From assembly GCA_041287335.1 (NCBI GenBank), contig JBEULM010000009.1:1-41446 (forward strand): 41,446 nt of DNA. The letters run 5' to 3'. The translations under genes were made by a program, and so were the position numbers. This document shows, in pieces, positions 1-41,446 of this stretch (its first letter is position 1; each line of letters begins with the position of its first letter). The DNA is from Hydrogenobacter sp. (GTDB lineage Bacteria > Aquificota > Aquificia > Aquificales > Aquificaceae). Below the pieces are notes generated by a model that was not told the DNA's origin, did no database searches, and worked only from the letters and a program-made list of their open reading frames with translations.

Positions 1-180
1 CAAAGAACTCTTTATGGGAAGCTTCAATGTTTGACTTGCTACATGATAAGACACTAAAAGGAAATAGGGAAAGTCCCTCAAGGAAAGTCCCTTTATATCC
101 TCCATAAAACTCACACTTTTTATGCGTGCTTCATAGATACCCCCTTTCCCTATCCATTTGCCACATATATAAAGTCTCAT
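1..180 (-). CDS. 5' part of an unknown gene coupled to pabC, possibly PabB (chorismate-binding enzyme)
   Basis: A stop-free frame of 60 codons runs from an ATG at 180 down to the left edge, so only the N-terminus is visible. The ATG overlaps the stop of the aminotransferase gene upstream as ATGA, which strongly suggests translational coupling in one operon. The peptide begins MRLYICGKWIGKGGIYEAR and later reads DFPYFLLVSYHVASQ. A short N-terminal region followed by a 'F-L-L-V-S-Y' strand would suit aminodeoxychorismate synthase component I, the natural partner of PabC in p-aminobenzoate synthesis, but that is inferred mainly from the neighbour. No catalytic motif lies in the visible part. It could equally be another enzyme. 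I am confident it is a gene and unsure what it encodes. Confidence 0.6.
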   Translation of the reverse strand, partial: MRLYICGKWIGKGGIYEARIKSVSFMEDIKGLSLRDFPYFLLVSYHVASQTLKLPIKSSL

Positions 181-917
181 TCCACGTTTTCTTCCTCAAT
201 TAGCTTTTTGAGATATAAGGCAAGGTCCCAATTTATAAGGAAATCCCTATCTTCCAGCTTTCTAACGGGTAAAATACCTATCAAGCTGTTGGTTAAAAAG
301 ATATGATCAGCCCCGAATACGTCATCAAGTCTTAAGGGTACTTCCTCCACTTTGACTTTATCCATAATGGTTTGAAGTGTAGTACCAAAAAGGAGACCGG
401 ATTCCCTGTGAGGTGTATAGAATGTATCCTTTTTTACGAGTATGATATTAGCCGAAGAGCATTCGGTTATGTAACCGCCCTCATTCAGTATTAAACCATC
501 GTAATAACCCCTTTGTATGGCATCCCTCTTTACTATCAGGTTCAAGAGATAGTTGAGGGTTTTGTGCCTGATAATTGGATCCGAAGAGTGTCTTACTATG
601 CGCGATATACAAATATGTGCGGGATCATATACAGGTTTGTATTTGTATACGAAAATCTTCAGTTCCCCCTTTGATGGAAGCTCGTAGTGTCTTGGTCCAC
701 CATAAGATGCGAGACATACCTTCACATACGCGTTCTTTCTGCCTTTAACTTTTGCCTCTATCTTTCGGAAGAAGGTTTCAAAATCAGGGCAAGGTATGCT
801 AAAGTATCTTGCGCTCTTTGAGAGTCTCTCGTAATGACGCATGAGCTTTTTGGTCCTTCCCATGTACAGTATAGTCTCAAAAAGACCCTCACCGTAGAAA
901 AAGCTCCTGTTGACCAT
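177..917 (-). CDS. pabC: class IV PLP aminotransferase, probably aminodeoxychorismate lyase
   Basis: This is a fold-type IV PLP enzyme of about 246 residues. It starts MVNRSFFYGEGLFETIL, the usual opening of PabC and branched-chain aminotransferases. The expected PLP lysine is K119 in RHKTLNYL, and the conserved EGGYITECSSANI segment binds the cofactor. The short length, the GEGLFET opening and the coupled downstream gene favour 4-amino-4-deoxychorismate lyase (p-aminobenzoate for folate) over branched-chain or D-amino-acid transaminase, but these families are hard to separate by eye. The frame extends back to 968, but that would run through the divergent promoter into the rnr start, so I chose the ATG at 917. 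No Shine-Dalgarno sequence precedes it. A TATAAT box lies 15 bases upstream of the ATG, suggesting a very short leader. Confidence 0.75.
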   Translation of the reverse strand: MVNRSFFYGEGLFETILYMGRTKKLMRHYERLSKSARYFSIPCPDFETFFRKIEAKVKGRKNAYVKVCLASYGGPRHYELPSKGELKIFVYKYKPVYDPAHICISRIVRHSSDPIIRHKTLNYLLNLIVKRDAIQRGYYDGLILNEGGYITECSSANIILVKKDTFYTPHRESGLLFGTTLQTIMDKVKVEEVPLRLDDVFGADHIFLTNSLIGILPVRKLEDRDFLINWDLALYLKKLIEEENVE

Positions 918-962
918 AGAGGTTTCTGTTTTATTATATAATTCTCTTCTAAAATGGCACAA
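910..962. promoter_or_regulatory. shared divergent promoter with palindromic -10 (pabC / rnr)
   Basis: The ten bases 933-942 (ATTATATAAT) are a perfect palindrome and supply a TATAAT box on each strand. On minus, TTGTGC (962-957) lies 18 bases upstream of TATAAT (938-933) and the pabC ATG is at 917. On plus, TTGACC (910-915) lies 16 bases upstream of TATTAT (932-937), or further from TATAAT (937-942), and the rnr ATG is at 954. Both start codons fall within about 15 bases of the -10. The two polymerases could not bind at once, so the pair should be transcribed alternately. This is read from the sequence and the start points are predicted. Confidence 0.55.
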
Positions 963-3050
963 GATCACATAACAGAGAATGAGGTTCTTGATCTGCTAAA
1001 AAAATCCCAAAAACCCTTGCACTTTGAACAGATACTCAAAGAGCTTGGGCTTGGAAGAGAAGACAGGAAACTGCTTAAAAAACTCCTAAAGTCACTAAAA
1101 AAAGCCAACAAAATAACTGTAGAAAGGGGAAGATATAAACTCACTGAAGAGGAAATAGTCACCGGTACAGTGATCCCTTATCCGGCTGGATTTGGATTCC
1201 TTCAGATAGGTGAGGGTAAAAAGGATATATATATACCACCTTTTGAGATGGTCAAAGTTTTTGGGGGTGATGTGGTAAAGGCGAGGATAGTTGAGTTTAA
1301 GGGGAAAAAAGAGATCAGGATAATCAAGGTATTAAAAAGGGGCAAAAAGGAAATAATTTGCAAGATAATAAAGGGTAAGACCTGCTATGGTGTACCTCTT
1401 TACGAAAGCCCTCATCAGAAAATACAGCTGAGTAAAGAAGAGTGTGAAAACCTAAAAAGAGATACCATAGTTGTGGTTCGCATAAAAGAGTATCCCAAAG
1501 ATGGTACTCCTGCAAAAGGATACGTAAAAGAGGTGATAGGACATCCCGAAGAGAAGGTTCTGATAATAGACTTACTCGTTAGGAAGTACGACCTTCCCAT
1601 ATCTTATCCTGACGAAGTGCTAAAAGAGGCTCAGAAGATCAAGCTGAATATAAAGAAAGAACTAAAGAGGAGGGATCTGAGGGATCAGGTGTGTTTTACC
1701 ATAGATCCAGAAAGGGCAAGGGATTTTGACGATGCGGTAGCTATAGAGCATACCCCTGAAGGGCATTATAGACTGTGGGTGCATATAGCTGACGTATCTT
1801 ACTTCGTAAAAGAAGGTTCTCATATAGATAAAGAGGCTTTAAGAAGGGGTTTTACCTTTTACCTTCCGGATAGAGCTCTGCACATGCTTCCGGAAAGACT
1901 ATCCTCCGATGTATGTAGTTTAAAACCCAATGAGGACAGACTTACATTCACCTGCGAAATGCTCTTTGACAATAAGGGAAATCTGCTAAGCTACGATATA
2001 TACGAGAGTGTGATAAGAAGCAAAGCACGCCTCACTTATGACGAAGCTCTCAAGCTCATAGTAGGTGATCCCGCTCTTGAAGAAAAGTATCCACACCTTG
2101 TGAAACCCTTAAGGCTTATGGAGGATCTGTACAGAATATTAGCTAAAAAGCGCTGGGAGAAGGGGAGCATTGATTTTGACCTTCCTGAGTCTGAGGTTGT
2201 AGTGGATGAATTTGGAGAACCTGTAGCGGTAGTTCCTTATGAGAGACACGTAACCCACAGGATCATAGAGCATTTTATGATATCGGCAAATGAGGTTGTG
2301 GCTATGCATCTGGATCATATGGGATATCCGTGCCTTTACAGGGTGCATGAAAAGCCCGATCCGGAAAAGGTAAAAAATCTACTTGAGATACTTTCCGGTC
2401 TCGGATACAGGATAAAGGGATTTTCTCTTGAACCCAAATTCTTTCAAAAGATAATAGAGGATTTTGAAGGTAGACCTGAAGAAAACTTGGTGAGGTTTTT
2501 AACCTTGAGAAGCATGAAAAGAGCTTATTACTCACCACACAATGTAGGACACTTCGGACTCGCATTGGAACACTACGCTCACTTTACCTCACCTATAAGA
2601 CGCTATACGGATATAATAGTTCACAGGTTACTCAAAAAAGCCATAAGGGGGGAGGATGTGCCTTATGAGGAAACTGTTTCCTACCTTGAGATGGTTGGAC
2701 AGCATCTTTCTATGCGGGAAAGACTCGCAGACGATGTGGAGAGGGAAGCTATAGACTTACTTAAAGTGAGGCTTATAAAAGCACATCTGGGCGAGACCCT
2801 TAGAGGGATAATAACGGGTGTGGTTCCTTTCGGTTTTTTCGTAGAACTGCAGGAGTATCTTACGGAGGGACTTGTAAGTATAAGCACGCTTACCGATGAT
2901 CAATACATTTACGATGAGCCAGCTCATAGGCTCGTTGGGGTTAGAACAGGAAAGGTTTTCAGATTGGGTGATGTGGTCAGAGTGAGGATTGTGATGGTTG
3001 ATGAAGAGAGGGGTAAGATAGAGCTTGAACTTGTGGAGGAAGAGAGATGA
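954..3050 (+). CDS. rnr: ribonuclease R (RNB-family 3'-5' exoribonuclease)
   Basis: RNase R degrades structured RNA processively from the 3' end in the cytoplasm and takes part in rRNA, tRNA and mRNA turnover. The 698 residues show an N-terminal helix-turn-helix (about 1-65), cold-shock OB domains (about 70-215), the RNB catalytic domain from about 240, and a C-terminal S1 domain (about 615-698). The metal site is clear: TIDPERARDFDDAVAIE at 249-265 supplies D251, D257, D259 and D260. SPIRRYTD marks the end of the RNB core. Only one start is possible, because an in-frame stop lies at 939-941. The ATG has no Shine-Dalgarno sequence. Its stop overlaps the next gene as ATGA. RNase II is the alternative, but the N-terminal HTH and C-terminal S1 favour RNase R. 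Confidence 0.95.
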   Translation: MAQDHITENEVLDLLKKSQKPLHFEQILKELGLGREDRKLLKKLLKSLKKANKITVERGRYKLTEEEIVTGTVIPYPAGFGFLQIGEGKKDIYIPPFEMVKVFGGDVVKARIVEFKGKKEIRIIKVLKRGKKEIICKIIKGKTCYGVPLYESPHQKIQLSKEECENLKRDTIVVVRIKEYPKDGTPAKGYVKEVIGHPEEKVLIIDLLVRKYDLPISYPDEVLKEAQKIKLNIKKELKRRDLRDQVCFTIDPERARDFDDAVAIEHTPEGHYRLWVHIADVSYFVKEGSHIDKEALRRGFTFYLPDRALHMLPERLSSDVCSLKPNEDRLTFTCEMLFDNKGNLLSYDIYESVIRSKARLTYDEALKLIVGDPALEEKYPHLVKPLRLMEDLYRILAKKRWEKGSIDFDLPESEVVVDEFGEPVAVVPYERHVTHRIIEHFMISANEVVAMHLDHMGYPCLYRVHEKPDPEKVKNLLEILSGLGYRIKGFSLEPKFFQKIIEDFEGRPEENLVRFLTLRSMKRAYYSPHNVGHFGLALEHYAHFTSPIRRYTDIIVHRLLKKAIRGEDVPYEETVSYLEMVGQHLSMRERLADDVEREAIDLLKVRLIKAHLGETLRGIITGVVPFGFFVELQEYLTEGLVSISTLTDDQYIYDEPAHRLVGVRTGKVFRLGDVVRVRIVMVDEERGKIELELVEEER

Positions 3051-4345
3051 GGTTAACAATTGTGGGTGGTGGATATGTAGGCTTAACCACCGGTATATGC
3101 TTCTCTCACTTAGGACACGAAGTAAAACTTGTAGAGAAAGTGCAAGAAAAAGTAAACATATTAAAGGAGGGTATACTGCCCATATACGAACCGGGACTTG
3201 AGGAGCTTCTCAAAGAGAGCCTGAAGCTCCAAAGGATAAGTTTTACAACTGACTTTGTTGAAGGGCTTGAGTTTTCCGATATCATATTCATATGTGTCGG
3301 TACGCCCCAGCAAGAAGATGGTTCCGCAGACCTCTCACAAGTTGAAGAAGTCGCAAGACTCACCGCACAACACATGAAGTCCTACAAGATCTTGGTGGAA
3401 AAATCTACGGTTCCCGTCAATACGCATAAGCTGGTGAAGAAAACCCTTCAGAGATATATGAAAAGTAAAGTGGAATTTGATGTGGCCTCTAATCCGGAAT
3501 TTCTGAGAGAAGGAAATGCGGTAAAAGATTTCTTAGAACCTGATAGGATAGTTATAGGGGTTGAAAGCGAAAGAGCGAAGGAGATCATGCAGGAACTGTA
3601 CAAGCCCATAAATGCACCTATCATATTCACAGATCCTGCGACTGCGGAACTTATAAAACACGCATCAAATTCTTTTCTTGCTATGAAGATATCTTTTATA
3701 AACATGGTATCTGATTTGTGCGAAAAAACAGGAGCAGATGTAAAGCTCGTAGCTGATGGTATGGGTTATGACAAAAGGATAGGTAGGGCTTTCTTGAATG
3801 CGGGTATAGGCTGGGGGGGGAGCTGTTTTCCGAAAGATGTGAAAGCTTTTATAAAGATGGCTCAGGATTATGGAGTTGATTTTTCCCTTCTTAAGGAGGT
3901 TGAGAAAATAAATGCTAAGAGGATAGAAAGGTTTATTGAGAAAGTCAAAGGTGTGCTTTGGAGTGTGCGAAACAAAAGACTCGCCGTATGGGGACTATCT
4001 TTTAAACCTAATACAGATGATATCAGGGAGGCACCATCTATAAAGATAGTATCGGCACTTCTAAATGATGGAGCGAAACTTCAAGTGTATGATCCGAAGG
4101 CTATGAATAACTTCAAGAGGTTATTTCCAGAAGGTGGAAATCTCGTTTACGCAAGGGACATGTACGAAGCGGTAGAAGGTTGCGAAGCTCTCCTTATACT
4201 CACCGAATGGGAAGAGTTTAAAAACGCTGATCTTGACAAAGTTAAACGGCTTTTGAAACTCCCTATCGTCGTAGATGGCAGAAACATTTATGAGCCTTCA
4301 AAGATGAAAGAGGTAGGCTTTGAGTATTACTGTATGGGAAGGTGA
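3047..4345 (+). CDS. ugd: UDP-glucose/GDP-mannose 6-dehydrogenase family protein
   Basis: The enzyme oxidises a nucleotide sugar (most likely UDP-glucose) to the uronate in two NAD-dependent steps, feeding surface polysaccharide synthesis. The 432 residues open with a Rossmann motif, VGGGYVGLTTG, and carry the family signature WGGSCFPKD with the nucleophilic cysteine at C260. FKPNTDDIREAPS in the C-terminal UDP-binding domain is also typical. It overlaps rnr by ATGA (3047-3050), so translation is probably coupled although the functions are unrelated. A run of eight G (3813-3820) lies just before the catalytic cysteine codon. The exact sugar (glucose, GlcNAc or ManNAc) cannot be decided here. 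The stop codon abuts the polA stop with no base between them. Confidence 0.93.
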   Translation: MRLTIVGGGYVGLTTGICFSHLGHEVKLVEKVQEKVNILKEGILPIYEPGLEELLKESLKLQRISFTTDFVEGLEFSDIIFICVGTPQQEDGSADLSQVEEVARLTAQHMKSYKILVEKSTVPVNTHKLVKKTLQRYMKSKVEFDVASNPEFLREGNAVKDFLEPDRIVIGVESERAKEIMQELYKPINAPIIFTDPATAELIKHASNSFLAMKISFINMVSDLCEKTGADVKLVADGMGYDKRIGRAFLNAGIGWGGSCFPKDVKAFIKMAQDYGVDFSLLKEVEKINAKRIERFIEKVKGVLWSVRNKRLAVWGLSFKPNTDDIREAPSIKIVSALLNDGAKLQVYDPKAMNNFKRLFPEGGNLVYARDMYEAVEGCEALLILTEWEEFKNADLDKVKRLLKLPIVVDGRNIYEPSKMKEVGFEYYCMGR

Positions 4346-6073
4346 TCACTCTTTGAGCCATCTGTCGTTTGTAACGCTTTCCACTTCAACAGGTACTCGT
4401 TTGAGTATTATCTTTCCTGCATGCTTCATAGCCCTTTCTAAAAGATCCCTCACTTCTTCAGCTTTATCTTTTTCGCACTCAACAACTATCTCATCATGTA
4501 CGAGATTTACAACTCGCGCTTTTAACCCCTCTTTCCTTATCTCTGCATCAAACATAAGCACCGAAAGTTTCAAAAGGTCAGCTCCAGAACCTTGTATGGG
4601 ATAGTTCACCGCATCTGGAAAAGTGTGAGCTACGTATCTCCTTCCCAAGAGTGTATATCCTCTTGACTCTCCAAACTCTTTTAGTTCCCTTTTTACTCTT
4701 TCATGCCAGTCTTTAAAGCTTTTGAAGTATTCAAAAAACTTATCCCTTATCCTCTGCGCATCGTCAACTGATATGTCTATACCGTAACTCCTTGCATACT
4801 CAGAAAGCCCCCTCGCTGATATGCCGTATATGAGGCCGAAATTAACCGCCTTGGAAAGTTGTCTTTCTTCTTTGCTAACATCCTCCTCCCTTTTGCCCAA
4901 AAGCACGCTTGCAGTGTATCTGTGAAGATCCCTTCCTTCCCTGAAAGCCCTTATCATCCTTTCGTCACCTACATACTCGCTCGCAAGTCTCAGTTCTATC
5001 TGTGAAAAATCCGATATTATGAGAACTTTTCCTTCCCTCGCTTTGAATATACCTCTCAGTTCCTTTGGTATGTTTTGAACGTTAGGATTTAAGCTTGACA
5101 TCCTGCCTGTTATAGCTCCTATCTGTCTGAACTCGGGATACACGCTATCATCTTTTACAAAGCTCTTTATCTCTTCAAGTTTATCAAGTAACTTCTTTAC
5201 AGCTCTGATTTCAAGGATTTTTTGAACTGTGGGATGATATGTAAACTGGGATAGTACCTTGTCATCTGTGGATATGTTACCTTTTTCAGTTTTGGGAAGG
5301 ACAAGCCCCAGCTTGTTAGTAAGGAACTCTCCGAGCTGTTTTGGAGACATAGGATCTACCCTATTGTGCATCATAAAGTCCATAACGCTCTTTTGGACTT
5401 TCCTCTTATACTCTCTTATAAGATCCTCTAATTTCTGTACGTCTACACATATACCGCTGAGTTCCAATTTGGCAACTTCCTGTACGAAAGCCATCTCTAT
5501 TATGGCGACTGGATTCTTAAGCCCGAATACTTTGGATGTTCTTGTTTTAATTAACGTTTCTTCCTGATGGGAAGTTGCATTTAATCTATCAAGCAGTACA
5601 TAAAAGAGGTCTTTTACCATCTTAACATCAAGAGCTGCATACTCTAATTGCTCTCTTGAGAGTGTTGTCCTTCCCCAGTTGGACAGCTGAAGGCTTTTGT
5701 CCATAACTTCTCCCAAATAGTGCATAGCTACCTTCTGTAAGGAATGTCTATCAATCTCTCCTAAGAGTTGACTCGCTATCATGGTATCAAAAACGGCGTA
5801 AGGTTCAATACCGTATCTGTAAAGAAACTTGAGGTCGTACTTGAGATTATGCCCAACCACACCTTTATCACCAAGCAAGTCCTTTAAAAATTCCACCCCA
5901 TAGTTTACCGTCTCAAAAAGGTCAATGATAAACACTTCTTCTCTGTCACCCAACTGTACAAGTCTGATCTTATCTCCTACCGTCTCTGTATCTAAAAATA
6001 TGTAACTTTCACCACCTAAGCGTTTCTCAACGCTTTTCAATCCCTCTCTTGAAGTTACATAGCTATACTTCAT
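4346..6073 (-). CDS. polA: DNA polymerase I, 3'-5' exonuclease and polymerase domains only
   Basis: This is a family A DNA polymerase of 575 residues, much shorter than E. coli Pol I (about 930) because the 5'-nuclease domain is absent. The proofreading site is intact: DTE at 28-30, N76 and D80 in GHNLKYD, Y145 and D149 in YAALD. Polymerase motif A is SDFSQIELR (D355), motif B is KAVNFGLIYG (408-417) and motif C is HDE (526-528). The size and architecture match the Aquifex enzyme and its relatives, a group published as related to polymerases of thermophilic viruses and of the apicomplexan plastid. A purine-rich AAGGGAG precedes the ATG at 6073. The neighbours give no replication context. The identification is secure; the viral origin comes from knowledge of the family. 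Confidence 0.96.
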   Translation of the reverse strand: MKYSYVTSREGLKSVEKRLGGESYIFLDTETVGDKIRLVQLGDREEVFIIDLFETVNYGVEFLKDLLGDKGVVGHNLKYDLKFLYRYGIEPYAVFDTMIASQLLGEIDRHSLQKVAMHYLGEVMDKSLQLSNWGRTTLSREQLEYAALDVKMVKDLFYVLLDRLNATSHQEETLIKTRTSKVFGLKNPVAIIEMAFVQEVAKLELSGICVDVQKLEDLIREYKRKVQKSVMDFMMHNRVDPMSPKQLGEFLTNKLGLVLPKTEKGNISTDDKVLSQFTYHPTVQKILEIRAVKKLLDKLEEIKSFVKDDSVYPEFRQIGAITGRMSSLNPNVQNIPKELRGIFKAREGKVLIISDFSQIELRLASEYVGDERMIRAFREGRDLHRYTASVLLGKREEDVSKEERQLSKAVNFGLIYGISARGLSEYARSYGIDISVDDAQRIRDKFFEYFKSFKDWHERVKRELKEFGESRGYTLLGRRYVAHTFPDAVNYPIQGSGADLLKLSVLMFDAEIRKEGLKARVVNLVHDEIVVECEKDKAEEVRDLLERAMKHAGKIILKRVPVEVESVTNDRWLKE

Positions 6074-6135
6074 ATTCTCCCTTCAATAGAAATTTATGCC
6101 TCTCAGTCTTTTTAGCGAACTACAGTTTTATCAAC

Positions 6136-6636
6136 TTAGCTTCTAATACCTTTTGTCTGTGCTTGTTTGATTATATTGGAGGTGCTAAACTCAAATATCA
6201 TTGCAACTTCATCGCAGTGCGGAAATTTTACACAGTTTATACACTCACCCCAAACTTTGTGAGGGAGACTCTCCTTTTTTACCTCGTAAAAGTTAAACTT
6301 GCCGAAAAAGCCTGTTGCGTAAGTTAAAACGAAAACCTTTTTTATGCCAAGATCTTCAGCCTCTTGAAGGCTCTTTTCCACCAATAGAGATCCTATACCG
6401 CTGTTTCTTACGTCTTTCCTTACAGCTAAACTTTTTATCTCTGCGAGATCTTCCCAAACTATGTGAAGGGCACAGCACCCGAGAATCTCACCTTCGCGCT
6501 CACATACCCAAAAATCTCTAATATTCTCATATATAGAGTTTAGGCTTCTGGGCAGAAGGATGCCTTCCTTTGCGTACTCGTTTATCAAGGTGTAAATATC
6601 CTGAGCGTCCTTTAAGACTGCCTTTCTCACCATCAT
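6136..6636 (-). CDS. GNAT acetyltransferase, probably short ArgA-type N-acetylglutamate synthase
   Basis: This single-domain GNAT protein of about 166 residues transfers acetyl from acetyl-CoA. The acetyl-CoA loop appears in VRKDVRNSGIGSLLVEK (the R-x-x-G-x-G region). The C-terminal segment LPHKVWGECINCVKFPHCDE, with three cysteines, is characteristic of stand-alone ArgA-like N-acetylglutamate synthases that lack the kinase domain, so a role in the first step of arginine synthesis is likely. The frame extends to a GTG at 6660, but the sequence AGGAAAGACT before the ATG at 6636 is a good ribosome site, so I start there. No other arginine genes are nearby. Another small-molecule acetyltransferase is the alternative. 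Confidence 0.75.
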   Translation of the reverse strand: MMVRKAVLKDAQDIYTLINEYAKEGILLPRSLNSIYENIRDFWVCEREGEILGCCALHIVWEDLAEIKSLAVRKDVRNSGIGSLLVEKSLQEAEDLGIKKVFVLTYATGFFGKFNFYEVKKESLPHKVWGECINCVKFPHCDEVAMIFEFSTSNIIKQAQTKGIRS

Positions 6637-6660
6637 AGTCTTTCCTAAATCTAAATCCAC

Positions 6661-6689
6661 TTGAAAAAGCTGTCAACAGGGGTTAAAAT
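6661..6689 (+). promoter_or_regulatory. sigma-70 promoter of the rpsF operon
   Basis: TTGAAA (6661-6666) and TAAAAT (6684-6689) are separated by exactly 17 bases. The predicted start near 6696 leaves a leader of about 55 bases before rpsF. Confidence 0.7.
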
Positions 6690-6699
6690 AAAAAAATTA

Positions 6700-6751
6700 C
6701 CTCGTTCCTACCAGATAGGTGGGGACCTGAGAAAGTCCAGGAGGTGTTAGG
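6700..6751 (+). promoter_or_regulatory. rpsF leader with two competing hairpins and strong ribosome site
   Basis: The leader carries GGAC and GTCC (a stem around CTGAGAAA, 6723-6738) and, overlapping it, CCTG and CAGG, where the second arm takes in the first bases of the AGGAGG ribosome site. The two stems exclude each other. Many bacteria regulate this operon by S6:S18 binding to its leader. I do not see the published consensus well enough to claim it, so regulation is only suggested. Confidence 0.35.
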
Positions 6752-7084
6752 ATGGCTAAGAGATATTACGAGACCACAAGGTATTATGAGAGCGTCTTCA
6801 TACTCAAACCCACACTTACGGAAGAGGAGGTTCAAAGAAGGCTCCAAGAGATCAGAGATACGGTTCAGAAAAAGGGCGGAGAGATACTTCGTGAGGAAGA
6901 CTGGGGTTTAAAGAAACTTGCCTATCCTATAGGTAATTTTAATCACGGCAGGTACTTTATCTTTCGCATCACCTCTTCAAACCCTCAGCTTCCTAATGAG
7001 CTTGACTTCTATTACAAGATAAATGACGATGTTATAAGGTGGCTTAACTTTCAGGTAAAGGAGAAGGAGGTCAAGAATGCTTAA
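6752..7084 (+). CDS. rpsF: 30S ribosomal protein bS6
   Basis: This is the small-subunit protein bS6, which binds with bS18 to the platform of the 30S subunit. The 110 residues contain the typical opening YESVFILKPTLTEEEV and the core EDWGLKKLAYPIGNFNHGRYFIF, followed by a short charged tail. It begins with an AGGAGG site seven bases from the ATG. It is the first gene of rpsF-ssb-rpsR-rplI, an order found across bacteria, and overlaps ssb by 8 bases. The sequence is normal for the family, with an N-terminal MAKRYYETTRY extension of a few residues. Confidence 0.97.
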   Translation: MAKRYYETTRYYESVFILKPTLTEEEVQRRLQEIRDTVQKKGGEILREEDWGLKKLAYPIGNFNHGRYFIFRITSSNPQLPNELDFYYKINDDVIRWLNFQVKEKEVKNA

Positions 7085-7499
7085 TAAGGTGCTAATCATA
7101 GGTAGGCTTACCAAAGATCCGGTGGTAAGATATCTTCCATCGGGAAGTCAGACTACAGAGTTCTCCATAGCGTACAACAGGAGGTATAAGGTAGGAGAAG
7201 AATGGAAGGAAGAGAGTCACTTTTTTGATGTGAAAGCTTACGGTAAACTGGCTGAAAACCTTGGCACGAAAATATCCAAAGGCTACACTGTGGTCATAGA
7301 AGGAAGGCTGACCCAAGACAGATGGACGGACAAAGAGGGAAAGGCGCAAAGCAGAGTTAGGATAGTCGCAGAGGCGGTAAGAATAATTAACAAACCCAAG
7401 CTTGATGAGGCTCCAGAGGAGGAAGTCCTACCTGACAGTTATGAACACGGGGAGGAAGAAAAACTCTGGAACTCTCAGGATGATGAAATACCCTTTTAA
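7077..7499 (+). CDS. ssb: single-stranded DNA-binding protein
   Basis: SSB protects single-stranded DNA and recruits replication and repair proteins. The 140 residues have an N-terminal OB fold (about 1-108), with MLNKVLIIGRLTKDPVVRY and the GYTVVIEGRLTQDRW strand. An acidic linker follows, ending in the conserved tip DDEIPF, which contacts partner proteins. The start lies inside the end of rpsF with AAGGAGG just upstream. Placement between rpsF and rpsR is the classic arrangement. Nothing unusual is seen. Confidence 0.96.
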   Translation: MLNKVLIIGRLTKDPVVRYLPSGSQTTEFSIAYNRRYKVGEEWKEESHFFDVKAYGKLAENLGTKISKGYTVVIEGRLTQDRWTDKEGKAQSRVRIVAEAVRIINKPKLDEAPEEEVLPDSYEHGEEEKLWNSQDDEIPF

Positions 7500-7511
7500 A
7501 GGAGGTAAAAG

Positions 7512-7730
7512 ATGGAGATAAAAAAGACAGCAAAAAAGGCATGTAAATTCTGCGAGGAAAGGAAGGATCCGAGTTACAGAAACTACGAAGAACTCAAACA
7601 GTTTATGACCGAAAGGGGAAAGATTATAGGAAGGAGGCAAACGGGAGTGTGTGCCAAGCATCAAAGGATATTATCAAGGGAAATAAAGAGAGCGAGACAA
7701 CTTGCACTCTTGCCTTACCTCGTAGCTTAA
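7512..7730 (+). CDS. rpsR: 30S ribosomal protein bS18, zinc-binding form
   Basis: bS18 binds bS6 and 16S rRNA in the 30S platform. The protein has 72 residues with the conserved C-terminal segment [15 protein letters not shown]. Four potential zinc ligands are visible: C11 and C14 (CKFC) and C47 and H50 (CAKH), so this is the C+ version that keeps a zinc ribbon. A full AAAGGAGG lies before the ATG. It sits between ssb and rplI. Confidence 0.96.
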
Positions 7731-7742
7731 AGGAGGTTGCGC

Positions 7743-8186
7743 ATGAAGGTGATACTTATTCAAGATCTGGAAGGTTATGGTGTCTTTGGAGATATCATAA
7801 GTGTAAAAGATGGCTTTGCTAACAACTACCTAATTCCTAGAGGTATAGCTCTGCCTGCAACCGAGGGAAATCTCAGGCAAGTTCAGAGCATAATACAGCA
7901 GAGAATGAGAAAATTTGAAAGAGAAAAAGAGAAAGCTCTCTCTTTGGCTAAGGCTCTTGAAGGGACTATGCTGGAAATTTCAAAACCCGTTGGTGAGAAG
8001 GGCAAGCTTTTTGGTTCAGTTACCGCTACGGATATCTCAGAAGCTCTTAAGGAAAAAGGCTTTGATATAGACAGAAGGCGCATAATTCTTAAGAATCCCA
8101 TAAAGGAAGTTGGTATATATACTGTGCAAATCAGACTCCATCCCCAAGTGAGCGTTGAACTGAAAGTGGAGATCAGACCATCATGA
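7743..8186 (+). CDS. rplI: 50S ribosomal protein bL9
   Basis: bL9 is a long two-domain protein at the base of the L1 stalk. The N-terminal rRNA-binding domain has the family signature GDIISVKDGFANNYLIPRG. A long helix (about 42-75) links to the C-terminal domain, ending in HPQVSVELKVEIRP. The frame opens at a TTG (7737), but AGGAGG at 7731-7736 is correctly spaced for the ATG at 7743, giving 147 residues and a normal N-terminus (MKVILIQD). It is the last gene of the rpsF cluster. Confidence 0.96.
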   Translation: MKVILIQDLEGYGVFGDIISVKDGFANNYLIPRGIALPATEGNLRQVQSIIQQRMRKFEREKEKALSLAKALEGTMLEISKPVGEKGKLFGSVTATDISEALKEKGFDIDRRRIILKNPIKEVGIYTVQIRLHPQVSVELKVEIRPS

Positions 8187-8200
8187 TGTTTCATCTCATA

Positions 8201-8229
8201 TTGCGGTGAGAAGGATTATGTTTTAAACT
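8201..8229 (+). promoter_or_regulatory. probable promoter of the ccsA-like gene, very short leader
   Basis: TTGCGG (8201-8206), a 17-base spacer and TAAACT (8224-8229) form a fair sigma-70 promoter. The ATG is only 10 bases after the -10 and has no ribosome site, so the message would have a leader of about 3 bases. Confidence 0.45.
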
Positions 8230-8239
8230 TATCAGAACT

Positions 8240-9160
8240 ATGAGGCAGGTAATACATCAGAAAAGTATATGGACAGGTGGTAATTACTTGATCGCATCTG
8301 CGGGAGTTTTTGTAGCTATTCTTTTGTCCCTTTTGAGTGTAGATAACATCTTCTGGTATAAATCAGCCACACTATTTTACGCCATATCTTCCATAATGTA
8401 TATGTCTTATCCCTTATTCAGAAACGCTTTTTTTGAGAAAGTGTCAACTTCTACGCTCTTCCTGGGACTTTTTTTGAACCTGACAGGTATGATAAGAAGA
8501 AGCATACAGAGTTATGAACTTGGAGTTTTTCACCCACCGTGGAGCAACCTCTTTGAGGCTCTAACCTTTTGGAGCTTTATAGCTGGGGGAATATACCTTT
8601 TTATAGAGAGAAAGTATTCCTTAAGAATGCTCGGTACTTTTGTCGTACCTCTCGTGTTTGTTCTGAGCGCTTTTGCTATCTTCAAGGCTTCAAAGGACAT
8701 AACTCCCCTTATGCCAGCTCTAAGGAGTTACTGGCTTTATCTTCATGTGGTAACTGCCTTTGTAGGTTATGCGGGCTTTACAGTCGCTTTTGCGGGGGCA
8801 GTTTTGTATCTAATCAAAGGGAAATTTCCAGAAACTAAACTGCTTCCATCGCAGGAAGTGCTCGAGGAAATAACATACAAAGCTATTATTCTTGTATTCC
8901 CAGTATGGACAGCCTCTATAATACTTGGATCAGCTTGGGCAAACGAAGCATGGGGTGGATACTGGAGCTGGGATCCTAAGGAAGTTTGGGCTTTGATCGT
9001 GTGGCTTTTCTTTGGAGCATACCTTCACGCAAGGCAGATGCTCGGCTGGAAGGGGAAACGTGTAGCATGGATGGTGATCTTGGGCTTTATAACTGTTCTC
9101 GTATGTTTCTTTGCTATAAATTTGTACTTTCCAGGACTTCACAGTTATGCAACCGATTAA
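8240..9160 (+). CDS. ccsA: cytochrome c biogenesis protein of the CcsA/CcsB (ResC) family
   Basis: This is the polytopic heme-handling subunit of System II cytochrome c maturation, which moves heme across the membrane and presents it for attachment to apocytochromes. The 306 residues hold about eight hydrophobic segments. The diagnostic tryptophan-rich loop WGGYWSWDPKEVWALIVW starts at W238, and conserved histidines occur in helical contexts (LYLHVVTAFVGY, YLHARQM, LHSYATD). The partner subunit (ResB/Ccs1) is not in the window. Names are used inconsistently (CcsA in chloroplasts, CcsB or ResC in bacteria). The stop overlaps that of the convergent EAL-HDOD gene. It fits with the two oxidases further right, which need c-type cytochromes. 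Confidence 0.9.
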   Translation: MRQVIHQKSIWTGGNYLIASAGVFVAILLSLLSVDNIFWYKSATLFYAISSIMYMSYPLFRNAFFEKVSTSTLFLGLFLNLTGMIRRSIQSYELGVFHPPWSNLFEALTFWSFIAGGIYLFIERKYSLRMLGTFVVPLVFVLSAFAIFKASKDITPLMPALRSYWLYLHVVTAFVGYAGFTVAFAGAVLYLIKGKFPETKLLPSQEVLEEITYKAIILVFPVWTASIILGSAWANEAWGGYWSWDPKEVWALIVWLFFGAYLHARQMLGWKGKRVAWMVILGFITVLVCFFAINLYFPGLHSYATD

Positions 9161-10380
9161 GTCATGCTGCTTAAGAGTTCAGAAGATTCTCTTTCCGCTT
9201 CACTTATAATCTTTTTTATTACCTCTGCGTCCACATTTATTATTTTAGAGACACGGTCTATTATCCTCTCATTTTTGTTATCCTCAAGAAGCTCCACTAA
9301 GGAAAGTATGAATCCTATCTCGTTAAGTCTTCTTTCAAAAGCTTCAACTATTTCTTTATCCAGCATGAGATCTTTCACCACATCCTCGGGTTTCTGCCCT
9401 AAGGCTTCACCAGCTAAGGAGAAAAGGCCTGCAAGATAAGCTTTTTCTTTCACATGCGGTGCGTACATCTGAGCCAACTTTTCCGCCAAACTCGCCCTGA
9501 AAATGGATCTCTTCCACAAGATCATTTCATGCTCTTCTACAAACATTTCAGAAAGAGCAAGTACTATGGTAAACTTGGCTATGTTTTCAAGCCCTAAATG
9601 CGCTACCGCTTCATCTATCCTACTTATGTCTTTAGTCTTTTGGGAATAAGCTAAGTTCAAAAATTTTAAAAACTTGTAAGTTGCACCTATATCCTTCTCC
9701 AGAATGTCAACTATACCCTTCATATCTTTGTTTTTTATAGCTTTATACAATCGCAGTATGGTTGCTTTAAGGTAAGATATGGTTCTTGTATCCCTCACTC
9801 TGACCGGTTTTGAGAGATAAAAACCCTGAAAGAAATTGAAACCCAGATCGTGTGCAAGTTGATAATCTTCCTTAGTTTCTATGTGTTTAGCTATTATACC
9901 TTTCTTTAAATTTTTAAGTATATTTATAACTTCCTTTAATTCCTCAATATCGTAAGGGCTATTCTTTAAATTTATCTTTACATAATGGCATTTTCCTAAA
10001 AGAGGTAAATAATCTATCTTCTCAAAACCGAAATCGTCTATACAGAACTTAAAACCCTTCTTTAATAGGGCGTTTATGGATTCAAAAAGTTCGTTAGACA
10101 GCCTCTTATTTTCAACAAGTTCTATCCCTACATACTCAGGAGAGAGGAGATCAAACATGGATGCTTCAAGAAAGATGGCAGGGACATTGACAAACACTAT
10201 CTTCCCATTACCAACCCTTATGGGATTGAGTTCAGTTATTGTATCTATAGCCATAGTGGTAGCCTTGAGTGGATCCAATCCTTCAGGGTAGTTACCTGTT
10301 AATGAATCCTGTATGAAAACTTCGTAAAAGGCTATTTTCCCACTCCTGTCGTATATAGCCTGTTTACATAGCACATTCAT
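9157..10380 (-). CDS. EAL-HDOD signalling protein with a degenerate EAL domain
   Basis: The protein (about 407 residues) joins an N-terminal EAL-like domain (about 1-195) to a C-terminal HDOD domain (about 195-395), the YuxH-type arrangement. The opening MNVLCKQAIYDRSGKIAFYEV matches the usual 'RQPIFD..' start, which is why I prefer the ATG at 10380. An in-frame TTG at 10401 overlaps the ribE stop. E20 and the DDFG element remain, but the motif that reads VKID is VKIN, DDFGTG is DDFGFE, and AEGVE is AKHIE. Cyclic-di-GMP hydrolysis is therefore unlikely, and the domain may serve as a receptor or scaffold. HDOD domains have no known catalysis and occur in regulators of motility and stress. The partner is unknown. 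Confidence 0.8.
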   Translation of the reverse strand: MNVLCKQAIYDRSGKIAFYEVFIQDSLTGNYPEGLDPLKATTMAIDTITELNPIRVGNGKIVFVNVPAIFLEASMFDLLSPEYVGIELVENKRLSNELFESINALLKKGFKFCIDDFGFEKIDYLPLLGKCHYVKINLKNSPYDIEELKEVINILKNLKKGIIAKHIETKEDYQLAHDLGFNFFQGFYLSKPVRVRDTRTISYLKATILRLYKAIKNKDMKGIVDILEKDIGATYKFLKFLNLAYSQKTKDISRIDEAVAHLGLENIAKFTIVLALSEMFVEEHEMILWKRSIFRASLAEKLAQMYAPHVKEKAYLAGLFSLAGEALGQKPEDVVKDLMLDKEIVEAFERRLNEIGFILSLVELLEDNKNERIIDRVSKIINVDAEVIKKIISEAERESSELLSSMT

Positions 10381-10397
10381 GAGATTTATTATAACCT

Positions 10398-11021
10398 TCA
10401 AAAGAGTTTCTCAAGAAGTCTGTCCAACCTGCTCCCTTCCCTTTTATATAAGTAATTTATTACATACTTACCTAATAAGTCCACCTCCACGTTGACGTAA
10501 TCTCCATCCTTCCTGTACTTTAGGTTTGTATTTTCATAAGTATGAGGGATAATGTTTATATGTAGTAGATTCTCTTCCAAGCTGTTTATAGTCAAGCTAA
10601 TACCATCTATACCTACGGAGCCTTTCTCAACAAAATACACAAGCCAAGCATCCGGTACGTAGATTTTAAGTTCGTAATGTTCTCCAAGGCTTTTTAAGGA
10701 TACTACTCTTGAGGTAAAGTCTATATGCCCAGCGAGTATATGACCTCCAAGCCTATCACCTACTTTGACCGCCCTCTCTAAGTTCACGGGATCACCAGCA
10801 GAAAGCATACCTAAGTTGCTTCTCTTCAAGGTTTCAGGTGATAGGTCAAAGGATATCTCTTTATCTTCAAGCTTTGTAACTGTAAGACAAACACCGTTTA
10901 CGGATACGCTGTCTCCCACCTTTATATCATCAAGAAGAGTTTCTATGATCAGCACGCCTCCTTTTGGTAAGAGCTTCAAACTCTTTACTTTCCCAACATC
11001 TTCTACAAGTCCGGTAAACAT
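10398..11021 (-). CDS. ribE: riboflavin synthase alpha chain
   Basis: The enzyme dismutates two 6,7-dimethyl-8-ribityllumazine molecules to riboflavin. The protein has about 207 residues with the expected duplicated lumazine-binding domains. It begins [10 protein letters not shown], and the internal repeat includes [10 protein letters not shown] and [17 protein letters not shown] at 11030 is in frame, but GAGGTG eight bases before the ATG at 11021 and the universal MFTG start support the ATG. The ATG shares one base with the pyrK stop (TGATG). No FMN riboswitch is visible, so expression probably follows the upstream operon. It may supply flavin to the neighbouring PyrK. Confidence 0.94.
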
Positions 11022-11770
11022 CACAAGCACACCTCGTCAGCCCTAAAAACTGGACCTTCGTAACACACCCTCACGTAATGTCCTTCTCTGCTCTTTACTA
11101 CACATCCAAGACACACTCCCCAACCGCATGCCATTCGGGATTCTAAGGAAATATATAATCTTTGCGATCCTGTAAGATCCTTCAGAGCTTTAAGCATGCC
11201 CCTTGGACCGCACGCCGAGATGGTCCATGAGCTGTCAAACTCCTTGAGAGCATCTACAACAAGACCACGCCTTCCCAAGCTACCATCTTCCGTATAAAGT
11301 ATGTGTTCAAAGCCCTCCTCTTCAAGCCAACCCTTCATGCTTAAATGTTCCTTTCCCTTCCCACCGTATACAAAAAGTACCCTTTTGCCCCTTTTTCTAA
11401 GATCCTTTCCCAAAAGAGTAAGACCAGCAAGTCCTATACCACCACCTATGAGGAGGTGCTTTTCTCCTTCAAGACTGAATATACCCTTTCCTAAAGGACC
11501 AAAAAGTTCCACATGATCACCTCCGTGGAGATCGCTCAAAAGCCTTGTTCCTTTCCCAACCACATCGTAAAAGATAAAAAGGCTGTCGTCTTTCACATCA
11601 CCTACCGCAAAAGCCCTTCTGCCTGAGGGATCGTTCGTTTTTGATACTTTTACCATAACGAAATGTCCTGCCCTTATTAGGGGTATCATCTGAGGAGCCA
11701 GCAATTCCATCATGTAAGTTCTTGAAGAGAGTGCCACATTTCTGACTACTTTAGCTTTTATATCTATCAT
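11021..11770 (-). CDS. pyrK: dihydroorotate dehydrogenase electron transfer subunit (PyrK-type)
   Basis: PyrK passes electrons from dihydroorotate dehydrogenase B to NAD through FAD and a [2Fe-2S] cluster. The 249 residues show a ferredoxin-reductase FAD domain (RRAF at 51-54), an NAD-binding domain with [12 protein letters not shown] (106-117) and CGPRGML, and the C-terminal cluster ligands C215, C220, C223 and C236 ([11 protein letters not shown]). This pattern is specific to PyrK within the family. PyrD is not in the window. The ATG overlaps the stop of the upstream permease as ATGA. An alternative role with another partner oxidoreductase cannot be excluded. Confidence 0.9.
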
Positions 11771-12750
11771 CTGTGCTTCCTCAAAAGCTCGTCACCGAGT
11801 AAGTTAAAAGCTATGACTATCAAAAATATGGCAACCCCCGGTGAAAGTATCCACGGATAGGCTGATATGAGGTTTACGTTTCTGGCATCTGAAAGCATGT
11901 TTCCCCAGCTGGGTTGAGGCTCCTGTATACCAAGCCCCAAAAAACTCAAAGCAGATTCTCCAAGTATATAACCGGGAAAGGAGAGAGTGGCAGAAACTAC
12001 AAGATAATAATACGTGTTTGGTAAAATGTGCTTTCTGAGAATTCTCAATGTACCTGCACCGTAAGTTTTTGCACTCTGGACAAACTCTTTTTCCCTGATA
12101 GATAGAACCATACCCCTTATCACCCTTGCGAGACCAGCCCATCCAATGAAGGATATTATGAATACAACCATTAGAAAGACCTCAAAGCTTTCCATAGTTA
12201 GGGGAAAGACACTTCTCAGTGATAGCATGAGGTAAAAGGTTGGTATGGCGAGAAGTACCTCAACAAGGCGCATGATAAAGTTGTCCACCTTACCACCTAA
12301 GTATCCAGAAATGCCACCTACAACAGAGCCTATGAAGAAGGTTACCAAAACACCCACAAGACCTATAAACATAGATACTCTCGCACCGTATACGAGTCTT
12401 GAAAATACATCCCTTCCAAGTTTATCAGCACCAAGAAGATGTATCTTACATGGCTCTTTTACACCAAATAGCTTAAAACCATAGGGTGTGTTTGTAAAAA
12501 ACATGAGCTGGCAAGATACATGCTTGTCCTCCGTATAAGACTTAAATACGGGATCTTGCATCACATAGAGGTGTACGTAAGGGAATGATAGCTTTCCATC
12601 TTTTAGTATATGTATCTTAGTGGGAGGATGGTAAGGTGTCCTCCTGCTTTGGAGATCGTAGGGGTAGGGGGCTATAAAGTCTGCAAAGATAGCAAAGATC
12701 ACAAAAATAAGTATTATGGTAATAGGGAAAGAGGGCAAGCTTTTGAGCAT
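11767..12750 (-). CDS. ABC transporter permease, DppC/OppC family, orphan
   Basis: This is a membrane permease of the dipeptide/oligopeptide/nickel importer family. About 327 residues include an N-terminal transmembrane segment, a periplasmic loop of about 90 residues and five further helices. The EAA loop that docks the ATPase is recognisable around GAGTLRILRKHILPN. No partner permease, ATPase or binding protein is adjacent, so those subunits must be encoded elsewhere, or this gene works with scattered ones. The frame begins at 12789 inside the end of zwf, but the ATG at 12750 lies after the zwf stop and gives a normal membrane N-terminus (MLKSLPSFPITIILI). TATAAT lies 6 bases upstream. It shares ATGA with pyrK. 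Confidence 0.85.
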   Translation of the reverse strand: MLKSLPSFPITIILIFVIFAIFADFIAPYPYDLQSRRTPYHPPTKIHILKDGKLSFPYVHLYVMQDPVFKSYTEDKHVSCQLMFFTNTPYGFKLFGVKEPCKIHLLGADKLGRDVFSRLVYGARVSMFIGLVGVLVTFFIGSVVGGISGYLGGKVDNFIMRLVEVLLAIPTFYLMLSLRSVFPLTMESFEVFLMVVFIISFIGWAGLARVIRGMVLSIREKEFVQSAKTYGAGTLRILRKHILPNTYYYLVVSATLSFPGYILGESALSFLGLGIQEPQPSWGNMLSDARNVNLISAYPWILSPGVAIFLIVIAFNLLGDELLRKHR

Positions 12751-12756
12751 AATTAA

Positions 12757-12787
12757 ATTATAATATCCATGTCTTGCCATCTTTTTC
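12757..12787 (-). promoter_or_regulatory. promoter inside the 3' end of zwf, for a leaderless permease message
   Basis: Reading the minus strand, a TTGAAA-like -35 within the zwf coding end is followed by TATTATAAT, which contains the zwf stop codon. TATAAT occupies 12762-12757 and the permease ATG begins at 12750, six bases later. No ribosome site precedes it. Confidence 0.45.
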
Positions 12788-14107
12788 AATCAGCCTATGT
12801 GCTTTTTCAGGTCCCAAACTCCCCTGCTTGTAAGTGTATACCTCAATTTTGTCATCCATTATAGGCTCTACTATTTCCCACATGATCTCTACCTCATCTC
12901 CTCTTATAAAAAGAGATCTATCACCCTCTACTATGTCAAGTATCAGTGTCTCGTAAGCTTCCGGTAGTTTAGTACCTGCATAGCTTTCCATGTCGTATTC
13001 CATGATGGTTTCTACCGGACATGAAATGAACTTTCCGGCGGGTGGTCTGAGTTCAAAATGTATAGCTATCTTATTTTTTGGAGCTGTTTGAAAAACTATT
13101 TTGTTTTGCTTTGGCATGCAATCAAGGAGTTTTGCAAAACTCCTCGGAATTTCCCTAAACACTACTGTGATCTGACTAAGTTTTTTTGATAGTCTTTTCC
13201 CCGTCATCAGGTAAAAAGGTACATCCTGCCATCTGAGGTTATCAATATAAAGCTTAATAGCTACGAAGGTTTCAGTCCTTGTATTTTCTCCTACCCCCTT
13301 TTCAGAAGGGTAGCCTTCGTATTGCCCCTTTACAGTATCACTCACCCTTCTTACGGATCTCAGAAGCTTTACCTTCTCGTCCCTTATATATTCAGGATGC
13401 ATACAGCAGGGAGGTTCCATAGCCAAAAAGGAGAGCATCTGTAACATGTGATTTTGGAGCATATCCCTGACAGCACCTACCTTGTCATAGTATTCTCCCC
13501 TTCCTTCTATACCTATATCTTCCAAAGCGAGTATCTGAACATGATCAACGAAGTTTTTGTTCCACAACCCTTCAAATATGGTGTTGGAGAGTCTCAAAGA
13601 GAATATATTTTGAACCGTCTCCTTTCCAAGAAAATGATCTATCCTGTATATCTCTTCCTCTACAAAGTAGGTGTAAAGTATTTGATTCAATTTCTTCGCT
13701 GAGGTGAGGTCAAATCCGAAGGGTTTTTCCACAACGATCTTTCTTGGGTTTGTATAAGTTCTTAAAAGTCTTCCCAGCTTTCTTACAGTGGTTTCAAAAA
13801 GGAATGGAGAGAGAGCTAAGTAAAATATCAGTTCTTGTCCTCTGAGCCTTTGGAGAACTTTCCCAAGCTCGTGATAAGAGCTGTCTGATCTCACATCAAA
13901 GTGTAGGAAGTTCTCGAATTTCTCAGGCTCATTAAAGCTTCCTACAAGGTCTTTCCACTCCTTACTTTCCTCTCTTGCCAGAGAATAAACTTTGTGTAAA
14001 TTTTTGAAGTGTCCTTCCTTGTAAAGCTTGTAAAGAGCCGGAAGAAGCTTTTTTCTTGATAGATCCCCAGTTCCACCAATTATGAAAAAGGAAAATTTCC
14101 TATTCAT
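12758..14107 (-). CDS. zwf: glucose-6-phosphate 1-dehydrogenase
   Basis: The enzyme oxidises glucose-6-phosphate to the lactone at the entry of the oxidative pentose phosphate pathway, producing NAD(P)H. The 449 residues begin with the coenzyme fingerprint IIGGTGDLSRKKLLPALY (9-26), then VEKPFG (126-131) and the active-site signature RIDHFLGKE (155-163, with D157, H158 and K162). The length is slightly under the usual 480-500. The start overlaps the end of gnd by 8 bases, so the two successive pathway enzymes are co-transcribed. 6-Phosphogluconolactonase is not seen in this window. Confidence 0.95.
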   Translation of the reverse strand: MNRKFSFFIIGGTGDLSRKKLLPALYKLYKEGHFKNLHKVYSLAREESKEWKDLVGSFNEPEKFENFLHFDVRSDSSYHELGKVLQRLRGQELIFYLALSPFLFETTVRKLGRLLRTYTNPRKIVVEKPFGFDLTSAKKLNQILYTYFVEEEIYRIDHFLGKETVQNIFSLRLSNTIFEGLWNKNFVDHVQILALEDIGIEGRGEYYDKVGAVRDMLQNHMLQMLSFLAMEPPCCMHPEYIRDEKVKLLRSVRRVSDTVKGQYEGYPSEKGVGENTRTETFVAIKLYIDNLRWQDVPFYLMTGKRLSKKLSQITVVFREIPRSFAKLLDCMPKQNKIVFQTAPKNKIAIHFELRPPAGKFISCPVETIMEYDMESYAGTKLPEAYETLILDIVEGDRSLFIRGDEVEIMWEIVEPIMDDKIEVYTYKQGSLGPEKAHRLIEKDGKTWIL

Positions 14108-15002
14108 TCTTTCTCTTTAGTCTGTGCCTTCCAAACTGGTATCTAAGTCCCGCAAGCAACCTATCCCTGAAAGGGTTCTCCTGTCTTGATCTGAACCTCA
14201 TAAAGAGTGCGCTCGCCAAAGCCGGCATTGGTACAGCTCTTTGCAAAGCTTCTAAGAGCGTCCATCTTCCTTCTCCAGTATCCTCTACGTAGGCTTCAAG
14301 CTGCTCAAGATCCCCAAACTCTTCAAAAACTTTTTTGGTAAGTTCCATCAGCCAGCTTCTTATGACGCTACCCGTATTGTATACTCTTGCCACTTCCTTA
14401 AGATCATACCCAAACTCGCTCTCTTTTAACAGTTCAAAACCTTCACCTATTGCTTGCATAAAAGCATACTCTATACCATTGTGTACCATCTTGGCAAAGT
14501 GTCCAGCACCTGAGTCTCCCAGATATGCGTATCCTTCAGCATTGTATGAGAGATCCCTAAAAAGATCCTCCAACAGCTCGTAAGTCTTGCGTTCACCACC
14601 TATCATCAAACAGTAACCAAACTCTTCACCATATATACCACCGCTTACACCTACGTCAAGAAAGCTAACCCCTATTTCCTTAAGTTTTGTGTATCTCCTT
14701 TGAGAGTCTCTGTAGTAAGAGTTTCCTCCATCAACAACTATATCTCCTTCAGACAAAAGGGGAATTAGATCTTCAAGTACTTTGTCCACCACCTGATGAG
14801 GGACCATAAGCCATATTATTTTTCTCTGGCTTCCAAAAAAATTTTCCAGCGATGATAGATCTTCAAAAAGAAAGACTTTATCTTTAAAAACTTCCCTGGC
14901 TCTTGGATCTGAGTCGTAACCTGCAAGCTCGTAACCTTTTGACTTTAATCTTCTTAGTATACCTCCCCCCATCCTTCCAAGTCCCACAACGAGGAGTTTC
15001 AT
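14100..15002 (-). CDS. gnd: 6-phosphogluconate dehydrogenase, short (YqeC/GndA-like) form
   Basis: The enzyme oxidatively decarboxylates 6-phosphogluconate to ribulose-5-phosphate. At 300 residues it is the short form, lacking the long C-terminal region of the E. coli enzyme (about 470). The Rossmann motif is VGLGRMGGG (6-14). GVSGGIYGEEFGY and HFAKMVHNGIEY carry substrate ligands, with K171 and N175 as the catalytic pair. An aspartate, D30, ends the second strand (AGYDSDP), which usually indicates NAD rather than NADP preference. The ATG at 15002 has no ribosome site but lies 7 bases after TATAAT, as expected for a leaderless message. It is the first gene of a six-gene minus-strand run. Confidence 0.93.
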   Translation of the reverse strand: MKLLVVGLGRMGGGILRRLKSKGYELAGYDSDPRAREVFKDKVFLFEDLSSLENFFGSQRKIIWLMVPHQVVDKVLEDLIPLLSEGDIVVDGGNSYYRDSQRRYTKLKEIGVSFLDVGVSGGIYGEEFGYCLMIGGERKTYELLEDLFRDLSYNAEGYAYLGDSGAGHFAKMVHNGIEYAFMQAIGEGFELLKESEFGYDLKEVARVYNTGSVIRSWLMELTKKVFEEFGDLEQLEAYVEDTGEGRWTLLEALQRAVPMPALASALFMRFRSRQENPFRDRLLAGLRYQFGRHRLKRKNE

Positions 15003-15062
15003 TCTATTAATTATAGCATTCTGTCAGGATACATACCGCTCAAGAGTTATCATATTTATAAG
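15003..15062. promoter_or_regulatory. divergent promoter region between gnd and the nuclease-helicase gene
   Basis: On minus, TATAAT (15015-15010) is 7 bases from the gnd ATG. On plus, AT-rich candidates TATCAT (15048-15053) or CATATT (15051-15056) lie 6-9 bases before the ATG at 15063, again with no ribosome site. No clear -35 was found for either strand. Confidence 0.4.
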
Positions 15063-18000
15063 ATGGGGGAAGAGCTTTCCATAATACTTGGCTTCGTCTT
15101 TGAGGGGACTTTTAAGCTGGGATTTTTGAAAGATAAGCTCAAAGATTATGAAGCCTACAAAAAGCATGTCTTTTCCAAAATAAGGCAAAGAATATCAGAA
15201 TCTTCCGAAGATCTGCAACAAGCCCTGTACCCACTTTTTTTAGATCTGGACTTAGAAAGTATTACACCTGTGGGCTTGGATATAAACCCCAAAAATTTAA
15301 GTCTTTTCCTCTCCGCCTTGGGCTACAAAGAAGGGCTTTTATATGGGATAAGTCACAAGGAAGTAGCTTTAAAAAAATACACTCTTGGGGATGAGTCCAC
15401 TCAGGTGGTTTGGGAGAATGCAGACCTCGTATTCGTGGATGGTAAAACACTCCATGTGGTAGATTTCAAAGTACATGGTTTCAGGGGGCATATGGAAAGT
15501 TTGATTGCATCAGCTCAAAGAAAGGAGGAAAAGTACATACCCTTCATAAACTACGGACATCCTGTAAATGTCTCTTTAGGTGAGCTAAGTCTCGAAGGCT
15601 TTCTTGAAAAGTTTTTAAGGGTAAGGGAAGAAGTGTATGAACTTGAAGAAGTCTTTGTAGAGATAAAGGGCTTTTTACAGCTTCTGTGTTATTGTGTGGA
15701 TTTTTTAAGCGATAAGAAAAATGCTGAAGATCTCCAAGAGGTGAGCCTTGAGTTGCTTTATCCTTTGCAGGAGCCTTTTAATGTGAGGTTGAGGATAGAA
15801 AACAGAGAGGGACTAAGAAAATACCTTGAGCCTATAAGAGAGCTATACAGGGAGTTAAAGAGAAGAGAAAGCCCTTACCGGGAAGCTAACTACCCTTCTG
15901 AGACAAGAAAGAGAAGGCTTTTGGAAGAAATAAGCAAAGAGATTTCAAAATATAGAGCTACCATAAAGGAGCTTGAAGAGAACGCCGTAGAGCTTGAGGT
16001 AAATCCCATAGGAGATGTAAGAGGTCATGTAAAGGAAAGTGTGAAAAGATTTATGCACATTGATGAACCTTGCAAAGCTTTGGTACTTTTGCATTCTGCA
16101 GGTAGCGGTAAAACTACTACGGTAAGGGAGCACATCCGAAAACTTGATGGAAAGCACATAGTCATTTACATGGCTACGAGAAAGATTCTGGTGGAAAGAG
16201 AGTTTGAAAAGATCAAAGAGCTTGAAGAGGAGGAAATAAAGGCTATAACAGTTGAAAAAAAGGCGCAGAAGCAGGATCTTTTAAGACACGAAGGGAGAGG
16301 ATTTGAGTCCGTGGGTGGTAAAAAGGGTATGTTGGCTTCCCTGATAGATGATATAAAAAGCCAGCCCGACGGTTACAGACAAATATGGGGCTTTGCCACC
16401 ATACAGACGCTTGTGGAATTTGGAGAAAAAAGCACCGCAGAACATTTAAAAAAACTGTTATCTAAAAGGATAATTGACCAGTATCACTTGCATTTCATAC
16501 TTGATGAGTTTTTGGGCTACAACAATGGGTTCTATGCTATAGATAAGCTCTTTGAGTTTGCAAGAGATGTAAAAAGTAAGGGAGGAAGAGCAAACCTCTA
16601 TATTTTTGATGCCAACGGATACTCACCCAAATTACTCTTAGGTATTTTAAAAGAATACGAAGCCTATAATGTGGTACCAGAAAGTTTAATACTTTGCGAG
16701 CATGTGCCTGAGCTTGAGTATGAGTATAAAGGCATACCCACTTACCTTTATGCAAAGCACGGATACCCAGCAAGCAAGCTTTATGTGTATAGGAAGTTTA
16801 TAAAGGGAGAGCATAACCTTAGAAGACGAATGGGAAAAGCATTAGAAGAGCTTGTAGATTATATTTGTCAAACTTTTGGCAAGCCATTAGAAGAACGACA
16901 AGAAGGTGAAAGGCAATCGGCTTTTGTATTTATTCAAGACAAGGACCTTATAGTGGATTTAAGTTCTATGTTAGAACAAAAAGGGTACAGTTGCATGATA
17001 GCAACTGCCAGTAGTAAGAAAAGTCAGGAAGAGATTTCTCGTGGTTCACAGGACTTTATACTGGGTACTTCTGCAGTCACAAGAGGCATAGATTTGAGCA
17101 GGGAACACAAACCTGTTGATTATATATACATACTTATTTCGGACTGGGGCATAGAAAACAACTTGGTAGAGGTCATACAAGCCATATCCAGAGCAAGAGG
17201 AGATGAGCAAACAGAAAAGAGGGAAAAACATTTACATCTTGTCTATCTTATCCAAAAACCGCAGGATTATGTTATAGAAAGCATAAAACATAACAATGAA
17301 AAGGTTGATGAGGAGGTCATAAGAGCAATATATAAAAAGGAGTATTTAAAGCAGAAGCTTGACCTTGATAAAGTAGTAGTAAAAATAGTGGAGCAATTTC
17401 TCTCGAACCCAGGTTCAAAAGCTCTGGTTCCTGTGCCAAGCCAATACAATACCGTTTATGTATCTAATAGAATAAGGCAGTTTGAGTCTGTTATAAACTT
17501 TTTGGACGATGTTTGGCTAATGGAAAGCAAAAGAAATAGCAAGGAAGCAAGCACTATATTTAATATAATTCAAAAACTTTACTCTGCTACATGCGTATAT
17601 ACAGAAGATATACCGAAGGACTTAAAAACCTTAGAGAATCTTAATTACTATCATCCTTATATATTATTAGAAAGAGCAAAGCTTTACATAAACGTGGACA
17701 ATGAAAAGAGGGAAGAAATAAAGAAGATGTTAGAAAAGGTTGAAAGTTTGATAAAGTCTCATAACAAGGAAAGGTATGAGGAGCTTGTTGATTTTTTAAA
17801 TAACACTTCCAGCGTAGAAGTTCAAAGAGTACCTATACTTCTACCTGTATACTCCTTAACTGTAGTCCAAAACATGCTTTTAGAGGGGCAAAGCGTCAAG
17901 TTTAAGTTAAGCTCAAGGGTTGGAAGAGGCGGGGCAAGGACTTTGGGTGCTGGTGCGCAAATATATACAGAATGCTATGCTGGAAGAAGCGCAAAGCGAT

Positions 18001-18116
18001 ACGCTTGCATACCTTTGGGTGAAGACTATCCTTACAAAGAGGTGTTAAGTGGAAGGTTTGCCAAGTTTCCTATAGAATTTATTAGAGCGCTTGTGGAGGA
18101 TAAATATGGGGCTTGA
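15063..18116 (+). CDS. RecB/Cas4-like nuclease fused to superfamily 2 helicase, candidate defence protein
   Basis: This large protein of 1017 residues is not a housekeeping helicase I recognise. The N-terminal third holds a PD-(D/E)XK-like site: D121 in ENADLVFVDG, then D134 and K136 in VVDFK, and a helix GFLQLLCYCV (about 203-212) resembling the Q-x-x-x-Y motif of RecB and Cas4 nucleases. A charged linker (about 255-325) leads to an SF2 helicase core. Walker A is AGSGKT (346-351), Walker B is LDEF (480-483), TSAVTRGID resembles motif V and QAISRARG (706-713) is motif VI. The last 250 residues match nothing I know. The ATG has no ribosome site. The next gene overlaps by 11 bases. Cas3 is unlikely because there is no HD domain or cas gene. 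Confidence 0.75.
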   Translation: MGEELSIILGFVFEGTFKLGFLKDKLKDYEAYKKHVFSKIRQRISESSEDLQQALYPLFLDLDLESITPVGLDINPKNLSLFLSALGYKEGLLYGISHKEVALKKYTLGDESTQVVWENADLVFVDGKTLHVVDFKVHGFRGHMESLIASAQRKEEKYIPFINYGHPVNVSLGELSLEGFLEKFLRVREEVYELEEVFVEIKGFLQLLCYCVDFLSDKKNAEDLQEVSLELLYPLQEPFNVRLRIENREGLRKYLEPIRELYRELKRRESPYREANYPSETRKRRLLEEISKEISKYRATIKELEENAVELEVNPIGDVRGHVKESVKRFMHIDEPCKALVLLHSAGSGKTTTVREHIRKLDGKHIVIYMATRKILVEREFEKIKELEEEEIKAITVEKKAQKQDLLRHEGRGFESVGGKKGMLASLIDDIKSQPDGYRQIWGFATIQTLVEFGEKSTAEHLKKLLSKRIIDQYHLHFILDEFLGYNNGFYAIDKLFEFARDVKSKGGRANLYIFDANGYSPKLLLGILKEYEAYNVVPESLILCEHVPELEYEYKGIPTYLYAKHGYPASKLYVYRKFIKGEHNLRRRMGKALEELVDYICQTFGKPLEERQEGERQSAFVFIQDKDLIVDLSSMLEQKGYSCMIATASSKKSQEEISRGSQDFILGTSAVTRGIDLSREHKPVDYIYILISDWGIENNLVEVIQAISRARGDEQTEKREKHLHLVYLIQKPQDYVIESIKHNNEKVDEEVIRAIYKKEYLKQKLDLDKVVVKIVEQFLSNPGSKALVPVPSQYNTVYVSNRIRQFESVINFLDDVWLMESKRNSKEASTIFNIIQKLYSATCVYTEDIPKDLKTLENLNYYHPYILLERAKLYINVDNEKREEIKKMLEKVESLIKSHNKERYEELVDFLNNTSSVEVQRVPILLPVYSLTVVQNMLLEGQSVKFKLSSRVGRGGARTLGAGAQIYTECYAGRSAKRYACIPLGEDYPYKEVLSGRFAKFPIEFIRALVEDKYGA

Positions 18117-20487
18117 ATTTGAAGCAAGAGAAAGGCAAGAAAAACTTGACTACTTTGCCAAGGGTGAATTTACAGATAGGTTTGTATATGCAGGTGTTTT
18201 TTTCAACAATGTGGAAGGCTACAAAAGAAGCTTGGCAAATCTGGTTTATAAGATTTACAGAAGGGAAGATGGCACGAAGGAGCTTTTTGAAAACTTTCTA
18301 CGTGATTTAAATTTTGAAGTAAAAGGTACAGCGCTCTACTATGCGACAGAAGTAAACAGATGGATAAAACCCTTTAAGCTTATAAGCGGTGGAAAAAGGG
18401 TATGTTTTGATAGGTATAAAAGGGATTCAAAGGTAAACATATTTGAGTTGAAGGTTCAAAGTTCCTATGAAATGGAAAAAAGGACTGGACTTGTTTTTCT
18501 TAGGCTCTTGGGCTTTGATTCAGAGAACCTTTCGGAAGAGATAAGGTGGAAGGCAAGGAAGGAAGTTTTATACCTTTGGTTAGAGCTAAGCCAAAATCAA
18601 GAAGTTAGGGAATACTTAACTAAGGTCAAGAACATAGTGGAGTGCATAGAGGAAGGGCTTGGGTATAACTACTTTAAGTTTCCTTTTAACAAACTCTTTT
18701 ACTATCTTGTGCCTATAGATTTTGATAGATTTGAAAACGCAGTGGTCATATCAAAGGCGAGTCTCTTTTTCAGAAAAGAGGAGACAGTCAAGGGTCTTTG
18801 GGACGAAATAATGCAAAAGATGGAAGAAGGACAAAAGAAAGACTTAGAATACTTTTTGGAAAAGGAGGGCTTAAGCTGGGACTTTATAAGGGAAAATTTA
18901 CGAAGGGCTTTGTCTTCAGATTTTTTAAAAAGTTTAAGACAAGATTGGAAGTTGGTAATTAGAAAAATACTGGAAGGATCAAAAAAAGATAAGGTTTTAG
19001 GTGTGTTTATGGGAAAAGGGCTTGAGGACAAAGGTACTATGTCTTATGGGAGGTTTTGTGTTCCAGACAGACGCATGGAGCTTTTGATCTTTGCGGAAGA
19101 TGGACTAACCTTAGAGTCTGGTGGTAAAGTCTATAATGCGCAACAGTTGGCTAATTTGTTAAAGGATAAGATTGAAAATGCTAAATTTGTAGGAGAATTG
19201 AAAATAACCGTAGATAGTATGGTGCGAAGTCTTGAGGCTCTCTTTGGCTTTTCAAAGCCAAAGGAGGAAGGCTCACGGGAGGAGTCTGTAAAGATAATGG
19301 ATATAATAAGGGGAAATTTGTGGAGAACGAATGGAAAAGTTAGAAGCAAAGAAACCCTTTCCTTACTTTATGCTTTCACGCATTTCTCCACAAGGCTTGC
19401 GGGTCTTGTAGGCAAAATAAAAAAAGAGAATAAGGTGCAAGGTATTTTGCTTTTGCTAAATACAGAGCTTGATGATGGCGAGCAGTACGCTCTTTGGAAT
19501 GACTTTAGCTTTATGTATGACTACTTTGGTGTTCCTGTACAAACTATAACCAAAAGATCTTTAAGGGTTTTGTTAGAAGGCGAAGAGAAGGAAGCAGATG
19601 CTACTATAAAAAATATAATAATAAGTCTTTATAAGGACTCAAAAACTCTGGAGTTTGAGTTTGAAGGTTTTAGCTTGCCCTCAGATACAGTAGTTTATGC
19701 AGTACTTGAAAAACCTTCACCAGCCATACTATACACTAAAGCAAGATTGGGTGAACGATCTATGGAAAGAGGCTTAAGACATATCCTTTATGAGGTATAT
19801 AAGATTAGTGTAAAAGACAAAAAAGCAAGCGTAGAGCTTGAAGACAAGTATCTTGTGATGGTTGGTGCTTACGGCGATGAGGCTAAAAAGCTTGAAAACT
19901 GGATAAGAGATGAGCTTCAAAAGAAAAACACACGTTTTTGCTTCATTACAGCTATGAAGGATTCTGTTCTTGAAGAGTTAGAAAACAGGCTCGGGAATCC
20001 TTCTGAACTTGAGGGTAAGGTGCTACGCATACGCTACAAGGAGCTAAAGACAGCCTACTTTTCACAGAAGGCTGATAAGGACTGTTATGTGATATACAGC
20101 CAAGAGATGCTAAAACTCTTTGAAACCCTTGGTATTCAAACAGACAAGGGTGCCGCCGCCATAGCTATAAAGCCTACAAACTCTCAAAGATACGAAGACT
20201 ACTACCATACAGCTCTTCAAGTCTTCTTCACTGAACGCATTGGCTGGCAGAGGGAAGAGGTCTATGCGGAAAGAAAAAGTCTCTTTATATTTACAGTACT
20301 TGCCCTTTCCATGTATGAAAGCGAATCTCACAAAACACCTTACAGCAAGCTTGAGCTTTGGTCAAAGGATAAAAGTGTATATGTAGAGATAACTCGTGGA
20401 TACAACACCTATGAGTTTCCTCTAAGAGCCATAACCTATGAGCTTCTTCACCTAATAGCTCCACTGCCTCTCAAAGAGAACCTATAG
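18106..20487 (+). CDS. divergent Argonaute-like (MID/PIWI) protein, candidate catalytically inactive
   Basis: A 793-residue protein with no obvious standard domain. By hand, the region from about 435 to 700 follows the order of Aquifex Argonaute. First comes a MID-like strand (GILLLLNTELDD) and helix, then GVPVQTITKRSL (V476, Q479), where Argonautes have 'IPSQ.I..RTL'. NIIISLYKDSK then stands for the 'N...LAKTG' helix, and DTVVYAVLE (527-535) for the first PIWI strand 'DAFVGID'. Further on, CFITAMKDSVLEEL occupies the place of 'VVHRDGR...EV', followed by VLRIRYKELKTAYFS. The catalytic aspartates seem missing, suggesting a binding-only long pAgo. The ATG at 18106, with GGAGG six bases before it, is preferred to a TTG at 18091. 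The upstream nuclease-helicase would provide catalysis. The assignment is inference; another unknown family remains possible. Confidence 0.45.
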   Translation: MGLEFEARERQEKLDYFAKGEFTDRFVYAGVFFNNVEGYKRSLANLVYKIYRREDGTKELFENFLRDLNFEVKGTALYYATEVNRWIKPFKLISGGKRVCFDRYKRDSKVNIFELKVQSSYEMEKRTGLVFLRLLGFDSENLSEEIRWKARKEVLYLWLELSQNQEVREYLTKVKNIVECIEEGLGYNYFKFPFNKLFYYLVPIDFDRFENAVVISKASLFFRKEETVKGLWDEIMQKMEEGQKKDLEYFLEKEGLSWDFIRENLRRALSSDFLKSLRQDWKLVIRKILEGSKKDKVLGVFMGKGLEDKGTMSYGRFCVPDRRMELLIFAEDGLTLESGGKVYNAQQLANLLKDKIENAKFVGELKITVDSMVRSLEALFGFSKPKEEGSREESVKIMDIIRGNLWRTNGKVRSKETLSLLYAFTHFSTRLAGLVGKIKKENKVQGILLLLNTELDDGEQYALWNDFSFMYDYFGVPVQTITKRSLRVLLEGEEKEADATIKNIIISLYKDSKTLEFEFEGFSLPSDTVVYAVLEKPSPAILYTKARLGERSMERGLRHILYEVYKISVKDKKASVELEDKYLVMVGAYGDEAKKLENWIRDELQKKNTRFCFITAMKDSVLEELENRLGNPSELEGKVLRIRYKELKTAYFSQKADKDCYVIYSQEMLKLFETLGIQTDKGAAAIAIKPTNSQRYEDYYHTALQVFFTERIGWQREEVYAERKSLFIFTVLALSMYESESHKTPYSKLELWSKDKSVYVEITRGYNTYEFPLRAITYELLHLIAPLPLKENL

Positions 20488-20503
20488 AAAGTAAGATAGG
20501 TTC
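20478..20503. terminator. inverted repeat spanning both stop codons (possible bidirectional terminator)
   Basis: GAACCTAT (20478-20485) and ATAGGTTC (20496-20503) form a perfect 8-base stem around a 10-base loop. It covers the end of the Argonaute-like gene and the last codon of the convergent sensor kinase. No T-run follows on either strand, so it may block RNA decay or pause polymerase rather than act as a classic terminator. Confidence 0.4.
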
Positions 20504-21761
20504 AGGGATTTACAAAGAGAGGGATGTCTACGCATACCTTTACACGGAAGTATTCTTCTTCCTTCGCCTGTGTGATCCTGAGCTTACAGTTCATGATAAG
20601 TGTAAGTCTGTGAGCTATATATAGCCCTATGCCTGTGTATTTGCCCTCAAAAGGTTTGAAGAGTTTTTCTTCATCTATACCTCTTTCTGCGAGGTTTTCA
20701 ACACATACCGAAGCGTATTTATCTTCCTTACTGACCTGGATGGTTATAAGACTGTCTTTTGTGCTGTGAAGCAGTGCGTTATCCATCAGTATGCTAAGTA
20801 TCTCTAAGAGGATGTCCCTGTCGCAGATGACGGTGAGAGATTCTTCCGTACTTTTTAGTCTTATCCTTCCACTTTCCACATTATAAAGTTCTACCGCAGT
20901 TTTTACCAGAGGCATAAGATCGCACTTTTCCATCTTCGCAAGATGCTGTTGATTTTCCATTTTTGACATTCTCAAAAAAGCGTTTACGTTCCTTTCAAGT
21001 CTCCAAAGCTCATCCCTAATTATCCGTAGTTTATCATCTTCCGAAAGCCTCATTTTGTCTTCAAGGATAAGTATGGCTGTAGAAAGGGGAGTCTTTATTG
21101 AATGGCTAAGACCCAGTATCACGTTCCTCTGCCTTATAGACAGATCTTTCAGTTGTAGCAGAGCTTCCCTTATTTTTTCAAAAAAGGGTTTTAATTCTTC
21201 GTATATATATATGTTTTCATCTAATCTCCCACTTACAAGTGCATCACTCATGACCTTTATGGAAGTCATAAGGGACCTGAGCAATAGAAGATAAGTCAGT
21301 AGGATTATCAGAGAGAGCATGCTCCATGAGATTGAAAGAGATAGCTTAAGAGTTTTTAAAAATTCCGCTTCAGGTGTGAAGTTAATCGCGTACTGAACAT
21401 AAAATCCATCCAGTCTTTTATAAGTCAAAACTCTGTAGAAGATTTCTCCGTACTTAAATGTGCGCACATCGGGCAAGCGCCATTTCTCATCAAAGGGAAG
21501 TAAAACATTTTCTGTACCCTCAAGTATGAGACCATTCGGCGTTCTTATCGTGTAAACCTCGTAATTGGGGTGAGTATCTTCAGGACCTTTGCCGGAAAAG
21601 TAAGAAAGCTCAAAGGCTTTAGCATCTTCCATTATGTGTCTGTCAACTGAGGAAAGAAGCACCTTCCTTACGCTCATATAAAGCAGTAGGTGGTAAACTG
21701 TGATCAAAAAGATTAAAAAGCCCAAAAGAAAGCTAAGTTGTAGTTTCAGCGACTTTTTCAT
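20502..21761 (-). CDS. membrane sensor histidine kinase
   Basis: The protein (about 419 residues) has a transmembrane helix at about 8-30, a periplasmic domain of about 105 residues, a second helix at about 139-162, a HisKA domain with the phosphorylated H220 (GLSHSIKTPL), and an ATPase domain. N328 is in the N box (DNALLHS). The G1 box lacks the usual DxGxG (it reads VENLAERGIDEEKLFKPF), while GIGLYIA (377-383) is kept. Such VEN-type G1 boxes occur in some functional kinases. The ORF extends to 21884, but the ATG at 21761 makes ATGA with the regulator stop and gives MKKSLKLQL just before helix 1. The ligand is unknown; the coupled secreted protein may be an accessory sensor. Confidence 0.9.
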   Translation of the reverse strand: MKKSLKLQLSFLLGFLIFLITVYHLLLYMSVRKVLLSSVDRHIMEDAKAFELSYFSGKGPEDTHPNYEVYTIRTPNGLILEGTENVLLPFDEKWRLPDVRTFKYGEIFYRVLTYKRLDGFYVQYAINFTPEAEFLKTLKLSLSISWSMLSLIILLTYLLLLRSLMTSIKVMSDALVSGRLDENIYIYEELKPFFEKIREALLQLKDLSIRQRNVILGLSHSIKTPLSTAILILEDKMRLSEDDKLRIIRDELWRLERNVNAFLRMSKMENQQHLAKMEKCDLMPLVKTAVELYNVESGRIRLKSTEESLTVICDRDILLEILSILMDNALLHSTKDSLITIQVSKEDKYASVCVENLAERGIDEEKLFKPFEGKYTGIGLYIAHRLTLIMNCKLRITQAKEEEYFRVKVCVDIPLFVNP

Positions 21762-22414
21762 TCTATTATGTAACCGAATCCTCTTGAAGATTTTATAAGG
21801 TCTTTTATTCCGAGCTTTTTTCTTATCCTCGAAATTAGCACCTCTACGGTGTTGCTTTCCGATTCGTATCTGTAGCCTAAACATCTCTCAAGTATTTCTT
21901 CCCTACTTACGTATCTGCCCCTGTTCAGGCAAAGATACTCAAGAACTGCAAACTCACCTGCAGTCAAAAGCACCTCCTGTTCTCTTACGGTAACTTTCTT
22001 CTTATCTGTGTATACCTTTACCTCACCTAAGTCCAGCACATCGGAAGCGCTACCTTTGGTTCTCCTTATAACCGCTCTTATTCTCGCCAAAAGCTCTTCA
22101 AGATGGAAGGGTTTTGTAAGATAGTCATCAGCTCCGAGTGAAAAAAGATCAACCTTCTTAGGAAGATCCGAAACCACCGTAAGCATAAGTACAGGCGTAT
22201 TTATACCTGACTGCCTAAGGGCTTTTAGTACCTCATCACCACTCATGGAAGGAAGTAGGAGGTCAAGTATGATGAGATCAAATTCCCCAGTCAAGGAAAG
22301 CTGATACCCCCTCCTTCCATCCAGTGCAAGACTTACACGATAACCCTCCTTTTCAAGAACTTCCTTGAGAGCCTTTGCCAGTGAAACGTCATCTTCTATG
22401 AGGAGTAATCTCAA
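21758..22414 (-). CDS. OmpR/PhoB-family response regulator
   Basis: This is a DNA-binding response regulator of 218 residues. The receiver domain has the acidic pair D8-D9, the phosphorylation site D51 (LIILDLLLPSMSGDEV) and the TKPF lysine near 101. The C-terminal winged helix-turn-helix ends with SNTVEVLISRIRKKLG and GFGYIIE. It sits between a small secreted protein (ATGA overlap at 22411-22414) and its kinase (ATGA overlap at 21758-21761). Direct repeats TGAACGG spaced by 11 bases upstream of the operon are a plausible binding site for this tandem-binding family. The target process cannot be read from the sequence. Confidence 0.93.
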   Translation of the reverse strand: MRLLLIEDDVSLAKALKEVLEKEGYRVSLALDGRRGYQLSLTGEFDLIILDLLLPSMSGDEVLKALRQSGINTPVLMLTVVSDLPKKVDLFSLGADDYLTKPFHLEELLARIRAVIRRTKGSASDVLDLGEVKVYTDKKKVTVREQEVLLTAGEFAVLEYLCLNRGRYVSREEILERCLGYRYESESNTVEVLISRIRKKLGIKDLIKSSRGFGYIIE

Positions 22415-22704
22415 GGTTGTGGACTTACCTCCTTAAGCATCCTTTTGCGAAGGTCATAGAATTCTCTGCGCATCTGCTCCCTCACATCCATCATACAAAC
22501 TCTCATTTCCTGAAAGTTAGCTGACTTCTCCAAACATTCCTTCTCCTTGGGAATGTATTTTTCCCTTATCTTCAAAGCCTCAAGCTTAAACTCTCTGCAT
22601 TTTTCCCAGTTCTGTTCGCACCACATACGCATCTTACCATCGCCTTTCGGATAAGCGAGTGTGGTACCAGATAAGACAATTAAAAGCATAGCTAACTTTT
22701 TCAT
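22411..22704 (-). CDS. small secreted cysteine-containing helical protein, candidate accessory sensor
   Basis: This 97-residue protein has a clear signal peptide (MKKLAMLLIVLSGTTLAYP), with cleavage expected near A17. The mature part is highly charged and predicted helical, with four cysteines: WCEQNWEKC, KECLEK and RVCMMD. They could form two disulfides or bind metal. It has no recognisable domain. The size, periplasmic location and position as first gene of a regulator-kinase operon recall CpxP/Spy-type helical periplasmic proteins, but I see no LTxxQ motif, so the resemblance is only general. AGGAGG lies nine bases before the ATG, and its stop overlaps the regulator start. Confidence 0.8.
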   Translation of the reverse strand: MKKLAMLLIVLSGTTLAYPKGDGKMRMWCEQNWEKCREFKLEALKIREKYIPKEKECLEKSANFQEMRVCMMDVREQMRREFYDLRKRMLKEVSPQP

Positions 22705-22751
22705 CTCTCTACCTCCTGTTAGAGCTTAAATTAAAATGTAAATACTCATTA

Positions 22752-22777
22752 TGAACGGAAGGTGAACGGTGTAAAAT
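22752..22777. promoter_or_regulatory. TGAACGG direct repeats and -10 of the ntrC-like gene
   Basis: TGAACGG occurs at 22752-22758 and 22763-22769, an 11-base period that places both copies on one face of the helix, as preferred by OmpR-family dimers. TAAAAT (22772-22777) follows directly on plus, 6 bases before the NtrC-like ATG. The repeats could therefore repress this gene and activate the minus-strand operon starting at 22704. The binding protein is inferred. Confidence 0.5.
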
Positions 22778-22783
22778 CTTACC

Positions 22784-24151
22784 ATGAAGGGTGCACTGCT
22801 TGTTGTAGATGACGAGAAAAACATAAGAGAGATACTCAAAACACTCCTTGAGGAAGAAGGCTATTATGTGAAAACCGCTGAAAGCATAGAGGGTACAAAA
22901 AAACTCATCCAGTCTGAGTATTTCCATACTGTTTTACTTGATGTGTGGCTTCCTGATGGAGACGGCATATCTTTCCTGAGTTATTTAAAAAATTACCTCC
23001 CAGATACGAGCGTAATAATCATAACAGGTCACGGAAAGGTGGAGCATGCAGTTAAAGCGATAAAGGAAGGGGCGTACGACTTTCTTGAAAAACCCTTCTC
23101 CATAGAGAAGTTACTCCTCACTGTGGAGAGAGCAGTTCAGGAAGTTTTAAGAAGGAGAACTGACAGGAGTGAGGAGGAGGATGATCTGATAGGTAAATCA
23201 AAAGCCATACTTGAAATAAAGCAGGTCATAGGAAAAGTAGCAAAAACCAACATAAACGTGCTTATACTGGGCGAAAGTGGAACTGGCAAAGAGCTGGTTG
23301 CGAGAAAGATACATAGCCTGTCTGAGCGAAGGGATGCACCCTTTGTGGACATCAACTGTGCTTCACTTCCCGATGAACTTATAGAGGCTGAACTTTTCGG
23401 GTACGAAAAAGGGGCATTTACATCCGCATACGCAAGAAAACAAGGTAAGCTTGAACTTGCGCACGGAGGTACTCTTTTCCTTGATGAGATAGGCGATATG
23501 AGCCTCAAGGCTCAGGCAAAGCTTCTTAGGGTTATTGAGAATAAGCAATTTACGAGGCTCGGTGGAACACAGACGGTGTTTTCTGAGTTTAGGCTTGTAT
23601 CAGCATCCAACAAAGACCTACGTGAGGAGATAAAAAGAGGTAATTTCAGAGAGGATTTATATTACAGGATATCGGCTTTCGTTCTTAGTTTACCTCCACT
23701 CAGAGAAAGGGGAGAGGATGTGATTGTCCTTGCGGAACACTTTTTAAAAAAGTTCTCCAAAGATTATAAAAAGCCTGCCATGTACTTGACCGATGATGCA
23801 AAAGCTCTGCTTATGAGTTACGAATGGAGAGGCAATGTACGTGAGCTTAAAAACTTCATAGAGAGGCTTGTGATCCTTCATACCAAAGATCGCATAGATG
23901 CGGATGATGTTAGATCTTTCCTCAGTATCAACATACCAGAAAGCTATGAGAAACTCTTCGTTCAAAGAGATATTAAAATAGCTAAACAAGAGTTTGAAAA
24001 GCTTTTTATAGAGAGGAAGCTCAGAGAATACAATTATGACTTAAAAAAGGTTTCAGAAGTTATAAATCTGGATATTTCTAACCTATACAGAAAGATAAAA
24101 CAATACAGCATAGAAATAAAAAACAAGGAGGGGGCTGATGCCCCTCCGTAA
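22784..24151 (+). CDS. NtrC-family sigma-54-dependent response regulator
   Basis: The 455 residues have three domains: a receiver with D53 (LLDVWLPDGDG), an AAA+ ATPase with Walker A GESGTGKE and the Walker B region GGTLFLDEIGD, and a C-terminal Fis-type helix-turn-helix (VSEVINLDISNLYRKIKQY). Such proteins remodel sigma-54 RNA polymerase when phosphorylated. The loop that contacts sigma-54, normally GAFTGA, reads GAFTSA (210-215). The linker and length resemble NtrX. No ribosome site precedes the ATG, and TAAAAT lies 6 bases upstream, so the message is probably leaderless. No adjacent kinase faces the same way, so the partner may be elsewhere. The last codons form part of the terminator hairpin of the opposite gene. 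Confidence 0.92.
   Translation: MKGALLVVDDEKNIREILKTLLEEEGYYVKTAESIEGTKKLIQSEYFHTVLLDVWLPDGDGISFLSYLKNYLPDTSVIIITGHGKVEHAVKAIKEGAYDFLEKPFSIEKLLLTVERAVQEVLRRRTDRSEEEDDLIGKSKAILEIKQVIGKVAKTNINVLILGESGTGKELVARKIHSLSERRDAPFVDINCASLPDELIEAELFGYEKGAFTSAYARKQGKLELAHGGTLFLDEIGDMSLKAQAKLLRVIENKQFTRLGGTQTVFSEFRLVSASNKDLREEIKRGNFREDLYYRISAFVLSLPPLRERGEDVIVLAEHFLKKFSKDYKKPAMYLTDDAKALLMSYEWRGNVRELKNFIERLVILHTKDRIDADDVRSFLSINIPESYEKLFVQRDIKIAKQEFEKLFIERKLREYNYDLKKVSEVINLDISNLYRKIKQYSIEIKNKEGADAPP
24110..24147 (-). terminator. intrinsic terminator of the Lys/Glu-rich gene, inside the end of the ntrC-like gene
   Basis: On minus, GGAGGGG and CCCCTCC (24147-24127) form a 7-base G+C stem, followed by TTGTTTTTTATTT. 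The stem encodes the last residues (ADAPP) of the NtrC-like protein on the other strand. Confidence 0.75.
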
Positions 24152-24156
24152 GGATC

Positions 24157-24381
24157 TTACTTCTTCTGTTCTTCCTTTTTCTCCTCTTTCTTTTCTTCCT
24201 TCTTCTCCTCCTTCTTCATGGTCTTTTTGTGAGCCTTCTTATGAACTTTCTTATGGGCTTTCTCTTCCTTCTTCTCCTGAGCGGGTTTTTCCTCTTTCTT
24301 TTCGGCGGGTGCTTGGGCTTCCGCGGCTATGGCCGCACCGGCAAAGGCTACCGTGAGCAGAGCTGCTAAAAACTTCTTCAT
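24157..24381 (-). CDS. small secreted Lys/Glu/His-rich low-complexity protein
   Basis: A 74-residue protein with a good signal peptide (MKKFLAALLTVAFAGAAIAA, cleaved near A19/A20). The rest is almost only lysine, glutamate, alanine and histidine, first as PAEKKEEKPAQEKKEEK, then as AHKK/VHKK/AHKK units, then KKEE units to the end. The histidine units suggest metal binding; the charge pattern suggests an extended or helical polyelectrolyte in the periplasm. No family is recognised. A strong AAGGAGG precedes the ATG and a good terminator follows, which argues that it is a real, highly expressed single gene despite low complexity. Confidence 0.75.
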   Translation of the reverse strand: MKKFLAALLTVAFAGAAIAAEAQAPAEKKEEKPAQEKKEEKAHKKVHKKAHKKTMKKEEKKEEKKEEKKEEQKK

Positions 24382-24450
24382 GACTTTACCTCCTTAAAAG
24401 TATTGATGTATATAATTCTAAAAGCGTCAAAATGAAAAATTGATGAAACT

Positions 24451-25308
24451 TCAAAGTGCGGATTTTAGTATCACAAGAAAGAACTGATAGAGTATAGACA
24501 CTATACCTATGAGGTAATATAGCTTGGTAGAGCTATCCAACCTTATCCTTGATATTAGAAAACCTAAAGTCATAAGCATAGGGGAGAGGGAAGCGTTTAT
24601 AAAGTTGAGTATCCGATCCCTTTTTACGTTATCCTTTTTTCTTTCTACATTTACAAACTTCTCAAGGTTTATTGTGTACTTAGAAAAAGCTGTCAAATAA
24701 AATTTGTCCCCTTCTTTCACAAGTGCGCTTCCGTTTATAAAAATTATAGAGTCATCGCTCAGCTTTGCATCTTTTGCCATCACTAAGCTGTCATCTTTTT
24801 TGAAAAATACATCACTCAAATAATTGTCCTTTCGCTTATCTACGTAAAAAGTTACGTCCCCAAAAGTGGAAAAAGTTTTTTCTGGCATTGAGTAAAATAC
24901 GCTTACGTAATACTTGTATGTTAAGTATCTTCTTACAAAGGATACGTCCTCTTCGCAAAGCATGAAAGAAGCAACAAGAAAGGATACAAATACTGGAATA
25001 AATCTTACAAGTACTTTTGAGTATGCGCGATAAGTGGATACACCAAAAGACTCTATTATGTGAAGCCTTTTACTCTCTTTCAATTCAAAGAAAATGACGG
25101 AGGAGCTTATGAGCATAGATGTAGGCATAAAGTAAAAGAGAGAGTAAGATATCCAAAGTACCAAAAAGGGTAGAGTTTCGCTCAAAGGAAGGGATAGGAT
25201 CATTTTATCAATCCTAAGAAACTGAAAGAGCATAAAGGCAAGAGAGAATGCAAAACTGACAAGAATTGAGAGTTTAAACACCTTCCAAGCTAAAAAGCTC
25301 CACAGCAT
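24451..25308 (-). CDS. LptF/LptG (YjgP/YjgQ) family permease
   Basis: LptF and LptG form the membrane channel of the lipopolysaccharide exporter together with LptB. The 285 residues show three N-terminal membrane segments (about 10-30, 45-75, 100-118), a periplasmic beta-rich domain (about 120-225, with GDVTFYVDKR and DAKLSDDSIIFINGSAL) and C-terminal segments (about 232-282). The loop FFELKESKRLHIIESFGVS is the typical coupling region. It is shorter than the usual 350-390 residues. Which of the two paralogues it is cannot be decided. Its ATG shares one base with the stop of the TPR gene. An outer membrane with lipopolysaccharide fits the proposed group. Confidence 0.85.
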   Translation of the reverse strand: MLWSFLAWKVFKLSILVSFAFSLAFMLFQFLRIDKMILSLPLSETLPFLVLWISYSLFYFMPTSMLISSSVIFFELKESKRLHIIESFGVSTYRAYSKVLVRFIPVFVSFLVASFMLCEEDVSFVRRYLTYKYYVSVFYSMPEKTFSTFGDVTFYVDKRKDNYLSDVFFKKDDSLVMAKDAKLSDDSIIFINGSALVKEGDKFYLTAFSKYTINLEKFVNVERKKDNVKRDRILNFINASLSPMLMTLGFLISRIRLDSSTKLYYLIGIVSILYQFFLVILKSAL

Positions 25309-26945
25309 CAGTTTTTAAGTTTCTCTTTCAGCCTGTCTTCCTGTCCAGTTTCTCCTCTCTTTCCGGATTTTAAAAGTTCCATAGCTCTTTCGTAATACTT
25401 TCTGGCTTCATCTTTTCTGCCGAGCTTTACAAGTACATCACCTATGTGTTCATTTATTACGGGGTCTTCCTTTTCTTTCTCATAAGCTTTGTTCAACCAC
25501 TCGTATGCACCTTTGTAATCTCCTTTGTAGTATAGTACCCAAGCATAGCTATCCATATAAGCGGGGTTATTTTTATCTTTTGATAGGGCTTCAAGTATGA
25601 GCTTTTCCGCTTCTTTTACCCTCGCAGGACCATACCAAAGAAGAAGCGAATATCCAAGATGGTTGAGAAGCTCCGGATCACCGGGATTTAGTTCAAGAGC
25701 TTTTTTGAGATCCCCTTCGGCGCTTATGATCTGACCAAGTCTATCGTAAACTATAGCTCTCAAAAAGTACCCCCTGTAATCTTTAGGATTCAGGTCTATA
25801 GCCGTGTTTATGTAATTAAGTGCCTGTTTTGACCTTCCCTCTTCATTTAAAAGGCTTCCCATCAAGAGGTTTAGCTGGTAGCTCTTTGGCTCTATGGAAA
25901 GACCTTTTTTGAGTACATCGTGTGCCTTTTGATACTCTTTACTATCTATGTATATGCCGGCGAGCCTTTCTATAACTTTTGTATTTGTCGGATCTTTTTG
26001 GTAGAGTTTCTCGTAGATATGACGCGCTTCATTTAACTTTTTCTCAATTTCCAAGACGAGACCGTATGTATAGGCTACCTCAAGATTGTCAGGATACTTG
26101 GAGTACAGCTCACTCAATACCTTTTCAGCCTGATCATACTTGGAACTTCTCATAAGCACGAGGGCATACTGATACGTGTAGTTCTCTTGAGGATAAAGCT
26201 CGGCGAGTTTACCATATATTTCCTGTGCGTCCTCCAGTCTGTTGGTGAGGACATACAGATTGGCAAGCCTTTCAAGGGCTATCTTGTTATCGGGTGAAAC
26301 TTTGAGTACGTCTTTATATAGCTGTTCAGCTCTCGTATACTCTCCACTCTCTTCGTATATACTGCCCAGAGTTATAAATCCCGCTTCAAAGGATCTCTTT
26401 ATCTGAAGGGACTTTTCTAAGTATCGTATTGCAAGCTCTTTGTTGCCTTCGGATAGGTATATTCTCGCAAGCATGTAGTAAGGCAAAGGATTATCCGGAC
26501 TCTCTTTTGCGAGATTTTCAATAACAGCCTTTGCTTTGGAGTTTTCTCCCCTTCTGAGATACTCGTCCGCAAGAAAAAGCATGATCTCTTTTGATTTTGG
26601 TAGTACACGGTAAGCTTCCTCAAGCACTGAAAGTGCCTTATCGTATTGACCTATCATTGAATATACACTGTGCAGTGTAAGGTAAGACTCGTAATCTTTT
26701 GGATATAGACCCTTCATCCTCCTTGCTATCTCAAGAGCCTTCTCTTTCTTTTTGAGCTGGAGTTCAATTCTTACGGTATCCACAAAGAGGGTGGGAGTTG
26801 GGGATCTCTCCAAGGCTCTCATACAATAGCTTTCAGCTTTCTTAGGGTTTTCCTGCTGAAAGTACCTGCAGAAGAAATAATCGGTATAAGGGTTGTAAGC
26901 AAGAGCTGGTGCAAAAAGGAAAAGTATTAAAAAAAGATACCTCAT
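25308..26945 (-). CDS. secreted TPR-repeat protein
   Basis: The 545-residue protein has a signal peptide (MRYLFLILFLFAPALAYNP) followed by about a dozen tetratricopeptide repeats that fill nearly the whole length, e.g. PYYMLARIYLSEGNKELAIR and AYTYGLVLEIEKKLNEARH. TPR solenoids bind other proteins, so it is likely a periplasmic scaffold. A specific function cannot be assigned; the neighbouring LptF/G-family gene hints at an envelope role. It ends in a charged tail (GKRGETGQEDRLKEKLKN). Its ATG overlaps the Usp stop as ATGA. Confidence 0.85.
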   Translation of the reverse strand: MRYLFLILFLFAPALAYNPYTDYFFCRYFQQENPKKAESYCMRALERSPTPTLFVDTVRIELQLKKKEKALEIARRMKGLYPKDYESYLTLHSVYSMIGQYDKALSVLEEAYRVLPKSKEIMLFLADEYLRRGENSKAKAVIENLAKESPDNPLPYYMLARIYLSEGNKELAIRYLEKSLQIKRSFEAGFITLGSIYEESGEYTRAEQLYKDVLKVSPDNKIALERLANLYVLTNRLEDAQEIYGKLAELYPQENYTYQYALVLMRSSKYDQAEKVLSELYSKYPDNLEVAYTYGLVLEIEKKLNEARHIYEKLYQKDPTNTKVIERLAGIYIDSKEYQKAHDVLKKGLSIEPKSYQLNLLMGSLLNEEGRSKQALNYINTAIDLNPKDYRGYFLRAIVYDRLGQIISAEGDLKKALELNPGDPELLNHLGYSLLLWYGPARVKEAEKLILEALSKDKNNPAYMDSYAWVLYYKGDYKGAYEWLNKAYEKEKEDPVINEHIGDVLVKLGRKDEARKYYERAMELLKSGKRGETGQEDRLKEKLKN

Positions 26946-27832
26946 TGAATACTCCTGTGTATAAGTATAGGGATCTCTGCCTTCCTGAGAACTTCCGAAG
27001 ATGTGCTTCCCAAAAGGACTCTTTGAAGAGTGGAAAGTCCCCTGCTCCCCATAACTAAAAGGTCAACATCTTTATCACTTCTGAGGTAATCAAGTATGGC
27101 TTGAACTGGAGTTCCTTCCATTTTTTTTACTTGCGTATCAAATCCCTCCTCTTTAGCTTTGTTCTTGAGCTTTGCAAGGTATTTTTCTTTCTCTTCTCTG
27201 TAGCGCTCGCTTATCACGTCCTTTATGTTTGTTACCACAGGTAGCTCTATGGTTTCTTCCACGTGAAGGATCGTTATGCTGGGTCTGAAGGGTTTTAAAA
27301 GCTTTAAAGAAAAGTCAAATGCCTCGTCGGCGTATTTGGAAAGGTCATGAGCTATGACTACCTTTTTGAAGCTTTCTATTTCTTTGCCCTTGATTACAAG
27401 AAGGGGTTTTTTTGTGTACCTTGCTACCTTCTCAGCAGTTGAGCCTACAAGTATTTTCTCTACAAGACCTTTCCTATGGCTTCCCATCAAGATGAGATCA
27501 AAGAGATCCTCCCTTTCAAGGATGGTTTCAGCGGGATCACCTATATCAACCGCAAGTTCTACAGACAGGGGTTTTAAAAAGTCCGCAAGACCGGAAAGTT
27601 TTTGCATAGCTTCTTCTTCCTTCTTCTTTTCAAGGTCAGAGAGAAGCTCAAGATCTACGACACTCATACCAAAACTTTCAGGATAAGGCAGGTAAAGTAT
27701 TGGTGATACTACGTGAAGGAGAGTTACCTTAGCTTGATGAGTTTGCGCTATGTTTTTTGCTAACCTGATGATCTGATTTGTTATCTCTGTAAAGTCTACC
27801 GGCACAAGTAACTTCATAGTATCTTCACTCAT
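26942..27832 (-). CDS. universal stress protein with two Usp domains
   Basis: Two tandem Usp domains fill 296 residues (about 5-145 and 152-295). Each ends with the ATP-binding pattern: MGSHRKGLVEKILVGST in the first and MGSRGLSTLQRVLLGSTSSE in the second. Both halves are therefore probably nucleotide-binding. Tandem Usp proteins act in stress survival, but their targets are rarely known. The start MSEDTMKLLVPVDF is used (27832), preceded by GAGGG. A later ATG (residue 6) is possible. It lies between suhB and the TPR gene in one long minus-strand run. Confidence 0.92.
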   Translation of the reverse strand: MSEDTMKLLVPVDFTEITNQIIRLAKNIAQTHQAKVTLLHVVSPILYLPYPESFGMSVVDLELLSDLEKKKEEEAMQKLSGLADFLKPLSVELAVDIGDPAETILEREDLFDLILMGSHRKGLVEKILVGSTAEKVARYTKKPLLVIKGKEIESFKKVVIAHDLSKYADEAFDFSLKLLKPFRPSITILHVEETIELPVVTNIKDVISERYREEKEKYLAKLKNKAKEEGFDTQVKKMEGTPVQAILDYLRSDKDVDLLVMGSRGLSTLQRVLLGSTSSEVLRKAEIPILIHRSIQ

Positions 27833-27833
27833 G

Positions 27834-28622
27834 TTATAAACCCTCTAAATTAGATTTTACCGCATCTTCTATATAAGGGTAAGATCCTTGTGTACCTGCA
27901 AGTACGTCAGTTCCCAAAGATAGCCCTTTTGTGAGAAAAACTTTTCCGCCCGCCTCCTTTACTATGAGTGTACCTGCGCATATATCCCAAGGGTTTAGCT
28001 CAAACTCCACAAGCCCATCAAACACTCCTTCAGCAACAAAGCACAGATCCACAGCTGCGGCTCCAGGTCTCCTCATAGCTCCTGCTTTATCAAAAAGCTC
28101 TCTGAATATCCTCCAGTAGATGTTGAGATCCCTCTTTGCCCTCGAAGGAAAGCCGTAAGCAATGAAGAACTGTTTTACATGCGTTCTTTGGCTCACCGTT
28201 ATTCTTTTACCGTTTTTGTATGCACCTCCATTTTTAAAAGCCCAGTAAAGTGCATCAAAATGAGGAAGATAAACAGCCCCCACTATGGGTTCTCTGCGAT
28301 AAGTTAAGCCTACTGATACTCCAAAGATGGGAAAACCCGCTATGTAGTTTTTTGTACCGTCAAGGGGATCTATGTACCATACATAATCGTTGCTGTCAGC
28401 CCCACCTTCCTCTTCCCCTACTATGTCGTGATCCGGAAAGTTTAACCTTATGTACCTTCTTATTCTCTCTTCGGAGCTTTTGTCCACAATGCTCACCACA
28501 TCTTTCTCTGACTTTTCTTCCACATCCTTTTGAGAAAGCTTTCCGAAGTGTTCCTTCAGCACTAAACCGCCTATGAGAGCTGATTCTTTGGCAACTTTGA
28601 GAAAAGTTTCTAAGTTTTCCAT
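27834..28622 (-). CDS. suhB: inositol monophosphatase family protein (SuhB-like)
   Basis: This is a Mg-dependent sugar/inositol phosphatase of 262 residues. The metal-binding motifs are intact: DIVGEEEGG, WYIDPLDGTKNY (the DPxDGT signature) and NPWDICAG (the WDxAAG-type motif, with C for A). Substrates in this family include inositol-1-phosphate, fructose-1,6-bisphosphate and PAP. In thermophiles such proteins often act as fructose bisphosphatases too, so the exact substrate is open. TATACT lies 12 bases before the ATG with no ribosome site, which may indicate its own short-leader transcript besides readthrough from the dehydrogenase operon. Confidence 0.9.
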   Translation of the reverse strand: MENLETFLKVAKESALIGGLVLKEHFGKLSQKDVEEKSEKDVVSIVDKSSEERIRRYIRLNFPDHDIVGEEEGGADSNDYVWYIDPLDGTKNYIAGFPIFGVSVGLTYRREPIVGAVYLPHFDALYWAFKNGGAYKNGKRITVSQRTHVKQFFIAYGFPSRAKRDLNIYWRIFRELFDKAGAMRRPGAAAVDLCFVAEGVFDGLVEFELNPWDICAGTLIVKEAGGKVFLTKGLSLGTDVLAGTQGSYPYIEDAVKSNLEGL

Positions 28623-28640
28623 AGGGTTTAAAAAAGTATA

Positions 28641-29909
28641 TCACATAAGCCTCAAAAAAGGTATCTCACTCAGCGTGGGATGGGGGATAGGAAGCCTTGA
28701 CATCAGATTGAGATCCAGCTCAGCGTGAAGGGAAACCGTAATGCTTGATATCACTTCTCCCGCACCCTTTGAGAGTATCTCGCATCCTATGAGAAAGCCC
28801 TTACTATCAAAGTAAAGAAAACACATACCATCTTCCGAATGGTGTATGTGAGAAGATGCAAACGCTCTAAGACTAACACTCTTTTCGGTATATCTTATTC
28901 CCCTTTTTTCAAGATCTACTTTAGTTAGTCCCACCTTAGCATAGGAGAGGGGTAAAGTGTACAGCACGTAAGGTACATCTTCTGGTTTTATGTAAAAGCC
29001 TTTCTCTCCGAGTATCCTCTTGCTAACGCTTATGGATTGTAGTCTCGCAGCGTGAGCAGTTTGAGAAAGTCCGTTTACATCACCTACTGCATAGTGATCC
29101 CTTATTGAAGCCTCGTAATGCGCATCAACGATAATATGACCGTACTCATCTTTTTGTAACAGATTCCCCACGTACTCGGAATTGGGAATCCTCTTTTTAA
29201 CGAGAAGCGTAGTATTTTCAACTTCCTTTTTAAAGTCTCTGGAAGTATACAAACTTATCCCTAAAGAATCAAGATTCTTAAGTAATCTGTTTTTTATACT
29301 CGGATGTGAGAAGCTAAGAGGATCATCAAAGTAAAGTCTCACCTGAGAACCAAGTATGGCAAAAAAGGTAGCAAACTCAAAAGCGATCGGATCATCTCCT
29401 ACTATGTCAAGTTTTTCTGGAAGGCTATCTAAGTTAAGTATGTGATCCGTGGTTAATACCTTTCTACCGTCAGGATCAATGCCAAAGCCGGACGCTTGTC
29501 TCTTACCTGTATTTATTATTATGTACCTACCTTTTATATACCTTTCTCCAACACTTACCGTGTATTTATCCGTAAGCCTTCCTTCACCGTAAAGTAAATC
29601 TATGCCTTTTAGGAGCTTCTCTATATCATCCCTAAGCCTTTTTCTAAGTTTGTCCTTATGCTCCACAAGGCTTTTAAGTTTTAGATTTCCATCCTTCCAA
29701 TCTATGAGTCTTGACATTTTCATATCGTACAATTTTTGAGCCTCAAATAGATAAAGCTTTGTAGGTATGCATCCATAATGGAGACATACACCACCTAAGT
29801 TTTCCCTTTCTTTTTCCACTATGGCTACCTTTAGTCCTCTGTTTCTGAGAAGCTCAGCACCGGTATAAGCCAGCCCTCCACCTAGTATAATCACATCGTA
29901 ATCAAACAT
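28641..29909 (-). CDS. lpdA: dihydrolipoamide dehydrogenase (E3)-like flavoprotein
   Basis: E3 reoxidises the dihydrolipoyl arm of E2 and reduces NAD. The 422 residues have an N-terminal FAD motif (LGGGLAYTGAE, slightly unusual), the redox disulfide C42 and C47 in GGVCLHYGCIPTK, and YAVGDVNGLSQTAH for the second FAD contact. The C-terminal acid-base pair H410 and E415 sits in HPTLSE. The length is at the short end (usually 450-480). Position directly after E2, with one base between, supports the E3 role over mercuric or glutathione reductase. The NAD-binding core (KLDIVGDDPIAFEFA) lacks the classic GxGxxG: it has GDDPIA, which could alter coenzyme use. Confidence 0.85.
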   Translation of the reverse strand: MFDYDVIILGGGLAYTGAELLRNRGLKVAIVEKERENLGGVCLHYGCIPTKLYLFEAQKLYDMKMSRLIDWKDGNLKLKSLVEHKDKLRKRLRDDIEKLLKGIDLLYGEGRLTDKYTVSVGERYIKGRYIIINTGKRQASGFGIDPDGRKVLTTDHILNLDSLPEKLDIVGDDPIAFEFATFFAILGSQVRLYFDDPLSFSHPSIKNRLLKNLDSLGISLYTSRDFKKEVENTTLLVKKRIPNSEYVGNLLQKDEYGHIIVDAHYEASIRDHYAVGDVNGLSQTAHAARLQSISVSKRILGEKGFYIKPEDVPYVLYTLPLSYAKVGLTKVDLEKRGIRYTEKSVSLRAFASSHIHHSEDGMCFLYFDSKGFLIGCEILSKGAGEVISSITVSLHAELDLNLMSRLPIPHPTLSEIPFLRLM

Positions 29910-31148
29910 TTATAGATCCTTCTTTAAAGACTTCAGGTAATTTTTGTCAAGTACCTTCTCCTTCAGGTACTTTACGAATAGAGCTCCGTGAGTACCGTTG
30001 ACCGCTCTGTGATCAAAGGTGAAGTTTACACTTGCCCTGCCGTCTTCACCGAGCGCGCCAACCGACATTATACACACCTGACCGTAGGGTATGACCGCGT
30101 CAAAGGAGGTTATTCCGAACATACCCATATTGGATAAGGTGAGTGTTCCACTTTTTAAGTCTTCTAAGGTGAGCCTACCAGTCTGCGCCTTTTCTTTAAG
30201 TTCTTTCACCTCCTTAGCTATATCGGGAAGATTTTTTCTGTTTACCTTTTTTACGATTGGGGCATAAAGCTCGTCACCTATGGATATTGCAACTCCAACA
30301 TTCGCATTAGGCATTATAAGGTAGTGATCTTCTTCAACTGTAGCTCTCAACCTATCAAAGTACATCATCGCATCACCTACGATCTTTACAAGCCAGTGTG
30401 TTAGGGTGATGTCTTTGTCCCAAGGTATTAAAGACAGATCAAAGGTTTCGTATATTCTAAAGTGTGGGTGTTGTATGCTCTTAGTAAGATTAGCTATTAG
30501 ACTCCTTTGAACGCTTGATATGGGTACTTTTTTGGGTATATCAAACTCCTCAATGTATTCCGAAAGCATATCCTCGTTTATCTTTTCACCCTTAAAAAAC
30601 TCTACGAGCTTTTCTGGATCTATAGGGTAATCTTTCAAAGTCTCAAGTGCTTTGGGTGTAAAGTATCTCTCATTGAGGAGTTTTTTTATATCTTTTTCGT
30701 GCGCCGGTGAAGGTAGTTTCCCTTCCTTTTGAAGCTCTGATATATTTACTCCGTATTTAGAAGCTATAACCCTTGCATACGGAGATGCAAAACCGGGAGG
30801 AAGCTCTATCCTTCCTTCTGCTTTTATTTCCTCCCTCTTTTCTTCCACTTTTTCCGCAACTCTTTCTTCAGTTTTTATCTCCACAGGTTTTTCTACGGCA
30901 GGTCTCTTTTCAGTTAGTTCTATTATGGCTATAGGTGTTTTTACAGGTACTTCTTCACCTTCCTTTGTGATGATCTTTTTAATAATTCCACTTCTAAAAG
31001 ATTGAAGCTCCATAACAGCCTTTTCAGCTTCTATCTCGGCTAAAACTTCTCCTTTCTCCACATAGTCACCTTCCTTTTTTATCCAACGCACTATTTTCCC
31101 TCTTTCCATAGTGTCAGAAAATTGAGGCATAACTACCTCATAATCCAT
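29910..31148 (-). CDS. pdhC: dihydrolipoyl acyltransferase (E2) of a 2-oxoacid dehydrogenase complex
   Basis: E2 forms the core of the complex and transfers the acyl group to CoA. The 412 residues contain one lipoyl domain with the lipoylated K43 (IEAEKAVMEL), a Lys/Glu-rich linker (about 80-115), a subunit-binding domain (FASPYARVIASKYGV, about 120-160) and the catalytic acyltransferase domain (about 205-412). The active-site motif, normally DHRxxDG, is DHRAVNG: H380 is present, but the aspartate is N384. Some natural E2 proteins also vary there, so activity is likely. It overlaps E1 beta by 11 bases. Pyruvate is the probable substrate; a branched-chain or acetoin complex is the alternative. 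Confidence 0.9.
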   Translation of the reverse strand: MDYEVVMPQFSDTMERGKIVRWIKKEGDYVEKGEVLAEIEAEKAVMELQSFRSGIIKKIITKEGEEVPVKTPIAIIELTEKRPAVEKPVEIKTEERVAEKVEEKREEIKAEGRIELPPGFASPYARVIASKYGVNISELQKEGKLPSPAHEKDIKKLLNERYFTPKALETLKDYPIDPEKLVEFFKGEKINEDMLSEYIEEFDIPKKVPISSVQRSLIANLTKSIQHPHFRIYETFDLSLIPWDKDITLTHWLVKIVGDAMMYFDRLRATVEEDHYLIMPNANVGVAISIGDELYAPIVKKVNRKNLPDIAKEVKELKEKAQTGRLTLEDLKSGTLTLSNMGMFGITSFDAVIPYGQVCIMSVGALGEDGRASVNFTFDHRAVNGTHGALFVKYLKEKVLDKNYLKSLKKDL

Positions 31149-32115
31149 GTCTCTTCCCCCATTGGAGTATCTGGTGGTATATACTTTCCGGTGTAGGTAT
31201 GGCTAAGAGCTCAAGTTTCCTGCTATAGGGTATGGGAACTTCCTCCCCTGCTATCCTCAAAGGTGGAGCATCCAAAAAGTAAAACATCTCTTCGCTAACT
31301 CTGGCTGAAATTTCTGCACCCAGTCCGAGACTTTTTGGTGCTTCGTAAACAATGACAAGTCTCCTTGTATTCTTCACTGAGTTATATATGGTTTCAAAAT
31401 CTATAGGTCTCAGAGAGAGAAGATCTATAACTTGACACGATATATCTTCTCTTTCTTTTAAGTACTCGCAAGCTTTTAAAACATCATGAACCATTTTAAG
31501 GTAAGACACTACAGTTATGTCTTTGCCTTCCCTTAAAACCCTCGCCTTAAAAGGGTCAAAGTTCTTCACGTACTCAAATTCAAAATCCATAGGATAAAGG
31601 AGTGTGTGTTCGAGAAGTATAACTGGATCGTCAAGCTTTATAGCGTAAAGTGTTATGTGATAGGCGCTTGTTGCATCGGAAGAGCAAAAGACATAAATGC
31701 CGGGAACAGATGCGAACATGTGTTCCAGACTCTGAGAATGTTGAGCTGCGAGCTGTTTACCAACCCCTTGAGGCATTCGTACTACGAGCGGTAAGGCTAT
31801 CTTCCCACCACTCATATACCTGAGTTTGGACATGTTGTTTACTATCTGATCCATGGCAAGCATAGAGAAGTTCGCCGTCATGATCTCCGCAACGGGTCTT
31901 AATCCCATCATCGCCATGCCTATGGCTGTCCCTACTATGGAGTTTTCCGCTATAGGTGTGTCTATTACCCTCCTTTGTCCGTACTTAGCAAAGAGTCCAT
32001 CCGTTACTTTGTAGTTACCTCCGTAAAAACCCACATCCTCCCCAAGTATAACTACCCTCGGATCTGTCTCCATGGCATGGTCAAGAGCTAAGTTTATGGC
32101 ATCACGGTATAACAT
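31138..32115 (-). CDS. pdhB: 2-oxoacid dehydrogenase E1 beta subunit
   Basis: E1 beta pairs with E1 alpha to bind thiamine diphosphate and decarboxylate the 2-oxoacid. About 325 residues begin MLYRDAINLALDHAM, with the conserved segments VILGEDVGFYGG, RVIDTPIAENSIVGTAIGMA and QHSQSLEHMFASVPG (which holds the active-site histidines). The ORF extends to 32184, but the family start and GGAG upstream support the ATG at 32115, overlapping E1 alpha by 14 bases. The order alpha-beta-E2-E3 is complete in this operon. Confidence 0.92.
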   Translation of the reverse strand: MLYRDAINLALDHAMETDPRVVILGEDVGFYGGNYKVTDGLFAKYGQRRVIDTPIAENSIVGTAIGMAMMGLRPVAEIMTANFSMLAMDQIVNNMSKLRYMSGGKIALPLVVRMPQGVGKQLAAQHSQSLEHMFASVPGIYVFCSSDATSAYHITLYAIKLDDPVILLEHTLLYPMDFEFEYVKNFDPFKARVLREGKDITVVSYLKMVHDVLKACEYLKEREDISCQVIDLLSLRPIDFETIYNSVKNTRRLVIVYEAPKSLGLGAEISARVSEEMFYFLDAPPLRIAGEEVPIPYSRKLELLAIPTPESIYHQILQWGKRHGL

Positions 32116-33073
32116 CCGCACAAACTCCACAGTATATATCTTTGTATAGCTCTTCAAGTTCAGGTTCGGGCGAGCTGAGAGCAAACTCCACAGCTTCCTC
32201 TATTATCTGGGATACTCTCTCATCCATCAGTCTTATCTGCTCTTCCGTGAGCCATCCCGTTTTTAAGGCTCTTATTTTCAGGTTCTCTATGGGATCTTTT
32301 TTTCTATATGTTTCCATCTCTCTCGGGGATCTGTAGTCACCTTTGTCAGCCATAGAGTGTCCTTCGTATCTGTAGGTGATAGCTTCTATAAAGTAGGGTT
32401 TACCATACTCCTCCAAGTACTTTTTTGCACCGACGACAGCATCGTAAACCGCAAAAACATCCATACCGTCTACTTGTACAGCTGGCATGTAATCTTTCGC
32501 TTTCAGGTATATGTCTTTGAAGGCTGAAACTCTATCTATCCTTGTACCTATTGCGTAGAAGTTATTTTCGCATAAAAAAAGGACAGGTACTTCCCAAACA
32601 ACCGCGAGATTTATAGACTCAAAAAAGCTTCCTCCGTTTGTAGCTCCGTCACCAAAGATGGCAAGAACTCCCGCTCTTTCCCCCATATACTTTCTGGCAT
32701 AAGCCGCTCCTACCGCGTGGGGCAGGTGAGCGCCTACTATGGCATTCCCTCCGTAAAAGTCAAGTTTTGGCTCGTAAAGGTGCATAGAACCACCCTTACC
32801 TTTTGAAACACCTGTCACCTTACCGAAAAGCTCAGCCATTATGAGTTTGGGATCCATACCCCTTGCAAGAGCAAGCACATGCTCTCTGTAAGGGCAAAAG
32901 AGGTCCCCTTTGCCAAAACCAAAAACCGCACCTACGCTGACCGCTTCCTGTCCTATGTCAAGATGCAAAAATCCGCCTATGTTCCCCTTCATGTATTCTT
33001 CCTTCGCCCTCATTTCCAGCTCCCTACCCAATCTCATATAAAAGTAAAACTTTTCAGCCAGACTTTGACTCAT
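32102..33073 (-). CDS. pdhA: 2-oxoacid dehydrogenase E1 alpha subunit
   Basis: E1 alpha carries the thiamine diphosphate fold. The 323 residues contain the ThDP-Mg motif GDGATNGGSFFESINLA through CENNFYAIGT. GKGGSMHLY is the typical E1 alpha segment and YRYEGHSMADKGDYR the phosphorylation-loop region. The ATG at 33073 is preferred over a GTG one codon earlier; GGGGGA lies just upstream. A promoter precedes it, so this is the first gene of the dehydrogenase operon. Sequence alone cannot separate pyruvate from acetoin or branched-chain substrates, although the layout is like pyruvate/acetoin complexes. Confidence 0.92.
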   Translation of the reverse strand: MSQSLAEKFYFYMRLGRELEMRAKEEYMKGNIGGFLHLDIGQEAVSVGAVFGFGKGDLFCPYREHVLALARGMDPKLIMAELFGKVTGVSKGKGGSMHLYEPKLDFYGGNAIVGAHLPHAVGAAYARKYMGERAGVLAIFGDGATNGGSFFESINLAVVWEVPVLFLCENNFYAIGTRIDRVSAFKDIYLKAKDYMPAVQVDGMDVFAVYDAVVGAKKYLEEYGKPYFIEAITYRYEGHSMADKGDYRSPREMETYRKKDPIENLKIRALKTGWLTEEQIRLMDERVSQIIEEAVEFALSSPEPELEELYKDIYCGVCADVIP

Positions 33074-33090
33074 CACATTCCCCCAAATTA

Positions 33091-33119
33091 ATTATCATAC
33101 AGTTTTTAAAAGAACTCAA
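33091..33119 (-). promoter_or_regulatory. promoter of the dehydrogenase operon
   Basis: On minus, TTGAGT (33119-33114, inside the end of purN) and GATAAT (33096-33091) are separated by exactly 17 bases. The predicted start near 33084 leaves about 11 bases with a GGGGGA ribosome site before pdhA. Confidence 0.6.
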
Positions 33120-33753
33120 GCTCGGGATTTACTGGAATGGTACCGTACCTTGCCCCTTCCACTATCGCCTTCCTGCCAACTACTTTTACCCTACCTTCGC
33201 ATATCCATCTTACTGCTTGAGGAAGGATTCTGTGTTCGTATGAAAGTATGCGGTGTGATAGAGAGTCCTCCGTATCTTCCGGAAGTACAGGTACACAAGC
33301 CTGAACTATTACTGGTCCGCTGTCTAACTCCTCAGTCACAAAATGAACTGTACAACCCGTTATCTTAGAGCCGAATTCTAAAGCTTGTCTTTGGGCATTC
33401 TTTCCCAAAAAGGCGGGCGTAAGAGAAGGGTGTATGTTTATGATCTTCATAGGGAAAGCTCTTATAAAGTAGGGAGACAAAATGCGCATAAAACCTGCAA
33501 GTACAATGAGATCAACACCTACCTCTTCCAACCTTCTGAGCATCTCCTCTTCAAAAGATTCCGTAGTATCAAAATCCCTCCTCCTTACTATTGTATAAGG
33601 TATGTTGTGCGCCTTGCACCTCTCTATAGCGTAAGCTCCAGATCTATCAGATATCACCATGTTTATACTGCAATGAAGTTTGCCAGAGCTTATTGCGTCT
33701 ATGAGAGCTTGTAGGTTAGACCCCCTACCTGACACGAGTATACCTAATTTCAT
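33106..33753 (-). CDS. purN: phosphoribosylglycinamide formyltransferase (GAR transformylase)
   Basis: PurN transfers formyl from 10-formyl-tetrahydrofolate to GAR, the third step of purine synthesis. The 215 residues start [20 protein letters not shown], the phosphate-binding loop. The catalytic set is intact: the N and H of INIHPSL, and the D of [18 protein letters not shown] is the folate-site segment. TATACT lies 8 bases before the ATG at 33753 with no ribosome site, so the message is probably leaderless or nearly so. It is divergent from the hibernation factor gene. Confidence 0.95.
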
Positions 33754-33755
33754 GT

Positions 33756-33767
33756 TATGATAGTATA
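33756..33767. promoter_or_regulatory. overlapping divergent -10 boxes of purN and the hibernation factor gene
   Basis: On minus, TATACT (33767-33762) is 8 bases from the purN ATG. On plus, TATGAT (33756-33761) abuts it and would give a leader of about 30 bases with AGGAGG for the hibernation factor. No good -35 is seen for the plus promoter. Confidence 0.4.
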
Positions 33768-33797
33768 TCCGAATATGTGCACAGAAGGAGGCTTAGT

Positions 33798-34400
33798 ATG
33801 AATGTGGAATTCATAGGAAAGGGTGTTGACTGGACTGATGCTATGAAAAGTTTTGTGGAAGGTAAGCTTGAAAGGCTATCAAGGTTTTTAAAGGAAGCTG
33901 AGGAGGATCAGGTCGAAGTTGTGGTTACCCTTTCCAGCACCAGAGCAAAACAGAAAGATTTTGCAGGTGACAGTAGACCTACCCTGTACAGAATAGATAT
34001 AGACATCTACCTGAAGACTTGGGGAGGTGGTAGCGTTCACGCCTGGGAAGAAGACATAGATGTATTTTCCGCGCTTGACAGGGTTATGGATGAGGTAGAG
34101 AGACAGATCATAAAGTTAAAGCAGCGCAGACACGAGATAAGGAGAAGGGGAGCAAAAATGAAAGAGGAGATCTTAGCTGCGGAGGTGATCCCTTCCGAAG
34201 AGAGAGAACTTCCACCGATAATTGAGGAGGACCTCGTTATTGAAAAACCTATGAGCCTTGAGGATGCTTTGTTTGAGCTTAAGGATACAGGTGTATACTT
34301 CCTACCTTTTGTGGATGTGGAGACAGGAACTTTGAAGATCTTATACAGAAAAAGGGGAGGGAACTTTGGTGTTATAAACACCAAATGTAAGGTGATGTGA
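33798..34400 (+). CDS. hpf: long-form ribosome hibernation promoting factor
   Basis: Long HPF dimerises 70S ribosomes into inactive 100S particles in non-growing cells. About 200 residues hold the N-terminal S30AE/YfiA domain (about 1-105, from MNVEFIGKGVDWTDAMKSF), a charged linker (KQRRHEIRRRGAKM onward) and the C-terminal dimerisation domain (about 145-200, with KPMSLEDALFEL and PFVDVETGTLKILYRK). The frame opens at 33777, but AGGAGG just before the ATG at 33798 and the family N-terminus decide the start. The stop is four bases from that of the convergent lipoprotein gene. Confidence 0.93.
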   Translation: MNVEFIGKGVDWTDAMKSFVEGKLERLSRFLKEAEEDQVEVVVTLSSTRAKQKDFAGDSRPTLYRIDIDIYLKTWGGGSVHAWEEDIDVFSALDRVMDEVERQIIKLKQRRHEIRRRGAKMKEEILAAEVIPSEERELPPIIEEDLVIEKPMSLEDALFELKDTGVYFLPFVDVETGTLKILYRKRGGNFGVINTKCKVM

Positions 34401-34404
34401 GCTT

Positions 34405-34794
34405 TTACGGGCAGACTTCCTTCTCTTCTACCTTTACCAGCTTACCATCCTGATAGTATCTTGTCTTTACTATCTTGCAATCTCCCCTTGAGGCTACAGG
34501 TTCGGCATAAACTTTCTCCCTTCCATCTTCGGACCTATATTCAACAGGTCTATTGTTTACAGCTGCTTCCCTTGCAGCCCTTGCAGCTATTTCTGTTATG
34601 GTTCCTCCAAGAACGGCACCGAGAACACCTCCTATGACGGCTCCTCTCCACCTGTTATTCTTATCTATGAGTGCGCCCGCTATCGCACCGCCTGCAGCAC
34701 CTACACCTGCACCCTGATAAGTCCTTTCAGATGTTACCTGACCACAGCTCACGAGAAATATAACCGGTATCATGAACAAGGCTACTTTATTCAT
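34405..34794 (-). CDS. glycine-zipper outer-membrane lipoprotein
   Basis: A 129-residue lipoprotein with lipobox VSC (cysteine at 17). Next comes a glycine-zipper membrane region (GAGVGAAGGAIAGALID and AVIGGVLGAVLGG, about 29-64) of the 17-kDa antigen/YmgG type, then a soluble tail with two further cysteines (GDCKIVKTRYYQDGK and EVCP) that may form a disulfide. Such proteins insert in the outer membrane; their function is unclear. TAGGAGG lies seven bases before the ATG. It follows mqnA with 15 bases between and may share its transcript. Confidence 0.85.
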   Translation of the reverse strand: MNKVALFMIPVIFLVSCGQVTSERTYQGAGVGAAGGAIAGALIDKNNRWRGAVIGGVLGAVLGGTITEIAARAAREAAVNNRPVEYRSEDGREKVYAEPVASRGDCKIVKTRYYQDGKLVKVEEKEVCP

Positions 34795-34809
34795 GCTAAA
34801 CCTCCTTAG

Positions 34810-35550
34810 TTATTTAAGAGTATAACCCCTTGAGGATAAAAATTCCATGAAAATTTTGAGGGATCGCAAACCATCTTCATGAAGTCCGTTGTAGAGACAC
34901 TTAGTGAAGTATGTTAAAAGCTCGTCGTACCTAAAACCGTCAACCTCTATCTTTCCATCAAAGAGATCTTTGTAAAAGGCTTCCATGGATATTTTACAGA
35001 GTTCTTCTATTCTCTCAGAAAGCCAAGAAGGAGCATCCTTTCTGACTGTGAAGAGTGCAAAGACAAATGGGAGTTTATGTATCCTATACCATTCCTCCGC
35101 AAGGTCATAAATGTAGATGTATCTTCCAGCTTTCTTTTCAAAAAGTGCCTCATCTCCTATGAGGAGAAGGCAATCAGCCTCCTTTCTATCTTCCGTATAG
35201 ATGGGTTTGAGGCGGTAAACCTCCTCAAGTATGTACACGCTCAAGTATCTTGATGTTACGGAATTTGGTGTGAGATAAACCTTCTTGACCTTATCTATTG
35301 GGACTTTTGAAAAGAACAACACAGAGCATACCCTTTCTCTTGAAGATATAGAAACATTCGGCACGTAAGTGTACAGATCCATGTTTATAAGGTATTCAGC
35401 GGAAGATACTATTCCCGCGTGTATACTTCCCTTTCTGAGCATGCGCACCAGATTAGAGGGATGCCCGCTGACAAGTTCCAGCTTAGGATCTTCCCACTTA
35501 TAAAAGAGTGGCATGGTATTCAGATAAGAAACTTTACCTATCCTTATCAC
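34810..35550 (-). CDS. mqnA: chorismate dehydratase of the futalosine menaquinone pathway
   Basis: MqnA converts chorismate to 3-enolpyruvyl-benzoate, the first step of the futalosine route to menaquinone. The 246 residues have the periplasmic-binding-like fold, with the family opening IRIGKVSYLNTMPLFY, GHPSNLVRMLRKGSIHAGIVSSAEY and LLIGDEAL. It overlaps trpD by ATGA; both enzymes draw on the chorismate branch. Hydrogenobacter relatives use a methylthio-menaquinone as their respiratory quinone, so this gene links to the oxidases nearby. Other mqn genes are not in the window. MqnD is the main alternative, but SYLNTMP is typical of MqnA. Confidence 0.92.
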   Translation of the reverse strand: MIRIGKVSYLNTMPLFYKWEDPKLELVSGHPSNLVRMLRKGSIHAGIVSSAEYLINMDLYTYVPNVSISSRERVCSVLFFSKVPIDKVKKVYLTPNSVTSRYLSVYILEEVYRLKPIYTEDRKEADCLLLIGDEALFEKKAGRYIYIYDLAEEWYRIHKLPFVFALFTVRKDAPSWLSERIEELCKISMEAFYKDLFDGKIEVDGFRYDELLTYFTKCLYNGLHEDGLRSLKIFMEFLSSRGYTLK

Positions 35551-36560
35551 AACCTTTGGGACATCTCTATGAATTTTCTTAGTTTTTCATAAGCTTTACC
35601 GCTATGTATAGACTCTATCGCAAGCTCCAAAGCCATTTTCCTGTCCTGGGTAATGCCCGAAACCATGATTCCAAACATGGAGTTTAAAAGCACCGTATAG
35701 TAAGCGGGTGACTCCTCACCCTTTAGCACGGATATAGCCACCTTTGAAGCCTCTTCTACGTTTGAAACGCATATAGAACTCAGTGGATACCTTTTAAAAC
35801 CTACCTCCTCAGGTGAAAACTCATACACAATAACTTCATCATCTTTGAGCTCTGCCACTTTCGTTGGGGATGATATGGAAACTTCGTCTGTACCATCTTT
35901 GCCATGCACTACCACCGCGATTAAAGAGCCAAGACCCTTAAGAGCGTGAGCTATCTTATCTACCAGCTTTTCAGAAAAAACTCCCAGGAGCTGCCTTTTT
36001 GCGCCTGCTGGGTTTGAGAGGGGACCTACGAGATTAAAGAGCGATCTGACCCCGACTTCCTTTCTGGGTCCCAACACTCTCTTCATGGCAGGGTGAAACA
36101 GAGGTGCAAACATAAAGCCTATGCCAAGCTCCTCAATCATTAAGGCTACCTTATCGGGAGCTAAGTCTATCTTTGCACCGAGGTGTTCAAGCAGATCTGC
36201 ACTTCCGCTTTTTGAAGATACAGATCTGTTGCCATGTTTAGCAACCTTCACCCCCGCACCAGCAAGTACAAAGGCTGTGACTGTTGAAACATTAAATGTT
36301 CCTTGTCTGTCCCCACCTGTCCCGCAGGTGTCTACAAGCCTGTCTGCGTAAGAAACGTTTATCTTAGTAGCCAACTGTCTGAAAAGTTCAGCGGTTCCCT
36401 CTATCTCCTCAACACTTTCACCTTTCATCTTCATACCCATGATAAAGGCACCTATTTGAGCGTCGGTGGCTCTTCCCTCCACTATTTCTTTTATAGCTGT
36501 TTTTACCTCTTCCTTTGTCAAGTTTTCAAACTCGGATATCTTGCTAAGTATCTCTCTCAT
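35547..36560 (-). CDS. trpD: anthranilate phosphoribosyltransferase
   Basis: TrpD adds phosphoribose to anthranilate in tryptophan synthesis. The 337 residues carry VDTCGTGGDRQGTFNVST (the PRPP loop), KHGNRSVSSKSGSADLLE and the metal-binding VVHGKDGTDEVS. The N-terminus (MREILSKISEFENLTKEE) is standard. The ATG lies 8 bases after the CCA end of a tRNA-Asp gene and has no ribosome site, so it is probably made from the tRNA transcript, and tRNA processing would leave an 8-base leader. It is followed by mqnA (ATGA overlap). Confidence 0.95.
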   Translation of the reverse strand: MREILSKISEFENLTKEEVKTAIKEIVEGRATDAQIGAFIMGMKMKGESVEEIEGTAELFRQLATKINVSYADRLVDTCGTGGDRQGTFNVSTVTAFVLAGAGVKVAKHGNRSVSSKSGSADLLEHLGAKIDLAPDKVALMIEELGIGFMFAPLFHPAMKRVLGPRKEVGVRSLFNLVGPLSNPAGAKRQLLGVFSEKLVDKIAHALKGLGSLIAVVVHGKDGTDEVSISSPTKVAELKDDEVIVYEFSPEEVGFKRYPLSSICVSNVEEASKVAISVLKGEESPAYYTVLLNSMFGIMVSGITQDRKMALELAIESIHSGKAYEKLRKFIEMSQRL

Positions 36561-36568
36561 ATCTAAGG

Positions 36569-36646
36569 TGGCGGAGCCGACGGGATTTGAACCCGCGCCC
36601 TTCGGCTTGACAGGCCGACGTTCTGACCGGGCTGAACTACGGCTCC
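36569..36646 (-). tRNA. tRNA-Asp (anticodon GTC), CCA encoded
   Basis: The 78-base gene folds as a full cloverleaf. The acceptor is GGAGCCG/CGGCTCC, the D stem GTTC/GAAC, and the anticodon stem TCGGC/GCCGA holds the loop CTGTCAA (anticodon GTC). The T arm GCGGG/CCCGT has TTCAAAT. The discriminator base is G, as expected for aspartate, and CCA is encoded (36571-36569). TATAAT (36663-36658), in the gap after sco, would start transcription about 5 bases before the tRNA. Confidence 0.96.
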
Positions 36647-36657
36647 TTCCTATTTTT

Positions 36658-36663
36658 ATTATA
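36658..36663 (-). promoter_or_regulatory. -10 box of the tRNA-Asp/trpD unit
   Basis: TATAAT on the minus strand lies 11 bases before the mature tRNA 5' end. No clear -35 is seen; the place where it would fall is in the end of the sco gene. Confidence 0.5.
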
Positions 36664-36674
36664 TCACCTTTCTT

Positions 36675-37370
36675 TCATCTGTGGAAGAGTTTTAAAAGTA
36701 CGTAGAGGGATGACATACCAAAACCCAAAACACTCAAGAAGAAGAGAAAAGGTCTTGCTCTTTCAAGAAGATCTTCTTTACCTTCTGCATACTCTAAAGC
36801 CTTTTTGACATCCTTAACATTAAAAACCACACCGTAGAGGTACTTCTTTACAGTCATATCGGGTGATACGAATACTATGAGGTTAGGGTGAACAAAATCT
36901 CTGCTTTCTGGTAAACTCATAAACCTGAAGTCTATAGCATCCATGAGTTTAAAGAGATCCTCTGGATTATCAGCCATCACAACTTTCCAGCCTACACCAT
37001 CTATACTATGCTCTTTTTGAAATCTCCGAAGGTCTTTAAGGCTATCCTTCGGATCAAAGGTAAGGCTCAGAACCCAAAAATCCTGTCCGGGTCTGCCAAG
37101 CTTATAAACTACCTTCCTTAGGGAATCTGTTATTATAGGGCACGCTGAACTGCAGTGTGTGTATATGGGACTCAAAATTATCGGTTTTCCTTTAAGCTGG
37201 TAAAGTTCAAAGATATTTCCGGAAGAATCCATAAGTTTAACGTTGGGCAGATGAGTTCCTATCGTCTTTGATTCATTTGGAGGTATGCCCGTACCTTGCG
37301 AGTGCGCCAAAGCAAAAAATAAAAGGAGGGGGAAAAATCCCCCAAGCAAAAGGCGCACGAGGGAACGCAT
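36675..37370 (-). CDS. sco: SCO1/SenC family copper chaperone
   Basis: SCO proteins deliver copper to the CuA centre of cytochrome oxidase subunit II. About 231 residues include an N-terminal signal or anchor (MRSLVRLLLGGFFPLLLFF), a thioredoxin-like domain with the copper ligands C73 and C77 (THCSSACP) and H161 (DFVHPN), and an unusual extra C-terminal membrane helix (about 205-228). The ORF extends to 37412, but the ATG at 37370 is one base after the subunit I stop. Its place directly downstream of coxB-coxA fits CuA assembly of that oxidase. Confidence 0.92.
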   Translation of the reverse strand: MRSLVRLLLGGFFPLLLFFALAHSQGTGIPPNESKTIGTHLPNVKLMDSSGNIFELYQLKGKPIILSPIYTHCSSACPIITDSLRKVVYKLGRPGQDFWVLSLTFDPKDSLKDLRRFQKEHSIDGVGWKVVMADNPEDLFKLMDAIDFRFMSLPESRDFVHPNLIVFVSPDMTVKKYLYGVVFNVKDVKKALEYAEGKEDLLERARPFLFFLSVLGFGMSSLYVLLKLFHR

Positions 37371-37371
37371 A

Positions 37372-39114
37372 TCACTTAGCCTGTGCGGTAGGTTTTTCCT
37401 CCTGTTTTGCACTTTGAGGTTTCGTTATGGGAACCGGGTTTTTATCATTGTAACCTGGGGAATCAAAGAATACACCCCTCTTGGTAACATCATAAAGAGG
37501 TGGTATGTAAGATATCACAAAGAGCAATATACTGAAGGCAAACCAGGGAGTGAGACGATTGAGAGCTGGAGCTTTTTCATCATGTAGAGCTTCTGCGGTA
37601 GGGAACTCAAGGGTATCTTCTCTTACCTTTGGAGAAAGCAAAGTACCGAAGAAGGATAACGCCCAGAAGATAAATCCGAGTACTATTATGAAGGCTGCAA
37701 AGGCAGAAAGTTCCGCATAGCCCACCCATTCGGGTCTGTAAAGGGGTGAGTCAGGATTGAGGTAAGATATGCCTGCATTAGTTCTTCTGGGAAATCCGTG
37801 AAGACCTGCAACAGACATAGCATACTCAAAAATGAGCATTCCCTGCCACCATAGCCATGGAGCAAGCACCGCAAGACCTTTAAACCTTATCTCTCTTCCC
37901 ATGAGTTTGGAGATCAGGTACAGGGATATACCTAAAAGGGAAAGAGTCACAAGTCCACCCACCGTTGTGTGAAAGTGTCCGGGAACAAAGCTTGTATTGT
38001 GTACCACAAGATTCACGTTGTAAGAGGCATTGACTATACCCGTTATACCTCCTACGAAAAAGAGGAAGAGTCCAGCCATAAAGTAAGATACGAGCCATTT
38101 GTCACCTTCTAAGCTTATGTAAGGTATCTTAGTCCACCAATAAAAGAGAGAGTTTTTCACCTCAGGATACTTGGACTTTATAGAATACTCAAGGGATGCA
38201 GCCACTGTAAAGGCTGTCAGAATGCTCGGAACAGCCACACCAAAGGTGAATAGGGCTTGAATGAGTTTGTAATTGTTGGTTACAGCAGGCTCGGTAAATT
38301 GATGGTGGAGACCTACTGGGAAGGAGAATATGATAAAAAGTATGAAGGCAAATCTGGCTGCACTGTCTGAGTAGAGCTTTCCTTCACCCGTCACTATCTT
38401 CGGTAGTATGGTGTAAAGCATAGTATATGCAGGCAAAAGCCAAAAGTAAACGAGTGGGTGACCAAAAGCCCAAAAGAGCGTTCTACTGAGAGATGGATTC
38501 ACCTCACTCACGAGTCCCAGGGACAGAGGAAGCATCTGAAAAACAACGGTTATAACAACAGGGACAAGCATTATAACCCACATGATATGATTTACAAAGA
38601 CGCCGAAGACTGCAAGAGGTACCTTCTCTCCTGGATGTTCTCTCCTCCAAGATATGTAGTTAGGTGTCCAATCAAAAAAGAGGGGAACTATGGAACCTAC
38701 GAGTAAAAGCGCCGCGCCTATGTAAAAGAGAGGATGAGCTACAAGAGGGAGGTAAAAGGTGTAAAGTACATTAGCCCTGCCCGCAAACATAGCCCACGCC
38801 GCCAGCAGAGTTCCTACAACCATCATGAGAAAACTCACCCACTGAACTGCAGGTCTGAGAGGCTTTTTAAGGTAATAGAGAAAGACAGCATTACCGAAGG
38901 CTACTATAACCATAGTGGTAAAAACAACAGCATTTATAACACCGTGAAGGGTAAGCCCCTGATAATACTCTATACCCAGAAAGGACATGTCCTTAATAAT
39001 ACCGGCTCTGTAAAGAGCTTGCATGAGTCCGTGATAGATACCAAAGATAAGGAGTAAGATAGGGAAGATGATCTCACCCAAAATAACCGTTTTTATGCTC
39101 CCTTCTACCTTCAT
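37372..39114 (-). CDS. coxA: heme-copper oxidase subunit I, B-type (ba3-like)
   Basis: This is the catalytic subunit of a terminal oxidase that reduces oxygen to water and pumps protons. The 580 residues contain about 13-14 membrane helices. The low-spin heme ligands are H57 (TLHGVINAVVF) and H382. The CuB centre has H219 with the crosslinked Y223 (GHPLVYFW) and H270-H271 (GLHHQF). H380 in PGHFH binds the active heme. The helix VI motif GHPLVYFWLLPAY and the lack of the A-type D-channel sequence place it in the B family with Thermus ba3, suited to low oxygen. It overlaps coxB by 4 bases. Confidence 0.93.
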   Translation of the reverse strand: MKVEGSIKTVILGEIIFPILLLIFGIYHGLMQALYRAGIIKDMSFLGIEYYQGLTLHGVINAVVFTTMVIVAFGNAVFLYYLKKPLRPAVQWVSFLMMVVGTLLAAWAMFAGRANVLYTFYLPLVAHPLFYIGAALLLVGSIVPLFFDWTPNYISWRREHPGEKVPLAVFGVFVNHIMWVIMLVPVVITVVFQMLPLSLGLVSEVNPSLSRTLFWAFGHPLVYFWLLPAYTMLYTILPKIVTGEGKLYSDSAARFAFILFIIFSFPVGLHHQFTEPAVTNNYKLIQALFTFGVAVPSILTAFTVAASLEYSIKSKYPEVKNSLFYWWTKIPYISLEGDKWLVSYFMAGLFLFFVGGITGIVNASYNVNLVVHNTSFVPGHFHTTVGGLVTLSLLGISLYLISKLMGREIRFKGLAVLAPWLWWQGMLIFEYAMSVAGLHGFPRRTNAGISYLNPDSPLYRPEWVGYAELSAFAAFIIVLGFIFWALSFFGTLLSPKVREDTLEFPTAEALHDEKAPALNRLTPWFAFSILLFVISYIPPLYDVTKRGVFFDSPGYNDKNPVPITKPQSAKQEEKPTAQAK

Positions 39115-39563
39115 TTCTGCTCACCTCCTTTTACCACTATTTTTGTGGTCATATCCTGATGCCCTATACCGCAGTATTCGTGGCAGACTATGTGATACAC
39201 CCCCGGTTTGTCAAACTTAACCCTCGCGTAAGATACAGCACCCGGAACAGCCATAAGGTTAACGTTAGTTCCATCGATCTGAAAGCCGTGAATCACATCT
39301 CCACTCGTGAGATAAATGTCCACCGTAGAACCTGCTGGCACTTCTACGTCTGCAGGCTCAAAGTACCACATCTTAGCAAGGTAGTGGATCTCGTATCTGT
39401 CTGGTGCATGCTGAATCACCTGCCCTTGAGTGTAAGGTTTGATGTCCGTTATACACGTAGGTACGTCAATATTTAATCCTTTGGCAGCGTATACTATGAG
39501 AGCAAAGAAAAATCCCAGAAAAAATACTGCAGTGATGAATGCACCCTTCTCCGCCCTGTCCAT
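39111..39563 (-). CDS. coxB: cytochrome c oxidase subunit II, B-type, with CuA site
   Basis: Subunit II accepts electrons from cytochrome c through CuA. About 150 residues have one N-terminal membrane helix (about 8-27) and a cupredoxin domain. The CuA ligands are complete: H92 (VIHGFQ) and C127, E129, C131, H135, M138 (VCHEYCGIGHQDM). Only one helix and the short length are typical of ba3-type subunit II. The frame opens at 39626, but the upstream part overlaps a small oxidase gene and AAGGGGG precedes the ATG at 39563, so I start there. Confidence 0.93.
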   Translation of the reverse strand: MDRAEKGAFITAVFFLGFFFALIVYAAKGLNIDVPTCITDIKPYTQGQVIQHAPDRYEIHYLAKMWYFEPADVEVPAGSTVDIYLTSGDVIHGFQIDGTNVNLMAVPGAVSYARVKFDKPGVYHIVCHEYCGIGHQDMTTKIVVKGGEQK

Positions 39564-39567
39564 GGTA

Positions 39568-39684
39568 TCACCCCCTTGCAAGAAGCGTAAGGTAAATAGA
39601 GAGCCATACAAAGGCATAAAAGGCAAGCATAAACACCAGAAAGGCTACCGCACCTTTTGGAAAGAAATCCTCGTGTCCTTCCAT
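39568..39684 (-). CDS. 38-residue single-helix protein, candidate ba3 oxidase subunit IIa
   Basis: A tiny gene too short for ordinary gene finders. The ATG at 39684 is preceded by AAAGGAGG with ideal spacing, and the stop lies 4 bases before the coxB start. The peptide begins MEGHEDFFPKGAVAFLVFML, a soluble amphipathic start followed by one hydrophobic helix of about 24 residues, and ends TLLARG. This is the size, topology and genomic place of subunit IIa of Thermus ba3 oxidase (34 residues), which fills the space of the missing second helix of subunit II. It is the first gene after the operon promoter. Homology is inferred from size and context. Confidence 0.8.
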   Translation of the reverse strand: MEGHEDFFPKGAVAFLVFMLAFYAFVWLSIYLTLLARG

Positions 39685-39705
39685 GTGGCACCTCCTTTAT
39701 CAATT

Positions 39706-39727
39706 CAGCTTATAAAACTATAAGCTG
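39706..39727 (-). promoter_or_regulatory. perfect inverted repeat at the 5' end of the oxidase message
   Basis: CAGCTTATA (39706-39714) and TATAAGCTG (39719-39727) form a 9-base perfect stem with a four-base loop. It begins about two bases after the predicted start (near 39729) and would be a 5' hairpin protecting the message, or a DNA operator. Confidence 0.6.
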
Positions 39728-39735
39728 TACTTATA

Positions 39736-39807
39736 ATAATATAAAAATTTTCTTATACTGTCAAGATTTACTATTTAGTAGCTAATCATTAATAGAGTTG
39801 TTTACTA
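39736..39807 (-). promoter_or_regulatory. strong promoter of the B-type oxidase operon with upstream repeats
   Basis: On minus, TTGACA (39764-39759), 17 bases, then TATTAT (39741-39736) is close to the sigma-70 consensus. Upstream are the inverted repeat TACTA-TT-TAGTA (39769-39780) and a second TTTACTA (39801-39807; first copy 39767-39773), which may bind a regulator. The gap 39685-39838 holds nothing else I can identify. Confidence 0.75.
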
Positions 39808-39838
39808 ATAAATCATATTTTAAAAGGAGAATGATAGG

Positions 39839-40366
39839 TTAAATGGGAAATTTGAGATCTTCCCAAGTTTTGTTTCCCTTTTTATATATGCTTTCTACTT
39901 TATTTAACCTTATGCGTCTGAGATCCTTGTATATACTGAAATCTTCTAAAAATCTCCAGAGGTGTTCACACGAATCGAAGTAAAGAAGTTCTTCACCTTC
40001 CCGTGCAACGCAGTAATCATCTTCTCTTTTAATGAAGGCACTACATACTGGACACCTCGTACCTTTGGGTGGAGGTGGGGGTGGTAAGAACTTTTTCTCT
40101 CTTTTTTCCATAAAGGCGTAAAAGGCTGTACCGAGTACTACAAGGAAGACTAAAGCTTCAAAAATAAAGGAATACTCTATTGGATATTTTTTTGAAAAGA
40201 AGTTTATAACCGATATAAAGATGCCAAGGAGCGTCACACCCGCTACAAAAAATATATATCTAACGGCAATGCCTTTAAAAACGAAGAGTAGGATGATACC
40301 AAAGCTAAGCATTTCAAAAAGTCTTGACACGATCATAAGTACATGCCCTATGCTAAACTGATCCAT
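39839..40366 (-). CDS. membrane protein with poly-proline linker and Cys-rich metal-binding (TRASH-like) domain
   Basis: A 175-residue protein with three membrane helices (about 8-30, 34-56, 66-86). A linker of six prolines (95-100) leads to a cytoplasmic or periplasmic domain with C105, C108 (RCPVC), C119 and C133, followed by DSCEHLWRFLED. The pattern of a CPxC pair, then a YFDSCEHLWRF-like segment, resembles TRASH/YHS domains that bind copper or other heavy metals. Located between two oxidase operons, it could sense or hand over copper, but this is inference. Its ATG shares one base with the stop of the previous gene (TAATG). Confidence 0.7.
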   Translation of the reverse strand: MDQFSIGHVLMIVSRLFEMLSFGIILLFVFKGIAVRYIFFVAGVTLLGIFISVINFFSKKYPIEYSFIFEALVFLVVLGTAFYAFMEKREKKFLPPPPPPKGTRCPVCSAFIKREDDYCVAREGEELLYFDSCEHLWRFLEDFSIYKDLRRIRLNKVESIYKKGNKTWEDLKFPI

Positions 40367-40548
40367 TATCGTTTCTCTTTTTCCGGAATTATATAAGGCA
40401 CATTCTTTATGTTCTTGAGTCTATAAATAAAGTATTCCCTGTTCTTTTCAGAGAGTGCCATACCTAAAAAGCCAGCCATAAATCCGACTATTACAAAAAG
40501 AGCCAGAAGGATACCAATAAGCCTCTTCTTACCCTCTTCACCTATCAT
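40366..40548 (-). CDS. small single-helix membrane protein of an oxidase-linked cluster
   Basis: A 60-residue protein with one membrane helix (about 10-32, LIGILLALFVIVGFMAGFLG) and a basic C-terminal tail. The family is not recognised. Its ATG overlaps the stop of a 36-residue gene (ATGA) and its stop overlaps the start of the TRASH-like gene. Small single-helix proteins near oxidase genes are often assembly factors or accessory subunits, which is only a guess here. GGAGATG lies 11 bases upstream. Confidence 0.7.
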   Translation of the reverse strand: MIGEEGKKRLIGILLALFVIVGFMAGFLGMALSEKNREYFIYRLKNIKNVPYIIPEKEKR

Positions 40549-40655
40549 ACCAAACCCATCTCCTTTTTGTGATTATAATTTAGCGTTTCTTGAGTTAAAA
40601 GCTTCTTTGATTGTTCCTTTTCACCATTTTTAGGAAGAAACTCCTCAAAGTTCAT
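40545..40655 (-). CDS. 36-residue hydrophilic protein bridging two genes by ATGA overlaps
   Basis: An uninterrupted frame of 36 codons fits exactly between the V4R gene and the 60-residue membrane protein gene. Its ATG overlaps the V4R stop (40652-40655) and its stop overlaps the next ATG (40545-40548), both as ATGA. The peptide begins MNFEEFLPKNGEKEQSKKLL and is charged, without membrane or signal segments. Double stop-start overlap in frame is hard to get by chance and suggests translational coupling. No family is recognised; it may be a small regulator or serve mainly to carry ribosomes to the next gene. Confidence 0.6.
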   Translation of the reverse strand: MNFEEFLPKNGEKEQSKKLLTQETLNYNHKKEMGLV

Positions 40656-41152
40656 CTTTCTTCCTTCACTACAACAAACTTGCAGTGATCATAACCCGAT
40701 GTGCTGCACTGAATTTCTCCACAGTTCCATTTTTCTCCGTAAACAGATTCAAAAGTGCCTGCAAAACCGCCCTGAAGAGGTATACACATAGGCTTCTTGC
40801 TATCTTGGCTTACCGCAAAAACGCTTCCCTTCACACTTATGGTTATTTCGTCCCCCTTCACCTCCCACTCTATAACTTCGGATACAGTGCCTGATTCTAT
40901 GAGAAAAACCTCAAGGAGTTTTTTAAAGTCATCAAGTGGGATGTTCCTTAATCCGGCTATATCCTTTAACACATTTCCGGCCATAAGTCCTGCGCTTTTA
41001 CCTGCCATATAAAGTAACCCGCCAAGACCCACTCCGGTAAACTTGAAAAGATTTTTGTAGAATTCCTGTACTGGTTCCTTTAGTACGACGAAGCCCCTTT
41101 CCCTCAGTGCAACCCTTGTCCTATAAAGTAGATCAAGTTCGTCCATATCCAT
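40652..41152 (-). CDS. V4R-domain protein
   Basis: The 166 residues match the V4R (4-vinyl reductase-like) fold, a ligand-binding domain related to heme-NO-binding proteins. GEIQCSTSGYDHCKFVVVKEE near the C-terminus (C149 and C157, with C144 before) is the typical metal- or ligand-binding end, and a helical N-terminal half contains a Gly-rich stretch (GVGLGGLLYMAGKSAGLMAG). V4R domains bind small hydrocarbons or metals and often act as sensors. AAGGAG six bases before the ATG at 41152 sets the start. Its position just after the A-type oxidase gene suggests a regulatory link. Function is otherwise unknown. Confidence 0.8.
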   Translation of the reverse strand: MDMDELDLLYRTRVALRERGFVVLKEPVQEFYKNLFKFTGVGLGGLLYMAGKSAGLMAGNVLKDIAGLRNIPLDDFKKLLEVFLIESGTVSEVIEWEVKGDEITISVKGSVFAVSQDSKKPMCIPLQGGFAGTFESVYGEKWNCGEIQCSTSGYDHCKFVVVKEER

Positions 41153-41165
41153 GTTATACTCCTTT

Positions 41166-41191
41166 ATAAAAAACTCCCCCAGAAGGGGGAG
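41166..41191 (-). terminator. intrinsic terminator after the A-type oxidase subunit I gene
   Basis: On minus, CTCCCCC-TTCT-GGGGGAG (41191-41174) is a perfect 7-base stem, followed directly by six T. The V4R ribosome site lies immediately after it, so downstream genes would rely on readthrough or an unseen promoter. Confidence 0.85.
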
Positions 41192-41203
41192 AAGGGTGCA
41201 TCA

Positions 41204-41446
41204 TCACACATGGGTGTGATATCCCTTGTAAAAGGCATAGGGATGCCAGTCGTCGGGAACTTCAACTGGAGTCTTTTTAAAGTTGTGTGGACCCACAGGA
41301 GTGTCAGTCATGGACCATTCAAGGGAAGGTGATTTCCATGGATTGTCCTCAGCTTTTGGACCCTTCAGGCTCTTTACCCAGTTTATCAGGGATACGAGTA
41401 TACCTATACCTAATATAACCGCACCCACTGTCTGTATCTGGTTGAG
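41204..41446 (-). CDS. 3' end of cytochrome c oxidase subunit I, A-type (aa3-like), cut by the window edge
   Basis: A stop-free frame enters from the right edge and ends at 41204, giving the last 80 residues. It ends with a membrane helix (LNQIQTVGAVILGIGILVSL), then NPWKSPSLEWSMTDTPVGPHNF, the typical C-terminus of A-type subunit I ('NPW.A.TLEW...PP..NF'). The tail (HPYAFYKGYHTHV) ends in a His-rich segment. The true start is outside the window. Together with the B-type operon at 37372-39684, the organism has two heme-copper oxidases encoded next to each other. Confidence 0.85.
   Translation of the reverse strand, partial: LNQIQTVGAVILGIGILVSLINWVKSLKGPKAEDNPWKSPSLEWSMTDTPVGPHNFKKTPVEVPDDWHPYAFYKGYHTHV

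Follow-up and report, generated by a model that had tools for sequence, protein, structure and literature searches.

Two adjacent genes in the window (the whole stretch of Hydrogenobacter sp. DNA analysed here, 41,446 nucleotides) probably constitute a mobile genome-defence unit of the type in which an Argonaute finds the target and a helicase-nuclease destroys it. The first gene codes for P1, an N-terminal RecB/Cas4-type PD-(D/E)XK nuclease fused to an SF2 helicase, and the second codes for P2, a protein with a remotely Argonaute-like predicted fold. The pair appears to be related to the plasmid-destroying systems DdmDE and ApsAB, with its parts in a different arrangement.

Organisation of the locus

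Both open reading frames are present as the sequence-only reading had described them, that is, as two long overlapping genes of the plus strand flanked by genes of the minus strand. P1 spans positions 15063–18116 (plus strand, ATG start) and is 1017 aa long. The P2 frame spans 18091–20487 on the same strand and would yield 798 aa if counted from the TTG at 18091; the ATG at 18106, giving 793 aa, is the more likely start, since a Shine-Dalgarno sequence, GGAGG, lies 6 nt ahead of it (18095–18099). With this start the two genes overlap by 11 nt, an overlap that suggests translational coupling. On the left, the pair is flanked by minus-strand genes for 6-phosphogluconate dehydrogenase (gnd) and glucose-6-phosphate dehydrogenase (zwf-like) and, on the right, by minus-strand genes for a histidine kinase and a response regulator. 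The features of the locus are the following:

15063–18116, plus strand: P1, N-terminal RecB/Cas4-type PD-(D/E)XK nuclease fused to an SF2 helicase (ORF, Pfam, Foldseek)
15390–15692, plus strand: nuclease core of P1, about aa 110–210 (residues invariant in 13 homologues; AlphaFold secondary structure)
16089–17201, plus strand: helicase motifs of P1 (homologue alignment)
18095–18099, plus strand: probable ribosome-binding site of P2, GGAGG, within the end of P1 (6 nt before ATG 18106)
18106–20487, plus strand: P2, Argonaute-like protein of 793 aa (Shine-Dalgarno sequence, AlphaFold, PDB matches)
19486–19641, plus strand: putative MID-like guide-end pocket of P2 (conserved columns; PADLOC pAgo profile on the P2 of locus L048)
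19708–20442, plus strand: PIWI-like RNase H region of P2, tetrad apparently broken (motif in the alignment, not superposition)

The nuclease-helicase P1

The comparison of P1 with Pfam gives Helicase_C (1.7e-5) and ResIII (6.9e-5), both above the cut-offs; the helicase alone is recognised in this way, and the N-terminal nuclease gives no match. The AlphaFold model of the protein (pLDDT 78, pTM 0.80) is matched by Foldseek to SF2 helicases (RecQ, UvrB and RadD), with a best E-value of 8e-9. The helicase motifs, located between aa 345 and 713, comprise SAGSGKT (345–351), D481-E482, F515-D516-A517, TS..(S/T)RG (669–675) and Q706..R710.R712.G713, and GKT, DE and QxxxRxRG, together with K350, are invariant in 13 homologues. 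They are preceded by the nuclease motifs (aa 111–210), where E111, N119, D121, D134-x-K136 and Q206-x3-Y210 are likewise invariant in 13 homologues, with identities down to 23%. The succession D...DxK...QxxxY is the motif set of the RecB/Cas4-type PD-(D/E)XK nucleases, and the core displays a strand-strand-helix pattern in the AlphaFold model. Because Pfam misses this domain, it is assigned from its motif and from the secondary structure. Thus the PD-(D/E)XK site and SF2 helicase that had been read from the letters of the first gene are confirmed, with D121, D134, K136 and K350 all invariant and with the helicase given by both Pfam and Foldseek. PADLOC matches of P1 to PDC-M16A, Cas3d and PbeA were taken as generic because their coverage is mainly of the Walker A region or the helicase core.

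A stand-alone homologue of the P1 helicase, 1161 aa long (hhalign 99.5%), is encoded in genomes G111 and G105 (L058:5413–8898 and L134:7613–11101), with a fragment in G110. In this protein, a distant relative of P1, the nuclease DxK reads DLS and the nuclease is probably dead. A broader pairing that would include this family was rejected, given the loss of the nuclease lysine and the lack of a P2-like neighbour in G111 and G105.

The Argonaute-like protein P2

Sequence searches with the window copy of P2 against Pfam, NCBIfam, PADLOC and the PDB yielded no match of note. An Argonaute-like fold is supported by the AlphaFold model (pLDDT 72, pTM 0.72), which was built from an input of 7 sequences and is weak in the C-terminal third: at E<=1e-3, the 23 Foldseek matches of this model in the PDB are all Argonautes, with RsAgo as the best (3.3e-7) and with SPARTA, CpAgo, AaAgo and SPARDA also represented. 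Ranks 24–28 are occupied by human Argonautes and by the CDK8 kinase module, one subunit of which, MED13, carries a PIWI module. As a control, the model was compared with a library of viral structures, without any match at E<=1e-3. Global TM-scores between the model and RsAgo are low (0.31/0.34), and the likeness to Argonautes is therefore remote and at the level of domains. The sequence-only reading had marked the Argonaute-like nature of the second gene as an inference; the fold matches now speak for it, and the model resembles proteins with MID/PIWI folds, as had been expected.

Independently of the model, the PADLOC pAgo profile weakly matches two relatives, the P2 proteins of loci L048 (7e-5) and L050 (2e-3), in and about the putative MID region. 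No similarity emerged when P2 was aligned, profile against profile, with ten long-A pAgos from the same order, and none of 14 P2 proteins matches the Pfam models pPIWI_RE, Piwi or MID at E<=1.

In the putative MID region, the residues Y461, W464, P477, Q479-T480, K502-N503 and S507 are invariant in 14 homologues, and position 510 is K or R across them (P2 residue numbers are one higher than in the homologue alignment, which starts one residue later). Conservation does not extend to the Y-x3-K half of the guide-pocket motif, in which N, D or P replaces the lysine. At three of the four presumed positions of the catalytic tetrad, assigned by motif, P2 has an invariant E535 (first-Asp position), D/E619 and an invariant K748 that sits in 'Y-(S/A)-K', where Asp/His would be expected. 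With E535, D/E619 and K748 at these positions P2 would be a non-slicer, and its slicer site is probably inactive. Closer to the C-terminus, R764 and E779 are invariant.

Distribution and pairing of P1 and P2

P2 has a patchy distribution, being found in 22 of 136 genomes of the phylum, and P1 is found in 22 of the 112 genomes of the order, in three of them by helicase similarity only. The pairing is conserved in genome neighbourhoods: P1 lies directly upstream of P2, on the same strand, in 20 of 20 Aquificota genomes with readable upstream sequence. Two genomes are outside this count: in G034 a contig edge leaves a 48-aa fragment, and G039 has a P2 remnant and no P1. In a table of 14 loci, the two genes share a few nucleotides or are separated by a gap of <=3 nt, except for one case of longer overlap, which hinges on the choice of start. 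By name, the carriers include Aquificaceae, Hydrogenobacter, Thermocrinis and Sulfurihydrogenibium MAGs, plus one Candidatus Caldipriscota MAG in which the two genes are also adjacent. In this MAG (L065:9983–15062), P1 is accompanied by a P2 that is interrupted by an assembly gap (Ns). A V-type ATPase-like gene that hardly occurs in the order of the Aquificota carriers is present on the Caldipriscota contig, and the L15 encoded there is only 50–63% identical to that of the order; therefore, a misplaced Aquificaceae contig is not a sufficient explanation, and a transfer of the pair across phyla is probable.

Other Aquificaceae have a second subfamily of the pair (L055/L070, L056/L071 and L053), which is deeply diverged, with 20–25% identity to the window. 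Ordinary Piwi-domain Argonautes (L088–L098) are present in 12 of the 112 genomes of the order, and by Pfam only G048 combines one of them (a fragment) with the P1–P2 pair; in G006 the PADLOC pAgo profile has a separate match, on contig C47. The genome of the window has no Pfam Piwi match, though it encodes P2. Searches of plasmid records and viral contigs returned no detectable relative of the pair, and its comparison with named defence families gave no strong match.

Selection, transfer and turnover

Both P1 and P2 are under purifying selection (dN/dS = 0.11–0.18), and this, along with their recurrence as an adjacent pair in 20 genomes, indicates that they are not chance ORFs. The two proteins have diverged together, their pairwise identities being correlated across 13 genomes (r=0.98). 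The genes around the pair differ in most loci, so that its homologues lack the single, fixed housekeeping context that would have told against the defence reading. In addition, the pair has moved between genera. The window copy is closest to one from another genus and groups with genus g6, and in the P1+P2 tree the monophyly of the window's own genus (g1) is rejected (AU p=1.3e-72); by contrast, the neighbouring gnd gene keeps this genus together in its tree. In an empty-site comparison, the orthologues of the two flanking genes were far apart in relatives, gene order in the family being too scrambled for such a comparison to be informative.

Turnover can be observed at a chromosomal site shared by two g6 species (G046/G035; L044 versus L046), where P1 is 49% and P2 45% identical while the flanking genes are mostly 80–96% identical, with one short ORF at 49%. 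Such a contrast would be explained if the pair had been replaced locally or had evolved very fast. In G054 the copy of the pair is broken into pieces. As for G039, its P2 remnant (L059:14248–15135 = L052:8248–9135) joins the first ~190 and the last ~105 residues of the protein, with P1 absent, and adjoins a gene of restriction type for a 1120-aa PLD-nuclease/SNF2-helicase; it is a decayed copy beside another probable defence gene. As judged from these genomic patterns, the pair behaves as a mobile, fast-turning-over unit that is selected while present, which fits a defence-like role.

Relation to known systems

Argonaute-guided use of a helicase-nuclease is not a new principle, since DdmDE and ApsAB are known and a 2018 survey had reported PD-(D/E)XK/helicase orthogroups (og_6, og_34 and og_37) in pAgo operons (PMC6299218). 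In the plasmid-eliminating system DdmDE of Vibrio cholerae, DdmD combines an SF2 helicase and a PD-(D/E)XK nuclease, and DdmE is an inactive long pAgo-like protein (PMC12409362). The P1–P2 pair shares with it the two-gene operon of a helicase-nuclease and an Argonaute-like protein; however, the nuclease is C-terminal in DdmD (PMC12409362) and N-terminal in P1. Profiles of P1 and P2 run against all PDB chains, with DdmD and DdmE assumed from the library date to be included, found neither of them at E<=10, and both are absent from the best 50 Foldseek matches of P1 and P2. ApsAB, an antiplasmid system of E. coli ST38, also joins a nuclease/helicase to a remotely Argonaute-like partner whose pocket is MID-like (PMC11096173), and is known mainly from Enterobacterales, other Proteobacteria and cyanobacteria (PMC11096173). 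ApsA, however, is much longer than P1 and has its nuclease at the C-terminus (D1420, D1433, K1435; PMC11096173), and the Y-x3-K..QG..K of ApsB is only partly kept in P2 as Y461-x3-(N/D/P), Q479-T480 and K/R510. The separation of P1 and P2 from DdmDE and ApsAB is drawn from the published descriptions, plus the PDB profile and fold searches for DdmD/DdmE.

More distant likenesses exist. The long-B pAgo systems BPAN, BPAS and BPAM, as well as RsAgo, similarly associate an inactive long pAgo with an effector, but their effectors are a nuclease without helicase, Sir2 or membrane proteins (PMC10620215), whereas P1 has a helicase and P2 has no Pfam Piwi match. The PIWI-RE/DinG/REase triad also encodes a PIWI module with a nuclease and a helicase, but it consists of three genes, its DinG-type helicase has Fe-S cysteines and its proteins belong to Pfam families of their own (PMC3702460), none of which applies to P1–P2. 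The 2018 survey catalogued pAgos by recognisable domains, whereas P2 has no Pfam-detectable Piwi domain, and a search of its text found no mention of Aquificota (PMC6299218). In the literature searched, limited to open-licence papers, no description of the P1–P2 family or of its architecture was found, and the pair looks like a distinct, unlisted variant that differs in nuclease position, sequence and MID motif. The proposal of an undescribed defence system made in the sequence-only reading is therefore kept in part: the variant appears distinct and unlisted, but the recruitment of a helicase-nuclease by an Argonaute was already known (PMC11096173, PMC12409362, PMC6299218).

Proposed mechanism and alternatives

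According to the preferred model, P2, as a long, probably non-cutting Argonaute-like protein, would bind the 5' end of a short guide in the MID-like pocket and, once loaded, might pair with invading DNA from a plasmid or phage. Target recognition would then recruit or release P1, whose SF2 helicase is predicted to translocate along the target DNA and unwind it, while its N-terminal nuclease would cut or degrade it. No source of guides is encoded. It is unlikely that the outcome is instead an indiscriminate DNase killing, although inactive long-B pAgos with a PD-(D/E)XK partner work in this manner (PMC10620215) and RsAgo, the best structural match of P2, is itself a long-B pAgo. The complete and invariant SF2 helicase of P1 suggests processive action, as in DdmDE and ApsAB, while the BPAN nuclease has no helicase, and the authors of the ApsAB study had no evidence of cell killing (PMC11096173). 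Since the executor P1 possesses a helicase, the processive destruction of the bound DNA is favoured.

Another explanation, which is very unlikely, is a PIWI-RE-type R-loop restriction system (PIWI module, DinG helicase and REase) with the nuclease and the helicase fused. The same three activities are encoded there in the same order (nuclease, helicase, PIWI) and with close gene spacing (PMC3702460), and P2 has the invariant R764 and E779; however, these two residues are at the very end of the protein, and no correspondence to the R and E of PIWI-RE could be established. Furthermore, the Pfam models tried on the 14 P2 proteins gave nothing, and the cysteine cluster conserved in DinG helicases is missing from P1, whose structural neighbours are RecQ, UvrB and RadD. 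Membership of the PIWI-RE group was accordingly rejected by Pfam, gene count and helicase type. Finally, a RecB/Cas4-type nuclease and a RecQ/UvrB-like SF2 helicase are typical repair parts, and guide binding by P2 is itself a prediction, so that the pair might process DNA damage or replication forks, with P2 sensing DNA ends or structures and not being guide-directed. This is the least probable of the explanations, against which stand the patchy presence of the pair, its inter-genus transfer, a divergence far above that of its neighbours, and its remnants and broken copies. Patchiness, transfer, turnover and purifying selection therefore point to a mobile, dispensable unit fitting defence and argue against a core repair role.

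Significance

The P1–P2 family is at present missed by sequence-based defence libraries, and P2 extends the remote Argonautes to genomes without a Pfam-visible Piwi. The pair is carried by heat-loving Aquificota bacteria, and thermophile proteins generally have the stability that structural work requires. With respect to mechanism, the share of the nuclease domain in plasmid loss by DdmDE and ApsAB is still open (PMC12409362), and the location of the nuclease at the opposite end of the helicase in P1 would make it possible to test which spatial arrangement is required. Only DdmDE and ApsAB turned up as Argonaute and helicase-nuclease systems in the literature searched. It is quite possible, if still tentative, that the pair represents a third, independently assembled lineage of this kind, separate from both and characterised by an N-terminal RecB/Cas4-type nuclease and a long-B-like Argonaute. 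If this is true, the partnership would have arisen more than once, and the Aquificota would offer a thermostable version of it for the study of its mechanism and for tools.
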